Source: Oligoflexales bacterium
GTDB lineage: Bacteria > Bdellovibrionota_B > Oligoflexia > Oligoflexales > RGVZ01
DNA: 64,000 bases
Direction: 5' to 3'
NCBI GenBank assembly: GCA_947494335.1
Contig: CANLUT010000006.1
Coordinates: 53,176 to 117,175 of the forward strand
Shown: in pieces, positions 1 through 64,000 of the stretch
Layout: each line of letters begins with the position of its first letter
Position numbering within the stretch: the stretch's first letter is position 1
Translations under genes and position numbers: made by a program
Notes under the pieces: model-generated
Databases searched by the model: none
What the model saw: the letters and a program-made list of their open reading frames with translations, nothing else
What the model was told of the DNA's origin: nothing

Positions 1-628
1 CGTAAATGCCAGCGGTGCTCCCCAACGCCGTGCTCACCCACAAACCAGAGCTTTTATGCTCCTCAACGCGATCCGCCAGGCTAATGCGGTACCGTGTGGT
101 CGCCGCTGGATTTGCATTGGAATACAAGAAATCATTAAGAGCTGGGTCTGACATGCGTGGTGCCGAGCCGTCATTGGGAAGAATCTCAGCACGGACCCGA
201 CTCGCCTCTTTAAACGGAATGGAGTCGGTTTTTATCTTTGCCACGATATCGGCTAAACGATCAGCACCACCTGCGCATAAATAACCTACACTCGAGCCTG
301 ACGATCGAATACCAATTAACGTCATGTTGTTGGATTGGACGCGGTGACTTGCTGACAAGAGCGTTCCGTCACCTCCAAGAGTCAAAACAAACGCCGTATC
401 ACCATCAGGAGTCCAATCTTTCTTGTCGACATTCACTTCGCGAAAAGAAATTTTGACCTTGGTTAATTGCTCACGAGCACGCACTACAGTTTCCTGATGC
501 TCATCATGGCTCTGACGAATACGATTGTAATCCCATTCGGGCAATGAACCCTTTTGGAATTGGCTTTGATACCAAGCCCCGTGCCAGTCCCACGCTGAAG
601 TTTTTGTTACAAGAAGGACTTCTGCCAT
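1..628 (-). CDS. nadK: NAD kinase (NADK2/NADK3-like), C-terminus off the window
   Basis: Partial gene whose reading frame runs off the left edge; about 209 N-terminal residues are visible. NAD kinase phosphorylates NAD to NADP in the cytoplasm. Translation shows the signature GGDGT (about residues 85-89) that binds the phosphates, a following SSGSSVGYL stretch, an LNDFLYSNANPAA segment (about 165) in place of the bacterial NE motif, and VSTALGSTAG (about 199-208), the family's conserved Thr/Gly loop. The long insert before GGDGT and the 'LND..PAA' wording resemble the mitochondrial NADK2/plant NADK3 branch more than the ordinary bacterial NadK. I chose the ATG at 628. The frame stays open upstream and the Shine-Dalgarno site is weak (AGAGG about 13 nt away), so an earlier TTG is possible. 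Confidence 0.8.
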   Translation of the reverse strand, partial: MAEVLLVTKTSAWDWHGAWYQSQFQKGSLPEWDYNRIRQSHDEHQETVVRAREQLTKVKISFREVNVDKKDWTPDGDTAFVLTLGGDGTLLSASHRVQSNNMTLIGIRSSGSSVGYLCAGGADRLADIVAKIKTDSIPFKEASRVRAEILPNDGSAPRMSDPALNDFLYSNANPAATTRYRISLADRVEEHKSSGLWVSTALGSTAGIY

Positions 629-790
629 GATTAAGAAAACACCTCTTGGCCACGATGGCCTGCTCAACCGATTGCATACAAACGCACGAAGAACAAGACT
701 GGTGAAAACTCCGCACCATGCATAGTTTTACCTGAGTCCCGCTCCTATTTCATCAAATTTATGAGCAGGAAAGGCAGTGAAATCGTCGGA

Positions 791-1723
791 TTAGGATCTT
801 AAATGCTCTTTGAGGAATTTAACGGCAGCACCAACTTCCTTCTCATCAAAAAGGAACGTTGCAACATGTCCGAAGGTGACCTCCAGATATTCAACCACAA
901 CACCTTTTGCCCGTAGCTTATCCACCAGTTGTCGCGACTGCTCAACCTCGACGACCCAATCCAGCTTCCCATGATATAGAAAAGTTGGGGGAAGACCCTG
1001 GCGCACATACGTTACGGGAGATGCACTACGGTAGATTTCAGGAATCTTCGCAGGCGGCTCACCGAAAAACGCCTCGTAGTACTTGTTGTAATTTCCGCCC
1101 GTCAGATCAGTGGGCGAGCCACCGGCTGCAATGGCTTTTACATCCAATGACCGTGGAGGGTCTTTTAAAACGCCATCAGTTCCAAATGAAAAAACCTTCG
1201 CAGCTGGTGGGCGAGAATCATCAAGCCCATCTGATGGCTTGGTGAATCCACCCATCAGTGCCAAGTGAGCTCCCGCCGAATAGCCAAAAAGACAGAGTCG
1301 CTCCGCATCAACACCCAAGGCCCCAGCATTACCCTTGAGCCAACGGATGGCATCTTTGGTATCAATCACCGGAGCAGGGAAACGATGAGCGGGTGCCAGG
1401 CGATAATTAATATTGAGTGCCGCAATTCCTGACTGCGCTAATCGAGACGCCACTGCATCCATGTCTTTTTTGTCACCCTTATACCAACCCCCACCATGGA
1501 TGACGATACAGGCTGGCGTCTTCCTATCTTTAGCGAGATCACCACGCTCGGCAGGATACCAATCGGCCTTCAATTTGACCCCGGTGCGCTCCGCATAAAT
1601 AAGGTCCTTGGTCACCTTAGTTGTAACGTCTGCTGTCTTGGCAGTGACGCAACTCACAGTGAGGACTGCTCCCCATAACAAACCCAAGCCCTGTAGTCCT
1701 TGAAAACTTGTCTTCGCATTCAT
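791..1723 (-). CDS. Exported alpha/beta hydrolase, esterase/lipase type
   Basis: 310 residues. The N-terminus (about 1-29) is a signal sequence; a cysteine at 25 gives a weak lipobox (TVSC), so it may be a lipoprotein. The core is an HSL/BD-FAE-like carboxylesterase: oxyanion-hole motif HGGGW (76-80), nucleophile elbow GYSAG with Ser149, then an Asp in a 'GKLDWVV' segment and a His in 'FGHVA', completing a plausible catalytic triad. The enzyme should hydrolyse small ester substrates in the periplasm or at the outer membrane; the substrate is unknown. The ATG is preceded by AGGAAGG at normal distance. It stands between nadK and the PpiD-like gene without an obvious operon partner. Confidence 0.85.
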   Translation of the reverse strand: MNAKTSFQGLQGLGLLWGAVLTVSCVTAKTADVTTKVTKDLIYAERTGVKLKADWYPAERGDLAKDRKTPACIVIHGGGWYKGDKKDMDAVASRLAQSGIAALNINYRLAPAHRFPAPVIDTKDAIRWLKGNAGALGVDAERLCLFGYSAGAHLALMGGFTKPSDGLDDSRPPAAKVFSFGTDGVLKDPPRSLDVKAIAAGGSPTDLTGGNYNKYYEAFFGEPPAKIPEIYRSASPVTYVRQGLPPTFLYHGKLDWVVEVEQSRQLVDKLRAKGVVVEYLEVTFGHVATFLFDEKEVGAAVKFLKEHLRS

Positions 1724-1822
1724 CTGAGGACACCTTCCTTCATTTCGCTAAAAACAAAAGGGACAGAGTTTTGTTTCAACATCTGCCCCCACTTTACTTA
1801 CAACCCAAGTGACGCCTTAGAA

Positions 1823-3421
1823 TCACCCGCCACTGTCATCACTAGTTGAACGACCAAGGGCGAGATATTCTGGATTTTCCCAGATCTTACCTTTTTCCTC
1901 CAGTTCCTTGCGCAGAGCTCGTTCGTAAGATGTCATCAGCGCGTAACCAGCGTTTGACGCAGCAGTCTGAGCAAGCTCAGTCTGTTTTTTGCCGTCAAGC
2001 TTGGCAGGATCAGCTTCCGTTCGAGACTTCAGCTTCAGAATCACCTTGCTGCCACTAACATCAAAAACTTTACCGGCGAGATCTCCCACCTTGGAGAGCC
2101 CCATGGCTGCATCAACCAATAACGCATCTCCACCCACTTTAGGTAGGCTGCTTGCACCTGCAGCCACCGACCCACTCGACTCCCATTTGGCGCCTAGCTC
2201 CGTCAAGAGGGCGTCGACGCTTTTCCCTGCCTTTGCATCCGCTAGAATCGCATCAGCCTTTGCCTGAAGCAGCGCTGGAGCGCGCTCTTGCTGAAGCAAC
2301 TTCTTTGCAATCTCAGCGGTTGCTTGCTCGAGGGTTGTTGTCTTGTCTGCCTGCTTTTCTTCAACTTTAATTACATGAAATCCAAATGGTGACTCAACGA
2401 CACCCGAGATTTGCCCCGCCGGAAGATTGAATGCAGCCTCAGAAAACTCGGGCACCATGTCTTCTCGTTTGAAAAAACCAAGGTCTCCGCCTCTGGATTT
2501 TCCTGACGCTTCATCCGTCAAACTAGAGGCCAATTTGGCAAAGTCAGCCCCGGGAGCTTTGACCTGACGCAGCGCGTCTTCAGCCCGTTTCTTGGCGTCA
2601 TCTTTTGTGCGCAACGCTCCGGCACCAGATGCATTTCGCGCACCACTGAATGACACGAGAATGTGACGGGCTTTGACACGTTCTTTAGTATTGAACTCAG
2701 ATGAATGCGTGTCGTAATAGGTTTTGACTTTAGCCTTGCCTGCGTCATCGAGGAACTTTGTGACATCCTCAGACGATACGGCGATTTTCACCATGGATGG
2801 CTCAATCTTCAAATAATCAACGTCAAACTTTGTTTCTGAAATCTGATAGTCCAGGGCCGCTGCCTTTTTGGAAACGTAGGCAATACTGTTAACAAACTGG
2901 CGAAAATTCTGCACGGTGATACTACGACGGATCTCGTTAGAAAACGAAGCTTCCGTGTAACGCTGCGACCTGAGGTAATTGCTAAAAGCTTGGCTGCTGA
3001 ATTTTCCGTTTTCGTCCTGAAACGCTTTGGCGTCTTTCAGCATCTTAACAACATCGTCTTCCTGAGCTTCGACACCGGCCCGGAGCGCAGCCTGATACAA
3101 CACGCGTTCATCAACAAGCTGCCGCATCACGTAACGCGGGATTTCACCACTGATGGAGTCAAATCCGTCCTGATACTGCTGTTGAAACCGCTGTCTCATT
3201 TGAGAATATGCACGCTGAAACTCAGTGGCAGTGATCTTATCACCAGCAACTTTCGCAGCACTTCCTGAGACCATCATCCCGCCTCCATCCTGGGGCGTAC
3301 AAATCCCGAAGAAAACCATGGCAAAAGCCGCCAACGTTAACAGGAAATAGGCCCCGGAGTTCTGCAGCAATTTTTTACGGTCCATTTCCCCGCTTAATAC
3401 TTTGTCTTTCCAACGCAACAT
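1823..3421 (-). CDS. ppiD: PpiD/SurA-like membrane-anchored peptidyl-prolyl isomerase
   Basis: 532 residues. A short cytoplasmic N-terminus is followed by one transmembrane anchor (roughly 18-38), then a SurA-type N-terminal chaperone region and a parvulin (PPIC) rotamase domain. The rotamase domain contains ARHILVSF, RGGDLGFF and SPFGFHVIKVE, the typical parvulin landmarks. Proteins of this type help outer-membrane and periplasmic proteins fold after leaving Sec. I prefer the ATG at 3421, which has GGGAGAA about 8 nt upstream; a TTG at 3454 would add 11 residues but its purine tract sits too close. The gene is divergent from mreB and probably shares the intergenic promoter region. Confidence 0.85.
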   Translation of the reverse strand: MLRWKDKVLSGEMDRKKLLQNSGAYFLLTLAAFAMVFFGICTPQDGGGMMVSGSAAKVAGDKITATEFQRAYSQMRQRFQQQYQDGFDSISGEIPRYVMRQLVDERVLYQAALRAGVEAQEDDVVKMLKDAKAFQDENGKFSSQAFSNYLRSQRYTEASFSNEIRRSITVQNFRQFVNSIAYVSKKAAALDYQISETKFDVDYLKIEPSMVKIAVSSEDVTKFLDDAGKAKVKTYYDTHSSEFNTKERVKARHILVSFSGARNASGAGALRTKDDAKKRAEDALRQVKAPGADFAKLASSLTDEASGKSRGGDLGFFKREDMVPEFSEAAFNLPAGQISGVVESPFGFHVIKVEEKQADKTTTLEQATAEIAKKLLQQERAPALLQAKADAILADAKAGKSVDALLTELGAKWESSGSVAAGASSLPKVGGDALLVDAAMGLSKVGDLAGKVFDVSGSKVILKLKSRTEADPAKLDGKKQTELAQTAASNAGYALMTSYERALRKELEEKGKIWENPEYLALGRSTSDDSGG

Positions 3422-3601
3422 CGAGCCGTTCTCCCTGAGTAATAACTTTGACAACTCTCTTCCAACTCTAAAAGTTGCCTGATTTTGCTGGGTTTTGTCT
3501 AACTATTTATTTTCCAAGGAGCTAGTGTCTACTATTTAATCAAGAGGGCTAAAAAAATTCCTCAAAGCTAGGTGGGAAAACCTGTTGCGCGTCTTGCGCG
3601 G

Positions 3602-3630
3602 TTGAGGTTTAATTTTTCCAAGCATAATAA
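3602..3630 (+). promoter_or_regulatory. Candidate sigma70 promoter of the mre operon
   Basis: A -35 box TTGAGG (3602-3607) is separated by exactly 17 nt from a -10 box TAATAA (3625-3630), placing transcription start near 3637, about 50 nt before the mreB ATG. A direct repeat TTGCGCG occurs twice just upstream (about 3585-3602). Read from sequence only. Confidence 0.5.
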
Positions 3631-3665
3631 GTGATGCACTCAAATTTACTGCATTAATTTTGTAA

Positions 3666-4724
<1,059 letters not shown>

Positions 4725-4746
4725 CCACTAACAGTGCGTCGTGTGC

Positions 4747-4792
4747 AGTGAAAGGGTCGTGGCTGACAAACGTTTAGCTTCGACCCTTCACT
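4747..4792 (+). promoter_or_regulatory. Stem-loop between mreB and mreC
   Basis: AGTGAAAGGGTCG (4747-4759) is the near-perfect reverse complement of CGACCCTTCACT (4781-4792), with a 21-nt loop and one bulged base. No U-tract follows, so it is unlikely to be an intrinsic terminator. It may protect the 3' end of mreB mRNA or mark a processing site that lets mreB be made in excess of mreC. Confidence 0.45.
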
Positions 4793-4833
4793 TCGAGTGG
4801 CAAGAAACTCAGGGAACAGAGAGCAGGTTTTAA

Positions 4834-5724
4834 ATGAGTCAAAAACGCTTACGCTTCTGGTTGATGGTCGCCGCCGTTTTCATTGCGCCTCTGATGTTTT
4901 TTTCCACCCAGTTTACACCTTGGACTGAGGGCACAGCCTCCCGCACCGCATCTCTAGTTCAGGACGTGTCATATCCATTTGCGTGGGCGTGGCACGAATT
5001 ATCGACGGGGATTGAAAATGCGTGGGAACGGTATTTTGACCTTTCTGGCAAGTCGAAGCAAAACTTTGAATTGAAGAGAGACGTAACAGAGCTGCGAACT
5101 CGCCTGTTGGACTACGATGAGCGGCTAAACGAAGTCAACCGCCTGCGGCAGCTACTTGGATTCACACAGTCTATTCCCGATAAGTTTGTGGCTGCAGAAG
5201 TTTTTACGGGACAACGCTCGTTACCGTTCAAAACAATTCGTATTGCCAAAGGCAGCATGGATGGCATCAAAGTTGGCATGCCAGTTGTCTCCTCAAATGG
5301 AATTGTCGGCAAAGTCATTCGTGCCGGTTTTAAGTTTTCAGATGTGCAGCTGATTGTGGACTACGATTCAAATGTTGACGTACTCGTGCAGCGCAACAGA
5401 ATCCGCGGCGTCTTGGGTGGCTATGCCAACGAAAGCTGCCGTCTCACACTTCAGCGCAGTGCCGAAGTTCGAATTGGCGATACCCTTGTCACATCAGGAA
5501 TTGTTGGCAGTTTTCCGAAAGGCCTTCCGGTCGGCAAAGTCATTCGAATTAGCTTTGAAACCGACAACGTCAGTCAGGTGATCACCGTAGAGCCGTGGGT
5601 CGATCATAGAAGGCTTGAAGAGGTTATAGTTCTGCTGCGCGATGATCCGGAGCTTTCACGCATTGCCGAGGCCGGTGGTGCTGACTGGATCGAAACGTCG
5701 ACCAACCCGGCTGCGGGTGGCTAA
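4834..5724 (+). CDS. mreC: Rod shape-determining protein MreC
   Basis: 296 residues. One N-terminal transmembrane helix (about 8-25), a coiled-coil stretch (roughly 70-115, rich in Leu, Arg and Glu), then the periplasmic MreC beta domains (for example VSSNGIVGKVI, VLGGYANESC, GDTLVTSGIVGSFPKGLPVG, the most conserved part of the family). MreC is the periplasmic scaffold that activates PBP2-RodA. The length is typical. It lies 109 nt after mreB and 21 nt before mreD. Confidence 0.95.
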   Translation: MSQKRLRFWLMVAAVFIAPLMFFSTQFTPWTEGTASRTASLVQDVSYPFAWAWHELSTGIENAWERYFDLSGKSKQNFELKRDVTELRTRLLDYDERLNEVNRLRQLLGFTQSIPDKFVAAEVFTGQRSLPFKTIRIAKGSMDGIKVGMPVVSSNGIVGKVIRAGFKFSDVQLIVDYDSNVDVLVQRNRIRGVLGGYANESCRLTLQRSAEVRIGDTLVTSGIVGSFPKGLPVGKVIRISFETDNVSQVITVEPWVDHRRLEEVIVLLRDDPELSRIAEAGGADWIETSTNPAAGG

Positions 5725-5745
5725 ATATAGAAAGGCAAGTCTCTC

Positions 5746-6324
5746 TTGAATCTTGAGTTTGCACTAGAACAGCCAAACTTCACTGGGGCCGATGATCAGC
5801 GCCGCGGATGGTGGCCTATGCGACCTCACACCGGAGTCTTTTGGGCGGACATGCTTTGGGTCGTCGTCGTTGCTGCACTAGATACTCACATTATTCCCTC
5901 GCTCACCTCTGGCTCTTTGCCCTTCATGCTGATGACGCCGTGGTTGGTGGTGACATTTGTTGTTGCGCCCATGCACACGGCTTTTTTTGCACTGTTACTT
6001 GGAGGCTTGGCTATAGAGACAAGCTCTGGAGCACCGCGCGGAATGTATCTAACTGCTTATTGGGTTATCTTTGCAACCCTCGCGTTGTGCAGAAAAACAT
6101 TGTCATGGCGACATGCTGTGCCCTGGCTCGTGACTTTTTTCTTCTCGTCATTTTTCATTTCAAACTTTGAAAATGCGCTCATTTTTATTCGGAAAAATCC
6201 AGAGCAACTGGACTTCTTCCACTTCGCAAAACAGGTCGTCCGTGTCACTCTCTCGGTTGTTGTGGGCATGGCACTAGCTCAACCATGGATGGCAAGGTTT
6301 AAAGGGGAGAGCCCCTCCCTATGA
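5746..6324 (+). CDS. mreD: MreD-like integral membrane protein
   Basis: 192 residues with about five transmembrane segments from residue 30 onward and a soluble, fairly polar N-terminus. Sequence similarity to MreD is low, as usual for this family, so the call rests on size, topology and its place between mreC and mrdA. The start is uncertain: I use TTG at 5746, preceded by a modest AAAGG; an ATG at 5818 (MRPHTG...) would give about 168 residues, closer to the usual MreD length. Its stop overlaps the PBP2 start as ATGA, indicating translational coupling. Confidence 0.8.
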   Translation: MNLEFALEQPNFTGADDQRRGWWPMRPHTGVFWADMLWVVVVAALDTHIIPSLTSGSLPFMLMTPWLVVTFVVAPMHTAFFALLLGGLAIETSSGAPRGMYLTAYWVIFATLALCRKTLSWRHAVPWLVTFFFSSFFISNFENALIFIRKNPEQLDFFHFAKQVVRVTLSVVVGMALAQPWMARFKGESPSL

Positions 6325-8243
6325 AAAAAATCTTTCGTTCATCGCAGTTTCTGGTGGAGAGCCGTTTTTTTATAGCGAGCATCGTGATCGTTGGGGCTAT
6401 TCTGATTTTGTGGCTGCGGGTCTGGCATTTGCAGATCTACCGCGGAGACTACTACCGTAGAGTGTCCGAAAATAACCGTATTCGAAAAATTGAAATACCT
6501 GCGCCACGGGGTATCCTTTTTGATGCGCATGGCAAGGTCCTGCTTGGAAACACGCCGAGCTCCGACCTTATTGTGGTTCCTCAGTATATAAAAGATCGGG
6601 AAAAAACCTTCGACATCTTAGCGCGCTTACTCCACCAGCCTAAAGAGCTGTACGAGCGAAAATTCAAAGCCGCACGCGCACAACCCAGATTCATGCCCAT
6701 CACGATGCAGCGCAACCTGAGCCAGCATGAAGTCTCGATTATTGAGTCAAACAGACCATTTCTTCCAGGCGTTGAGATTCGAACCACAGCTCGTCGCGAG
6801 TACAACAAAGACATATCGCCTCACATGCTTGGCTACCTTGGGGAAGTTAATCCAACTCAGATCGATGATCTCAACGCAAAAAACCGCGATAATCCATACA
6901 TGATTGGTGATCTTGTCGGGAAACAAGGACTGGAAGCGCGACTTGAAAAATATATTCGCGGGCGTCGCGGATATAAAGTCATTCAAGTGGACGCATTTGG
7001 ACGCGCCTCAAACCCCTCCAAACAAGACTGGGTTCTTCCGATGGTACCAGCACACCCTGGTGCTAACGTGGAGTTGACCATCGACCTTGAACTACAGGAG
7101 TCAGTCGGCCAGGCCTTTAGCGGTAAAAACGGAGCCGTCATTGTCATGGATCCACGTTCGGGTGCAATCCTTGCCATGACAAGTCAGCCAAGCTGGGATC
7201 CATACATGTATCAGAGAGGCATGACAGTCGAAGAGTTCCGCGCGCTCACCTTGGATCCTCTCCATCCATTCATGGATAAAACCACTGGCGGTGAGTACCC
7301 TCCGGGCTCAACGTATAAAGCGGTCGTTGCCTTGGCTGGACTTGAAGAGAATGCTATCAACTCCTCGAAGTCATATTACTGCGGCGGTTCATTTTCTTTA
7401 GGCGCTCAAACATTTGGTTGTCATAAAAAAGAAGGACACGGATGGGTCAATCTTCGATCGGCTTTGATGCAGTCATGTGACGTCTACTTTTACCATTTGG
7501 GCATTGAACTTGGAGTTGATCGCATCGCAAAGTATGCCCGCGCGCTGGGTCTTGGCTCAAAGCTTGGTCTTGAGCTAAATATGGAGCGTCCTGGACTTGT
7601 GCCAACAGAGGCCTGGAAGCTTGCTACGCACAAAGAAGCCTGGGCCACAGGAGAAACGCCACCCATTGCGATCGGGCAAGGTTACAACCTTGTAACCCCC
7701 CTACAGATGGCAAGCCTTTATGGCGCCATTGCCACCAAGGGACAGATCTGGAAACCTTATCTCATCAAAAGAATTTCGAGCCCTGTCGGTCAATTGATTG
7801 AGGAGCGACAACCCCAACTCATACGCACTACTGATGTCATCTCGCCAGGTAATTATGAGCTGGTTCGACAAGGACTCGAGGCGGTGGTTATGGACGACGA
7901 AGGCACAGGGAAAAAGGCAAGGGTTCCTGGAGTCACCGTAGCCGGCAAGACAGGTTCGGTGCAGGTTGTAAACCTTAAGAAAAATAAAAATCAAACCGAC
8001 GTATCCATTCTTTGGAAAGAGCACGCGATGTTTGCAAGCTTTGCACCATCCGAGGATCCTGAAGTTGTCGTAGCAGTTATTAGCGAGCATGATGACAAGG
8101 GCGGTGGCGGCGCGTCCGCAGCACCGGTTGCGGGTCATATACTAAATACTTTTTTCAAACTGAAAAATAGGCGCGCCAATCTCGCCAGCGGAGCAACTGC
8201 AAAACCAAATCCTGGCCCGGCAAAGGAAAAAACCTATGAGTGA
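6321..8243 (+). CDS. mrdA: Penicillin-binding protein 2, elongasome transpeptidase
   Basis: 640 residues. Class B PBP that cross-links peptidoglycan during cylinder growth together with RodA. An N-terminal membrane anchor (about 12-33) is followed by the PBP dimer/pedestal region and the transpeptidase domain. The active-site motifs are present: PPGSTYK with Ser330 and Lys333 (SxxK), SCD (QSCDVYF; the SxN position with Asp) and KTGS from Lys543. The C-terminal tail is short and basic. It overlaps mreD by 4 nt and rodA by 8 nt. Confidence 0.96.
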   Translation: MKKIFRSSQFLVESRFFIASIVIVGAILILWLRVWHLQIYRGDYYRRVSENNRIRKIEIPAPRGILFDAHGKVLLGNTPSSDLIVVPQYIKDREKTFDILARLLHQPKELYERKFKAARAQPRFMPITMQRNLSQHEVSIIESNRPFLPGVEIRTTARREYNKDISPHMLGYLGEVNPTQIDDLNAKNRDNPYMIGDLVGKQGLEARLEKYIRGRRGYKVIQVDAFGRASNPSKQDWVLPMVPAHPGANVELTIDLELQESVGQAFSGKNGAVIVMDPRSGAILAMTSQPSWDPYMYQRGMTVEEFRALTLDPLHPFMDKTTGGEYPPGSTYKAVVALAGLEENAINSSKSYYCGGSFSLGAQTFGCHKKEGHGWVNLRSALMQSCDVYFYHLGIELGVDRIAKYARALGLGSKLGLELNMERPGLVPTEAWKLATHKEAWATGETPPIAIGQGYNLVTPLQMASLYGAIATKGQIWKPYLIKRISSPVGQLIEERQPQLIRTTDVISPGNYELVRQGLEAVVMDDEGTGKKARVPGVTVAGKTGSVQVVNLKKNKNQTDVSILWKEHAMFASFAPSEDPEVVVAVISEHDDKGGGGASAAPVAGHILNTFFKLKNRRANLASGATAKPNPGPAKEKTYE

Positions 8244-9447
8244 CGTCAATGATAAGTCAAATCACTCGCCAACTATGGTCAGTGAGCCCGTTCTTCTTGT
8301 ACCCGGGCAAGAGATCCGCGAGCCAAGACTTCTTTGGTCACGAGTGATCATCGGTATCATGTTTGCTCTGATCATCATGGGCATGACTAATTTATACAGT
8401 GCAGCCATGGGAACCGGGCTCTTCTGGTCGCAGCTTAAAAACCTCGCCATAGCTTTGATCGCTTTTTTTGTTTGTGGCTGGGTCATCCCACCAAGACACT
8501 ACAATACCTACGCGTACTGGATTTTTGGCCTCGTATGCATGTTACTCATCTTGGTGGATATTATGGGCGGCATCGCCATGGGAGCGCAACGCTGGCTAAA
8601 AATCGGCCCCATCGTCTTTCAGCCTTCCGAGTTAGCAAAGGTGGCCGTTGCTATGGTCGTGGCCAAATTCTTTCACACTTCAAGGCTCTCAAGACCCTAC
8701 AGCCTTCGCGATCTTTTGCCACTGGGTGCCATTATTGGCGCGGCGTTCGTATTGATCTTTGCTCAGCCTGACTTTGGGACTGCAGGCGTCTGCGCACTGA
8801 TCGCCGCTTGTCAGCTCGCATTCGTGCGCGTAAACGGCAAAAGCTTGGGAATCGTCATTGTGACGATGCTCGTATTGCTCGTCGTTGCTTGGTTTTTTGT
8901 TCTGCACGACTATCAGAAGCTTCGGGTTCTAAACCTCATTTATCCAGAAATGGACCGCAGTGGAACAGGGTACAACGCATTGCAGAGTTTTATCGCCATT
9001 GGTAGCGGCAAGTTCTTCGGTAAAGGATTTCTGGAAGGAACTCAGACGCAGCTCCAGTTTCTACCGGCTAGACACACTGACTTTATCTTTGCTGTTTTTA
9101 CTGAAGAGCATGGGTTTTTAGGAGCCACTATCCTGTTTGGGCTTTTTGTAACGCTCGTATATATGGGGCTAGCAATTGCCAAACATGGAAAGGATATTTT
9201 TTCATCCATGCTAGCCATCGGCATGACCGCCATCATTTTCGTCTCGTTCATGATTAATACATCGATGGTGCTTGGCTTATTCCCAGTTGTGGGAGTTCCA
9301 TTGCCATTCTTCTCATACGGAGGGACGGCTATGATCATGTTCTGCTCAAGTCTTGGAATCTTGATTGGAATTGAGCGTGATAGTCTTGATCTATTCAGAA
9401 AGACACATCCATTCAATATTGGTAGCAACGGTAAAGCGATCAAGTAA
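8236..9447 (+). CDS. rodA: RodA, SEDS peptidoglycan glycosyltransferase
   Basis: 403 residues, about ten transmembrane helices. SEDS polymerase that makes glycan strands from lipid II for PBP2. Conserved family segments include QPSELAK, AQPDFGTA, LPARHTDFIFAVFTEE and the C-terminal GVPLPFFSYGGTAM. The protein begins inside the last codons of mrdA, so the PBP2-RodA pair is translationally coupled. The cytoplasmic N-terminal extension of about 30 residues is somewhat long. Confidence 0.96.
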   Translation: MSDVNDKSNHSPTMVSEPVLLVPGQEIREPRLLWSRVIIGIMFALIIMGMTNLYSAAMGTGLFWSQLKNLAIALIAFFVCGWVIPPRHYNTYAYWIFGLVCMLLILVDIMGGIAMGAQRWLKIGPIVFQPSELAKVAVAMVVAKFFHTSRLSRPYSLRDLLPLGAIIGAAFVLIFAQPDFGTAGVCALIAACQLAFVRVNGKSLGIVIVTMLVLLVVAWFFVLHDYQKLRVLNLIYPEMDRSGTGYNALQSFIAIGSGKFFGKGFLEGTQTQLQFLPARHTDFIFAVFTEEHGFLGATILFGLFVTLVYMGLAIAKHGKDIFSSMLAIGMTAIIFVSFMINTSMVLGLFPVVGVPLPFFSYGGTAMIMFCSSLGILIGIERDSLDLFRKTHPFNIGSNGKAIK

Positions 9448-9467
9448 CTGTCAGAGTTTTAAAATTC

Positions 9468-11366
9468 ATGAGCATCTGGTATCGCCGCATTATATCTCTC
9501 TTGCTTGCCTATTTTGTCCAACGGCTGCTTTTTATCGGATTTAATTTCAAAGCACTGGTAGCAATTGACGGTTTAAGGTTGGTCTCTGCGTTCTTTGACG
9601 GACTTCGCTTTGACCTCTGCATCATCGCAACCGTCAATATTCCACTTGTGGCCATCCATACACTTCGTGGTTTACCGATGATATCTCGACACCCCAAATG
9701 GCTCGATCATGCTGTCAGTTTATTATTCGTCTTAACCAATGTTCCACTCATTGTTTTCGGGGTCGTCGACAGCCATTTGGTCAGCTTTACGGGACGGCGA
9801 ATCAGTCCGGCCATTTTCGAAATTGGCGGCGATATCCGAGATCAGTCCATCGGCATCATGATACAATTTTGGTGGATCACAATACCTACCGTAGCCCTGA
9901 TTCTCATCTTCGCATGGTACACCTGGCAGAAAGATCACTCCGGCAGCACTTACAATTGGAGCTTTCTCCAAAACACTTGGCCAAAATCTGCGGGATTTAT
10001 ACTCATTGGACTTTTATTGATCCGAGGTGGCTGGCAGACCAAACCGCTAGCTCCGGCACACGCATTTAACTGGCAGCCGACAGTTTTGGCCAATATGGTT
10101 TTAAACTCTGGCATGACTGTTCTGCGCACGCCAAAGTCTGTCGCAGTGAAACGATACGATGACTTTCAGGATGTAAAGGAGATCAGGCGCATCCTGAATC
10201 CTCGTCTCGAGGGCAGGACTCCTAGTGGTATTGCCCGCGGCAAAAATGTCGTAATACTCATCGTAGAAAGCCTGGCCACTGAATATGTCGGTTTTCTAAA
10301 CCACGGAAAAGGCTACACCCCCTTTATTGATGAATTATCCAAAAAATCTATTTATTTCGAACATTCGTATGCTAACGGTCGTCGAAGTATAGATGCGATG
10401 CCCGCCATCTTTTCAGGGGTCCCTGCGTGGCGAGATCAGCCCTTTGTCACCTCCCCCTACGCTGCAAACGAGACAATGCCACTTCCAAAGACTCTGCATG
10501 AGCTAGGCTACGCGACATTATTTTTTCATGGGGCCGCCAATGGCAGCATGCACTTTGACGTGTTTTCGCGAATCGCAGGGTTTGACAAGTATATTGGAGA
10601 AAACCAATATCCTAACGCTAACGATCACGATGGGCAGTGGGGAATCTTTGACGAGCCATTTTTAAAATTTGCAGTGGACGAATTAACCACAGCAAAAGCA
10701 CCATTTTTTGCCGGAATCTTTACGCTCACGTCACACAATCCCTTCAAGATCCCTGAGAAATATTCAGGCCGCTTCCCAACTGGATCACTACCAATTCACC
10801 AAGCCATCGGCTACGCTGACTTTTCGCTGTCCGAATTTTTCAAAGCAGCCCAAAATCAGCCATGGTTTCTTAATACGATCTTTGTGATCACGGGAGACCA
10901 CACATCTTTGTCTGACAACCCCGAGTTTGATAGCATGCCGGGACGCTTTCGGGTTCCCATTATCTTCTTCGATCCGACAAACAATCTTCCGAAAATTAGT
11001 CCCCAAAAAGTCGCTAGTCACATAGACATTAAACCAACACTCATGGACTTACTCGGGGTCGATTCATCAAAATTCGGACCATTTGGCGGCCCACTATTTG
11101 CTAATGACTGGCCTGGACGCACCATCCAATCAGAATGGGATACGTGGTACTACCGCGACGGTAACGTCCAGTTGACAATTGACCCAAACAATAGAGCCTC
11201 GGCGTTTAGCATTTTGGATACGCGCCTCAAAAAAGCCGAAATGCCTACGCCTGCCTTTGATCAACAGATCATGACGCTAAAGGCTGCGCGCCAGTATTTT
11301 TCAAATGGTTTACTGGATAACAACTGGTACCCGATGGGAAGCAATCAGGTTGGCATTCGTCACTGA
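9468..11366 (+). CDS. LtaS/MdoB-family membrane phosphotransferase (sulfatase fold)
   Basis: 632 residues. Several N-terminal transmembrane helices (within about 1-195) are followed by an extracytoplasmic alkaline-phosphatase/sulfatase domain from about residue 255. Metal and active-site landmarks: IVESLATEYVG (metal-binding Glu), GRRSIDAMPAIFSG with Ser307 in the position where LtaS has its nucleophilic Thr, and ITGDHTSLSD (metal-binding Asp/His). The family transfers phosphoglycerol or phosphoethanolamine groups from lipids to polymers or glycans. The gene follows rodA by 20 nt and looks like the last gene of the rod operon, so a cell-envelope modification role is likely; the real substrate cannot be told from sequence. 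Confidence 0.85.
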   Translation: MSIWYRRIISLLLAYFVQRLLFIGFNFKALVAIDGLRLVSAFFDGLRFDLCIIATVNIPLVAIHTLRGLPMISRHPKWLDHAVSLLFVLTNVPLIVFGVVDSHLVSFTGRRISPAIFEIGGDIRDQSIGIMIQFWWITIPTVALILIFAWYTWQKDHSGSTYNWSFLQNTWPKSAGFILIGLLLIRGGWQTKPLAPAHAFNWQPTVLANMVLNSGMTVLRTPKSVAVKRYDDFQDVKEIRRILNPRLEGRTPSGIARGKNVVILIVESLATEYVGFLNHGKGYTPFIDELSKKSIYFEHSYANGRRSIDAMPAIFSGVPAWRDQPFVTSPYAANETMPLPKTLHELGYATLFFHGAANGSMHFDVFSRIAGFDKYIGENQYPNANDHDGQWGIFDEPFLKFAVDELTTAKAPFFAGIFTLTSHNPFKIPEKYSGRFPTGSLPIHQAIGYADFSLSEFFKAAQNQPWFLNTIFVITGDHTSLSDNPEFDSMPGRFRVPIIFFDPTNNLPKISPQKVASHIDIKPTLMDLLGVDSSKFGPFGGPLFANDWPGRTIQSEWDTWYYRDGNVQLTIDPNNRASAFSILDTRLKKAEMPTPAFDQQIMTLKAARQYFSNGLLDNNWYPMGSNQVGIRH

Positions 11367-11376
11367 TGAATCAGCC

Positions 11377-12588
11377 CTAACGTTGAAGCTTTAAAACCCG
11401 CCCATACCGCGAATAAATCCCCATCGTCATCATCAAAAAAATCACCGCAGAAACGAGCACGGCTGTTGGCTCAGAAAATCGCTCCGCTAGCTGACCAATG
11501 ATGAGTCCACCAACAGGCATTAATCCGAAAAACGTCAAACTGAAGATACTCGCCACACGTCCACGCAGGCGATCCTCAACCTCAGAATGGAGAATACTAT
11601 TCGATAGATTCAGAGTCATAATTTGAGCCACACCAAGTAAAGCTACAAAAAAAACTGATACAGGCAGAGTCTTCGTAAGAGAAAATCCCAATAAAGCCAG
11701 GGGCAGAAGACCAGCACTCGCGTTAATAAGTCGTCCACGTGCGAGCGTCGAAGCAAAATAGGCAACCGTGACTGCAGCAACAACGGCACCAACTCCGCGA
11801 CTTGCCTGCAAATAGCCTGCAACACGGGCATCACCATGTAGCTGCTCAACCGCCCACGCTGGAAAAATAGTGACAACAGACACTCCAAAAAGACTCAGTG
11901 CTGCAGCCATCGCCACTAATGCCCCGATAATGGGATGATTCTTGACGTAATCAACTCCCTCTTTCATCTGCCCCAGCAATGAACCCTGCAAGGAGTGTTT
12001 AACTGCGCCTTGCGACTGAATCTTGAATAAAGCAACTAGGACAGCCACAAAAGATAACGCATTGATTCCAAAACACCATACGGGCCCATAGAGGACATAG
12101 ATGATACCAGCTAAAGCTGGTCCGATGGCTGCACCGGTATTAAAAAGCGTCGCATTTAGCGCAAACGCATTGGTCAAATCCTTGCGGTCAACCAATTCGC
12201 TGGCGAGGGACTGCCTCGCCGGAGCATCGAAACTGTTGGCTGCGCCCTGAAGCGCTGACAAGACGAGTAAATGCCAGGGCAGCAATAGTTGGAAGTATGT
12301 TAAAGCAACCATGATAACAGCCAGGATCATCATAAATACCTGACTATAAATCAAAACGCGGCGCCTGGAAAAACGATCAACCACAGCCCCCGCCACAAGC
12401 ATTAACGCCCACGATGGTGCGCCATTAGCAAATGCCAGCCAACCAAGGAAGGCGGGAGACTTGGTCATTTCAAATGCAAGGTAGGCCTGGGCTGTGGTCT
12501 GCATCCACGTCCCAGCTAGTGATATAAGCTGCCCAAAAAACCATAGCCGATAATTTCGATACTGCAACGATGCAAAAGCAGGATTCAA
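11377..12588 (-). CDS. MFS exporter, EntS-like (DHA3) family
   Basis: 403 residues, about 11-12 hydrophobic segments. The N-terminal FASLQYRNYRLWFFGQLISLAGTWMQ and the ALQGAANSFDAPARQSL motif are typical of the EntS/MFS_3 group of drug or siderophore exporters. Proton-driven export of a small molecule across the inner membrane is likely; the substrate is unknown. It starts with TTG at 12588, with GGAG five nucleotides upstream, only 10 nt after the peroxidase gene, suggesting one transcript. It converges on the LtaS-like gene with a 10-nt gap and no terminator. Confidence 0.85.
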   Translation of the reverse strand: MNPAFASLQYRNYRLWFFGQLISLAGTWMQTTAQAYLAFEMTKSPAFLGWLAFANGAPSWALMLVAGAVVDRFSRRRVLIYSQVFMMILAVIMVALTYFQLLLPWHLLVLSALQGAANSFDAPARQSLASELVDRKDLTNAFALNATLFNTGAAIGPALAGIIYVLYGPVWCFGINALSFVAVLVALFKIQSQGAVKHSLQGSLLGQMKEGVDYVKNHPIIGALVAMAAALSLFGVSVVTIFPAWAVEQLHGDARVAGYLQASRGVGAVVAAVTVAYFASTLARGRLINASAGLLPLALLGFSLTKTLPVSVFFVALLGVAQIMTLNLSNSILHSEVEDRLRGRVASIFSLTFFGLMPVGGLIIGQLAERFSEPTAVLVSAVIFLMMTMGIYSRYGRVLKLQR

Positions 12589-12598
12589 TCAGACTCCA

Positions 12599-13663
12599 TT
12601 ACTGCGGAGTCACAGATGTGCCCATGGTTTTGCTGAGGCGTGGCATCGTCTGCTCCGGAACAGTTCCAGTCAATGATACCAAGAAATTATAAATGTCATC
12701 TACTTCGTTTGCAGAAAGATTTTTATTTAGCTGAGTTTTTGCCATCACGCGAATAGCTTCCTGCAGCGTCAGAACTTTTCCATTATGAAAGTAAGGAGCT
12801 GTCGTTGCTACATTGCGAAGCGTTGGAACGCGGAACATGTGAGCATCCGCAATATCTTTGGTAACAGTCTTACGTCCTTCGTCCGCCATAAGGTCATACT
12901 TTTTCACATAGTCGTTGTCGGTGAACGTCGGAAAGCGCTGAAAGAACGCCGTGCCAACTGGTAATTTTGGGCCCGAAAATGCTGGGCCAGAATGACAACT
13001 AGTACAGCCAAGTTCGTTCATCGCCGTAAAGCCACGCTTAGCAGAAGCAGAGATTGCATGGTCGTCACCTTTTGCCCAACGGTCAAACGGACTATTTGGG
13101 GTGATCAAGGTGCGCTCGTAGGCTGCGATCGCCTTAGCGACGTTATTGATATTGAGCGCATCTCGACTGCCAAATGCTTTAGTGAAAAGCTCCTGATAAC
13201 CATCAATTTGTTTTAGTCGGGCGACGACAGCGTCGTTACTTTCCATGGCCATTTCTACCGGATTGGTAAGAGGACCGGTTGCTTGATCTTCCAGGGTGGT
13301 TTTCCGTCCATCCCACATCAGAGCGGACAAAAATGCAGCGTTGAAGACCGTTGGTGAACTGCGACCACCCAACTGACCGCCAACACCTGCGGACACTGCA
13401 CGATTATCTGTGCCTGATGACATCACATTATGGCAACTGTTACAGGAAACGGTTCCATCTTTGGAAATTCTTGGATCAAAGAAAAGCTGTTTGCCCAATT
13501 CAATTTTATGCGTGTTAGAAATATTATCTTTGGGCTGTGGGGCCTTTAGAGGCAACACAAATGATAGAGCTAGTTTTTGTTCCGCAGTAAGTGGACGCGA
13601 GAGAGCGGAATCTGCAATTAAAACTCCAACAAGAGCCAGGAATATTTTTCTTGTAGCAAACAT
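12599..13663 (-). CDS. Di-haem cytochrome c peroxidase (CcpA/MauG family)
   Basis: 354 residues with a signal peptide (about 1-23). Two c-type haem motifs: CNSCH (Cys74-His78) and CTSCH (near residue 220). LGKQLFFDPRISKDGTVSCNSCH and the later FRVPTLRNVATTAPYFHNG are typical of bacterial cytochrome c peroxidases, periplasmic enzymes that reduce hydrogen peroxide with electrons from cytochromes. AGGAG lies 9 nt before the ATG at 13663 and 6 nt before a GTG at 13666, so either may be used. Likely cotranscribed with the downstream MFS gene. Confidence 0.93.
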   Translation of the reverse strand: MFATRKIFLALVGVLIADSALSRPLTAEQKLALSFVLPLKAPQPKDNISNTHKIELGKQLFFDPRISKDGTVSCNSCHNVMSSGTDNRAVSAGVGGQLGGRSSPTVFNAAFLSALMWDGRKTTLEDQATGPLTNPVEMAMESNDAVVARLKQIDGYQELFTKAFGSRDALNINNVAKAIAAYERTLITPNSPFDRWAKGDDHAISASAKRGFTAMNELGCTSCHSGPAFSGPKLPVGTAFFQRFPTFTDNDYVKKYDLMADEGRKTVTKDIADAHMFRVPTLRNVATTAPYFHNGKVLTLQEAIRVMAKTQLNKNLSANEVDDIYNFLVSLTGTVPEQTMPRLSKTMGTSVTPQ

Positions 13664-13749
13664 CACGACGTCTCCTCTTCTAACAATAATAACCTAAAAC
13701 TTCGCCTCCGATACCATGATCGCAATCGCTCTGTCGACAAAAAGGCAAT

Positions 13750-13773
13750 AAAAAACCGGCCACTATGGCCGGT
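13750..13773 (-). terminator. Rho-independent terminator after tatA
   Basis: On the minus strand ACCGGCCA / TGGCCGGT form a perfect 8-bp stem with a 3-nt loop, followed directly by six T residues. It sits 25 nt past the tatA stop. Confidence 0.9.
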
Positions 13774-13797
13774 CTTTGAATCATTACACTCTGCTCG

Positions 13798-14001
13798 TTA
13801 TGCCTTTGGCTCGGAGGACACGGGATTCTGCTGTCCGCTCGTAATCTGAGTTTTTTGCTGATCTGGTCCGCCAACAGCTTTTTTAAACTCACGAATAGCC
13901 TCTCCCATGCCTTTAGCAAGCTCTGGTAGACGACGCGGCCCAAACAACAAAATTACCACTGCGAGAACGATCAACCAGTGAACAAGGGACATGCTACCCA
14001 T
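13798..14001 (-). CDS. tatA: Twin-arginine translocase subunit TatA/E
   Basis: 67 residues. A single N-terminal transmembrane helix (LVHWLIVLAVVILLF), the hinge FGPRRLPELAKGMGEAIREFKKA and a short polar tail match TatA/TatE. It forms the pore component of the Tat system, which exports folded proteins with twin-arginine signals; one such substrate (29696-30862) is in this window. Start ATG at 14001 has GGAGG six nt upstream; a second ATG three codons later is the alternative. No tatB or tatC nearby; the gene is transcribed alone between its own promoter and terminator. Confidence 0.95.
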   Translation of the reverse strand: MGSMSLVHWLIVLAVVILLFGPRRLPELAKGMGEAIREFKKAVGGPDQQKTQITSGQQNPVSSEPKA

Positions 14002-14036
14002 TACAGACCTCCTAGAGTCTAAAACCTGTGCTCATA

Positions 14037-14064
14037 CATCTATCACAGGACCAATCCGTGTCAA
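14037..14064 (-). promoter_or_regulatory. Candidate tatA promoter
   Basis: On the minus strand a perfect -35 TTGACA (14059-14064) is followed after 16 nt by a weak -10 TAGATG (14037-14042). It lies just beyond the speD stop codon and about 40 nt before tatA. Confidence 0.4.
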
Positions 14065-14071
14065 CCAACAA

Positions 14072-14848
14072 TCAGTCCGGCCAGTTGTGGAGAATGCCGC
14101 GCATTTCTCTATTAATTTCAGCCATATACCCTTGCACCGCTGGATCTTTTGGGTCAACCTTTGCGGGGAAGTAGGTCTGAACATCCTGATTTACCCGCAG
14201 CATTTTGGTTTGCCAAATATTGTCCGACTGCAGGGACAAGTCCACACAGTAGTAGTCTTTCAAGATTTTCGGCTCAATAAAATCCTGAATACTCGTGACC
14301 TTGTGATCGCGGAATACGCGACGACCCTCTGAATCCCTTGTAAACCCGCGCACGACATAGTCGATCACAACAACATCATTGTCGAAGTTTTCCATCATGT
14401 AATTCAGAGCGCGTAAGGGTGTGATTTCGCCGCAGGTGGCGATGTCGATATCGATACGGAACGTACAGATGCTGCCACCGCTGTGAAAATCCGGATATGT
14501 ATGTGCACAGATGTGACTTTTGTCGAGATGCATGGCTTTGAACGTGGCCACATCCGGACTTGCACCACCACCGGCAATGTCGCTCATCAGCACCATGGAG
14601 CTCGCGCCCCATGGATCATAATTCTGATCACTGACAGCCAAGACTTTCGCTTCGATGATGTCACAAATACCCTTGAGAATATTGGTGACGCGCTCGGCGT
14701 TGTACTTCTCGGAAATATACTTCACATACGACAAGCGCTCGGTCTCGTTACGAGCCACACAGAAGTCGTACAAATTGAAACTTAAGGCCTTAGTGAGGTT
14801 ATTAAACCCCACCAGCTTATAATCGCCAAACGGCTCGATGCGCTTCAT
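14072..14848 (-). CDS. speD: S-adenosylmethionine decarboxylase proenzyme, E. coli type
   Basis: 258 residues. Provides decarboxylated SAM for spermidine synthesis. Close to E. coli SpeD along its whole length: GFNNLTKALSF near the start, the processing site HLDKSHIC with Ser111 (the residue converted to the pyruvoyl cofactor by cleavage at Lys-Ser), HTYP, CTFRIDIDIATCG and DYVVRGFTRD. I chose the ATG at 14848 rather than the upstream GTG at 14887 because it gives the normal family length; a run of eight G on the coding strand (complement of 14853-14860) serves as its purine tract. A polyamine transporter is encoded about 16 kb away. Confidence 0.93.
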   Translation of the reverse strand: MKRIEPFGDYKLVGFNNLTKALSFNLYDFCVARNETERLSYVKYISEKYNAERVTNILKGICDIIEAKVLAVSDQNYDPWGASSMVLMSDIAGGGASPDVATFKAMHLDKSHICAHTYPDFHSGGSICTFRIDIDIATCGEITPLRALNYMMENFDNDVVVIDYVVRGFTRDSEGRRVFRDHKVTSIQDFIEPKILKDYYCVDLSLQSDNIWQTKMLRVNQDVQTYFPAKVDPKDPAVQGYMAEINREMRGILHNWPD

Positions 14849-15060
14849 GAATCCCCCCCCGCAGGTTACTCGAAAAAGAGGTTCCACTATCTAAAACAGT
14901 AGAGCCCGCCGATTTAGCACGATCACCCCATAAATGCACCAAAATTATGGACATTTTTTCCCTAAAACCTGAATTTTTGAGCTGATCCGCGGAAGGCTGC
15001 TGTATACTGGGAGCCTAAAAGAAAAAAATCATCAATTACGGCAAATTAGAGGCATATTCG

Positions 15061-15915
15061 ATGGGACCGACAAACTTTGAAATGCGCAGGCCAGAAAATC
15101 GTATTGTGCACGTTCGCTGCTGGCAACCCTCCGATCGCCACGTCGAGGGTGTTGTCGTCTTAATTCATGGCCTAGGTGAACACTCAGGACGATACACACA
15201 TTGGGCTGCAAAATTCTGTAACCAAGGGTTTGCCGTTTATGCCTTGGACCTTGCTGGCCACGGCCGCTCAAGTGGAAAGCGTGGACACATTGCAAGTTTT
15301 GGCGGGCTTTATGACGACGTTGCTGAGCTAGTCACGATTGCTCGTAAAAACCATCCGGATGCTCCCATCCATATCTATGGACACAGCATGGGCGGTGCTA
15401 TCGCTTTGGGGGCGGCCATCAATCGTCCACTTTGTCAAACCACGCTCATCACAACAGGCCCTGCTATTGCTCCGGGGTTTGAACCACCGGCATGGAAAAT
15501 ATCCCTGGCGAAGTTTTTAGACCGCTGGGCACCGGGACTCGTCTTAGGAAATGAGCTAGATATTCAGGGCATCTCACAAGATCCTAAAGTTGTTGCTGCC
15601 TACAAACGCGACCCCTTGGTCCACAGCAAACTAAGTGTGAGATGGTTTAACGATTGGCTCCGCTGTGTTGAGCAGATCAAAACCCGTGGACCAAAGGAGA
15701 TCACCTCACCGGTGCTTATCGTTCACGGGGCTAAAGACAAGTTAACGTCCCCTCGCGCATCCGAGGACCTCAGCCGAAGCATGGGCGAGCGGGTGACCTT
15801 CAAATTATGGCCTAATGACCTCCATGAGTTACATAACGAACCGGACCATGACCAGGTATTTAACTTTATCCAGAGCTGGATCCGCTCGACCATGAAGGAA
15901 ACGGGCTCCACCTAA
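15061..15915 (+). CDS. Monoacylglycerol-lipase-like alpha/beta hydrolase
   Basis: 284 residues, no signal peptide. Hydrolase_4/monoglyceride lipase family: oxyanion region LIHGLGEHSGRY, LAGHGRSSG, nucleophile elbow GHSMGG with Ser109, an Asp in HGAKDKLTSP and a His in LHELHNEP complete the triad. Probably a cytoplasmic lysophospholipase or monoacylglycerol lipase. AGAGG lies 8 nt before the ATG; TATACT at 15003-15008 is a possible -10 box without a good -35. Monocistronic by position. Confidence 0.88.
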   Translation: MGPTNFEMRRPENRIVHVRCWQPSDRHVEGVVVLIHGLGEHSGRYTHWAAKFCNQGFAVYALDLAGHGRSSGKRGHIASFGGLYDDVAELVTIARKNHPDAPIHIYGHSMGGAIALGAAINRPLCQTTLITTGPAIAPGFEPPAWKISLAKFLDRWAPGLVLGNELDIQGISQDPKVVAAYKRDPLVHSKLSVRWFNDWLRCVEQIKTRGPKEITSPVLIVHGAKDKLTSPRASEDLSRSMGERVTFKLWPNDLHELHNEPDHDQVFNFIQSWIRSTMKETGST

Positions 15916-16031
15916 GCACTCATAAAAACCATAAATTACAGGCCTTTATCATTTAGGCGCATATTTTTTATTCAGAATTGTTCAGAGTTACTAGCTTTGT
16001 ATTGAAAAGCGTGTATATTGCCGGCTCAATC

Positions 16032-16049
16032 AATCTCCTACCGGAGATT
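16032..16049 (+). promoter_or_regulatory. 5'-UTR hairpin upstream of the RRM gene
   Basis: AATCTCC (16032-16038) and GGAGATT (16043-16049) form a perfect 7-bp stem with a TACC loop. The GGAG in the 3' arm is the natural ribosome-binding site for an ATG at 16053 that opens a 37-codon frame ending at 16166, overlapping the start of the RRM gene. The hairpin could hide that site. Confidence 0.4.
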
Positions 16050-16116
16050 CTGATGGATTGGTTCACAGTGAATGTGGTCCCTCAGAAGTCTTGGAGGAGG
16101 AAAAAGGGGTTTTTTT

Positions 16117-16419
16117 ATGGGCAAGAAATTATACGTGGGCGGCATTTCTTACAGTACGACAGATGATGGACTTCACGCGCTGTTTTCCAGCGTTGGAACT
16201 GTCGAGAGCGCCAAAATTGTCATGGATCGTGACACTGGTCGCAGCAAAGGTTTCGGATTCGTCGAGATGGCTACCGAAGCTGAAGCAAATGCAGCAATTC
16301 AAAAACTAAATGGATCTGAGGCTGATGGCCGCAGGCTAACCGTCAACGAGGCACGTCCTCAAGCTCCTCGCGATAATCGCGGCGGCGGCGGCGGCGGTGG
16401 TGGTCGTAATCGCTGGTAA
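16117..16419 (+). CDS. Glycine-tailed RRM RNA-binding protein
   Basis: 100 residues. A single RNA-recognition motif with RNP2 KLYVGGIS near the N-terminus and RNP1 KGFGFVEM near residue 50, then a short tail ending in an eight-glycine run and RNRW. This matches small bacterial RRM proteins such as cyanobacterial Rbp proteins, which bind mRNA and are often induced by cold. The ATG at 16117 follows AGGAGG and AAGGGG but with a run of seven T between; a GTG at 16072 in the same frame would add 15 non-RRM residues and is rejected. A strong terminator follows. The preceding 200 nt hold no other gene but contain a hairpin and a short overlapping frame. Confidence 0.92.
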   Translation: MGKKLYVGGISYSTTDDGLHALFSSVGTVESAKIVMDRDTGRSKGFGFVEMATEAEANAAIQKLNGSEADGRRLTVNEARPQAPRDNRGGGGGGGGRNRW

Positions 16420-16463
16420 TTTAAATTGAGTCGTGTCAAATCGACTCAAAGCGAATTCAGAAA

Positions 16464-16497
16464 AGGGCCGAGAGACGTATCTCTCGGCCCTTTTTTT
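16464..16497 (+). terminator. Strong bidirectional terminator
   Basis: AGGGCCGAGAGA / TCTCTCGGCCCT is a perfect 12-bp stem with a CGTA loop, followed by seven T on the plus strand and preceded by four A, which give a short T-run on the minus strand. It ends the RRM gene and can also serve the converging gene at 16547-17104. Confidence 0.93.
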
Positions 16498-16546
16498 AAA
16501 ACTGTTCTTTCATCGGTAAGGAGTGTCCAAAACACCAGATGTCGTC

Positions 16547-17104
16547 TTAAGTCCGATCCTGAGTCAGGGTCAGAGTCATTAAAACGGGATCTCCATTTTC
16601 CTTCCTGCCGCGAATCTTCACTGAATTTGAATCCATCAAATGGGGTAAAAGGTACTCAACCTTCTCCACTCCAAAATCAAAAACAATATGATCGTCATTT
16701 TCTATAATCACGTCGTGCGGCAATTTGCACTCAGACTTCGACAAACCATCTGCGGTTCGAATGATAACTCGCAAAAGATCTGGACCGATCGCGATTGACT
16801 TCAACCACGAATACCCTTGATCATGTCGAATATCCAGCGCCAGCATTTCATCAGAGGTTAGAGCAAATACTTTTTGAGACTCTGACATCTTAATTTTCGT
16901 AAGCTGTGCTCGCTCTACAACATCATCGTGGATCTCAGCAGAAAGATTATAGTGCCGATATAACGCATGCAGCCTACAAGACTCACCAAACGAATCGTAC
17001 TTCAAGTCAACTCGCAAGCCAACATTGAACAGCTCACCAGCTGCAGCCATTTGACTCATCAACGCCAGGAGCATTAGAACGTATTTGACATTAGAACCAA
17101 ACAT
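16547..17104 (-). CDS. Secreted protein of unknown function
   Basis: 185 residues. I do not recognise the family. The N-terminus (MFGSNVKYVLMLLALMSQMAAAG) is a clean signal peptide, so the mature protein of about 165 residues is periplasmic or secreted. The rest is mixed alpha/beta with two cysteines (about 55 and 133) that could pair. The ATG at 17104 has AGGGAGG six nt upstream; an upstream start at 17140 has no such site. It has its own start and shares the bidirectional terminator with the RRM gene. Confidence 0.7.
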   Translation of the reverse strand: MFGSNVKYVLMLLALMSQMAAAGELFNVGLRVDLKYDSFGESCRLHALYRHYNLSAEIHDDVVERAQLTKIKMSESQKVFALTSDEMLALDIRHDQGYSWLKSIAIGPDLLRVIIRTADGLSKSECKLPHDVIIENDDHIVFDFGVEKVEYLLPHLMDSNSVKIRGRKENGDPVLMTLTLTQDRT

Positions 17105-17228
17105 GCTGTGCCTCCCTATGAAAACTTTTAACGATGGCAAACGAACGCCTCGCTTTGCACAGCTTCTAGCTCAAACGAAAGACAAGAAAAAATCGATAAA
17201 TAATCAATAGTGATTACTTTTAAACAAA

Positions 17229-17254
17229 TAAAAAGGGCCGAGACCCTTCGGCCC
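17229..17254 (-). terminator. Rho-independent terminator
   Basis: On the minus strand GGGCCGA / TCGGCCC form a 7-bp stem with a six-nt loop, followed by TTTTTTATTTG. It lies about 20 nt past the stop of the tyrosine-rich protein gene. Confidence 0.85.
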
Positions 17255-17273
17255 CGGCCCAGCAAACCTGTGT

Positions 17274-17798
17274 CTACCACGCTGATGGATAATAGTAATA
17301 GCGGTAACCCCACGCTGAGTTAGCGCCGTAATTGTATGGATCATAGTAATGATAATAGTACGGTGATCCATAGCCATATGTGTAACCGTTGTAGTAGTAG
17401 GTCGGCCAATATCCCGAGTAGTAATAGGGCGAGTACCATCCGTAGTTAGCCCACCGCCATGCATTCCAGCCCCAAAGCAGTCCACGCGTGGATGAATCTC
17501 CAGAGGTGCTTGAATCAAGCGCATGCGAAGCACTCACATCGAATCCCCTATTCCAAACCTCCCGAAGCCCGGACGGTTCGTTTTTATTGAGATCCTCGCC
17601 AACGATTCGCAACTGCGCCTCCGACAAAAGCTCGCGCCCCTGATTGTCAATTGGCACCCGAATCATCGCACCTTTAGATGCCTGAACCGCAACGACCATG
17701 GCATTAGAATCCTCAGATGAAAATCCGTGAGCTGATATCAGCCCAACACTGACGCCTACAAAACCCAAGTATAAAAGTAAGCTCCTCGCAAATTTCAT
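17274..17798 (-). CDS. Secreted tyrosine-rich protein
   Basis: 174 residues with a signal peptide (about 1-25). The middle section is an ordinary polar domain (about 30-100). The last 65 or so residues are low complexity, dominated by Tyr, Trp, Gly, Ser and Asn (runs such as SPYYYSGYWPTYYYNGY). Such aromatic tails occur in secreted or surface proteins that self-associate, but no function can be assigned. The ATG at 17798 has a perfect AAAGGAGAT site; an ATG five codons upstream is less likely. Own terminator downstream. Confidence 0.75.
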   Translation of the reverse strand: MKFARSLLLYLGFVGVSVGLISAHGFSSEDSNAMVVAVQASKGAMIRVPIDNQGRELLSEAQLRIVGEDLNKNEPSGLREVWNRGFDVSASHALDSSTSGDSSTRGLLWGWNAWRWANYGWYSPYYYSGYWPTYYYNGYTYGYGSPYYYHYYDPYNYGANSAWGYRYYYYPSAW

Positions 17799-17905
17799 GT
17801 TATCTCCTTTCATGTTACCTATTCAAAAAATCGGAGAAAGCGGTCTCCAAGTCCGAGAGATACGCCCCAACAATAAATAAGACAATACGCACGACACTGG
17901 ATGGA

Positions 17906-19279
17906 TCACCGTGACGCATGAGAAAAGACCGCCATCTCAAATTGTCGCAAATGATTCAAAATCATAGTGGCTCGCGATAACAAAAGGTTACGAGTTGGCT
18001 GCGGGGCGTTTGCAATTGCCGATCGCACATCAATTTCCGCGTACTTCATGACAACGTATGAATTGTACAATCGACCAGAATCAAAGCTGCAAGGACAACC
18101 ACTAGTCATACAATGCACGTATTCATTCCATGTAATGATACTGTCGCTCAGCTTGTTAACAAAGTGGTCCGTCACCGGATAGAGGTAACTGTCACCATAG
18201 GTACTGGCCAATGACCGAAGATACAGTGCATCAGCCTGGATGGCTCGATGAGCTCCCTGAATGACAAAAATATCAGGCCACACCAATGCCAAAGTACGCA
18301 TCTCTTCAAAGCGAAAAACATCATTAGGTGAGAAACCTGGACCTGGTTTCTGAAGGGGCTCTGGGACTTGGGCAGGTTGAGACTGCGGTTCTTGTGCTGG
18401 CGTTGGCGTTGAGCTTGGCTTTGCATCGGGGGGCACCGAAGCTCCAAGGGGCATATTTCTCTTAAAATCAATGACAATGGCACGCTCTGTATTCGGCACG
18501 GCAAGACCTTTTTCCACGGATGTCAGAATCAGATTTGCTACACCGGCAAAAGACTCTGCGGAAACCGCGACATTGGAATACTCCTCACTCCACTCTTGCC
18601 GGCGGACCGGAGGCTCAGCTCCATTTCGAAACTCACTGACACTAATTCCAACGACTTTCCATTCGCCGTTGACGCTCGCAAATAACGGCCCACCAGAAAT
18701 TCCAGGACTTGAATCACAGTCGTGAAAAAGCTTTGCGCCAGCCACCTTGCGAACAGAACACCCCCACTGCACACTCCCCGTCAGTCCGCCATTAACGTCT
18801 GAGTTATAGCCTGCTAGATTCACAGAAAAAGGTAACGTCTTCTCCATCGACACCGCAGAGACACTCAAAAACTGCACTCCGGCGCCGACATCACCCTCCA
18901 TTTCCACAATTGCCCAATCGGTCGCTCGATCACCCTCTGGATTCAAGGAGCCTATCCACGCTCGAATAGGCCTTAGCGATGCAACGGCCTGCGCGTTTGT
19001 GAGTCCTAGATCAAAATATCTAAAATTCTCGCGTGGCTTTTGAGTCGCGACATCAAACACACAATGGGCAGCCGTCAGCATAGTCTTTTGCCCAATCATC
19101 ACACCCGAACATGAATTGCTAAGTTTACCTAAAGATGAAAATGGAACCTCATTGGTAACGATTCGCTGCCGATTATCCTCACCAAAAATATTTTTTGGCC
19201 GTGAGACCGAAGTTCCACAGCCAGCAAACATAAATAGCGTCACCAAACCGATCACTGATCGAAATACTGAAATGAACAT
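17906..19279 (-). CDS. Trypsin-like serine protease lipoprotein
   Basis: 457 residues. Lipobox FAGC (Cys21) indicates a lipoprotein. The S1 protease domain carries the triad His72 (LTAAHC), Asp121 (TDWAIVE) and Ser195 (PGISGGP), with several cysteines placed for disulfides. After about residue 285 comes a Pro/Gln/Ser-rich linker (about 286-325), then a helical C-terminal domain of about 130 residues that I do not recognise, containing a C-x6-CPC cluster (SGCPC). AAGGAGA precedes the ATG. Probably acts in the periplasm or on the cell surface. Confidence 0.88.
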   Translation of the reverse strand: MFISVFRSVIGLVTLFMFAGCGTSVSRPKNIFGEDNRQRIVTNEVPFSSLGKLSNSCSGVMIGQKTMLTAAHCVFDVATQKPRENFRYFDLGLTNAQAVASLRPIRAWIGSLNPEGDRATDWAIVEMEGDVGAGVQFLSVSAVSMEKTLPFSVNLAGYNSDVNGGLTGSVQWGCSVRKVAGAKLFHDCDSSPGISGGPLFASVNGEWKVVGISVSEFRNGAEPPVRRQEWSEEYSNVAVSAESFAGVANLILTSVEKGLAVPNTERAIVIDFKRNMPLGASVPPDAKPSSTPTPAQEPQSQPAQVPEPLQKPGPGFSPNDVFRFEEMRTLALVWPDIFVIQGAHRAIQADALYLRSLASTYGDSYLYPVTDHFVNKLSDSIITWNEYVHCMTSGCPCSFDSGRLYNSYVVMKYAEIDVRSAIANAPQPTRNLLLSRATMILNHLRQFEMAVFSHASR

Positions 19280-19458
19280 ACAAAAATCTCCTTATGTGAA
19301 GGGCTTTTACATCTCACCCTAAGGAGCTTCGTAGCGATCTATCCTTTCTTTGTCAAACGAGAGACATCCGATTTGCGTGCATTGCCACAACAAGTAGAAA
19401 ATGAATCAAATTGCATAGCAGAAAATTAATTTTTTTGGCGTGAATCAAAAATCCGCGA

Positions 19459-19986
19459 TCAGACAAAGGGCAGGTTTAATGACTTCACCATGATGAGCTC
19501 TCTGTCTAGTTTACGTCCGACTGGGTACCAATAGCAGGCAAAGGGATCAAAACCCAATCGAGCATAAAACTTCTGCGCCAAGAAATTCTCGGTCCAGACT
19601 CCAACGAAGATCACGTCTGAAGGATTAGGCGCCATCTGACTAAATGCAAAATCCATCAATCTTTGGCCGATTTTTTGCCGGTGATATGCGCGCTCGATGT
19701 AAAGCTGTTTGATTTCAAAATGGCGGCCAATGCCTAACACGACCGGCAATCCATTTTTACCAAACTTGATATATCCAATCGGTTTCTGATAGGAAAAGGC
19801 AATTCCATAGCGTGCGCCGTGACTCATATCATCACGGATTTTTTGTTCAGAATGGCTAGTGCTGAGAAAAAAACTGAGATCCACGGGATCATACAAGTGC
19901 GCAAAAGTCTGACTGAAAAGCCCGCCTCCTAGTCTGGAGAGAAGGCCGGCGTCTTCTTCATTCGCCGAACGAATTGAAATAGTCAT
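19459..19986 (-). CDS. GNAT-family N-acetyltransferase
   Basis: 175 residues. The GNAT core is visible: IKQLYIERAYHRQKIGQRLMDFA, the acetyl-CoA-binding stretch, and the C-terminal NFLAQKFYARLGFDPF. The N-terminal ISIRSANEEDAGLLSRLG is a typical beta1-alpha1 start. The substrate is unknown. I prefer ATG 19986; a TTG three codons earlier is possible and neither has a strong Shine-Dalgarno site. It follows nfu by about 42 nt on the same strand and may be the tail of the SUF transcript. The 179 nt to the protease gene hold nothing I can name. Confidence 0.85.
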   Translation of the reverse strand: MTISIRSANEEDAGLLSRLGGGLFSQTFAHLYDPVDLSFFLSTSHSEQKIRDDMSHGARYGIAFSYQKPIGYIKFGKNGLPVVLGIGRHFEIKQLYIERAYHRQKIGQRLMDFAFSQMAPNPSDVIFVGVWTENFLAQKFYARLGFDPFACYWYPVGRKLDRELIMVKSLNLPFV

Positions 19987-20028
19987 ACTGTCCAAAACTG
20001 AGGCTTCTTCATTCGCAGTCGCAACTGA

Positions 20029-20580
20029 TTAATCAAGTGTAACGATTTGAATGTGAGGATTGATCTCATGGCGCAAAATACTCTCGATACCACTTAGGGT
20101 TCCGGTGCGCGAGCTCGGACAGCTACCACAGGCACCTTCGTACTTGACCGTGACAATGTTATCGATGAAGTCCAGAACGACCAAGTCCCCTCCGTCGGCC
20201 TGAAGACCCGGACGAATCTCGCGATCAATCACCTCTTCAAGCTTCCGGCGATCATCAGACCAATTAGACTGATCGACAGGCGCATCCGCCGTAATAAATT
20301 CAGGATCGTGAGATGGTAGAAAGGTTTTGATAACCTCTATGATCTCCGACTCTAACACAGGCCAATCGCCGTGCCCATCCTGAGTAACGGTCAGAACATT
20401 TTCAAACAAATGAACAGCGGTGACATTGGGAAGACCCAAGATATTTGTCGCTAGTGGCACATGCAAACATTCCGCCGGGTGTACAAAGGTCACTTTGCCG
20501 ATTTTCTTAACGTCTTTCGCCGTGATGAACTTCAAGGCATTAGGGTTGGGTGTAGACTGGGTAATAACGCGCAAAGACAT
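20029..20580 (-). CDS. nfu: Nfu-type iron-sulfur carrier protein
   Basis: 183 residues. An N-terminal Nfu_N domain (TPNPNALKFI... about 9-90) is followed by a NifU C-terminal domain (about 108-183) with the cluster-binding CGSCPSS. The protein accepts [4Fe-4S] clusters from the SufBCD scaffold and delivers them to apo-enzymes. It lies 14 nt after sufU, consistent with being the last step of the operon's pathway. Confidence 0.93.
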   Translation of the reverse strand: MSLRVITQSTPNPNALKFITAKDVKKIGKVTFVHPAECLHVPLATNILGLPNVTAVHLFENVLTVTQDGHGDWPVLESEIIEVIKTFLPSHDPEFITADAPVDQSNWSDDRRKLEEVIDREIRPGLQADGGDLVVLDFIDNIVTVKYEGACGSCPSSRTGTLSGIESILRHEINPHIQIVTLD

Positions 20581-20594
20581 GATTCATGTTCTCC

Positions 20595-21047
20595 TTAGGA
20601 CTCAGTCGAAACCGACGTCTGGTCTGACAAACAAGACAGCATCGTACGCCATGGCAGCAGCACACACTTTGCGCGCGCCGGAAAGTCTTTTATCGAACAA
20701 AAAGCTAATGCCGAGCTATCCTTCAATTGCAGGGGATTGCCATGAGCCCCCTTCAGAAGGGCTTCAAAGGAGATGGCGGTCTCTTTTGCATCGGAAATCG
20801 ATTTTTTCGAGATCAACTCCATCATCACAGACGCACTCGCTCGACAAAGCGCGCAGGATTGAGCCGTAAACCCGACCACACCCAAAGAATCGTCTGTCAC
20901 TAATACTTCGATCACAATCCGGTCTCCGCAGATCGGATTGAAGCCTTCCGCCCTGTGAGTTGCGCCTGTGACGGCACCATAACACCGTGGCGAACGATTA
21001 TGATCTAAAACCACTGACTGGTATAAATCTGACGCATGGGGACTCAA
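20595..21047 (-). CDS. sufU: SufU, zinc-dependent sulfurtransferase partner of SufS
   Basis: About 150 residues. LYQSVVLDHNRSPR opens the IscU/SufU fold; NPICGD, SCALC and KCVLLPW supply the Cys-Asp-Cys-Cys zinc ligands of SufU, which takes persulfide sulfur from SufS. The start is a judgement: TTG at 21047 has AGGAG 8 nt upstream and overlaps the sufS stop as TTGA, mimicking the usual ATGA coupling; a TTG at 21071 would add eight residues. No SufE or SufA gene is present, so SufU fills the sulfur-transfer role. Confidence 0.9.
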   Translation of the reverse strand: MSPHASDLYQSVVLDHNRSPRCYGAVTGATHRAEGFNPICGDRIVIEVLVTDDSLGVVGFTAQSCALCRASASVMMELISKKSISDAKETAISFEALLKGAHGNPLQLKDSSALAFCSIKDFPARAKCVLLPWRTMLSCLSDQTSVSTES

Positions 21048-22288
21048 GCAAACAACTCCTGCGTCTTCCAAAGCGCCTTCACGAGGCAGTCAACGTCTTC
21101 CTCATTATTGTAAATACTAAAGCTAGCGCGCGATGTTGCGGGCACACCAAAACGAGCCATGAGTGGTTGGGTACAATGATGCCCTGTTCTAATGGCTACT
21201 CCGTAAGAGTCCAAAATCGAACCGACATCATGAGGATGAATATTGCCCATAACGATACTAAAAATCGGGATCTTTGGCGTAGCCGTGCCAATAACTCTAA
21301 GATTGACGACCTCGCCTAAGGCTTTTTCTGCCTTGGAAAGAAGGTGATCCTCATGAGCTTTGATCGCCTTAAAACCAATATCTTCAGACACAAATCTGAT
21401 TGCCTCACCCAGGCCAATGACTCCGGCTATATCCGGAGTTCCAGCCTCAAACTTCGCAGGAGCGTCGGCGTAAACAGTCTTCTCGAAACTCACGGTTTTG
21501 ATCATATCGCCACCGCCTAGAAATGGCGGCATCGCATCTAGATGCTCTATCTTACCCCACAACACCCCAACCCCTGTGGGTCCAAAAAGTTTGTGACCAG
21601 AAAAAGCGAGAAAATCTGCCCCAAGAGCTTGCACATCAATCGGCACATGAGCGATAGCCTGTGCTGCGTCAACCAACATTGGAACGCCTGCACTGCGGGC
21701 CGCGGCAATCATCTCGCGAATCGGCGCTACGACGCCTAGGGCGTTTGATATCCATAGACAGGAAATAAACTTCGTTCGCGGTGTGATTAGCTTTTTAAAA
21801 GCCTCAAAATTTACAGCACCATCATCATTTACCGGACAAACAACAATCTTTGCGCCCGTTTCCTCACAAACCATCTGCCAAGGCACAATGTTGGCATGGT
21901 GTTCTAAACAAGTCAGAAGAATTTCATCACCAGCCTTTAGGCGCGGCTTTACAAAGGAGCGGGCGACCAGATTGATGCTTCCCGTAGTACCAGTTGTAAA
22001 GACGATTTCTCGTTCGTCTTTAGCGTTAAGAAACTGCTGGGTCGTTGTCCTTGTTCCTTCGTAGAGGCCCGTGGCCTCTTCACTTAGAAGGTGAACTGCT
22101 CGATGGATATTGGCTGTCCCCCGACGGTAATAGTGCTCCACAGCTCGGATGACCCGCAAAGGCTTTAGTGTTGTTGCAGCCGAGTCTAGATAAGTTAAAC
22201 GCTTACCCCGGATATCACGGCTTAGAACTGGGAACTCTTGTCGCAGCGCTTCGACATTCAAAGATCCATTAGGCGCAAAGGTCGTCAT
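21044..22288 (-). CDS. sufS: Cysteine desulfurase SufS
   Basis: 414 residues. PLP enzyme that extracts sulfur from cysteine. Conserved points: N-terminal RGKRLTYLDSAATT, PLP-lysine in SGHKLFGPTG, and the catalytic cysteine in RTGHHCTQP. The length is normal for group II desulfurases. The start overlaps sufD by ATGA and the stop overlaps sufU. Confidence 0.96.
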   Translation of the reverse strand: MTTFAPNGSLNVEALRQEFPVLSRDIRGKRLTYLDSAATTLKPLRVIRAVEHYYRRGTANIHRAVHLLSEEATGLYEGTRTTTQQFLNAKDEREIVFTTGTTGSINLVARSFVKPRLKAGDEILLTCLEHHANIVPWQMVCEETGAKIVVCPVNDDGAVNFEAFKKLITPRTKFISCLWISNALGVVAPIREMIAAARSAGVPMLVDAAQAIAHVPIDVQALGADFLAFSGHKLFGPTGVGVLWGKIEHLDAMPPFLGGGDMIKTVSFEKTVYADAPAKFEAGTPDIAGVIGLGEAIRFVSEDIGFKAIKAHEDHLLSKAEKALGEVVNLRVIGTATPKIPIFSIVMGNIHPHDVGSILDSYGVAIRTGHHCTQPLMARFGVPATSRASFSIYNNEEDVDCLVKALWKTQELFA

Positions 22289-23625
22289 GATGACGCTCCA
22301 GCACGACGCACTTCCTGGGCAAACCAGTCGGCAACACGGGCGTTCAAAAGACGTTTTGCGCTGTCATCTTTGAGACGCATGACCACGTCGTCGGCAAATC
22401 CGCGGCACAACATAGCCATAGCCTCGGCGCGTCCGATGCAACGACTCTGCAGGTAAAATAGCTCCAATGGATCCACTGACCCGATAGCCGCTCCATGAGA
22501 TGCTTTGACGTCGTCGGCATCAATTTCGAGCTGAGGTTTTGCATCGATCTCAGCAGCCTTACTTAATAATAGATTTTTCGATGTCTGATAGGCCTCTGTC
22601 TTTTGAGCGTCCTTTCGGATAAATATTTTTCCGTTGAAAACAGCTCGACTCTCATCGTTCAAAATACCCTTATAGAGCTGATGGGTTCGACAGTACCCCA
22701 CCTGATGGTCAACACAGGTATGATGATCCACATGCTCGTTGTGCCTTGTTAGGTATAGTCCGTTAATAATGCACTCGGCGTCAGGGGCAGTGTATTTGAC
22801 ATCTACGTTGACGCGAGCCAATCGACATCCCGCTAATAGCGAGAATGTCTCAAAACAACTCCCACGATCAAGAACAACACTCACAGAGCCGGTGTGAAAC
22901 AGGTCGGGAGCAGAGACAATGCGGTAGTAGCCACAATCTGCCAGCGCACCCAGTTTAAATTGGGTGAGGCCGTTGGACCAACCAGATGTCGTCGACCCTA
23001 TGGCAATAAACTCTTCAACAACCCTTAGCTTTGCCCCGTCTTCCAGCGCAAACACTAAACGCGTTGCAGAGACTTCGGATGAAGAGCCAGGAGTTGCTAT
23101 GTGTAAAATGTGAAGAGGTTTGTCAACGATTTGGTTTTTCTTGATTTTAAAGACGGCTCCATTACGAGCGAAACCGGCATTCATTGCCGCAAAAAGTCCC
23201 GTCATTCCTGGAGCTGATTGCCAAGCGTCCCACCAATCAGCGTCATACTCAGACTCTGCCTGAGACAATGTTTTAAAACCTATCGCAGCTAGTGCTGACT
23301 TGTCAGATAAATCCTGGTCAAGGCAACCATCAATAAACACCAAGACCAAAGAGTAAGCCTGCTTCTTTGATTGCACCAAACGATCAACGTCAGGATGAAC
23401 CGCATTGGACTTTACGGAACCGTTCAGAACAAAGCCCTTTTCCAGCAGTGGTCTAAGGCTTGTGTACTTCCACTCTTCATGCCGGGTGGTCGGGAGACCA
23501 TCAGCCAAAATCTTTCGTACAGAGCGTTCGCGACGCTCAGTCACTTGACGCGGTTCGTCAGTTTGAGATCGCCGGCGCTGATCCCACGCTTGTTCAATAG
23601 ATTGGACTGTAGAAAATGTTGTCAT
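22285..23625 (-). CDS. sufD: SufD, Fe-S scaffold subunit
   Basis: 446 residues. The C-terminal half shows the SufB/SufD beta-helix signature (LYKGILNDESRAVFNGKIFIRKDAQKT; KASHGAAIGSVDPLELFYLQSRCI). It forms the SufBC2D complex. The N-terminal part is divergent, as in many SufD proteins. It starts 14 nt after sufC and overlaps sufS. Confidence 0.95.
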   Translation of the reverse strand: MTTFSTVQSIEQAWDQRRRSQTDEPRQVTERRERSVRKILADGLPTTRHEEWKYTSLRPLLEKGFVLNGSVKSNAVHPDVDRLVQSKKQAYSLVLVFIDGCLDQDLSDKSALAAIGFKTLSQAESEYDADWWDAWQSAPGMTGLFAAMNAGFARNGAVFKIKKNQIVDKPLHILHIATPGSSSEVSATRLVFALEDGAKLRVVEEFIAIGSTTSGWSNGLTQFKLGALADCGYYRIVSAPDLFHTGSVSVVLDRGSCFETFSLLAGCRLARVNVDVKYTAPDAECIINGLYLTRHNEHVDHHTCVDHQVGYCRTHQLYKGILNDESRAVFNGKIFIRKDAQKTEAYQTSKNLLLSKAAEIDAKPQLEIDADDVKASHGAAIGSVDPLELFYLQSRCIGRAEAMAMLCRGFADDVVMRLKDDSAKRLLNARVADWFAQEVRRAGASS

Positions 23626-23639
23626 CTATTCCATCACTC

Positions 23640-24410
23640 TCAGTGGGCAAGGTCTTTTAAAATCCAGTCGTAACCCTTCTCTTCAATCTCAAGAGCCAGC
23701 TCCTTGCCACCACTCTTGATGATTTTGCCCTGATAAAGTACATGCACGAAATCAGGCACAATATAATTCAAAATCCGCTGATAGTGGGTCACAAGCACGA
23801 CGGCGTTATCCTTCCGGCGAAGCTTGTTGACGCCATCAGAGACAATCCTGAGAGAGTCAACATCGAGACCTGAGTCAGTCTCATCCAAAAACGCCAGCCG
23901 CGGCTGAATAATCGCCATCTGTAAAATTTCATTCCGTTTCTTTTCACCGCCAGAAAACGCCACATTGACTTCGCGGTCGATAAACTTCTCGTCCATCCCC
24001 AAAAGCTTGCACTTTTCCTTGAGCACAGGAGCAAACGCCTCTTCGGAAACTTCTTTCGCGCCTTGGTACTTACAAACTGCGTTGAAGGCAGCTCTCAAAA
24101 AGACACTGTTGGGAACGCCCGGAATCTCAACCGGGTACTGATAGGCTAGAAAGATGCCATTACGCGCGCGATCCTCTGGACTCATATCCAGGACGTTACG
24201 CATGCGAAGATTCACTTCAAAATTGACTTCACCCGAGGTGACCTCATAGTCTGGATGCCCTGCTAAGACCTTGGACAGAGTGCTCTTACCGGAACCGTTC
24301 GGCCCCATGATGGCATGGACTTCGCCCTCATTGACCTTAAGGCTAAGACCCTTGAGAATCTCTTTACCATCCACAGTTGCATGGAGATTTTTTATTTCCA
24401 ACATTGTCAT
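23640..24410 (-). CDS. sufC: SufC, ATPase of the SUF scaffold
   Basis: 256 residues. Walker A GPNGSGKSTLS, ABC signature FSGGEKKRNE and Walker B RLAFLDETDSGLD are clear; the DETDSGLD wording is typical of SufC. Soluble ABC ATPase that drives conformational change in SufBCD. Start ATG 24410 with GAGGAAA upstream; a second ATG two codons later is possible. Confidence 0.97.
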   Translation of the reverse strand: MTMLEIKNLHATVDGKEILKGLSLKVNEGEVHAIMGPNGSGKSTLSKVLAGHPDYEVTSGEVNFEVNLRMRNVLDMSPEDRARNGIFLAYQYPVEIPGVPNSVFLRAAFNAVCKYQGAKEVSEEAFAPVLKEKCKLLGMDEKFIDREVNVAFSGGEKKRNEILQMAIIQPRLAFLDETDSGLDVDSLRIVSDGVNKLRRKDNAVVLVTHYQRILNYIVPDFVHVLYQGKIIKSGGKELALEIEEKGYDWILKDLAH

Positions 24411-24437
24411 GCGTTCTTTTCCTCTCGCCAGTACTGT

Positions 24438-25886
24438 TTAACCGACACTTCCCTCTAACTTCATCTCAAGTAACTTCACCGCCTCAACGCTGAATTCAAG
24501 GGGAAGCGTCTTGAAAACATCCTTACAAAATCCGTGCAAAAGAAGGCTGACAGCCCCCTCCTCATCGATACCACGACTTTTCATGTAAAAAATTTGATCT
24601 GCAGAGATCTTTGACGTGGTTGCTTCATGCTCGACAATCGCAGAGTCATTTTTGACTTCAAGATACGGGTGCGTGTTCGCCGTGCAGCGATCTCCCACGA
24701 GCATGCTATCACACTGACTGAAGTTACGTGCGTTTTCTGCCGATGGAAAAATCTTCACCTGTCCACGATAGGTGTTTCGTGAGTCATCACAGCTAATACC
24801 TTTACTGATAATGCGCGAAGACGTGTTCTTGCCGATATGAATCATCTTCGTACCAGTGTCTGCTTGCATTTTATTATTGGTCAGCGCGACCGAGTAAAAC
24901 TCTCCAGCTGAATGGTCGCCCTTGAGAATCACGCTCGGATACTTCCAAGTGATTGCCGAACCAGTTTCGACCTGGGTCCAACTAATCTTGCTGTGAGCAC
25001 CCTGGCAGATACCGCGTTTTGTGACAAAGTTGTAAATGCCTCCCTTACCCTCTTTGTCTCCCGCGTACCAGTTTTGAACTGTCGAGTATTTGATCTCGGC
25101 TTTTTCTAGCGCCACTAATTCGACGACCGCTGCATGCAATTGGTTTTCATCACGCATGGGCGCCGTGCAGCCTTCCAGATAGCTGACGTAGCTACCCTCT
25201 TCAGCCACAATCAATGTGCGTTCAAATTGTCCCGTCTCACGGGCATTGATACGAAAGTATGTCGACAGGTCTAGGGGACAGCGCACACCCTTAGGAATGA
25301 ACACGAAAGATCCGTCAGTGAAGACAGCGCTATTGAGTGCAGCATAGTAGTTGTCTTTATAGGGAACCACTGAGCCAAGATATTTCTCGACGATTTCAGG
25401 ATGGTTTTGAATCGCTTCAGTCAGTGAGCAAAAGATCACGCCCGCAGCAGCAAGCTCTTCTTGATGGGTTGTTCCTACTGAAACACTGTCAAACACAGCA
25501 TCAATAGCCACGCCCGTCAGACGCTTTTGCTCAGAGAGAGGGATCCCTAGTTTATTGAATGTTTCAAGCAACTCTGGATCAATCTCATCGAGGGACTTCG
25601 GTCCTTCGCCACCTTTTTTGGATTTTGGGGCTGAGTAGTAGCGAATCTCCTGAAAATCCACGGGAGCATATGACACATCAGCCCATGTGGGCTCTTTCAA
25701 GGTGAGCCAGTGGCGATAAGCTTTAATTCGAAATTCTCTAACAAAAGGCGGATCATTGCGCTTATCTGCAATGAGGTTAACGATGTCTTCACTCAGACCT
25801 TTTGGAAAAAACTCCGTCTCGATCTGGGTTTCGAACCCATATTTGTATTCACGGTCAGTCAGGGACTCCTTGACAATCTCAGCCAT
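24438..25886 (-). CDS. sufB: SufB, Fe-S scaffold subunit
   Basis: 482 residues. The main scaffold on which clusters are built. Family segments include [42 protein letters not shown]-like [12 protein letters not shown], and near the C-terminus [14 protein letters not shown] plus HEATTSKIS. The length is normal. It starts inside the last codons of the rrf2 gene (8-nt overlap), tying its translation to the regulator. Confidence 0.97.
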
Positions 25887-26448
25887 CGAGCCTTACTCCG
25901 CTAAGATTTTCTGTCGATTTGCGACGATTATGCATCGCTAATTCACCCGCCTCACAACGCCCGCCACTTCGACATTCCTGAACCGATGGCGTCGCGCAAA
26001 GGTGCTCAACGGCCAAAATATTTCCGTTTTCAACTTCTCCCACCCAACGCTTTGCTAAAGCTCCTAACTTGATGCCACTCAAACTCGATTTAAGCGAGCC
26101 GTAGATGGAGTACCAAGCATCACGCGATGAGCAACTGGACTCAAAATCACAGGCCTGACCCGAGGAGATACACTCCACTGGAATCATGCTTTCTTCTACC
26201 GAGGAGAAAAGATCCCACATGGAGATATCATCAGCAGGGCGAGCTAGTTTGTAGCCCCCGCTACGGCCTCGGATACTTTCAACCAAATTGCCGGCGCGCA
26301 GCTTAACCATAATCTGATCCAGGTAATCTGTTGGTATTCCCTGACGTGACGCAATTTCACTACGCCTGACAAGTGGCTGCTCAGCCCCATAACGGGCCAA
26401 ATCCATCATAATTTTGAGCGCATAACGGCTTCGAGACGTTAGATTCAC
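25879..26448 (-). CDS. Rrf2-family (IscR-like) regulator of the SUF operon
   Basis: 189 residues. Winged-helix DNA-binding domain at the N-terminus ([16 protein letters not shown] ... [34 protein letters not shown]), then the cysteine triad Cys93, Cys100, Cys106 that should hold an Fe-S cluster, as in IscR. The tail is about 27 residues longer than E. coli IscR and carries a second triad (Cys151, Cys159, Cys165). GTG start with AAGGAGAT about 8 nt upstream. As first gene of the SUF operon it probably senses cluster supply and autoregulates. Confidence 0.92.
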
Positions 26449-26480
26449 GGGATATCTCCTTCAACTGAACCGAGGACAAT

Positions 26481-26509
26481 TGTTTAGCTCCCAGGTCAAC
26501 ATTTGGCAA
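26481..26509 (-). promoter_or_regulatory. Candidate SUF operon promoter
   Basis: On the minus strand TTGCCA (26504-26509) and TAAACA (26481-26486) are 17 nt apart and about 33 nt before the GTG of the regulator gene. The -10 is weak, as expected for a regulated promoter. Confidence 0.35.
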
Positions 26510-26755
26510 TAGGATTCAGCGTAATCCTGACTAAAAGTTTCAAGATTTTAACCCACTGAAATAATTGGATCTTAAGTTATATCTGCCAGGCTTTATGCTC
26601 GACTCTTTCCCAGATTGCATTGTCCTATATCCAAACACCTCCACCCCACGCCCAATTTAAATGAGAGATGTCTCTCAAAAATTATCAGCAGTCGCTCTGC
26701 TAGCAATGCGTGATCAGTTGGCCAATTACATTGATCTAAACCGGTTCCGGGCGCG

Positions 26756-26785
26756 TTGACTGGGCTTTGAGATCCCCCGTACAAT
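26756..26785 (+). promoter_or_regulatory. Promoter of the lipoprotein gene
   Basis: TTGACT (26756-26761), 18-nt spacer, TACAAT (26780-26785); 5 of 6 consensus bases in each box. Start expected near 26792, 47 nt before the ATG. The segment CCCCGTACAATA recurs in the promoter at 38799-38828. Confidence 0.6.
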
Positions 26786-26838
26786 ATAGGGCAGAGTTTC
26801 CATTTTTATCAAAAGTTCCCATATGGTCAGGTGTCACT

Positions 26839-27990
26839 ATGAAGCCATCTTTTGTAATATCTTTGTGTCTGGTTTTGCCCACAATCATCTCGGCATGCGG
26901 TCAAAGTGGATCGAGCTCAGGCGGGGGCGGTTCCGGGGGAACACCCACTAAACCAAGTCAACAAAATACACCCGAGAATCCGGCGCCTGGAACGGTCAGT
27001 GACTCGGCTGGGTTTTTTGTCGCCCTAAGAGGCGATTACGCAGAACTCTTTTCCATTCACAAAGGGGAAACGGCCTTTTCGGAGAAATGCGAGGCCAAAG
27101 CGGGCGAGAAAATCTTTTGTAACGTAGAGGGAGAAGAACAGCGATTTGCAGCTCATGATGTATCTCTTCACTACCACGTTCCTAAAAATATGTGCGAATA
27201 CATCGGCGTCATGCCCTACTACTTTGTTAATCGTCGCTCAAAACTACAAACATCAACACTGCACACTTATTTAGATAAAAATGGTGATTTTGGTAGTGCC
27301 ATTGATAATACAACCGATCTCGTGACAAATACCGATTTTGGGTGTCACCTGTCTGAGGAGCTCAAACCGATCTGTTGCCTTGGGAAATACAATATTGTGA
27401 GTCACACATGGAGCAAAGAGGAAAATGGGTTTCTTCTCGCAACGACTGGCGTCAATCACACAGCAGAGCAATGCTTGGGCGGCCCTGCAGTAGACAGTCA
27501 GCCTAAAACTGCACTAGGTATCCCAACAGGAACCTATTACTACATCCCTGGCGAAGGGCGCAGTGCCACTTATGATCTCAAAGGAACGGACTCAATCGTT
27601 TCAGCGCGTCACGGCATTGTATGGAACGTTAATCACTTTAATCCGTCTGATCACACTGCGCCTCCTGCAGTTGACGGAATTCCTAATGCGATGAATTACG
27701 ATATCGACGCTGGTCCAGGAACAATCCGTATTGGGCATCCCTATTACACGTTCACATGCTATGACGCAGCCTGGGAGATCAAGGCACAAATTAACGTGCT
27801 ATTGCGAGACTGGGACACAAAAGCTGGCTATGAAGCTCGAGCTACCAGTCCAACGGGTTATCGTGATACGGGAATGGAGGATTCACCGTTTGGAAACAAA
27901 CCGAAAAATGACAATTGGAATTGGAAAGATATCGAAGACCAATTTACCGGCGATAAACTACCAGATTTTGAAAAATCTTCAGCCCAATAG
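26839..27990 (+). CDS. Lipoprotein of unknown function
   Basis: 383 residues. Signal sequence with lipobox ISAC (about residue 21), followed by a Gly/Ser-rich linker of about 35 residues and then a globular domain of about 320 residues with many cysteines (including CCLG), suggesting an oxidised extracytoplasmic fold. I do not recognise a family. The ATG at 26839 follows a weak CAGGTG; upstream in-frame residues lie before or across the promoter and are rejected. It converges on the next gene with a 64-nt gap and no clear terminator. Confidence 0.75.
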   Translation: MKPSFVISLCLVLPTIISACGQSGSSSGGGGSGGTPTKPSQQNTPENPAPGTVSDSAGFFVALRGDYAELFSIHKGETAFSEKCEAKAGEKIFCNVEGEEQRFAAHDVSLHYHVPKNMCEYIGVMPYYFVNRRSKLQTSTLHTYLDKNGDFGSAIDNTTDLVTNTDFGCHLSEELKPICCLGKYNIVSHTWSKEENGFLLATTGVNHTAEQCLGGPAVDSQPKTALGIPTGTYYYIPGEGRSATYDLKGTDSIVSARHGIVWNVNHFNPSDHTAPPAVDGIPNAMNYDIDAGPGTIRIGHPYYTFTCYDAAWEIKAQINVLLRDWDTKAGYEARATSPTGYRDTGMEDSPFGNKPKNDNWNWKDIEDQFTGDKLPDFEKSSAQ

Positions 27991-28054
27991 TAGGGCCACA
28001 TCGCTTCGCTATCAAGACCAAGTCTTTCGTCCTGGTGGATCGTTTGAGTTTAGC

Positions 28055-29593
28055 CTAGGGTTCGTTTATCTCACGAGCTAAGGTATCCAGGACGCTTTGA
28101 TCCGCTTGAACATGCACTCCATTATCATAAAGGGCCCGCGTCGAAACTTTTCCATCCTTGCCGTACCATGAAAGCAATCCATGGGGTTTGTCGTACCTAA
28201 AGGACAGTGATTGCTCGAGAACCCCATCGCTGGTGTGAGTTCTGTAGCGCCCGTGCTTCTGATCCTCATACCACGGGATGACGGCATATTCTTTTCCATT
28301 TTCAAACCAGTAGTATGCAAGCCCGTTTTTTCTGCCGTTAATCAGAGGCTCCTTCTGCCTCAGCTTTCCACTGCGGTATTTGACTGTGGACCACCTTACA
28401 ACGCCATTAACTACCTCTTGAGAGTCCTGCGAAGGTTTCCATTTTGCTAATTTTTGCGCTAGATTCATATCCAGAGCAGAAAAATCACCATTGTTAGAAG
28501 AAATCTTCCAAGACAACGGCACAGGCTTTATATCTTCGATGTAAGGACTTTGGAAGTAACCCTGACGCACGCGAAATTCCACGCCTTCGCCCTCCGTTAA
28601 ATCGTTATATGTCCACGAAGAAACATCCAAACGCGAGGGAATCAACCCCATATTATCTTTAAATCTGATGTGCAAATAGTATACCGTCCTCCGACTTCTT
28701 CCGCTTCCAACAACTTCCGAATACTTCTCGACCAGAACTGCCTGAACCACAGAAATCGGCGTCACGTCCAAGGAGCGATTCAAATCTGAAAATAATTGAA
28801 ATCCGCTGACGAGAGCCGTTAAGCACACCGGAATGGAAAAATCATACAATATGAGCGGTAGTCGCGAGGACCGACGCAGAAAAAGCCAAACAAAAAAATA
28901 CCAAGTCGCTATGAGAACAAGCCCCATCAGCAAGCCCTTAGTGATCAGATCCCTGAGATCAAGATGAATTTGCCCTCCCTCGATTTTCAGAGAAATATAT
29001 GAAGCCAGTGCATAGCCAGAAATAGCAAAACAAATAAGCTCTAGAATCAAAACTTTTAGGACAAATGGCTCGGCCAGGAATGAAGACCGCTCAATTGACT
29101 CTACGCCGCGCTTTAAACTCGAGAGCTGGGCAAAGAACTCGTCGGTCTCATACGTATGGTCACTTGGCTTCTCAAGTTTTACATGCCCAAATCCATCGAC
29201 AATTATTTTTTCATAGCCCGCGGCGTTCAACTTTAACAGCACATCGCGAAATCCGGCATCAACACGAAGTTTCTGGATAATACCAGCATTCTCAGTGGCG
29301 ATATAAAAAACCTCGTCAAACTCCTTCACCCCAACCTGAACTTCTCGATCAAAACCAGCGGCCTTTAGGTAGCTAAGCCATATGTTTTCTTTGACGAGTC
29401 GAAAGAAAACGCCGGATCTGACCCTCAAGAATACAACAGATTTTCTTTGCCCGTTCTTTGATGGAGGCTTATTGACCACCTTTATTGACAGATCGCCGGG
29501 ATAAGACTGAAATCCCGAACGTAAAAATCCCATTCCATAAAAACGATAACCGACGGTGATAACCGTCATCACCAAGCGGAATAAAATCCACAC
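28055..29593 (-). CDS. Membrane protein with MORN/YwqK-like C-terminal repeats
   Basis: 512 residues. Hydrophobic helices near the N-terminus and at about 200-290 (three or four segments) are followed by a DUF3592-like beta segment (VVQAVLVEKYSEVVG...YYLHIRF). The C-terminal 100 residues carry repeated 'NGxxxGxxxxWxxNGK'-type units (NGRKNGLAYYWFENGKE, DQKHGRYRTHTSDG, DKPHGLLSWYGKDGK) typical of MORN/YwqK repeats. GTG start with GGGGGT seven nt upstream. Function unknown; the repeats may bind lipid or protein. Confidence 0.7.
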   Translation of the reverse strand: MWILFRLVMTVITVGYRFYGMGFLRSGFQSYPGDLSIKVVNKPPSKNGQRKSVVFLRVRSGVFFRLVKENIWLSYLKAAGFDREVQVGVKEFDEVFYIATENAGIIQKLRVDAGFRDVLLKLNAAGYEKIIVDGFGHVKLEKPSDHTYETDEFFAQLSSLKRGVESIERSSFLAEPFVLKVLILELICFAISGYALASYISLKIEGGQIHLDLRDLITKGLLMGLVLIATWYFFVWLFLRRSSRLPLILYDFSIPVCLTALVSGFQLFSDLNRSLDVTPISVVQAVLVEKYSEVVGSGRSRRTVYYLHIRFKDNMGLIPSRLDVSSWTYNDLTEGEGVEFRVRQGYFQSPYIEDIKPVPLSWKISSNNGDFSALDMNLAQKLAKWKPSQDSQEVVNGVVRWSTVKYRSGKLRQKEPLINGRKNGLAYYWFENGKEYAVIPWYEDQKHGRYRTHTSDGVLEQSLSFRYDKPHGLLSWYGKDGKVSTRALYDNGVHVQADQSVLDTLAREINEP

Positions 29594-29695
29594 GATACTA
29601 CCCCCGATATTGAGCGCTGGACTATTGTATCAAAATAGCTATAAAAAATTTAGCGCAGCTCGCATCACACGAGCGACCAAGAAATCCATGAAATA

Positions 29696-30862
29696 TTAAA
29701 GAGACTGCAAAACGCCCTTGATATAGCCCATCGCATAAGCGAAGGCCTGCAAAGACGCAGAATCACTGACATGACCTGGCACGTGGTCTGGCATCAGCAT
29801 CCCATCGTAATTGTACTTCATCAGAATACGAGCGATTTGCGGCATATCAATATCACCTTCGTCAACGAATACCTCCTGGAAGTCGTCTCGACGACCCCGG
29901 ATGTTACGGTAGTGAATATTAAATATTCGGCCTTGTTTTGCGAGTTGCTCCACGAGCGGAGGTAAATCAAGCCTAGGATCTGCTAGCATCTCTGCGGTTG
30001 TTCCAAGACAAAGGTTTAGTCCGTGAAACGGACTATCCTTGAGTTCCAGAAACTTCATCAAACCTTCGGGAGTACCAAGAACATTGACGACTCCATGAAG
30101 TCCACCCGGCGGAGTTCCCGGGTCCTGAGGATGGCATGCCATGCGAATTTTCAGACGTTCAGCCTCTGGAATGACTTTTGATAAAAACCAGGAAATACGC
30201 TGCCAGAACTCGCTTTCAGAAACAGCGCCCGCTCGCGTTAACTCCGTAGGATTTTTTCGCTCCTGTAGGCGATACGTACTGTACTCTGCGCCTCCGCGAC
30301 CTGTTGTCGTGCCAGTGCGCATGACCCCCAGTAAACTTAAATTGTATTTCACTGCAGGTATTCCAACTTCCGCACAGGCTTCCATCGTGCGAACAATATC
30401 TGCCACGTCTTTGTCACGCTCTGGAGATTGGCCAAGAACAATGGCTGCGCGCTTTTCGCGATCAACATGACTAGATGTGAGAAAGGGCAACGGGATCATT
30501 GCTAAAACAATTCCCTCCGCCTCACACATGGATTTTAGACGCCTTAAATCTGCAATGTCATAGAAACCCTTGTTACCCTCGTCAGTCGGGGTGCCACATA
30601 TGTGAGTGACACCGCACCGACTAAAATAGCGAAGCATCTCTGGCGTCGTCGGACCTTGTTGGGTCCCAGATTTGATTTGGTGACGTGACACGTTTGTCGG
30701 AGCTTGCGTATTCTCTCTCAGGCCAGCTCCTGTTTTTTCACCGGATGGCTTAAAACAACCCGTAAGCCACCCCAACACACCCAAAGATGCGCCAAACATC
30801 GCTTGACGTACTAGGTCTCGTCGCGAGTAATCAAAAGATTTCAATTTATCTGATTGATCCAT
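29696..30862 (-). CDS. Tat-exported lipoprotein, mannonate-dehydratase (UxuA)-like TIM barrel
   Basis: 388 residues. The N-terminus has a twin-arginine motif (SRRDLVRQ, about 13-20), a hydrophobic stretch and a lipobox LTGC (about 36), so it should be folded in the cytoplasm, exported by Tat and lipidated. The rest resembles UxuA-family dehydratases: AEVGIPAVKYNLSLLGVMRT, MACHPQDPG, the FHGLNLCLGT segment, FNIHYRNIRGRRDDFQEVF, GDIDMPQ and MLMPDHVPGH. The last metal-binding His/Asp positions look conserved. It lies 30 nt after potC on the same strand. No other hexuronate gene is present, so the substrate is unclear. Confidence 0.8.
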   Translation of the reverse strand: MDQSDKLKSFDYSRRDLVRQAMFGASLGVLGWLTGCFKPSGEKTGAGLRENTQAPTNVSRHQIKSGTQQGPTTPEMLRYFSRCGVTHICGTPTDEGNKGFYDIADLRRLKSMCEAEGIVLAMIPLPFLTSSHVDREKRAAIVLGQSPERDKDVADIVRTMEACAEVGIPAVKYNLSLLGVMRTGTTTGRGGAEYSTYRLQERKNPTELTRAGAVSESEFWQRISWFLSKVIPEAERLKIRMACHPQDPGTPPGGLHGVVNVLGTPEGLMKFLELKDSPFHGLNLCLGTTAEMLADPRLDLPPLVEQLAKQGRIFNIHYRNIRGRRDDFQEVFVDEGDIDMPQIARILMKYNYDGMLMPDHVPGHVSDSASLQAFAYAMGYIKGVLQSL

Positions 30863-30892
30863 TTTTCACAGTCACCTTTTACAATCACTCAT

Positions 30893-31675
30893 TCAGTGCG
30901 CAAAGCTTTTGCCACCGGTCAGTTTCGTCACAAGGAGTGCACTGCAGAAACTCACCGCGAAAATAACTGTCGCCATCGCAAAAATCTCCGGAGACACCCC
31001 AAACCGAATGACGGAATAGAGAGCCATGGGCAAAGTCACGGTATCCGGTCCACTTGTGAAAAATGATATCAGAAAATCATCAAACGATAATGTAAAAGCC
31101 ATCATCCAACCGGCAATAAGAGCGGGTGCCAAGAGCGGAATTTGAACTTTCGTCAGCAATTGCCCGGGACTTGCGCCCAAATCCCTCGCCGCATCATCAA
31201 TGGCCTGGTCCAGGGATCTAACTCGGCCTCGAACAGTAACCGCCACATAAGACGCCGAGAAGGTCACATGAGCCAAAATGAGTGACACATGCCCCAAACT
31301 GATCCGCAAAAAAACAAACCAGATCAATAATCCCAAGCCAAACACAACCTCCGGCAAAACCATCGGAGCTAACGATAACGAGTCGAATAATCCTTTGACC
31401 CACGTCTGCCCTCGCTCAAAGGCAAACGCTGCGACACCACCAAGAATCGTTGAGATCGTTGCCGATATAGCGCCGATATAAATCGATGTAAACAATGCAT
31501 CGATAAGATCAGAATGCCTGAGAAGGTCTCGGTAAGCTGACAGTCGCGGTACCTCACCTGTATTAAAATCGACAAATGAATAAATGACGAGAGTCAGGAT
31601 AGGAATATAGAGAAGCCCAAGTCCCGTTAGAAACATAATCCGAGGCAGGTATCGGCCTGCTGATGGACGAATCAT
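30893..31675 (-). CDS. potC: Spermidine/putrescine ABC permease PotC
   Basis: 260 residues, about six transmembrane helices, with the binding-protein-dependent permease EAA-like loop (DQAIDDAARDLGASPGQLLTKVQIPLLAPALIAG) that docks on PotA. FTSGPDTVTLPMALYS is typical of PotC. It overlaps potB by 4 nt. Confidence 0.93.
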   Translation of the reverse strand: MIRPSAGRYLPRIMFLTGLGLLYIPILTLVIYSFVDFNTGEVPRLSAYRDLLRHSDLIDALFTSIYIGAISATISTILGGVAAFAFERGQTWVKGLFDSLSLAPMVLPEVVFGLGLLIWFVFLRISLGHVSLILAHVTFSASYVAVTVRGRVRSLDQAIDDAARDLGASPGQLLTKVQIPLLAPALIAGWMMAFTLSFDDFLISFFTSGPDTVTLPMALYSVIRFGVSPEIFAMATVIFAVSFCSALLVTKLTGGKSFAH

Positions 31676-32544
31676 TTAAAATCCTCACCAGCTTTCACCG
31701 TATGGTTAGTCATTAGCTTAATCATCACCACAAATAGCGCAACCACACTAACTGCACTCACACATATCGAAGCACCAAACGGCCAATCCCGAGCTTTCAA
31801 GAATTGATCGGCCAGGAGATTGCCGACGAACATAGTTCTGCCACCTCCCATCAGATCCGGAATTACAAACTCACCCAGAGCAGGAATGAAAACCAAAGTG
31901 CTTCCCGCTAAAATCACCGGCGTCGTCAACGGCAACAGAACTCGCCACCATATTCTCCAAGAACCGGCACCCAGATCTCGAGCGGCTTCAAGAATTGACA
32001 CATCAAAGCGCTCAAACACCACATAAAGAGGAAGAACCATAAATGGAAGATAGTTGGTCACCATACCAAACCAAATCGCCAACGTAGGATCTGCCATGAG
32101 GAAAGGATCTCGGATGGCTCCAATGTAAATCAAAAAATGATTGAGAGGGCCTTCAACTCCAAGCAAAAACTTAACCGCGTAGGCTCGCACGACAAAATTG
32201 CTCATAAAAGGAAGCATTACAAGAATGAGAAGTGCTTTCCGCATCGATGGCGACTGCCTAGCGATAAACCAGGCCATTGGATAACCCACCATTAAACAAG
32301 AGAACGTTGTCATGAGAGCCAAATAAACAGATGAGGCAAGCACTTTAATATAGAGGCCGTCAACTACGCGCCGATAGTTGTCCAGCGTCCAAGTAAACTC
32401 AAATCCACCCCATAGTCCTTTTTGCTGAAAGCTGACCATCAATACAAAGACGAGAGGCCCCAGAAGAAAAAACAGCATCCATGCCATGTACGGCGCAGCA
32501 CCAAGACCCACCGCGTAGTTCGTCGACCGCATCCGGCTACCCAT
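31672..32544 (-). CDS. potB: Spermidine/putrescine ABC permease PotB
   Basis: 290 residues, six transmembrane helices and an EAA loop (EAARDLGAGSWRIWWRVLLPLTTPVILAG). VIPDLMGGGRTMFVGNLLADQFL is typical of PotB. The ATG at 32544 has AAGGTG six nt upstream; a GTG three codons earlier lacks one. It overlaps potA by 8 nt. Confidence 0.93.
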   Translation of the reverse strand: MGSRMRSTNYAVGLGAAPYMAWMLFFLLGPLVFVLMVSFQQKGLWGGFEFTWTLDNYRRVVDGLYIKVLASSVYLALMTTFSCLMVGYPMAWFIARQSPSMRKALLILVMLPFMSNFVVRAYAVKFLLGVEGPLNHFLIYIGAIRDPFLMADPTLAIWFGMVTNYLPFMVLPLYVVFERFDVSILEAARDLGAGSWRIWWRVLLPLTTPVILAGSTLVFIPALGEFVIPDLMGGGRTMFVGNLLADQFLKARDWPFGASICVSAVSVVALFVVMIKLMTNHTVKAGEDFK

Positions 32545-33544
32545 GGATTTCACCTTGCAGCTTTAATTCTGCCCCCCTCCGCCAGCGCACGAAAACTGGA
32601 TCGCCGACCACGAGCTCATGACGAATGGAGGAGGGTTTTTGAACCATGAGCGGTCGACCCGACCCGTTCTGCGTCGGAATATCAATTGCAAAATCTGTCA
32701 CAGCGCCCTTGAACAAAATTTCCCGAACCGTTCCAGTCAGACCTTGATGAAAATCTTCATCGTGATCAAAACCTGAGCGTGACAACTCGAGGTCTTCGGG
32801 TCTTAAGTACAAAACCCCGCCACCTACGCGAACATGATTGATGGCTCCCACAAAATTAGCCACAAACTCCGTCTTCGGACTCCGATAAATCTCTTCAGGA
32901 GTACCACATTGCTCGATGCGACCCTGACTGAGGATGGCAATCCGGTCACTCATCGTCAGAGCTTCCTCTTGGTCGTGAGTGACCATGATGAAGGTGATAC
33001 CCAGACGCCGCTGTATGCGCAGAAGTTCAATCCGCATCGATTCGCGAAGCTTCTGGTCCAATGCTGACATCGGCTCATCAAGCAACAAAACTTCAGGCTT
33101 ATTGGCTATCGCGCGCGCCAAGGCTACTCGCTGTTGTTGGCCGCCACTTAGGGTGTCAACCCGACGGCGACGATAATCGTCCATCTGAACGAGATGCAAT
33201 GCATCGTCGACAGCTGTTTTGAGATCAGATGGGGACCAGCCCTTTACTGAGGGACCAAATCCGACATTCTCTTGCACCGTCATGTGTGGGAAAAGCGCGT
33301 AGCGCTGAAAGACCATGTTAAATGGACGCCGATGAGCCGGTTGATTTGACATCGAGCGCCCGCACCACTTAAGAGATCCCTCATCAGAGGACTCTAAACC
33401 TGCGATGATCCGAAGCAGCGTGGATTTGCCACATCCACTGGGTCCCACGATAGAAAAAAAGTCCCCTTGGCGTACACTGAGAGAAATATCACTCAGAATC
33501 GAGACGTCTTGAAAAGATTTGTGGACAGACTGGATCTCAAGCAT
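32537..33544 (-). CDS. potA: Spermidine/putrescine ABC ATPase PotA
   Basis: 335 residues. Walker A GPSGCGKSTLL, signature LSGGQQQRVALARA, Walker B VLLLDEPMSALD, then a C-terminal TOBE-like regulatory domain (from about 240). It energises PotBC. The promoter is shared with divergent potD. Confidence 0.94.
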   Translation of the reverse strand: MLEIQSVHKSFQDVSILSDISLSVRQGDFFSIVGPSGCGKSTLLRIIAGLESSDEGSLKWCGRSMSNQPAHRRPFNMVFQRYALFPHMTVQENVGFGPSVKGWSPSDLKTAVDDALHLVQMDDYRRRRVDTLSGGQQQRVALARAIANKPEVLLLDEPMSALDQKLRESMRIELLRIQRRLGITFIMVTHDQEEALTMSDRIAILSQGRIEQCGTPEEIYRSPKTEFVANFVGAINHVRVGGGVLYLRPEDLELSRSGFDHDEDFHQGLTGTVREILFKGAVTDFAIDIPTQNGSGRPLMVQKPSSIRHELVVGDPVFVRWRRGAELKLQGEIHG

Positions 33545-33556
33545 CTAAAAGATCTT

Positions 33557-33585
33557 TTTAAAAATTACTGATCAATCTATATAAT
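33557..33585 (+). promoter_or_regulatory. potD promoter
   Basis: TTTAAA (33557-33562), 17-nt spacer, perfect TATAAT (33580-33585), 33 nt before the potD ATG in the potA-potD divergent gap. Confidence 0.55.
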
Positions 33586-33617
33586 CAGATTTTCACTCAC
33601 GAAACACTCAACAAATC

Positions 33618-34697
33618 ATGCCCCGCAACATTCACCCTCTTTTAGTCTTCTTGTCTTTGGCCCTCTGCTCGTGCCTCAATAAAGGATGCACACAGGCCAG
33701 GACCACAACCGACACCCAAGACCCTGGAGACAATCGAATAAATCTTTTTATTTGGGGGGATTACACCTCTGAGTCAATTTTTGCTGCCTTTGAACAGCAA
33801 TCTGGGATCAAAATCGTTGAGTCGAATTTTTCATCAAATGAAGAGCTACTTGCCAAACTTCAGGCGGGGGCGAGCGGCTACGATCTGATCATACCGTCCG
33901 ACTACATGGTGCGGGTCATGAAAGAGCTAGATTTGCTAGAGCCTCTTGACCACACCAAGATTCCCAATCTCCACAACATCGACCCTCGACTGCTGAATCG
34001 GGACTATGACCCCAAAAATTCTGTATCAATTCCCTACTCATGGTCTCTCGCAGGACTCATCTACAATAAAAACAAAGTATCCCCGGCTATCACCGGCTAC
34101 TTGGATCTATTTACAAGAGATAATCTTCGTCACCGAATCAGTCTTTTGGATGATAGTCGCGAGGTCGTCGGCTCAATCCTGAAGTCCTTTGGGCAATCTG
34201 TTAACACCACAGACATTGAAAAACTCGAGGCCGCCAAAATCAAATTAATAAACCTAAAGCGTAGTATCAGAGAATTTACATCAAGCCCCGTATCCATGCT
34301 CCGGCATGGAGATCTATTGGCGGCCCAAATTTATTCAAATGAGGCCCTTCGCCTGATTCAAACCAATCCTGAATTTGAGTTTGTCATCCCGGATGAAGGG
34401 TTTACGATGGCGATCGACAACATGGCAATCCCTAGGGCCTCGACCAGAAAAGCAAATGCCCTAAAATTGATAAACTTCCTGCTTCGAGAAGATATTAATT
34501 TGCAGTTCGCCCGAGAATTGCTCGCCGCCCCAGTTATTATCAACGCCAAGGCTAAACTTCCTGAGTTTATGCAGAGGCAGCCATCCATTAGTCAGTTTGA
34601 CATCATTGAAAAACGCGGCGAAATGCTCATGGACCTCGGACCGCACACGGCCAAATACGACCGCCTGTGGACGGAAGTCAAAGCTTCATCCATTTGA
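33618..34697 (+). CDS. potD: Polyamine-binding lipoprotein PotD
   Basis: 359 residues. Signal sequence with several cysteines near its end (LALCSC...GC), so lipidation is likely though the exact Cys is ambiguous. The PotD/PotF fold follows: INLFIWGDYTSESIFAAFEQQSGIKI, AGASGYDLIIPSDYMV, VSIPYSWSLAGLIYNK and FVIPDEGFTMAIDNMAIP. It captures spermidine or putrescine for PotABC. Divergent from potA and convergent with ddl, with only 4 nt between stops. Confidence 0.92.
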   Translation: MPRNIHPLLVFLSLALCSCLNKGCTQARTTTDTQDPGDNRINLFIWGDYTSESIFAAFEQQSGIKIVESNFSSNEELLAKLQAGASGYDLIIPSDYMVRVMKELDLLEPLDHTKIPNLHNIDPRLLNRDYDPKNSVSIPYSWSLAGLIYNKNKVSPAITGYLDLFTRDNLRHRISLLDDSREVVGSILKSFGQSVNTTDIEKLEAAKIKLINLKRSIREFTSSPVSMLRHGDLLAAQIYSNEALRLIQTNPEFEFVIPDEGFTMAIDNMAIPRASTRKANALKLINFLLREDINLQFARELLAAPVIINAKAKLPEFMQRQPSISQFDIIEKRGEMLMDLGPHTAKYDRLWTEVKASSI

Positions 34698-34701
34698 AAA
34701 T

Positions 34702-35730
34702 TTAGTTATAACGTAGTCGCGCCAATGCAACTTGGCCTCGAACAAACGATTCAAGACTAATTCCCGCAGCTCTGACTTGCTGAGGAATGAAGCTCGCCTT
34801 CGTCATGCCTGGCAGCGTGTTGGTTTCCAAGTAGTAGAGACCTTTTTGCGTCAAAATCATATCCGTTCTTGTGTATCCAAAACATCCCAATGCTGAGTGA
34901 GCCAACAAGGAAAGAGCTTGCGCTGCCGAAGCTTCATAAACAGTAACTTCTGCTGGTGTCACTTCTCGATTACCCACACCCAAATACTTTCCCTGATAAT
35001 CAAAATGAGCATCCCGGTCCAAAATTACTTCCGACGGTGGCAACACCGTCAAACAGCCACCATGCATAATCACACCGACGGTGAGCTCGCGGCCTATCAG
35101 CCTTTCTTCAGCCAACCAAAGGTCACGGGACGATTTGTTGCTCTGAAACCATGTCTCACATTCAGACTGAGACTTTATAAATGAAAGACCAGCACTCGAG
35201 CCATCACATGCGGGTTTGATAACAATTTGAGTCATCTTTGATTGGAAGCCCAGCAATCCTTTTAACGCGTCTGTCTGGTCTAGAGTAAAAAGATACTGAG
35301 CGGCACAAAGGACCCCGCGGGTTTTGACCGCGTCTTTGGCTTTAGATTTATTCATCGCCAGGGCACTTGAGGCAGCGGATGAACCAGTAAAGGCAATGCG
35401 AAGAGATTCTAATTTTTCCTGGAGCCAACCGTTTTCACCATCACCACCGTGCAGTCCGAGATACAGGACTCGTGAGCCAACTTGTTTCAGAGCATCCTCA
35501 ATGGTCGCTGCAACTTGGGAACCACTCTTTGGGGAAAATTCACTCGTGTAAGCATTTTGATGGGTCGCTAGTTCATCGGAGCTGACAGATAGCACCGCAC
35601 CATTGGCGCTCCAGAACCATAGCAAGGCATTCGGTAGAATAGTTGTTAAATGCTGAGCGGACGCAACCGACACCTTCCGCTCGCTGCTGGTACCGCCAAA
35701 TAAGATAATAACATCGGCATTCGTAGACAT
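34702..35730 (-). CDS. ddl: D-alanine--D-alanine ligase
   Basis: 342 residues. Makes the D-Ala-D-Ala dipeptide for peptidoglycan. ATP-grasp features: FGGTSSERKVSVASA at the N-terminus, LGLHGGDGENGWLQ, TGSSAASSALAMNK, VIKPACDGSSAGLSFI, ERLIGRELTVGV and YYLETNTLPGMTKAS. The substrate-binding wording is normal; the family member is somewhat divergent in the centre. Alone on the minus strand. Confidence 0.92.
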   Translation of the reverse strand: MSTNADVIILFGGTSSERKVSVASAQHLTTILPNALLWFWSANGAVLSVSSDELATHQNAYTSEFSPKSGSQVAATIEDALKQVGSRVLYLGLHGGDGENGWLQEKLESLRIAFTGSSAASSALAMNKSKAKDAVKTRGVLCAAQYLFTLDQTDALKGLLGFQSKMTQIVIKPACDGSSAGLSFIKSQSECETWFQSNKSSRDLWLAEERLIGRELTVGVIMHGGCLTVLPPSEVILDRDAHFDYQGKYLGVGNREVTPAEVTVYEASAAQALSLLAHSALGCFGYTRTDMILTQKGLYYLETNTLPGMTKASFIPQQVRAAGISLESFVRGQVALARLRYN

Positions 35731-35792
35731 AGATCCCTCGGTTCGTTAACCGCCTCTAGTCTATAATGAATTCAGATAAATTGCACCTGGCG

Positions 35793-37547
35793 TCAAGCAA
35801 CGCTATCAACGGATTGCATCTCAGAGTCTTGGAGCTGAGCCAGTATCTCTTCTAGTGATTGTGGCCTATGCAGCAAAAAGCCCTGAATGAGGTCCACACC
35901 CATCTGTTGAACTGCCTGCGCCTCTTCCCACATCTCAATGCCTTCAGCAAGCACAATTGCATTAACCTGCTTGGCAGCCTTTACAATACCCTCAACGAAA
36001 ATCGCCTTTGTTGGATCTTGATGAATTTTTTCGACAAGACTTCTGTCGAGCTTTATGAGCTCAGGACGCAATTTGATCACTCGCTCAATGCTGGCGTGAC
36101 CTTTTCCGAAATCATCGGCGGCAATCGTGCAATCAATTTTTGATACATAGTCGTGGATTTTCTGCATAAGCGATAGGTTTGTCACACCCTCAGATTCACT
36201 CAATTCAAATATGATTTTTCCACGCGGACTAATGAGATGAGTCAGCCTTTCCAGATGCAGCAGGTTCCGAGGTAGAATGTTGACCATCAGCTTACCAGGT
36301 AATGAAACCGCGTGAAGGATCCCGAGCCCCAGACAGACTTGATCAAGTTCAAGAGCAACTTTGGCATGACCTGCCATCTCAAAAAGAATATCTGGACGAA
36401 ACAGGCGGAAATCCATAAACACCAAATGATCACCCGTAAGTTTCTCTTCCACTAAGTTTTTTCTGGCTCGAATCAACGATTCAAAACCGAAAATCAAATC
36501 CTTTATAGGCGTAAAGGACTTGGATTTTTTAACCTGGTCCACCTTCTCTTGCGTGATGCCTTGCAGCTGAAAGACTCCCTGGTAATTTGGAGTCAAAATT
36601 TCGCGTGATTGAATGATCGTTTGCATGATCTCGCGCTCACGATCCTTGACCCTTCTCTGGTGAACTTTTGCGACCTCTGTCGCAGAATCTATCAGATGGT
36701 CCAAAAGATCGACTGGGTCGACACATGGGTTGTGGAGTGCCGTTGCATGACCGACACTGAAATCTGGGATTAAACGCATACCGTCAGGTAGAACTCTTAG
36801 TGCTCTGTCTTTGAAGACTTCTGCCCAGAGAGCTTCTTGAATTCTCATGGCGAGACGATCGGCCAACTTTTCAAGAACACCCGGCGCAGGAACCGTTTTT
36901 GCGATTCGACTCTGCTCCAGGAATACATAGTAAGTGTTGCTATGGGCAGAACGGCGCATAAGCATATCGGAATTCCGGAAACTGCCGTTTTGTCCCCACA
37001 TATCAACCAGGATCTGATGGAAACAATCTTGGGCCTTCTGGTAGGCCTCGACGCCAAATTCAATTAAAATTTTTCTGAGAGCGCTGGCGTTTATTAACAA
37101 CATACTGATGGCGCCGCTTCCTTGAAGCATGTGCAAAGGAACCTGAGGGTTATAAATTGGCGCGCGTTTCAAAGAGACGCTACGTGCCCCACGGCCGCTA
37201 GCACCGCACGAGTCAAGCATTGCAAGAATCAACTCCGGGCTGTCGTCAGGAACCCAAACAAAGAGCTCTGAATTTCGGCTTGAAACCGACTGCTCTTGTC
37301 CTTGCTTTTCACCGATTATCAAGACAGGGATGCGTCGACCCAAACTGCCCAAAAGATCAAGCCAAGCTGCATCAACGAGTCCCGGCATCCCACTGTCAAC
37401 AACGATACCTTTGACGCCAGCCGCATAGAGACTTGGAATGGCAAGATCCGAAGTTGGATCAAGAGCGCGAAAGACGATCTCATGCTCACGAAATAGTCTC
37501 GTCAGACTTTTTCGAAGTTGGAGATTCGAGGTTACCAAACAGATCAT
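35793..37547 (-). CDS. Receiver-like/degenerate GGDEF/EAL protein, probable c-di-GMP phosphodiesterase
   Basis: 584 residues. N-terminal region (about 1-115) resembles a response-regulator receiver fold. The middle (about 170-260) has a GGDEF-like outline without the GGDEF motif (MRRSAHSNTYYVFL). The C-terminal EAL domain (about 340-575) keeps most catalytic positions: FGFESLIR in place of EALLR, VNILP, FELSE, ADDFGKGHAS, IKLDRS, AEGIE and QGFLLHRP. It should therefore cleave c-di-GMP to pGpG. ATG at 37547 has AGGAT upstream; a TTG at 37589 would add 14 residues. Divergent from pta. Confidence 0.85.
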   Translation of the reverse strand: MICLVTSNLQLRKSLTRLFREHEIVFRALDPTSDLAIPSLYAAGVKGIVVDSGMPGLVDAAWLDLLGSLGRRIPVLIIGEKQGQEQSVSSRNSELFVWVPDDSPELILAMLDSCGASGRGARSVSLKRAPIYNPQVPLHMLQGSGAISMLLINASALRKILIEFGVEAYQKAQDCFHQILVDMWGQNGSFRNSDMLMRRSAHSNTYYVFLEQSRIAKTVPAPGVLEKLADRLAMRIQEALWAEVFKDRALRVLPDGMRLIPDFSVGHATALHNPCVDPVDLLDHLIDSATEVAKVHQRRVKDREREIMQTIIQSREILTPNYQGVFQLQGITQEKVDQVKKSKSFTPIKDLIFGFESLIRARKNLVEEKLTGDHLVFMDFRLFRPDILFEMAGHAKVALELDQVCLGLGILHAVSLPGKLMVNILPRNLLHLERLTHLISPRGKIIFELSESEGVTNLSLMQKIHDYVSKIDCTIAADDFGKGHASIERVIKLRPELIKLDRSLVEKIHQDPTKAIFVEGIVKAAKQVNAIVLAEGIEMWEEAQAVQQMGVDLIQGFLLHRPQSLEEILAQLQDSEMQSVDSVA

Positions 37548-37709
37548 TGGCCATCCTAGGTTGACTAAAAAGTGTCCAGCGCTAGACAAGAGTGTTTCGG
37601 ATCAATCCCCAAGACCTTAAGTCGATGCGCCCCCATACATTTGGAATTTTTATAAACTTCTTGGAAATCCACAGTCGTTGTGGATAAATAGGAGATCGCC
37701 CAGGGCGCA

Positions 37710-37721
37710 CCCCTTAAGGGG
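37710..37721. promoter_or_regulatory. Perfect 12-bp palindrome in a divergent promoter region
   Basis: CCCCTTAAGGGG lies in the 251-nt gap between the EAL gene and pta, about 78 nt before pta. Could be an operator half-way between the two genes. Nothing else is evident in this gap besides AT-rich sequence near pta. Confidence 0.35.
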
Positions 37722-37798
37722 CGGCATATTGACCGAAATGAAAAAAAATTAGACAAACCATGAAATAATATTTTTATTTAAATCGCTGATGGAAATTT

Positions 37799-38791
37799 AT
37801 GCCTTCTATGTCTCCTTTCATCCAATCACTTGTTGAAAAATGTCGGGCTAAACCGGGACGAGTGATTTTGCCTGAAGGTGATGATCAGAGGGTCATCGAA
37901 GCATCCAAGCTGCTCCTATCTTGGGGCGCTGCAATAGAAATCAAATTAATAAACTCTACAGGTAGTGTGAAGACTTCGATCTTTGACACTAGAGTTTCGT
38001 CGTGCTCCAGTAAAGATCCAGCGATCATTCAGGAAGCGCGTGCAGACTATGAAAAACATCTTGAGTCGCGCAACAAAGTATTGAGCCCCGATCAAATTGA
38101 CAAGCTCGCCGAGTCACCCCTAGTCCAAGCAGGTAACATGCTCTACCACGATCAAGCCGATTGCGTGGTTGCTGGTTGTGTCGCAACGACAGCGGACGTG
38201 ATTCGAGCAGCCATCTCGACTGTTGGCTTAGCCAGAGGGATCAGAACCGTCAGTGGAAGCTTCATTATGGATCGCACTGAAAGGAATCCGGACGAAATTT
38301 TTATTTTTGCGGACTGTGGTGTTGTCATTGAGCCGACGGTTGACCAGTTGGTGGATATCGCAAAATCATCATCAGAAACGTTCTTCAAACTGACGGGTAA
38401 AAATCCAGTCGTTGCGTTTCTCAGCTTTTCCACAAAAGGCTCGGCCGATCATCCAGCAGCAGAAAAAATGCGCCTTGCGGCACAAAAGTTTAATCTCAAA
38501 TATCCCACCATCGAAAGTGATGGAGAGCTGCAATTCGACGCAGCCTTCACCAAAGACGTCGGGCTTCGTAAATCCCCCAAAAGCACTGTTCCTGGACGCG
38601 CCAACTGCTTTATTTTCCCCACTCTTGACGCAGGAAATATCGCCTACAAAATCACGCAGCGCCTAGCCGGATTCGGCGCCTATGGCCCGATCCTTCAGGG
38701 TTTGAATAAGCCCTATAGTGACTTGTCACGTGGCGCAACCCCAGAGGATATAGCCATATCGGCCATGATAAATATTCTCAGGTCCCGCTAA
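37799..38791 (+). CDS. pta: Phosphate acetyltransferase, short form
   Basis: 330 residues. Interconverts acetyl-CoA and acetyl phosphate. Only the catalytic PTA_PTB domain is present (VILPEGDDQRVIEA, GCVATTADVIRAA, FADCGVVIEPT, VAFLSFSTKGSADHP, FPTLDAGNIAYKITQRL), as in Bacillus-type Pta. No ackA is adjacent. Confidence 0.95.
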   Translation: MPSMSPFIQSLVEKCRAKPGRVILPEGDDQRVIEASKLLLSWGAAIEIKLINSTGSVKTSIFDTRVSSCSSKDPAIIQEARADYEKHLESRNKVLSPDQIDKLAESPLVQAGNMLYHDQADCVVAGCVATTADVIRAAISTVGLARGIRTVSGSFIMDRTERNPDEIFIFADCGVVIEPTVDQLVDIAKSSSETFFKLTGKNPVVAFLSFSTKGSADHPAAEKMRLAAQKFNLKYPTIESDGELQFDAAFTKDVGLRKSPKSTVPGRANCFIFPTLDAGNIAYKITQRLAGFGAYGPILQGLNKPYSDLSRGATPEDIAISAMINILRSR

Positions 38792-38798
38792 TTTCTGA

Positions 38799-38828
38799 TT
38801 GCCCATTGAACTGGCAACCCCGTACAAT
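38799..38828 (+). promoter_or_regulatory. Candidate promoter of the M14 carboxypeptidase gene
   Basis: TTGCCC (38799-38804), 18-nt spacer, TACAAT (38823-38828), 56 nt before the ATG. Shares CCCCGTACAATA with the promoter at 26756-26785. Confidence 0.45.
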
Positions 38829-38883
38829 ACTGTAAACTTTAATATTCATGTTCAGTAATATTTCCAGGGATAGGAGATAAGCG

Positions 38884-40308
38884 ATGAGAAGCCGATTTTT
38901 AGGATTTGCGTTCTTGGGCGCGCTGTCAATCATGGCTGGTGGCTGCGGTGAGACTACATCGTATCGCCTTAACAGCACGACAGAAAGCGAGAAACCAGTC
39001 TACGTCAGACTTCCGGCTGCTATGGTCACCAAGGATTTTGTAAAATCCACGGGTTTCAATCGCGATCATGCTAAGAACAATGATTTTGCAATCGGCTGGC
39101 TATCCTCAGGAGTCATGAATCATTTGAATCTCAAAGACAAGAGCCAGATCACGCGCCTTGATGAATTGGCTGTGACCGAGGGACGCCTTAACCCATTTAC
39201 AATGGAGCGGACAGAACTCAAATTTGATGAGCCAACCCCTGCTGAAGACTATCATAATTATCAAGCATTGACCGCGGAGCTACGTCGGTTGGCTGACGCT
39301 CACCCTGAAATCGCGCGCCTCAGCAGTATTGGTAAATCTCATCAAGGACGAGAACTTTGGATGATGACCATCAGTGATCAGGTTGATCAGGCTGAAGGTG
39401 AGCCAGAGCTTCTCTACATCGCTAACATGCATGGTGATGAGGTTGTCGGTCGAGAATTATCCATCTATCACATTCGTCGACTGCTTAATGAATACGGTAA
39501 AAATGACCGCGTTACAAATCTTGTGAACAACAGCAAGATGTTTATCATCGCATCGATGAATCCAGATGGCTTTGAGCTGAGACAGCGCTATAGTGCGCGT
39601 AATCTAGACTTGAACCGAAACTTCCCGGACTTTACAAGCGATGACCGCGACACTTCAACTGGACGTGGCGTTGAGACAAAAGCCATTATGGATCTTCACA
39701 GTGGCCATCACTTCACTGCATCCGTTAACTTCCACGGTGGAGAAGTTTGTTTCAATCTTCCTTGGGACACAAAACCTAATCGCGACGTTGAAGAAAAATT
39801 CGGTGACGACACCGTACTAACCTCCATGGGACGCGCGTGGGCCGACAGCAATCCAACGATGGAAGCCAACAACAGCTTTGATCGCGGCCTAACCTACGGC
39901 TACGAGTGGTACGAAGTTGATGGCGGTATGCAAGACTGGTCTATTTGGTACCGCCGCAGCATGCATGCTACGGTTGAGCTCTCCTACACTAAGTGGCCTT
40001 CTGCCAACTACCTTGCGACTGCTTGGCGCGAAAACCAAGAAGCCATGCTGGCCTACCATGAGCGCGCGCTCACGGGAGTGCATCTACAGGTCGTCGACGA
40101 GCGTGGCGCCCCAATACCAAGTTTTGAAGTATCTGTGTCTTCAGCAAACAGAACTGTTCGCTATGACAATGGTATCGCGCACCGCACGACGACAAGTGGC
40201 CCACAAACAGTCACTGTCTCCATCGATGGACGATCTGTTGCCCAAATCAACACAACGGCGCGCCCATTTGACGGACGCTTTGACCGCGTTGTTGTTTCAA
40301 AAAAATAA
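38884..40308 (+). CDS. M14 zinc carboxypeptidase lipoprotein
   Basis: 474 residues. Lipobox AGGC (about 21). The M14 domain (about 120-395) holds the zinc ligands in MHGDEVVG (His, Glu) and NFHGGE (His), the substrate residues NPDGFE and NLDLNRNFPD, and the catalytic Glu in VELSYTKWP. It ends with a transthyretin-like carboxypeptidase regulatory domain (about 400-474), as in carboxypeptidase D/N. It likely trims C-terminal residues from peptides or peptidoglycan outside the cytoplasm. AGGAGAT precedes the ATG; own promoter and terminator. Confidence 0.92.
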   Translation: MRSRFLGFAFLGALSIMAGGCGETTSYRLNSTTESEKPVYVRLPAAMVTKDFVKSTGFNRDHAKNNDFAIGWLSSGVMNHLNLKDKSQITRLDELAVTEGRLNPFTMERTELKFDEPTPAEDYHNYQALTAELRRLADAHPEIARLSSIGKSHQGRELWMMTISDQVDQAEGEPELLYIANMHGDEVVGRELSIYHIRRLLNEYGKNDRVTNLVNNSKMFIIASMNPDGFELRQRYSARNLDLNRNFPDFTSDDRDTSTGRGVETKAIMDLHSGHHFTASVNFHGGEVCFNLPWDTKPNRDVEEKFGDDTVLTSMGRAWADSNPTMEANNSFDRGLTYGYEWYEVDGGMQDWSIWYRRSMHATVELSYTKWPSANYLATAWRENQEAMLAYHERALTGVHLQVVDERGAPIPSFEVSVSSANRTVRYDNGIAHRTTTSGPQTVTVSIDGRSVAQINTTARPFDGRFDRVVVSKK

Positions 40309-40336
40309 GATAAAGCCCGCGTAAGTAAAATATTGG

Positions 40337-40369
40337 CGCCATTTTGATACCAACCAGGTCAAAATGGCG
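40337..40369 (+). terminator. Terminator of the M14 gene
   Basis: CGCCATTTTGA (40337-40347) pairs perfectly with TCAAAATGGCG (40359-40369), 11-nt loop, followed by TCTTTATTTAT. Confidence 0.75.
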
Positions 40370-40451
40370 TCTTTATTTATGGGCACAGTTCATGCAGACA
40401 CCAATGTGAGACGTAAGGTCACAACACCCCAAACACACAAAGGGAGGAGTC

Positions 40452-41096
40452 ATGAACAGGATGTTGCTACTACGAAGACTATTTGAGATCGCCGTGATGC
40501 TGTCGTCGGTGTCAACACCGTTGTTGGCTGGTGTCATCACCTATCATCCCGAATCGGGAATCTATGCTGGCAACGGATGTCCGGAGGGTTCATCCCGTAT
40601 TTATGTCGATGAGTATGGTGACCTGGTTTTGGAGCATGATGCCATGATTCTCAGTTTGCCAGCCTACGGCCAGGATCCAGCTTTGTCCGGTCGGCGCGCC
40701 TGTACCATTCGAATTCCTGTCACAATTCCACAAGGGTTCTATATCAGCGCTATCGAGCAACGTATCGCTTATGCAGCCATCAAGTCGGAAGGAGCACAGG
40801 CACAAATCTCGACTCAAACATCTTTTAGCTCCGACCGCGTGAGCCCATTCACTGCCATACTTCCCAGAGATGAAGAATTCACTGGGGACTTGATGATTGA
40901 CTCTCGACGCAATCAGCTAAATTCCCAGTCGCAAATAAATCGCTACTGCCGCGGCGATCGTTCCGAAGAGATGATGCTCCGCATCAATATGGCAATGTCA
41001 GGCCAACGAGACTCATATGCAGAAGATCTGATTGTTCAGACAATCGGTGGATACATCAGTGAAGGCATCGATGTTGAAGTCTCACCTTGCCCCTAA
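40452..41096 (+). CDS. Secreted DUF4360-family protein
   Basis: 214 residues with a signal peptide (about 1-26). The body matches the DUF4360 pattern: GNGCPEGSS near the N-terminus, repeated LxLxxDxxxLSLPAYGQ, RRACTIRIPVTIPQGFYIS, and paired cysteines (Cys39, Cys78 and two near 164 and 213). Members are small secreted proteins of unknown function. GGGAGGAG precedes the ATG. Terminator hairpin directly follows. Confidence 0.75.
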   Translation: MNRMLLLRRLFEIAVMLSSVSTPLLAGVITYHPESGIYAGNGCPEGSSRIYVDEYGDLVLEHDAMILSLPAYGQDPALSGRRACTIRIPVTIPQGFYISAIEQRIAYAAIKSEGAQAQISTQTSFSSDRVSPFTAILPRDEEFTGDLMIDSRRNQLNSQSQINRYCRGDRSEEMMLRINMAMSGQRDSYAEDLIVQTIGGYISEGIDVEVSPCP

Positions 41097-41101
41097 ATGC
41101 C

Positions 41102-41126
41102 CCCCCGATGACTCAATCATCGGGGG
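41102..41126. terminator. Hairpin between convergent genes
   Basis: CCCCCGATGA / TCATCGGGGG, perfect 10-bp stem, 5-nt loop, starting 6 nt past the DUF4360 stop; followed by ATTTCCGTTT, so a modest U-tract. Also positioned to stop the converging gene at 41140-41544. Confidence 0.7.
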
Positions 41127-41139
41127 ATTTCCGTTTAAC

Positions 41140-41544
41140 TTAGAAGCGACGATTACAGCTCAACTGCCCCAGCATGAATGGTTGCCAGATACCCCGCGGC
41201 GAAGCATATAATTGCGCCCATCCATTGGGAAAAAACTGTGCGGCCAACAGCTCAGGTCTGGCAAGTCCAAGATCGCGCTCCGCACAATCGTACTCAGCTC
41301 CAGCGGATCCGAACTGACACTCCAGTCGAATCATTTCAACGCTGGGTAATCCGGACGGTAATTGACGGACAAGTCTTACCTGGGCGACAGCGCGACCATT
41401 GAAAGTCGGGCGAACCTGAATCCAGTAAGATCCATTCCAGAGAATGCTTGGCACCTGCGTCAACGAATTGTTGCAGTCGTAGGTCGATGCATATGAAAAA
41501 CCAGAAATACATAATAATAAAATTAACGAAACCAAACGAAGCAT
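41140..41544 (-). CDS. Small secreted protein of unknown function
   Basis: 134 residues. Clear signal peptide (about 1-19), then about 115 residues with four or five cysteines (about 24, 76, 86, 130) likely in disulfides, and beta-rich composition with several Trp. I do not recognise a family. GGGGAGG precedes the ATG. It converges with the DUF4360 gene across a shared hairpin. Confidence 0.7.
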   Translation of the reverse strand: MLRLVSLILLLCISGFSYASTYDCNNSLTQVPSILWNGSYWIQVRPTFNGRAVAQVRLVRQLPSGLPSVEMIRLECQFGSAGAEYDCAERDLGLARPELLAAQFFPNGWAQLYASPRGIWQPFMLGQLSCNRRF

Positions 41545-41614
41545 CGTAACCTCCCCGTAGAGTCGGCGACCTAAGTAGCAACCATCCAGGAGTTTAGCAA
41601 GGACGGAAAACCAT

Positions 41615-42808
41615 CTATATTGAGGAGACTACGAAACAATCTGCAACAGCGAGACTCCATGCAGTCTCGCGAAACCATTCGTTCTCTGACAAGTAGATAC
41701 GATCATTCTGCATACGAAGCATTCCATCACGTAATCCCCGCCGAAAGACCTCGGACTCCCGCAATCGATACCCCTTCTCAGTGATGAGATTTATATCAAT
41801 CCCATCACGACAACGAAGACCACACCCCACATACTCAAGAAGCCAAGACTCCAAGTTTCGCTCCGAGTCAACGATTCCCCCAGTGCTTAAAACAATATCT
41901 TTCATTTTAGGGCTTACGGAATTCTGAATTTCATTGCGCAAAAACGCCCGGAGATCTCCTGGGTAACTGTATCGCAAACCAACATTAGACCCATCAGCTA
42001 CAAATCCATGGGCACCAGCGCCAATGCCGATATATTCGTCTCCGCGCCAGTAAAGCCAATTGTGGCGACACGACGCTCCGGGACGTGACCAGTTGCTAAT
42101 TTCTTCGTGTTCAAATCCGGCTTTGCGCAAGAAATCACAAGCCATATCGTAGTAAATAGCTAGACGATCATCTTCCACAGCTTGCATGACACCCCGACGC
42201 TGCGCCCGGGCAAAAGGAGTCTGCCCTTCATAGGTCAATGCATAGAGGCTTAAATGATTGACGCCCGAGTCCACCATGCGACTTAGGTCTGAAAGCCATG
42301 AGTCCGTCGTTTGGCCAGGCCAGCCGTAAATCAAGTCACCATTTGACAGAGGGAACGTATTAGCGGCTTTCTGCAACGCTGAAAAAGCCTCGGAAGACGA
42401 GTGATCTCGCGTCAACGCTTTAAGCCCCGACTCATCAAAGGACTGAACCCCAACGCTTAAGCGATTAAAACCAAGTGACCTCCAAACTTCGCAGGCCTCT
42501 GCGGTGACATTGGATGGATTAGCCTCCAATGTCACCTCAACATCGTGCACAGCTCTCTGGCCAATCAGCGTCATCAATTCGGTGTATTCACTCGTGAGAA
42601 GTCCGGGTGTACCGCCACCGAAAAATACGGATGTGAATTGCCTCGAGTCAGGGATGACGCTGTACCAAACTGATAATTGTTTTATGAGAGATTCAATGTA
42701 GGATTTCTGATGGTCAGCATTGAAGTTTGCCGTCTTTGCAAAGTCACAGTAGTGGCAAAGCTTTGAGCAAAAAGGAATATGAACATAAAGACCAAACGGT
42801 TTGCCCAT
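41615..42808 (-). CDS. hemW: HemW, radical-SAM haem chaperone
   Basis: 397 residues. Radical-SAM cluster motif CSKLCHYC in LYVHIPFC, then FFGGGTPGLL, EANPSNVT, LSVGVQSFDE, DLIYGWPGQT and a C-terminal HemN_C domain. HemW proteins bind haem and are often misannotated as coproporphyrinogen III oxidase. I chose ATG 42808, which gives the family's usual N-terminus; it overlaps the stop of the upstream cysteine-cluster gene (TGATG), so the pair is translationally coupled. Confidence 0.92.
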   Translation of the reverse strand: MGKPFGLYVHIPFCSKLCHYCDFAKTANFNADHQKSYIESLIKQLSVWYSVIPDSRQFTSVFFGGGTPGLLTSEYTELMTLIGQRAVHDVEVTLEANPSNVTAEACEVWRSLGFNRLSVGVQSFDESGLKALTRDHSSSEAFSALQKAANTFPLSNGDLIYGWPGQTTDSWLSDLSRMVDSGVNHLSLYALTYEGQTPFARAQRRGVMQAVEDDRLAIYYDMACDFLRKAGFEHEEISNWSRPGASCRHNWLYWRGDEYIGIGAGAHGFVADGSNVGLRYSYPGDLRAFLRNEIQNSVSPKMKDIVLSTGGIVDSERNLESWLLEYVGCGLRCRDGIDINLITEKGYRLRESEVFRRGLRDGMLRMQNDRIYLSENEWFRETAWSLAVADCFVVSSI

Positions 42809-43209
42809 CAGTATCTCTTTCCAGAAAATCCAGGAGGTTTCTTCCGTTCTGATGGACACCAGCCCGGTCTTGGGCCAACCTCGGGAAACTTTCGGCACAC
42901 GTCGGGCCTGACATCATAGATCGTACAAAGTCTCGAAGTCTCATCCAAAAAAATACAATCCTGGTTAGGCCTTTGTGCAATTGTAAACTTCATGGTACTT
43001 GCGCGATAGGACTGAATCAGTTTTTGGGATTCGAGCTTTCGGGCAATCTTCTTGGCCGACCATAAGGCCTCATCTTCCGACAGGAGCCCCATCCTTACCA
43101 AGTCCGGAACCTTTGCCTCGACGTGAAGTCGACAGCAATGACCATGGCACCCCGTGCACATGCTCGGTTTGAACTTTGTCCAAGTTGAAGGGCGATCTAT
43201 ATCCACCAT
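42808..43209 (-). CDS. YkgJ-family cysteine-cluster protein
   Basis: 133 residues. Contains CTGCHGHCC near the N-terminus and CIFLDETSRLCTIYDVRPDVCRKFP plus a final GWCPS, the pattern of the YkgJ (zinc- or iron-chelating) family. Cytoplasmic. Its coupling to hemW suggests a role near Fe-S or haem handling, but this is inference. Confidence 0.88.
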   Translation of the reverse strand: MVDIDRPSTWTKFKPSMCTGCHGHCCRLHVEAKVPDLVRMGLLSEDEALWSAKKIARKLESQKLIQSYRASTMKFTIAQRPNQDCIFLDETSRLCTIYDVRPDVCRKFPEVGPRPGWCPSERKKPPGFSGKRY

Positions 43210-43271
43210 GACGCCCTCTTACCGCGACTAAAGGCCCTTAATCAATAGCCAATGCTACAGGTACTGAAGCC

Positions 43272-44474
43272 TTAGTGAGCAACAGGAACCCCGCCATCAG
43301 ATATATCCTGGCGATCTTGCTCGTCAGTGCCGGCACCCAACAACGACGCCATCCACAGGAAGTCGACCCCACTGAACGTCCGCGTGCATAAATCTGTGCC
43401 GCCAGAAAACTCAGCATGGCGCCTCTGCCAGAGGTAGTCCGCACGTCTATCGCAATTCATTGGCAGCCTCGTCATGGGAAACTGAGACATGGAAAGAAGA
43501 TCAGCCAATAAATGCTCCTGATTTTGATTCGTCAACGTCCCGAATGTCTCATGATCCAACCATCGATAGAAAATGTTCTCCGGGTGCAATGCTCTCAGCC
43601 GACCAGAAATCCATTGACGCCGCTGGACATCCAGTGATGTGTCTAGACTTTTCTCCAATGTAACCAAGCGTTCGATAGCCCCAAAAAAACTTCTTGGATT
43701 GAATCCCTCGCGAGATTTGGAGTGTTTAATTTCAAGCCAAAGATCCAAAGCGGCAAGATGCGAAACGTAACCCTCTTGAAGAAACATGGCATCATATTCG
43801 ATCGATGAAAATGATTGTTTTAAAATCCATGGCCATTCTTCAAAAGGAACGTGGCGCCGCTCCGCCTCCATTCTCAATAAACCAGCAATTCCTGGCGACA
43901 ACCAACTCACATAGAATGGGCCGTCCCCAACAAATCCCCCCCTGCGATCAATCTCGGAGAGCATCGTTCGAAAAAGTACCGTACCGTTCTCCGGATTTGC
44001 TTTTAGCGCAACCAATACACCCATAATCATGTCACGACTAAGACTCTTGGAACATCTTGGGTGACGAAGCCACTGTGCCCCATCGCGGCTAGCCTTTATC
44101 GATGCCCAGGCCTCTGTAGCCCGCTCTTTCAAGCCCATCGAAGCCAACGCATAATATCGAAGAGACGAGAAAAGGAGACTGTCACATTCGCCCTCTGGCC
44201 GCCTGCTAGCGTTCAAATTGACAACCATACCGTCGAGCAGCATGTCGCGTTTGATGAGCTCGTCGTACAGAACAGTGCGCGTTAGCGCCTCCCGTCTGAG
44301 CCTTGCGAGATTGTCTTCCATGGACAAAACCTCGTGGGAATCATTCATACTGATTAACCGTGCATGCTGCTCATTGATGATACGAGATAGATTGGCGATC
44401 ACCAGGACCATCACCACAGAGAGCAAGACTCCTGCAGCCAATGAAATATTGAAGATGACAGGCCTGATTCGCAT
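43272..44474 (-). CDS. Membrane-anchored protein of unknown function
   Basis: 400 residues. One N-terminal transmembrane helix (about 8-30), a short coiled-coil-like stretch (about 30-65), then about 330 residues that are probably periplasmic and helical, rich in Leu, Arg and Trp. No family recognised. It sits 62 nt upstream of the YkgJ-hemW pair on the same strand, so it may be cotranscribed; the tgt fusion gene diverges from it across 152 nt with no obvious promoter. Confidence 0.7.
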   Translation of the reverse strand: MRIRPVIFNISLAAGVLLSVVMVLVIANLSRIINEQHARLISMNDSHEVLSMEDNLARLRREALTRTVLYDELIKRDMLLDGMVVNLNASRRPEGECDSLLFSSLRYYALASMGLKERATEAWASIKASRDGAQWLRHPRCSKSLSRDMIMGVLVALKANPENGTVLFRTMLSEIDRRGGFVGDGPFYVSWLSPGIAGLLRMEAERRHVPFEEWPWILKQSFSSIEYDAMFLQEGYVSHLAALDLWLEIKHSKSREGFNPRSFFGAIERLVTLEKSLDTSLDVQRRQWISGRLRALHPENIFYRWLDHETFGTLTNQNQEHLLADLLSMSQFPMTRLPMNCDRRADYLWQRRHAEFSGGTDLCTRTFSGVDFLWMASLLGAGTDEQDRQDISDGGVPVAH

Positions 44475-44614
44475 AGGTGTTCAGCTCCAAAAACCCACTT
44501 TCCCTTAGATCTTCCGTCGGCAAAGAGAATAACGAACCCCCAAAGAGCCACTATACCTCAATATTTTCAGTGCTTTAGAACTTGGCTATGGACGGCTTTG
44601 CGCGCGCTTGATAG

Positions 44615-46657
<2,043 letters not shown>

Positions 46658-46825
46658 ACCCGGTCATTATGAATCCTTATACCCATTGAACCCCAATGAT
46701 TTCAGGGGTCTAATCTAAAAATTAAAATTTGATGAAATATTGTTGGACGCCCGGCCAAAATAGGGGTAAAGAGGGCCCGAGAGACCACCTTTTTTTAGGT
46801 GATTTAAAGATAAGGGAATACTCAC

Positions 46826-49309
46826 ATGGCTAAGCTCTTTACACTGTCGCTACTTGCTTCTGCTGGCTTGACGCTAGCAGCTCCATCTTTCGCCGCTACG
46901 CGAGCTGGGTTGGATATTCGTCCGCTTGCGGACGCTCGGGCGGAATTGAAGCCCAAAGCCTATTCCCCTGAAGAGCGTGAACTGATGGCAAAACAAGCTC
47001 TCATGTTCATCGAGAATCTATACGTCCACCGCGAAGTCAAAATTAAAGACTTCGGCGCTCAAGTTGACCCTGTGCCACGCCTTAAAGACATGGTTAAGCG
47101 CGCCCCGTCCATGAGCGACGAAGAATTCCATAAGACCATGCAGAAGATCTTTTTGGATCTTCATGATCACCACACAAATTACAGCGCTCCGCTGCCGCTA
47201 CGTTGTAGCTACGCCATTGCCCCTCTCCATTTTGCCGACGTATACGACAACGGCACGCTGAAGGTTATCGTTAAGGGCAAAACCAAAGTTGTAGAAGAAG
47301 CCGCTGGCTCAGAGGTTTCGGCCGCTGAACCTGGAGACGAGCTTGTAGCCATAAACGGCAAGCCTATTGTGGAAATTCTCGAAGAACTTCGCAAATGGAG
47401 TGGTGGCGCCAACGACGACGCCATGACCATGGGCGCAATCATGAACCTCTCCCTAGTTCCTTTGGCTGAACAACCTGTTCCAAGTGACAATGAACTCAAT
47501 TATGAGCTGAATCGCAAAGGCGAAAAGCTAACGATCAAGACTCGGTACTTTGCCGCCGTCAATATCCCTTCTTGCGTCAAAGAGGCAGAGGGTACTGCCA
47601 CTGAGAAAACCTTTACTCCGAAACCAAAAAAGAAAAAGAAAAAGAACCGGAAGAACTCCTACTACGACTCCGCATTTGTCCGGGGGGAAAACCCAATCGT
47701 TCGCGACTATAAAGACCTCGTTTTGCCAGACACGGTGTCTCCGTTCGGTGAAGACGGCAAACTTCCAATTGGTCAGTTTTATACGATTTCAACACCCGCT
47801 GGAAAGTTAGCCAAGTTCGACCTCGAGACGTTCGTTCCTGAAGACGAGTCATCAGCTGACGATGTTATCCACAAAGTCAAAGCATTACTCCAAGATGCTC
47901 AAGACAAGACTGAGGCGCTGATCATTGACATGCGCGGAAATGGTGGCGGATTGATCCTTCTTGCTGAGGGACTCACCCAGCTGTTTACCCCAAATAGCGT
48001 GGCCACGATGCCTGTTCGTTATCTGCCAACTGATCTGAACCTTCAGACGTTCCTGCGCGCCAACCAAGGCCGTGAGAATGGCTGGTCTCAAGATACTCGC
48101 GATGGTATCCGTGCCAATGCGCGCTACACGAAGCCGCGCGTAATTACATCAGCTGATGCTGCCAATCGCTACGGTCAGGTTTGGTTCAAGCCTGTTGTCA
48201 TCCTGACAGATGCAACCTGTTACTCAGCATGCGACTTGTTTGCTGCATCGATGCAAGACCACGGTGCTGCAACGATCATCGGAACTCATGCGACAACCGG
48301 TGCAGGTGGTGCCAACGTGATGGATTATGATATTTTCCGTCAAATCTTCGACACCGCTTCTTCTGAAGAAAATCCTTTCGTTAAGCTTCCCGGAGCTCAG
48401 AGCATGCGCGTCTCTTGGCGTCAAACACTTCGGGTCGGAAAGAGCAAAGATCAGCTCATCGAAAACGCAGGCGTGAAGTCAGACATCGTCGTACGCTATG
48501 TGACTGAAGACGTTGTCGGCGGCGAGTCTCGAGTTCTGATGAAAGAAGTACACAAAGCTATCAAGCAAATTCTGCCTCGCTACAAGAGCCACATTGCCCT
48601 GCAATCTAGCCTTATGATGAAAAACGGCGCCTACGCTGAATGGACCGAAAAAGTTCGCGGCATCGACAGTCTTGTCGTTATGCATGCCGGCAAAGTGGTC
48701 GCACAATACGACGTCTCAGAAAATGATAAAGATATTACTGTCAGCCTTACTGATGTGAAAGGCGAGTGGTCCGAGGCTGCATACGACGTCGTCGGTAAAC
48801 TCAATGGTAAGACCCAATTCCGCGTAGTGCGCGAAGTTCGCTGGCGTGGAAAAATGCTCGATGCATCGAAAGAGCTGTCTGAAACATTCAAAGACGGTCT
48901 AAAATTCTGGCATACCCAGCAGATGGCAGGTCCGTCTGGCGAAGGCTGGCAGACCAAGGGCAATGTAGCCAAAGTTGGGAAGGGCGCAAACTACAGCCCT
49001 AACACTACAGCTCAGCTTTATGCATCTATCGCAACCGCCGGCAAAGAAACAGTGACGCTAGACCTCGCCATGAAAATGGAGACCGAAGATGACATGGACT
49101 ACGTCAATATCATCGTTAGAGACCCAGCGACAGGCGACGAGGAGTATGTAGCGTCTGTTTCCGGCACATTCGATATCAGCCCAGACCAGAAAATCGAAAT
49201 CCCGACCAAGGGTGCCGATCAATTAGAAATCGTGTTTGAATTCATGAGCGATGAAAACTGGAACATGAAAGGTCCAGAAATCAGAAAGCTCGCGATTCAG
49301 ACTCTCTAA
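46826..49309 (+). CDS. Large exported S41-family peptidase
   Basis: 827 residues with a signal peptide (about 1-23). A PDZ-like segment (about 145-200) is followed by a lysine-rich tract (about 267-275, KKKKKK flanked by Pro and Arg/Asn), then the S41 core: LIIDMRGNGGG, and TDATCYSACDLFAA with the probable nucleophile Ser467. The GTHATTGAGGA stretch after it lacks the Lys of the CtpA dyad and looks closer to S41B/tricorn types. The last 200 residues form a beta-rich domain. Likely processes periplasmic or surface proteins. Ends at a strong terminator. Confidence 0.88.
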   Translation: MAKLFTLSLLASAGLTLAAPSFAATRAGLDIRPLADARAELKPKAYSPEERELMAKQALMFIENLYVHREVKIKDFGAQVDPVPRLKDMVKRAPSMSDEEFHKTMQKIFLDLHDHHTNYSAPLPLRCSYAIAPLHFADVYDNGTLKVIVKGKTKVVEEAAGSEVSAAEPGDELVAINGKPIVEILEELRKWSGGANDDAMTMGAIMNLSLVPLAEQPVPSDNELNYELNRKGEKLTIKTRYFAAVNIPSCVKEAEGTATEKTFTPKPKKKKKKNRKNSYYDSAFVRGENPIVRDYKDLVLPDTVSPFGEDGKLPIGQFYTISTPAGKLAKFDLETFVPEDESSADDVIHKVKALLQDAQDKTEALIIDMRGNGGGLILLAEGLTQLFTPNSVATMPVRYLPTDLNLQTFLRANQGRENGWSQDTRDGIRANARYTKPRVITSADAANRYGQVWFKPVVILTDATCYSACDLFAASMQDHGAATIIGTHATTGAGGANVMDYDIFRQIFDTASSEENPFVKLPGAQSMRVSWRQTLRVGKSKDQLIENAGVKSDIVVRYVTEDVVGGESRVLMKEVHKAIKQILPRYKSHIALQSSLMMKNGAYAEWTEKVRGIDSLVVMHAGKVVAQYDVSENDKDITVSLTDVKGEWSEAAYDVVGKLNGKTQFRVVREVRWRGKMLDASKELSETFKDGLKFWHTQQMAGPSGEGWQTKGNVAKVGKGANYSPNTTAQLYASIATAGKETVTLDLAMKMETEDDMDYVNIIVRDPATGDEEYVASVSGTFDISPDQKIEIPTKGADQLEIVFEFMSDENWNMKGPEIRKLAIQTL

Positions 49310-49330
49310 TTGATCTCGCAGCAGAAACAC

Positions 49331-49368
49331 AAAAAAGCCCCGGCAGATGCCGGGGCTTTTCTTTTTTT
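49331..49368. terminator. Bidirectional rho-independent terminator
   Basis: GCCCCGGCA / TGCCGGGGC, perfect 9-bp stem with a 2-nt formal loop, flanked by six A on the left and TTTTCTTTTTTT on the right. Serves both the S41 gene and the converging lipoprotein gene. Confidence 0.93.
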
Positions 49369-49370
49369 GA

Positions 49371-49934
49371 TCACTTGTTTGTAATAATGACCGGGGGAGC
49401 CAATTCGACCGTGGCCACGTCTTTGAATAAAATTCGCAGGTCTTCAATCTTAAACTTGGTCTGCTTTGGAGCGTTGCAGATGCGACCTCTGCAGCTCGCT
49501 ATCATCTTCATGCACCCAAGACCCTCAATCGCAGCTGGACTTGAGATACCGACAGCATCGATCATCTGACTCGAATTTTCGCCGTTTGGTATAGTGGTAG
49601 CCTCACCACTAAATTCTATGGATGAATCTTTCGGGATCATTCGTCGTTCTAAAGTCGCCTCACGCGCATAAAAACCGCAAACGACATAGTGCTGATACTC
49701 AGTACCTTCATATTCGTTGATTGACGTGTAGTAAGTCAAAGGACCGATGAGCACCTGCTCACGATTGGCCGGAATTTCGATATCTTTTAGTAATACTAAT
49801 TTCGAGCCACGACCAATGGAGGCGAACTCATGCTTTGCCGCGTCATCCTTTAAGGAAGACCCCTGCTCTTTGACGCCACATGCTGAAGTTAGGGCTAACA
49901 TCGCTGTAACAAAACACGTCTTCATTGCTTTCAT
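49371..49934 (-). CDS. Lipoprotein of unknown function
   Basis: 187 residues. Signal sequence with lipobox TSAC (about residue 19), then about 165 residues containing three or four further cysteines (VVCGFYA; CMKMIASCRGRIC) likely in disulfides. No family recognised. I chose ATG 49934, with AAGGA upstream; a second ATG three codons later is possible. Confidence 0.7.
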   Translation of the reverse strand: MKAMKTCFVTAMLALTSACGVKEQGSSLKDDAAKHEFASIGRGSKLVLLKDIEIPANREQVLIGPLTYYTSINEYEGTEYQHYVVCGFYAREATLERRMIPKDSSIEFSGEATTIPNGENSSQMIDAVGISSPAAIEGLGCMKMIASCRGRICNAPKQTKFKIEDLRILFKDVATVELAPPVIITNK

Positions 49935-50090
49935 GGCAGGGTTCCTTCTCAATAAAAATCTTGCGCCCAAATCCTACACCCAAGCCACAGCAATCTCCAT
50001 GCCGACTTTAAATAACTGTTTTTATTTGATTTTTTAGTAAAAAGGTGTCGGAATTATTGACACCTGTGCGCGGTCAGTAGGCCTGGGCCA

Positions 50091-51245
50091 CTAGGACCTC
50101 AGGCTCTTCATCGCTGCTGCCACCCCAGCACCCAATTGGAACTTATACCCCTCATCAGCAAATGCAAACTCCAATGCTGCTAAGCCTTCGATAAGCATAA
50201 AGGGACTCACAAAACCTAAGTGACTAAACCTTATAATTTTGCCTTTCAAGTCATCTTGCCCACCTGAAATGATGGCGCCGTATCTCGACTTTGCAGTGGT
50301 CAAAATTTTTGAGCCGTCGATGCCACTCGGCACCTTGATGGCCGTTAAAACACTGGAGACCGCTGACTCGTCAACAAAAAGATCAAGCCCCATAGCTCTG
50401 ACAGCTGCGCGCGAGGCCGCTGCCAGCCGCGCATGGTGGTCTGCAAATCGCTTCGGACCGATTTCAGCAATCTCCTTTAAGGCGACATGTAAACTTTGAA
50501 TAAGAGAGACCCCTGGGGTCCAGGCTGTACGTCCCGTTTCCTGCCCTGCCCTCTCCTTTTCTAAATCAAAATAAAACTTGGCACGGCTCGACCTAGATTT
50601 CCACGCGCGATCAGAGAGCGCCACGAAACTCAGACCCGGGGCAACACCAAAACCTTTTTGACTACCGGCAGTGACAGCGTCGAGATGATGTTCATCCATC
50701 TTGATCTCGTGGGCACCAAGAGAGGAAATCGCGTCTGCAACAATCAGTGTTTCAGTGGAAAGGGCACGCACCTGTGATGCGATGGCGGACACATCCAGTC
50801 GAGCACCCGTAGACGTCTCGTGTGCTTGAAAGAAGATGGCTCGCGGTTTTGGGCAAGTTTTAAACGCTTCCGCGATTTGCTGGGAGGTCGGAGTCGAACC
50901 GTACTTGACCGAAATCGCGGTCACTTGGTTACCATAAATTTGATTGAGCTTCTGCCAGCGCTCGCCAAACTTACCTGCAACAATCACAATCACCTGATCA
51001 CCGGGACTCGTGAGATTTACCACCACCGCTTCCATCGCCCCTGTACCGGAGCAGGTCAAGATAACCGGTTGGGTACTAGTGCCAAATAAGGGCTTCAGCA
51101 TCCGGACACAGTCCATGACGACCGCCTCAAAGTCTTTACTGCGGTGATAAATATCGCTATCAAGCGCAGCCTGCTTGCTCCCCCAAGGCTGGGGGGTCGG
51201 CCCCGGGCAAAAGAGTCGATTGGGAGTAAAAAGTTCGCGGTCCAT
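50091..51245 (-). CDS. Class V aminotransferase (alanine-glyoxylate/serine-pyruvate type)
   Basis: 384 residues. FCPGPTPQP at the N-terminus, TCSGTGAMEAVV, ETSTGARLD, VADAISSLGA and the PLP-lysine in AGSQKGFGVAPGLSF define the AGAT/phosphoserine-aminotransferase-like group. The PLP enzyme moves an amino group from alanine or serine to a keto acid such as glyoxylate. Its Shine-Dalgarno GGAGGT lies inside a perfect hairpin (51249-51280), which should control its translation. It follows the polysaccharide operon by 43 nt on the same strand. Confidence 0.9.
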   Translation of the reverse strand: MDRELFTPNRLFCPGPTPQPWGSKQAALDSDIYHRSKDFEAVVMDCVRMLKPLFGTSTQPVILTCSGTGAMEAVVVNLTSPGDQVIVIVAGKFGERWQKLNQIYGNQVTAISVKYGSTPTSQQIAEAFKTCPKPRAIFFQAHETSTGARLDVSAIASQVRALSTETLIVADAISSLGAHEIKMDEHHLDAVTAGSQKGFGVAPGLSFVALSDRAWKSRSSRAKFYFDLEKERAGQETGRTAWTPGVSLIQSLHVALKEIAEIGPKRFADHHARLAAASRAAVRAMGLDLFVDESAVSSVLTAIKVPSGIDGSKILTTAKSRYGAIISGGQDDLKGKIIRFSHLGFVSPFMLIEGLAALEFAFADEGYKFQLGAGVAAAMKSLRS

Positions 51246-51248
51246 GGG

Positions 51249-51280
51249 TAATGACCTCCAACATTATTTGGAGGTCATTA
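51249..51280 (-). promoter_or_regulatory. Perfect 13-bp inverted repeat hiding a ribosome-binding site
   Basis: TAATGACCTCCAA and its exact complement flank a 6-nt loop. On the minus strand the 3' arm contains GGAGGT, 8 nt before the aminotransferase ATG at 51245. No U-tract follows, so it is not an ordinary terminator. It could be an RNA switch (thermometer or protein-bound leader) or a DNA operator. Confidence 0.7.
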
Positions 51281-51288
51281 TACGTCCA

Positions 51289-52560
51289 TCAATCTTTAAA
51301 CGCCTCACGAATTTCCTTTTCGGTCTCAGATTTCCCCAGTGGACTAAAGCCCTGGTCGGTTGGACCTTGCAACTTAGGATCTACCGAAACGTCCCAAAAG
51401 TAGACACCTTTGTACCAAGGAAATCCAGCTTCATGAAAAGACTTGAAAAATGCTCGGTACGCAGCCGCCTGGTGAGCAGCATTCATTTCACCAGCTCGGG
51501 AAACATATTCGAATGGGTTGACAAAGCCCCGAGTAATGGAGCGAAAGCCTACCTCTTTAAAGATCGCCGTCTTTGGCACGCCAACGACCGACTCAATCTC
51601 CACGAATACGTTATCTAACTGTGTTGCGTATCGATCACTGGTCTCCCGCAGGGTCTCGGCGAGCTGCAGCGTACTCATCATTGAGTAGTTTGTTCCGGGA
51701 TTTCCAAAGCTGCGATACATGTCAATTCCAATGACATCTAGCTCTTTCCAGAAGGCACAAAGATCCTGCCATATCTTTAATTGCGCAGGGTCAGTCGGAT
51801 TGGCTAGGTCGACAATCCGGTAGCGCCAACGGGCAATCTCACCACCAAATTCTGCTGCGGTCGGTCCGACAGCCTTGTCGTCGGTGAAATTAATATCGTA
51901 CATAAGGCGTACTTTTGCCCCCAACCTCTGCCTTGTGTATTTTAAAAGCTCAAGCCAACGCCCGGGGAAGCCATGCGGATGCTCTTTCCATTGATCCTCA
52001 ATACCCACAGTCATTGAGTACAATTCCGCACCGATCGTAAACTCCTCAACTTGGGTTATTTTCGCAATTGTCATGTAGATATCAAGATAGGTTTTAAATG
52101 ATTCAAACCATGCATTAGGATCACGGGGTTGAATATTCCCGTGCCACCAATTTTTTTGAGTACCATCAGGCAAGCTTTCGATCACCGGAGTTCGCCCAGC
52201 ACTGTCGACCACAAAAAAAATTGGTCTAATACCAACGGTCATACCCTTGCTTTTGATATACGCAATGAAACGACGATAGCGTTCGCGCTCTGCGGCACGA
52301 TCAGATAATGAAGTCATGGGGATAACTTCTATGCCTTTGGGATCCCGCATAATCGCGCGGGGACTAAGGCTAATATGACGACCACCGAGACTATGAATCT
52401 GATCTACAGCTTTTTGGGCCTCTGTTTTACTAGAGGGATCTGGACTCGCATCATACTTATAATCACCAATCTCTGTTAGAGAAAACCCTTGTACTAAATC
52501 GGAAGCCATAAGCGTTGCCGACTGCCAAAACAGAAAAGCCCACAAAAAGTATCGAACCAT
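51289..52560 (-). CDS. Exported GH113-like glycoside hydrolase
   Basis: 423 residues with a signal peptide (about 1-19). TIM-barrel glycosidase resembling GH113 mannanases: GGRHISLSPRAI, the WWHGNIQPRDPNAWFESF block, FTIGAELYSM with candidate acid/base Glu179, DVIGIDMYRSFG, and FKEVGFRS with candidate nucleophile Glu336. Likely cuts or trims a beta-linked polysaccharide in the periplasm. Last gene of the five-gene operon, 2 nt after the preceding gene; GAGGAGAT before the ATG. Confidence 0.8.
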   Translation of the reverse strand: MVRYFLWAFLFWQSATLMASDLVQGFSLTEIGDYKYDASPDPSSKTEAQKAVDQIHSLGGRHISLSPRAIMRDPKGIEVIPMTSLSDRAAERERYRRFIAYIKSKGMTVGIRPIFFVVDSAGRTPVIESLPDGTQKNWWHGNIQPRDPNAWFESFKTYLDIYMTIAKITQVEEFTIGAELYSMTVGIEDQWKEHPHGFPGRWLELLKYTRQRLGAKVRLMYDINFTDDKAVGPTAAEFGGEIARWRYRIVDLANPTDPAQLKIWQDLCAFWKELDVIGIDMYRSFGNPGTNYSMMSTLQLAETLRETSDRYATQLDNVFVEIESVVGVPKTAIFKEVGFRSITRGFVNPFEYVSRAGEMNAAHQAAAYRAFFKSFHEAGFPWYKGVYFWDVSVDPKLQGPTDQGFSPLGKSETEKEIREAFKD

Positions 52561-52562
52561 CT

Positions 52563-54365
52563 CTATCTCCTCATCGTTAAACGATTAAAAACTGTATGAC
52601 AAGCCACACCCCGACCTGCCAAAATATACTCAACTTCTATTTGCTGCTCGGACAAGAACAAAACTCTTGCCTGAGCAAACCGACCAACGTCTAGCTGTCC
52701 AGAGGTTAACGTCACAGCACGGGCCAGAGGATTAATGACACCGTACGCAAAAGGCACCGCAATCCACGCATCCTGGTCCATCCAATTTCCCACGACCCTT
52801 CGCCCGACTTGACTGATCCGTAACTGAATATCATGTCCCCCGCAGGTTCCAGACCATAGAGATGTCACATCCCCCAACGGTGGACCCGGAAGCTCTCGGT
52901 CAAAGCTTGTCACAAGCTCCTCTTTGCATGCGCGAAACAGATCCTGCCCCATCGGTGCGCCAAACGAACCAAAAATACAGTTAGAGTTCTCCTCGAGCTG
53001 GAAATATAGATCTGCTATGTTGTCGGCCGGTAGCTGGCCTTCCGTATTATCAAAAGGATAGCGAGTGGATTGAAATAGGGCTCTGTTGCTATCGTATTCG
53101 AAGTAAAAAACTGAATAAGGCACTTCAAACCCGGTCCTTAGATCGCGAAAACTCATCGTCGCCGCAATTCTCCCGCCACCCGTATGGAGAATCGTCAAGG
53201 TACCGCCTCCTAGTTTATCAAACCTAACCCCATAGGTTCCCTCGAAGTTCTTAAAATAGACACGTTTTATAATCTGTAAACGACTAGCAAAAGCGTCGAT
53301 CGATACTTGCTGCTGGCTCATCCCCAAATCTCCTAATCGCGCAGAAAGGCTCTTAGCTAGATTAAGGAGAAAATCTACCTGATCCCGATAAACTAACCGA
53401 TCGCTCAGAGTCACCAGTAAATTAGCGATATTGGCAACAACGGCTGCTGGAAGAATTTGGACCGCCCGATTTAATTCATCCTCAGGAACTGCCCCCCGCA
53501 AGTTTATGAGTCGCTGAAAGGCGTCATTTATGGAGCTTGCCGCAGCATTTTGCAGGCTGATCGGAGCACGCGGATTAGACCTGACGGCCTTGTCGAATAT
53601 ACATGCGAATCGAAGAGAACGTAGTACCTTAGGTACCGTATCAGCCTGAGAGGCCAACGAATGCATGTATGCATCAACCTCACTCAGCGCCGCAATGGCC
53701 CACACCTTTGAGATAATCAACTCTATATTTTCATCTGTCAGATTTGAAATATCGCGAAAAGCCCGTTTAACCACCGTAGCTTGAAAATCCTCAAAGGAGA
53801 GAATCACAAAAAAATCCGCACGTACCGCGTTTGCTAGAGAAATCACCCAGGCACTTTTATCGATCCAATTCAGAGTCACGGTTAAAGGTGCGTCATCTAT
53901 CAGGTATTGATCTTGTTGTTCAGCGAAGTTATTGCGACCATTATTATCCGCATACTTCATGAAAGCCTCAATATACTCCGCTTTATCAATATCGAGCCTA
54001 AGCCACTTGGTTGATGCGTTAGTTACAGCAAAGCCAAAAATCTTCACTACTGACTGCCCCATGGATTCTAAATTGTATTCAGCCTCTAGGACCGCTAGGT
54101 CATCCAAGATGAGAAGGTATGGATACAGCTCCTCTTTGGTGGGAACAATGGGGATAAGAGCCGTCAGATCACTGATAGCTTTGATCATTTCAATACGACC
54201 ACGCTTTGACTCCGTGATAAGCTGATCTGGGGAGGGGCTGATCGCTGACGATGCTAGTGACCAGCAGAAACAAACGCTTATCAGTAATATTTGAAATAGT
54301 GTCTTTTTAGACCAGCCGGACCAAATGCCGACAAGCCTTTCACTCGGTACACAATTAAGTTTCAT
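52563..54365 (-). CDS. Exported protein of unknown function in the polysaccharide operon
   Basis: 600 residues. Signal peptide with an extended N-region (hydrophobic part about 24-42). Residues about 45-370 look all-helical (TPR-like alternation of Leu/Ala/Ile). The C-terminal 230 residues contain two similar beta-rich segments (FEGTYGVRF ... GQDLF and WSGTCGGHDIQLRISQ ... CHTVFNRL) resembling lipocalin-like or carbohydrate-binding sheets, with a conserved 'GT-G' opening. No family recognised. Start overlaps the DUF2334 gene by 11 nt. A helical-repeat plus beta-domain design recalls periplasmic scaffolds such as the TPR part of PgaA or AlgK, but this is inference. Confidence 0.75.
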   Translation of the reverse strand: MKLNCVPSERLVGIWSGWSKKTLFQILLISVCFCWSLASSAISPSPDQLITESKRGRIEMIKAISDLTALIPIVPTKEELYPYLLILDDLAVLEAEYNLESMGQSVVKIFGFAVTNASTKWLRLDIDKAEYIEAFMKYADNNGRNNFAEQQDQYLIDDAPLTVTLNWIDKSAWVISLANAVRADFFVILSFEDFQATVVKRAFRDISNLTDENIELIISKVWAIAALSEVDAYMHSLASQADTVPKVLRSLRFACIFDKAVRSNPRAPISLQNAAASSINDAFQRLINLRGAVPEDELNRAVQILPAAVVANIANLLVTLSDRLVYRDQVDFLLNLAKSLSARLGDLGMSQQQVSIDAFASRLQIIKRVYFKNFEGTYGVRFDKLGGGTLTILHTGGGRIAATMSFRDLRTGFEVPYSVFYFEYDSNRALFQSTRYPFDNTEGQLPADNIADLYFQLEENSNCIFGSFGAPMGQDLFRACKEELVTSFDRELPGPPLGDVTSLWSGTCGGHDIQLRISQVGRRVVGNWMDQDAWIAVPFAYGVINPLARAVTLTSGQLDVGRFAQARVLFLSEQQIEVEYILAGRGVACHTVFNRLTMRR

Positions 54366-56151
54366 TCAGTTTTACCTCAATTGTTGGTTTTCTCTTTGGC
54401 AGCGTATTGGCGCGAGTCCAATCTTTGATATCGATGAATTCGTATCCATATTCCCGAACAGCTATGATTAGACGCTCTACTTCAGAGACATCTCCTGGAA
54501 ATAGTCCAAGTCCTGCGTTTTCCCGAGCAGATATGCAGAAAGGATGAATAAAAAACGAACCCCAAACGTCGCGGAGCACACGGTTTCGTTTTAGATTGGC
54601 AATCATCCCATCAACTGTCTGAATCCGAAAAACCTGCTCGTTCAAAAACGACTGAACATTACCAACATTTTCAGGAATAACTCGCTGGCCATAGATATCT
54701 CCATAAATTTCATAAGGGAAAAACTGGCCGTTTGGCAGCTGACGTTGATCGAACGTAACTTCAAGATCCTTCAAGATCCTCTCGCGCTCCGCTCGCCCTG
54801 CGGTCATGGAGCGGTCCATTGCCAAACCTTCCGGCAGATTTTTTGACTGACGCCACGAATGCGGGAAGTAGATATGACGACCTGCCGTCCATGAAAAAAT
54901 CTGCGAAAAAATCCGATAGGATAAAGGAGAAGCCTGATAATGCGGAGTGACCCACCCAACAAAATCAATCTCTGCCAACTCTAGAATATCAAGACCATCC
55001 TCAAGTCGCCCAAGTAGAAACGGCACATTATCTTCTGGTACAGCTCGATTATTTACGCGGTCCCAAAACTCGAAATCAGAGCCGGTCACTCCGGAAAATG
55101 GATTCCTCATTCTACCATACTGATGCGTTACTCCATGATACAAAAATGATCCACCTGCGGCTTTTGCATAGTTCAAAGCGTCTTTTATTATCGAGTCTCG
55201 GGTCAGTGGAACGAAGCGATTTGTGACATTATAAACCTCGACTCCAAACGGATCCGAGAAAATTGGAATTACTGTCATAACAAAGGGAACGGAGTGCTTC
55301 TTCAAAGCATCAATTAAATTGAATAGCTGCCATAACGGAATCATGGCATGTACGTCCTCTACTCTAAAAAGTGCCGGCCGGGGTCCAGATGTTCGTCGAG
55401 GCTTCTCTTTCAAAATATCAAAAAGCAAATCACAAAAAATGAGGTAACGGTCAGACTCAATGGCGTATGAAAATGGGCTATCCCCTATCAGCCACTTATT
55501 ACTCTTCTGCACAATATAGGGGATTTCTGGCACCTGAAGTGTTGAGTGCGAGGCCCATGATATGACATTTTCGCGATCTTTCTCGTCAAGCACATCAAAC
55601 ATTGATATTTCGAAGGCCGCATGAAACCTGGTTGGATCCTTCGGATCCCATTCGCCATACTTCTCAAATTTCTCACCTTTATAAGAGTAAAATCGGTAGA
55701 AACCAGGGCGCCGCTTCGAATCTAAACGACCGGACTCCAGTTTAGTCAAACCTTTGAACGACAACCCCCAAAGAGACTTGAGCCTAGTGTTACCAAGTTT
55801 CCAACTGTTGTAACCAGCCCAGACGACACTTTTCTTTGTGGATACGAAATCCTCCAAGAATGACTCTGGAACAGGAGCCTCATAATAAGTCGACAGGTAG
55901 ATAGTAGCTTTGCATGATTCGATGCCGCCAGACTTATAGGTCGCCATGGGCGCAAGCTTCACTTGATAATACGGAAAATGGCCTAAGACGTTCTCCAAAA
56001 ACATTGAATGTACTCTACCAAAATACGTCATTCTCTCGTCGCCAAGGATCGCATCATAATAGATCTGCAGACACTCGTCGCCATCGCTTGAAGCGGGATT
56101 CCCTTTCAAGCAGGATACAATTAAAACGACGATGAAAAAAAATCGACTCAT
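54355..56151 (-). CDS. DUF2334 protein, predicted polysaccharide deacetylase
   Basis: 598 residues with a short signal peptide (about 1-21). The DUF2334 domain (roughly 240-470), a divergent branch of the NodB-like deacetylase fold, shows LFRVEDVHAMIPLWQL (metal Asp candidate), VTVIPIFSDPFG, FLYHGVTHQYGRMRNPFSG (metal His candidates) and WVTPHYQASPLSYRI. The first 240 residues (YYDAILGD... MGDSPFSYAIE) are a separate domain I cannot name. It probably removes acetyl groups from the exported polymer. ATGA overlap with the glycosyltransferase gene. Confidence 0.85.
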   Translation of the reverse strand: MSRFFFIVVLIVSCLKGNPASSDGDECLQIYYDAILGDERMTYFGRVHSMFLENVLGHFPYYQVKLAPMATYKSGGIESCKATIYLSTYYEAPVPESFLEDFVSTKKSVVWAGYNSWKLGNTRLKSLWGLSFKGLTKLESGRLDSKRRPGFYRFYSYKGEKFEKYGEWDPKDPTRFHAAFEISMFDVLDEKDRENVISWASHSTLQVPEIPYIVQKSNKWLIGDSPFSYAIESDRYLIFCDLLFDILKEKPRRTSGPRPALFRVEDVHAMIPLWQLFNLIDALKKHSVPFVMTVIPIFSDPFGVEVYNVTNRFVPLTRDSIIKDALNYAKAAGGSFLYHGVTHQYGRMRNPFSGVTGSDFEFWDRVNNRAVPEDNVPFLLGRLEDGLDILELAEIDFVGWVTPHYQASPLSYRIFSQIFSWTAGRHIYFPHSWRQSKNLPEGLAMDRSMTAGRAERERILKDLEVTFDQRQLPNGQFFPYEIYGDIYGQRVIPENVGNVQSFLNEQVFRIQTVDGMIANLKRNRVLRDVWGSFFIHPFCISARENAGLGLFPGDVSEVERLIIAVREYGYEFIDIKDWTRANTLPKRKPTIEVKLNET

Positions 56152-57635
56152 CTCGTCCCTCCGTCAGCTGCCATAGGCAGCGTGCCCGCCTCCATAGGCG
56201 TAGATGCAGGCTGGCCAAAATCTTCCGGAAGTTCATGCGTTGTCTTAACCCAATCGAGATTTCGCCTGGTAATACGGGCCATCGTATCTTTGTAAACTGC
56301 GTTGATAACCGCTAAGCCGTTGATCACGTTTCCCAAAGGAAGTCGAATAGGAACAACGAAAGCAGCGCCAAATCCATAAACCCGACTGACGCAAATCATC
56401 CGCTGTAAGACTCGATTTACGGCAAAAAAACCGGCCACTCCTACAAAAAATTGCATCCTAGGCTCTGATAGCAAATCGAGACTAATCGCGCCTGTCCAAG
56501 TACCAACGGCTGCAGCGAATATCCAAATGTAACCCAAAATCATCAAAGGATTAGTTACAAGACCCTTACGATCCCGCATCAGAAAGTACCGATTAACGAG
56601 CCTGTCGGGCCAGCCAATGGACCGCCACGACTGTAATGCAATGCCGAGCGTCCAGCGGGTTTTCTGACGAATACTACGACGAAATGACTTCGGAAAAAAT
56701 TCACGTGTCGCGATCAACTCCCACTTGCCGCTGTCGCCATTTCTATACATCGAAGCTACGAAATCTTGTTGAATTCCTGCCAATCCAGCAACAACACCTA
56801 GCTCGTAGTCTTCCGTCAAACATTGACTATTAAATAGGTAACCGCCATTTTTAAGCTTCTGATTCATCACGAAAGATCGGGACATACACGTACCCACACC
56901 CGCTGATGGAATGGGCCCCCCTAGGAAACTACGAACAAGCATATCCTTCGTGTGGGACTCAGAGAACTCATCGATATACACGCCTGCCACAAGGGCCAAA
57001 TGACTGCGTTGCAGGGAGAAAACTGGAATTTGGATAAAGTCATTTCGTTCCAGGTGCCAATTAACTAATTTTAAAGACTTTGGATGGATGAGGTCCTCAC
57101 TATCGTGCATCAAAAATCCATCAAATTGAATCAGATTGCAACGCTCCCAATCTAGTATAGAATCGACGACCCAATTTAGAATTTGCCCCTTAGACGTCGG
57201 TCCATCTTGGAAATTGATGATACAATGAACTCGCGGGTAGCAAGACTCCAGTTTTTTAACGGCTGTAACCGTCTCTGAATCATTTGGATAACAGCCGATA
57301 AAAAAATGATAGGATGAATATTCAATTCGACCAAGATTTCCAACGATCATCCTCTCGATGATCGAACCCTCGTCCCACGCAGGTACAATCACGGCTAGCA
57401 TCTTTTCGGCACGATCATTCATTTGGTCCATATCGCGTTTACTCAAACGATTGGGACGGATCATCTTTAACCAAGCTACAGCATCAACGAAAAAATCATC
57501 CAGACCCGAAATAAGATATCCCGCCAAAAGCCCGATAAATGTCACCATCAGCAAAGTTGCTGCATGTTCATGAACTCTAGAAAAGAATTCCAGAGTCGAC
57601 GGCGAGCGAAAAAAATCTGTAGCGAATTGAGTCAT
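56148..57635 (-). CDS. Processive GT2 glycosyltransferase, NfrB-like
   Basis: 495 residues. Transmembrane segment at about 25-46, then a GT2 catalytic domain: AVIVPAWDEGSIIERMI, HDSEDLIHP in the DxD position, TEDYELG (catalytic TED) and the processivity motif RQKTRW (QxxRW); several further transmembrane helices follow (about 350-460). ARITRRNLDWVKTTHELP resembles the E. coli NfrB family. The C-terminal c-di-GMP-binding MshEN domain of NfrB is absent. It likely polymerises and extrudes a polysaccharide across the inner membrane. ATG 57635 with GGAG upstream, 1 nt after the previous stop. Confidence 0.9.
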   Translation of the reverse strand: MTQFATDFFRSPSTLEFFSRVHEHAATLLMVTFIGLLAGYLISGLDDFFVDAVAWLKMIRPNRLSKRDMDQMNDRAEKMLAVIVPAWDEGSIIERMIVGNLGRIEYSSYHFFIGCYPNDSETVTAVKKLESCYPRVHCIINFQDGPTSKGQILNWVVDSILDWERCNLIQFDGFLMHDSEDLIHPKSLKLVNWHLERNDFIQIPVFSLQRSHLALVAGVYIDEFSESHTKDMLVRSFLGGPIPSAGVGTCMSRSFVMNQKLKNGGYLFNSQCLTEDYELGVVAGLAGIQQDFVASMYRNGDSGKWELIATREFFPKSFRRSIRQKTRWTLGIALQSWRSIGWPDRLVNRYFLMRDRKGLVTNPLMILGYIWIFAAAVGTWTGAISLDLLSEPRMQFFVGVAGFFAVNRVLQRMICVSRVYGFGAAFVVPIRLPLGNVINGLAVINAVYKDTMARITRRNLDWVKTTHELPEDFGQPASTPMEAGTLPMAADGGTR

Positions 57636-57636
57636 C

Positions 57637-58422
57637 TTAGATCTCCCCAGACAGAACAAGCAAAAACCTTGCCGCATCACGGGAGTGAATAGTTTCCATT
57701 ATGTCACGATCGAATCTCTCGCCAAACTGAGCACGTAACCCCATCGAAAGAGGCCAAACTTGGTAGTCCAAAGACAAACCAACGCCTAAAAACATCCAAC
57801 TCCGACATCCTTCTACACACTCATGATAAAAAGATGCATCAATCGGATGCATCCCTACTATCAGATCTCTGGATCCCATTGAGACAGCTGATACGCGGAA
57901 CCACCCGGACCCCGAGGGTATGTCGCCACCTTTGCTTTTGATAATCTGAGAAAGTTCGACGTACCAACTAGCAGTTAAATCGTCACTGACTGACTGGTGC
58001 GTGCTCCCGTTAAGACTCAAAAGGAAAGCTATCTCTTCACCACTCTGCGCTTTCCACAAACCGTTTCTCCGCTTCTCCGCAAAATGACGCCCCTCCAAAA
58101 ATAGAGATAATGGCGTTGTAGGATTCGAAAACCGAATCCCAGCACCAAGACGCGATATAAGGCGTTCATAGCCATAGAACTGATTGACCCGTTCACGTTG
58201 CCCAGCCATTAACACGTAAGGCCTAACAGCACTAACATGATCTCCAGCATATGCGTGAACTCTCGCTGATGAGATATCTTCGAAGCTCGAGTGCGATGAT
58301 GTTTCTGATCGTTCAAACAGCCAAGTCGACTGCTCACCATAAAAGTCAAGGTCAACAGCGCCCGCTGCGGATGTCCACCCCGAGAAAATAAACAGCAAAG
58401 TCGAAAAAATAAATCGAAACAT
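57637..58422 (-). CDS. Outer-membrane-barrel-like protein of the polysaccharide operon
   Basis: 261 residues. Signal peptide (about 1-22), then alternating amphipathic strands with frequent aromatic ends (for example AVRPYVLMAGQRERVNQFYGYERLISRLGAGIRFSN, WYVELSQII, VGLSLDYQVWPLSMGLRAQFG), consistent with a small beta-barrel. Position before an NfrB-like synthase parallels the C-terminal domain of NfrA. I prefer ATG 58422; a GTG at 58431 is possible. First gene of the operon, with a promoter candidate at 58456-58483. Confidence 0.7.
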   Translation of the reverse strand: MFRFIFSTLLFIFSGWTSAAGAVDLDFYGEQSTWLFERSETSSHSSFEDISSARVHAYAGDHVSAVRPYVLMAGQRERVNQFYGYERLISRLGAGIRFSNPTTPLSLFLEGRHFAEKRRNGLWKAQSGEEIAFLLSLNGSTHQSVSDDLTASWYVELSQIIKSKGGDIPSGSGWFRVSAVSMGSRDLIVGMHPIDASFYHECVEGCRSWMFLGVGLSLDYQVWPLSMGLRAQFGERFDRDIMETIHSRDAARFLLVLSGEI

Positions 58423-58455
58423 AACCGCCACCCCCGTGACCTAAAGCCGCGGAGG

Positions 58456-58483
58456 TTTGTACGCTAATTATTCGTTTGTTCAA
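58456..58483 (-). promoter_or_regulatory. Candidate promoter of the polysaccharide operon
   Basis: On the minus strand TTGAAC (58478-58483), 16-nt spacer, TACAAA (58456-58461), about 34 nt before the first gene. Moderate match only; separates the operon from the giant repeat gene upstream. Confidence 0.35.
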
Positions 58484-58581
58484 CGAAGATGTGTAAATAA
58501 AACTAAGTTTTTTTGACCTAAGGTCGCGTCACTTAAACCGCTACGCGCGCAATAGGATGAAGTGCGCGATTTCGAGCATAT

Positions 58582-61500
58582 TCAGGGACCTGCATACTTG
58601 CGAATCCACCAATCAGCGCCACTTGAGCCACCTATTTTATTCGATCCATACCCGATCATGTAAACATTATTGGCGTCATTTGAACCGCCACTGATCACTA
58701 CCGCGGTAACCTGATCTGCACCACCGATACCGTCAATGACTAGATCCCAGCTCGAAGTATTCTCAACGAGCGAGGAGTTAAACTGCCGCAGCCATAAATC
58801 TTGTGTGCTAACTGTCTTATATCCACCTACATAAACCTTGCCATTACTATCGACAGCAATACTATTTGCCTCATGATTGCCGCTAATGCCTGTACTGAAG
58901 TCAGCTTGCTGTGTCAGGGTTGAACTGTATTTTCTGATCCACCAATCCTTATCCGTGGTCGTATTAGTCCCAGTAACATATACATTTCCGGAAGAATCCA
59001 ATCGAATCGCAGCAGCAAAGTCACCAGAACCTGCAGAATTTCCGGTAGCGGTTGATTCTATACTGCAATCTGACATCCTCAGACGTTTCACAACCATTTG
59101 CTTATCTGGACCTGTAACGGTCTTAAATCCAGCGATATAAACCTTGGATGACGAATTATTAACAGCTACTGCCAGAGCCCGATCAGATAGACTTGCACCA
59201 CCCTCATCAAGTTTTTGCTCGCAAGACAGAGTACCATTGGACTGGAATTTCTTAACCCAAATATCCTCACCTGTTGATCCGCCAGCCAAATCGCGACCAT
59301 AACCTACAACGTATACGTTACCGCTCGAATCTGCTGCAACACCCAACGCCTCATCGTCACCATTTCCAGAATCAACCAGCATGTCCCAATTTGATGTATC
59401 TTCGACTCCAGCAGAGTTGTATTTTTTGATCATCCAGTCCCAATCACTTCCGTTCCAGCGCGATCCCGCGACGATCACGTTACCAGAGGAATCTACGGCA
59501 ACCGACCTTGCAATTTCATCAGTTCCGCTGTCACCAACATCCTTATTCCAGTTGATCGTGTCCTCAAAGCCGCGTTTAGAGTACTTTTTAATAAGCCAGT
59601 TTTTATCGCTTCCCGTGTGATAGCCAACTGCATAAAGGTTACCGTCACTGTCTACCGCGCCTGCCAATGGCTTATCATCGCCGCTACTTTGGTCGTAAGC
59701 AAAGTCCTTGTTCCAAGCATTTGAGGTCTCGCTCACAGACCATGTAAATGTGTTAGTTCCATAACTTGTCTGTGCCTGACCCGCACCATCTGTTGCCTTA
59801 GCTGACACCGTGTAAGTAATACCTCGCAGGAATTCTGAGTCTTCGAAGTCACGTGACCAACTGGTTGTACCCGTTACAGAAACCCAGTTTGGACAAGTCG
59901 CTGTGAAGTCATGTGCTGCGGAATCGTAACAGTTTCCGGTACCCTCTTTTATAGATATGCTCACCGACGATACACCAGTTGAAGAGTCCGCAGCGGTTCC
60001 GGAAATGGTAGCGGTAGTACCAGCAACTGTTGCCTGTGTTATAGTCCCTGTTGTTGAGACTGTTGAGGTTGGAAGCACGGTGTCCCGGGTAAATGCAACC
60101 GATGCACTATAAGCAGGAGTGTTCCCTGCAGTGTCAGTCGCCTTCACGCAAACTTTCCAAGACCCATCGGCAGTGAAGCCAGCATTGTTCGTCTTTGGAA
60201 TCGAGCTAGCATAAACTAGAGATGCGTCACAAGTGGTCGCGGAGGTAGCGACAGCATACGAAATCGCGTCTTGCCCAGAAGCCGTAACTGAGGCCACTGT
60301 GTCGGATGCCGCCGTCGAGTCCGCAGCCGTTAGGTATCCATCACCAACAACCGCAGCCAACGCAACTGCAGAGATCGACGGAGCACCATAGTCTGTCGTG
60401 AAATTTGCCGATGTGCCGTAAGCTTTATTTCCCGCGGCGTCGGAGATCTCAGCGCATAAACGGTAAGTGTTACCACCCACCAAGGATCCATCGTCTGTAT
60501 TGGGCATCGATCCAAATGTAATGCTTGCACCACAAGTGGTAGCCGAGGACGTTACCGCATAGGAATTTGATGAATTTCCAGAGGCGGTCAAGGTTCCCCC
60601 TAGGGATGTGGAGGCTGCATGCTCTACCGCACTGAGATAACCGTCAGCCACCGCAGAACCCAACGCCAGTGAAGTAAATGTCGGACCTGACGTATCAACA
60701 TCGACGTTACCGGAGGATCCATAGGTGATATTGCCGGCGCCATCTGTTAGTTTCACGCAAACTTTATAAGAACCATCAGTCGAAATGTCAGTCGTGTTAG
60801 CTGTCAAAGTCGCCGCGTAGGTTAGCGAACCATCACAACTAGTGCCAGATGTCACCGCTTTGTAGTTGGCTGCCGCAAAACCCGATGCCGTGAGCAGACC
60901 AAGAATGGATGTCGAGGTCGCCCTGTCAGCGCTATTGAGATAACCATCTGAAGCTGGACCCGCAAGCGCCAGAGATGTAAACGATGGGACTGCCGTATCG
61001 AGTACAAACGAACTGGACGCTCCATATGCGGGCGTATTGCCAACGCTATCTGTTCCGCGTGCACAGACCTTATAATTGCCGTCAGCACCAAAATCCGTGC
61101 TATTTGCCTGAGGAATGCTAGCCGACCAGCTTGAGACCGCAGAGCAAGTGGTCGCGGAAGCTACCAGGGCGTAGTCGATAGAATCCTGTCCGCTAAATGA
61201 CGCGGCACCTGTCAAATTGTTATTTAATAACTTGTCTGCAGAGTTGATAAATCCATCGGCTGCATCACCCGACAATGCCAGTGACGTAAAAGTTGGGGCC
61301 ACTGTATCCACTGCAAACGTCGCAGACGCTCCGTAAACGGCGTTGCCTGCATTATCAGACAGTTTGACACAAACCTTATAATTACCATTCAAACCGGCAA
61401 AATCGGAACCCACCGGCGCTGTGGATGCAAATCCAGACTGGGTTGAACACGAAGCCGAGCTTAACAGTTTCAAGTATTCGGTGAGGTCGTATCCACTTCC

Positions 61501-64000
61501 TGTCAATGTGTCAACCACAGCCGCCGTACTGGAAGTCTCAGAACCATTGATGGAGGAATTACCCGCCGCATTAGCCAAAGCGATACTTATAAACGTCGGC
61601 AGAACATTGTCGAATGCGAGGTTGCTCGTACTGCCATAGGTGGCGTTACCTGCAGCATCTGTGAGTTGGACACAGACTTTATAGTTTCCAACTGACGTAA
61701 ATCCGGAGTCGTTTGCCTTAGGAATCGCAGCTACCCAACTTAGCGGTAGAGCGCATGTTGCAGAGCTTGAGACGAGAGCGTACTGCAAAGATGTGTAGCC
61801 TGAAGCAGTGAGCGTACCTGCGATATCAGTCGATGCTGTATGCTCAGCTTGATTGATGTATCCATCAGCTGCCGTATTGGCCAGAGCAATGGACGTGAAG
61901 CTTGGACTAGAGGCGTCGTAGACGAATGTACCGGAAGAGCCGTAAGCCTTAGGGTTACCAGCAACATCCGACAATTCCACGCATACTTTGTAGGAACCCC
62001 CGTCTAAGGAAATCCCGGAATCATCTGCTGCAGGTACAGACGCTCCATAAGTTACAGCAGCATTACACGTCGTTGCACCCGTAACAAGTGCATACTTAGC
62101 AGTGTCGTAGTTTGTAGCGACGAGGTTGGTGACGAGTGCCGCTGTGGTTGCATGCTCGACTGGATTTAGATAGCCATCCGATACGACTGAAGTTCGGTCA
62201 ATTGACGTAAAGCTAATCGTGACGTTCGATGATGTGATCGTCGATGATGAGCAGTATCCGTATTGGTTAACAGCATCACCGACGCGGACGCATACCTTAT
62301 AGGCACCACTATTATCAAAAGCGCTGGCATTTGAGCCAGGAACCGCTGCGGCGAATGTCTGTGTAGCGTCGCAAGCAGCAACTGATGAGATGACCGAGTA
62401 TTTAGTTGACGACGCTGTCGAACTAGAGCCTGTAACGCCGCTAATCAGCGCTGTGGAGTTAAGATGCTCGACGCCGTTGATGTAACCGTCAGCTGCGTCA
62501 CCAGCCAGAGTTGCGCCTGAGCAGCTTGGAGCCGTGATCAGAGCTGTGAATGCCGACGTTGCACCATACGTTGGAGTGTTACCTGCATTGTCTGATAGTT
62601 TGACACAAGTTTTGTAGGTTCCGCCGTTAGTGGTGATCGATGCAGCATTATTCTGCGGCATCGATCCATAGGTCAAACTGTTATCGCAAGTGGTCGAAGC
62701 TGCAACCAGAGAGTAAGCTGCTGTGTCGTAGCCAGCGGCGGTTAAGGCTCCTGCTAAAGCTGTGGTACCAGATTTCTCGGAGATACTCAGATAGGTGTCT
62801 GCGACCTCCGAGCCGAGAGCCAAGGATGTGAAGCTTGGAGCTGCGGTATCTGCCGTGATAGCCGAGGAAGCACCGTAAGCCGCGTTACCAGCGTTATCAG
62901 AAAGCTTAACACAAACTTTGTAGGTACCGTTTAGGCCAGAGAAGTCACCTCCTGCGGGAGTCGATGAAGAGTAACCCGTCTGAGCGGAGCATGTTGCAGA
63001 ACTAAGTACTAGTTTATACTGAGTCGTATCTTGACCCGTAGCAGAGAGGCTGTTGACGACTGCCGTGCTCCCACTCGCCTCGCCTGCGTTGATGAATGCA
63101 TCCGATGCCGCGTTAGCTAGATCAATCGACGTAAAGACAGGGACGACGTTATCAAATGCTATGTTAGAGGATGATCCGTAGGTTGCATTACCGGCAGCAT
63201 CTGTGAGCTGGACACAAACCTTGTAGTTTTGATTGGTCGCAAAGAGCGCATCATTAGCCTTTGGAATAGCAGAGACCCAGGTTAACGGCAATCCGCAGGT
63301 GGCACTACTTGCCACCAGCGCGTAACGAACCGTCGTATATCCAGAAGCAGAAACTAGACCAGCGACGTCGTTAGGCGCAGCGTTTTCCGATTGATTGACA
63401 TATCCGTCAGCAGCCTCGTTTGTCAGCGGCATGGATGCAAAAGACGGCGCTGTTGCATCATACATAAATGTTGCCGATGATCCGTAGGCCTTAGGGTTAC
63501 CAGCTGTATCAGACAGTTCAACACAAACTTTGTAAGTTGTACCGTCTGATGCTATGGCCACATCGTCCGCAGAAGGAACAGAAGCGCTGTAAGATACTGA
63601 CGATCCGCATGTTGTTGAGCTTGCGACGATTGCGTATTTTGCGGTGTCGTAGTTTGTACCGACGAGGTTAGTGACGAGCGCCGATGCAGCCGCACGCTCC
63701 ACTGGATTTAGATAGCCATCAGATACAACCGAAGTCCGGTCAATGGAGGTAAAGGTAATCGTGACGTTAGATGATGTAATGGTCGATGATGAGCAGTAAC
63801 CGTATTGATTGACGGCATCAGCCACGCGAGCACAGACTTTGTAAGTGCCACTCAAGTTAAAGGCCGAGTGATCAGATCCTGGGACACTGGAGACGAAGGT
63901 TTGCGAGTTGTCGCAAGTCGCAGTCGATGCGATGACAGAGTAGTTTCTTGTCGAAACTGTGCTGCTAGCTCCAGTTAATCCGCTGATCACCGCTGTCGTG
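58582..64000 (-). CDS. Giant repeat protein: Ig-like modules plus C-terminal beta-propeller (5' end off window)
   Basis: At least 1805 residues; the N-terminus lies beyond the right edge. It contains about 13 modules of roughly 100 residues, each with a 'DGYxNxxE' opening, two conserved cysteines (TTC... and YKVC) and an 'AGN..YGSS' end, the look of disulfide-linked Ig-like or cadherin-like domains. One further Ig-like domain follows, then about 380 residues with seven repeats (DSSGNVYVVGY...) typical of an SBBP-type seven-bladed beta-propeller. Probably a secreted or surface protein for adhesion or binding. It precedes the polysaccharide operon by 160 nt on the same strand. Confidence 0.85.
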   Translation of the reverse strand, partial: TTAVISGLTGASSTVSTRNYSVIASTATCDNSQTFVSSVPGSDHSAFNLSGTYKVCARVADAVNQYGYCSSSTITSSNVTITFTSIDRTSVVSDGYLNPVERAAASALVTNLVGTNYDTAKYAIVASSTTCGSSVSYSASVPSADDVAIASDGTTYKVCVELSDTAGNPKAYGSSATFMYDATAPSFASMPLTNEAADGYVNQSENAAPNDVAGLVSASGYTTVRYALVASSATCGLPLTWVSAIPKANDALFATNQNYKVCVQLTDAAGNATYGSSSNIAFDNVVPVFTSIDLANAASDAFINAGEASGSTAVVNSLSATGQDTTQYKLVLSSATCSAQTGYSSSTPAGGDFSGLNGTYKVCVKLSDNAGNAAYGASSAITADTAAPSFTSLALGSEVADTYLSISEKSGTTALAGALTAAGYDTAAYSLVAASTTCDNSLTYGSMPQNNAASITTNGGTYKTCVKLSDNAGNTPTYGATSAFTALITAPSCSGATLAGDAADGYINGVEHLNSTALISGVTGSSSTASSTKYSVISSVAACDATQTFAAAVPGSNASAFDNSGAYKVCVRVGDAVNQYGYCSSSTITSSNVTISFTSIDRTSVVSDGYLNPVEHATTAALVTNLVATNYDTAKYALVTGATTCNAAVTYGASVPAADDSGISLDGGSYKVCVELSDVAGNPKAYGSSGTFVYDASSPSFTSIALANTAADGYINQAEHTASTDIAGTLTASGYTSLQYALVSSSATCALPLSWVAAIPKANDSGFTSVGNYKVCVQLTDAAGNATYGSTSNLAFDNVLPTFISIALANAAGNSSINGSETSSTAAVVDTLTGSGYDLTEYLKLLSSASCSTQSGFASTAPVGSDFAGLNGNYKVCVKLSDNAGNAVYGASATFAVDTVAPTFTSLALSGDAADGFINSADKLLNNNLTGAASFSGQDSIDYALVASATTCSAVSSWSASIPQANSTDFGADGNYKVCARGTDSVGNTPAYGASSSFVLDTAVPSFTSLALAGPASDGYLNSADRATSTSILGLLTASGFAAANYKAVTSGTSCDGSLTYAATLTANTTDISTDGSYKVCVKLTDGAGNITYGSSGNVDVDTSGPTFTSLALGSAVADGYLSAVEHAASTSLGGTLTASGNSSNSYAVTSSATTCGASITFGSMPNTDDGSLVGGNTYRLCAEISDAAGNKAYGTSANFTTDYGAPSISAVALAAVVGDGYLTAADSTAASDTVASVTASGQDAISYAVATSATTCDASLVYASSIPKTNNAGFTADGSWKVCVKATDTAGNTPAYSASVAFTRDTVLPTSTVSTTGTITQATVAGTTATISGTAADSSTGVSSVSISIKEGTGNCYDSAAHDFTATCPNWVSVTGTTSWSRDFEDSEFLRGITYTVSAKATDGAGQAQTSYGTNTFTWSVSETSNAWNKDFAYDQSSGDDKPLAGAVDSDGNLYAVGYHTGSDKNWLIKKYSKRGFEDTINWNKDVGDSGTDEIARSVAVDSSGNVIVAGSRWNGSDWDWMIKKYNSAGVEDTSNWDMLVDSGNGDDEALGVAADSSGNVYVVGYGRDLAGGSTGEDIWVKKFQSNGTLSCEQKLDEGGASLSDRALAVAVNNSSSKVYIAGFKTVTGPDKQMVVKRLRMSDCSIESTATGNSAGSGDFAAAIRLDSSGNVYVTGTNTTTDKDWWIRKYSSTLTQQADFSTGISGNHEANSIAVDSNGKVYVGGYKTVSTQDLWLRQFNSSLVENTSSWDLVIDGIGGADQVTAVVISGGSNDANNVYMIGYGSNKIGGSSGADWWIRKYAGP
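60916..64000 (-). repeat. Higher-order tandem repeat, 1542-nt period
   Basis: Matching landmarks recur exactly 1542 nt (514 codons, five modules) apart, for example 62251/63793, 61384/62926 and 61643/63185. The second copy's last module has diverged or been replaced. The edge of the window probably cuts a further copy. Confidence 0.85.

Follow-up and report, generated by a model that had tools for sequence, protein, structure and literature searches.

The five genes described here probably encode a synthase-dependent exopolysaccharide system of the Nfr/NGR kind that works as one unit, making a polymer of N-acetylmannosamine (ManNAc) that is partly deacetylated, trimmed and exported. They lie in the window, by which we mean the whole stretch of 64,000 nucleotides that was analyzed, and are called E, D, C, B and A (Table 1).

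In the proposed pathway WecB, encoded elsewhere in the genome, would convert UDP-GlcNAc to UDP-ManNAc, and D would polymerize this precursor in the inner membrane and pass the chain to the periplasm. There, C would remove some of the acetyl groups and A would cut the chain, for clearing or for sizing. B, standing in for the TPR portion of NfrA, would keep hold of the chain and the enzymes en route to the outer membrane. The exit would be E, a barrel of the NfrA type that is not fused to a scaffold. We consider the ManNAc path the most likely one because the NfrB synthase of Escherichia coli needs WecB, with NfrA as the proposed channel, and the layout found here is similar, with a deacetylase in addition.

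Table 1. Genes of the cluster in the window, and the E gene of one further locus
Feature	Position	Strand	Remarks
E, small exported probable barrel	57637..58422	-	261 aa, signal peptide
D, NfrB-like processive GT2	56148..57680	-	510 aa
C, exported DUF2334 protein	54355..56151	-	598 aa
B, exported, without family assignment	52563..54365	-	600 aa
A, exported GH113 protein	51289..52560	-	423 aa
E of locus L011	6918-7631

Layout of the cluster

An earlier note on this DNA had described five minus-strand genes that overlap or nearly touch, and all five open reading frames were found in their place. D and C overlap by 4 nt (56151/56148) and C and B by 11 nt (54365/54355), while a gap of 2 nt separates B from A. 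The overlap of E and D amounts to 44 nt if the GTG start is used; with an alternative ATG at about 57635 the two genes are merely adjacent, without overlap. Signal-peptide-like N-termini are seen in the sequences of E, C, B and A, and E-D-C-B-A presumably form a single transcript. The operon stretch has a G+C content of 45-46%, compared with about 49-51% on both flanks, and neither the glycosyltransferase (GT) nor the DUF2334 protein was found in 57 other genomes of the window's phylum. Based on this lower G+C content and the absence from related genomes, the operon was probably acquired or is a rare survivor.

Synthase, deacetylase and glycosidase

The synthase D matches Pfam PF13641 (4e-37) and exceeds the cut-off of 409 of NCBIfam NF011305 with 420.8 bits; it also matches the NfrB model NF008411 with an E-value of 1.2e-106, yet stays under that model's own cut-off. 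Its motifs are D193-S-E-D, TEDY at 289 and RQKTRW at 338, and in an alignment with E. coli NfrB, to which it is 36-37% identical over the catalytic part, DxED, TED and QxxRW are invariant. Hydrophobic segments at 40-58, 374-403 and 429-459 flank the GT domain in an NfrB-like manner. Family models and the RQKTRW motif thus agree with the proposal of an NfrB-like GT2 carrying QxxRW, and a check for channel-forming helices finds the C-terminal hydrophobic segments that NfrB also has. D differs from E. coli NfrB in that it ends after the membrane part and has no Pfam match to MshEN, the domain that Pfam detects in the E. coli enzyme and that makes it dependent on c-di-GMP (PMC8669469, PMC8669472).

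C matches DUF2334 (1.3e-34) and consists of an N-terminal domain of about 250 residues followed by a deacetylase-fold domain. Residues E265, D266, H339 and H343 are conserved in 82 of 82 sequences and H536 in all 81 that have a residue at that position, in a set where the motif HGxTHQ was pre-selected, being one of the two patterns by which most sequences were fetched. This pattern can be read as an acidic base, a D-H-H metal set and a late histidine, which makes C a putative deacetylase. No solved structure related by sequence to C or DUF2334 was found, nor did the literature searched, which scarcely mentions the family, yield a tested activity for DUF2334. Comparisons of the N-terminal domain with CBM87 and of the catalytic domain with Agd3_CE gave no convincing profile match. 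A lipoprotein assignment was also discarded, as the IVSC at position 14 of the window copy is not kept in the orthologues compared.

The glycosidase A matches GH113 (4.3e-20). Aligned with the GH113 endo-beta-1,4-mannanases 3civ, 4cd6 and 5ylh, it keeps both catalytic glutamates, one in GAEL at 177-180 and the other as E336 in KEVGFRS; the nucleophile position is the one changed from E to A in the 5yli chain of the same enzyme. A distant homology between DUF4434 and GH113 was considered and gave no profile match. The assignments of C as a deacetylase-like DUF2334 protein and of A as a GH113-like glycosidase, both proposed before, are therefore backed by family matches and by the catalytic or putative catalytic residues, and the two activities are indeed split over two proteins, encoded by separate genes.

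Sugar identity

The window's genome has one Epimerase_2 gene (WecB, 374.5 bits), whose product is about 50% identical to the WecBs linked to such systems elsewhere. It lies on another contig amid unrelated genes and not in the operon; the earlier note had made no mention of this part. Because wecB is unlinked here, the sugar could differ in this organism. The same machinery might then use another donor, such as UDP-GlcNAc or GDP-mannose, with wecB serving elsewhere in the cell and the GH113 enzyme acting on a mannan-like or glucan-like chain. Besides the separate contig with its unrelated flanks, the fact that the GH113 relatives of A in the PDB are beta-1,4-mannanases speaks for this explanation. 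We nevertheless judge it rather unlikely, since wecB sits within the locus in most relatives, those with the same five-gene order included, and the presence of a deacetylase-like enzyme implies that the sugar is acetylated. In addition, the E. coli counterpart depends on wecB, as its NfrB requires WecB and hence UDP-ManNAc (PMC8669469, PMC8669472). The substrate of D is thus most likely UDP-ManNAc and its product a polymer built from N-acetylmannosamine.

The barrel protein E

E has no Pfam or NCBIfam family match. The relation to NfrA emerges from comparing the syntenic E family with the NfrA C-terminal profile, which gave an hhalign probability of 91, an E-value of 1.1e-6 and a score of 49.8; none of 60 column shuffles scored above 16.3, and reversed controls gave about 12. 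The score stays at 47.7 when the window sequence is left out and is 43.3 with 45 sequences. Taken alone, window E scores 18.3 against NfrA_C, with shuffles reaching up to 16.1, and an HMM built from 44 other members of the family detects it with an E-value of 2.6e-4. Within its family, window E is a divergent outlier. Its AF2 model has a pLDDT of 46 and about ten strands. The nearest solved folds in a structure search are outer-membrane barrels with Z up to 6.6, the best neighbor being 1qjp (Z 6.6, rmsd 4.1, 99 aligned residues). The suggestion of an outer-membrane-like barrel has its better support in the profile homology of the E family to NfrA_C, whereas for the window copy itself the AF2 model and Z-score support it weakly. 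Taken together, E probably forms a beta barrel in the outer membrane that is akin to the one at the C-terminus of NfrA.

E might also be an accessory barrel and not a pore, with the product a short envelope glycan, capsule-like or linked to lipid or protein, that is not secreted. E has only 261 residues and its model is uncertain, and small barrels of 8-10 strands often lack an open pore. The receptor glycan of phage N4 has likewise been described as a surface glycan (PMC8669469, PMC8669472). Against this stand the alignment of E with the NfrA barrel, a proposed secretion channel, and the observation that E is the most constant neighbor of the GT, which it immediately precedes, in the same orientation, in 31 of the 38 loci selected by the GT. 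A retained envelope glycan therefore appears unlikely to us, and an exported polymer with E as its probable exit is the explanation we prefer.

Protein B

The exported 600-residue protein, reported earlier as having no assigned family, again gave no match in Pfam or NCBIfam. Its AF2 model (pLDDT 81.7, pTM 0.71) predicts a helical superhelix at 46-372 followed by two small beta-barrel domains at 376-484 and 502-595. A structure search returned only helical-repeat and lipocalin/Omp19-like small-barrel resemblances at the level of common arrangements, with Z below what the tool deems trustworthy for helical repeats, and no known TPR exporter scaffold was prominent among them. The possibility that B is a diverged version of the TPR region of NfrA was also considered, without a profile match. 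No homologues of B were detected among proteins of 500-620 residues in or near the B slot of loci L155, L156, L157, L160 and L076, and none were found on plasmids.

Homologues (E-values 1e-55 to 1e-56) do occur in two genomes from the same taxonomic family as the window, neither of which has the GT or the DUF2334 protein. Their neighbors are an Agd3-type deacetylase, a CBM87 protein, a GHL15 hydrolase and two PelF-type GT4s; locus L107 of this cluster was assigned by similarity. The presence of B beside a deacetylase and a hydrolase with two unrelated synthase types suggests a general periplasmic role. We propose that B may act as a periplasmic scaffold or adaptor that substitutes for the TPR region of NfrA. 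Going further, B could found a new class of periplasmic exopolysaccharide scaffolds or adaptors that serves NfrB-type (GT2) as well as PelF-type (GT4) synthases, links a separate deacetylase and hydrolase with the exit, and replaces the TPR part that is usually fused to the barrel, an idea that we put forward tentatively.

Conservation of the gene set

A survey of 368 genomes from the Bdellovibrio phylum found the GT in 54 and B in 21. The DUF2334 protein turned up in 52, several of these matches being short, N-terminal-only copies. GT and DUF2334 protein occur together in 48 genomes, GT and B in 20, and DUF2334 protein and B in 21, corresponding to Fisher p-values of 1e-48, 1e-17 and 2e-20, which ignore shared descent. 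The order E-GT-DUF2334-B-GH113 recurs in eight loci (L010, L011, L148, L150, L151, L154, L162 and L167), usually adjoining wecB. Of the 38 loci of this phylum picked by the GT alone, 26 contain wecB, 22 a DUF2334 protein of full length, 15 GH113 and 10 B. Conversely, 52 loci with full flanks picked by the DUF2334 protein alone contain the GT in 32 cases, wecB in 28, NfrA in 38 and DUF4434 in 24, and 42 of them have at least one of GT, wecB and NfrA. The partners also recur outside this phylum, where the gene order is wecB-GT2-DUF2334-NfrA-DUF4434 in Comamonadaceae and wecB-GT2/DUF2334-GH113 in Streptomyces.

Given this co-occurrence and the gene order in other genomes, the five-gene set is not a chance cluster. 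A search of genome neighborhoods had been suggested as a check, and the homologues do lie together in other genomes, with their order repeated in the eight loci. The earlier proposal of an operon for exopolysaccharide synthesis, modification and export is thereby strongly supported by families and co-occurrence, export itself being a step that we infer. That B, C and A instead break down a foreign glycan, for example that of a prey, with D an unrelated neighbor, is highly improbable: C and A are hydrolase-type enzymes and some relatives are predators, but 48 of the 52 genomes with a DUF2334 protein also have an NfrB-type synthase, the genes in the window overlap and WecB is found in the same loci.

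Relation to known systems

The closest comparison is the E. coli NfrBA-YbcH system, which likewise has an NfrB-type GT2, an outer-membrane barrel homologous to the E family, a third exported protein and precursor supply by WecB. NfrA, the proposed channel in E. coli (PMC8669469, PMC8669472), is a single polypeptide with both a TPR scaffold and a barrel, whereas the barrel is free in the window. The third gene of the nfrBA operon, ybcH, encodes an exported DUF4434 protein where the window has GH113, and the E. coli operon contains neither a DUF2334 deacetylase nor B. A search of the window's genome for the NfrA_C family PF13283 gave nothing even with an E-value limit of 1. As only a free and distantly related barrel is present, we count the system as an Nfr variant and not as a member. 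Comamonadaceae and other Burkholderiales loci (L003 and others) share the GT, the DUF2334 protein and wecB, and their NfrA barrel is homologous to E, but they carry a TPR-barrel NfrA and DUF4434 instead of E, B and GH113.

Similar enzyme sets have been described in other lineages. An operon of Clostridioides difficile 630 combines a GT2, GH113, WecB and a CE4-like deacetylase, and a partially deacetylated, ManNAc-rich polymer was predicted as its product (PMC7710045). This monoderm has no outer membrane to cross and uses a BcsB-like protein, and B was not reported (PMC7710045). In Acinetobacter baumannii, the PGR locus encodes the NfrB-homologous PgrC and the WecB homologue PgrF, and a ManNAc polymer was proposed; PgrG is a predicted separate outer-membrane porin and PgrE resembles the C-terminal part of PgaB (PMC12507263). 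The locus differs by its BcsB-like PgrD, with DUF2334, GH113 and B not reported (PMC12507263). The Pga (PNAG) and Pel systems share the general plan of an inner-membrane synthase or GT, periplasmic deacetylase and hydrolase, a scaffold and an outer-membrane barrel. PgaB and PelA fuse deacetylase and hydrolase, which are the separate proteins C and A in the window, and the GT, deacetylase and hydrolase families differ. To call the combination unlike known systems was therefore an overstatement in view of the Nfr-type features (an NfrA-like barrel, wecB and YbcH as third exported protein) and the C. difficile precedent.

Implications

Already known are the Nfr-type basis, the logic of GT2, GH113, WecB and deacetylase predicted for C. 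difficile, and the related PGR locus of A. baumannii. What is new is that a DUF2334 enzyme partners NfrB-type synthases, that the barrel stands apart from a TPR scaffold, and that protein B belongs to the set. With its own DUF2334 deacetylase and GH113 enzyme, this widespread branch of NfrB-type systems offers direct handles on the structure of the Nfr/NGR glycan, and the DUF2334 family gains a testable role. The arrangement also suggests that scaffold and barrel of an exporter can be separate, exchangeable proteins.

Genomic context of the operon

The five-gene operon lies between two genes on its own strand. Directly upstream runs a repetitive, very long ORF of at least 1802 aa, which extends past the end of the window and possibly encodes a surface protein. 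Downstream, 43 nt containing the inverted repeat ATGACCTCCAA...TTGGAGGTCAT separate the operon from a class-V aminotransferase gene, probably a separate unit.

Exchange and other combinations of components

Exported proteins of 510-620 aa, unrelated to the family-less exported protein B, occupy or adjoin its slot in four homologous loci, and the slot is therefore exchangeable; the one in L076 matches TGase_elicitor. A homologue of B is also found in Pel-like clusters of two genomes, together with two PelF-type GT4s, an Agd3-type deacetylase, a CBM87 protein and a GHL15 hydrolase; GT2 and the DUF2334 protein are absent from both clusters. Grouped wecB, GT2, DUF2334 and GH113 genes occur on the Streptomyces plasmid NZ_CP108510.1 (locus L005), whose host is a monoderm and has no outer membrane.

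Features in the window and in homologous loci
Feature	Location	Remarks
Repetitive ORF	window 58582-63990	operon strand
Class-V aminotransferase gene	window 50091-51245	operon strand; directly downstream
Proteins in or beside B's slot	L157:11312-13165; L160:11316-13148; L156:11284-12837; L076:6133-7677	
Pel-like cluster	L106:4342-18146	genome G006, window organism's family
Pel-like cluster	L107:667-14350	genome G009, window organism's family
N-terminal-domain-only DUF2334-protein genes	L139-L146; L202; L203; G216:C1:3181977-3182666; G209:C9:135253-135903	

Length variants of the DUF2334 protein

The DUF2334 protein reaches ~930-1000 aa in some loci of the Bdellovibrio phylum (L159, L168, L175, L176, L177). 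Stand-alone genes of 230-260 aa encode its N-terminal domain only, lacking the catalytic domain, and are found next to the GT, next to B or solitary. At locus L200, a remnant of 252 aa is all that is left of the GT. Possibly the N-terminal domain serves a function of its own; alternatively, these systems may be in decay.
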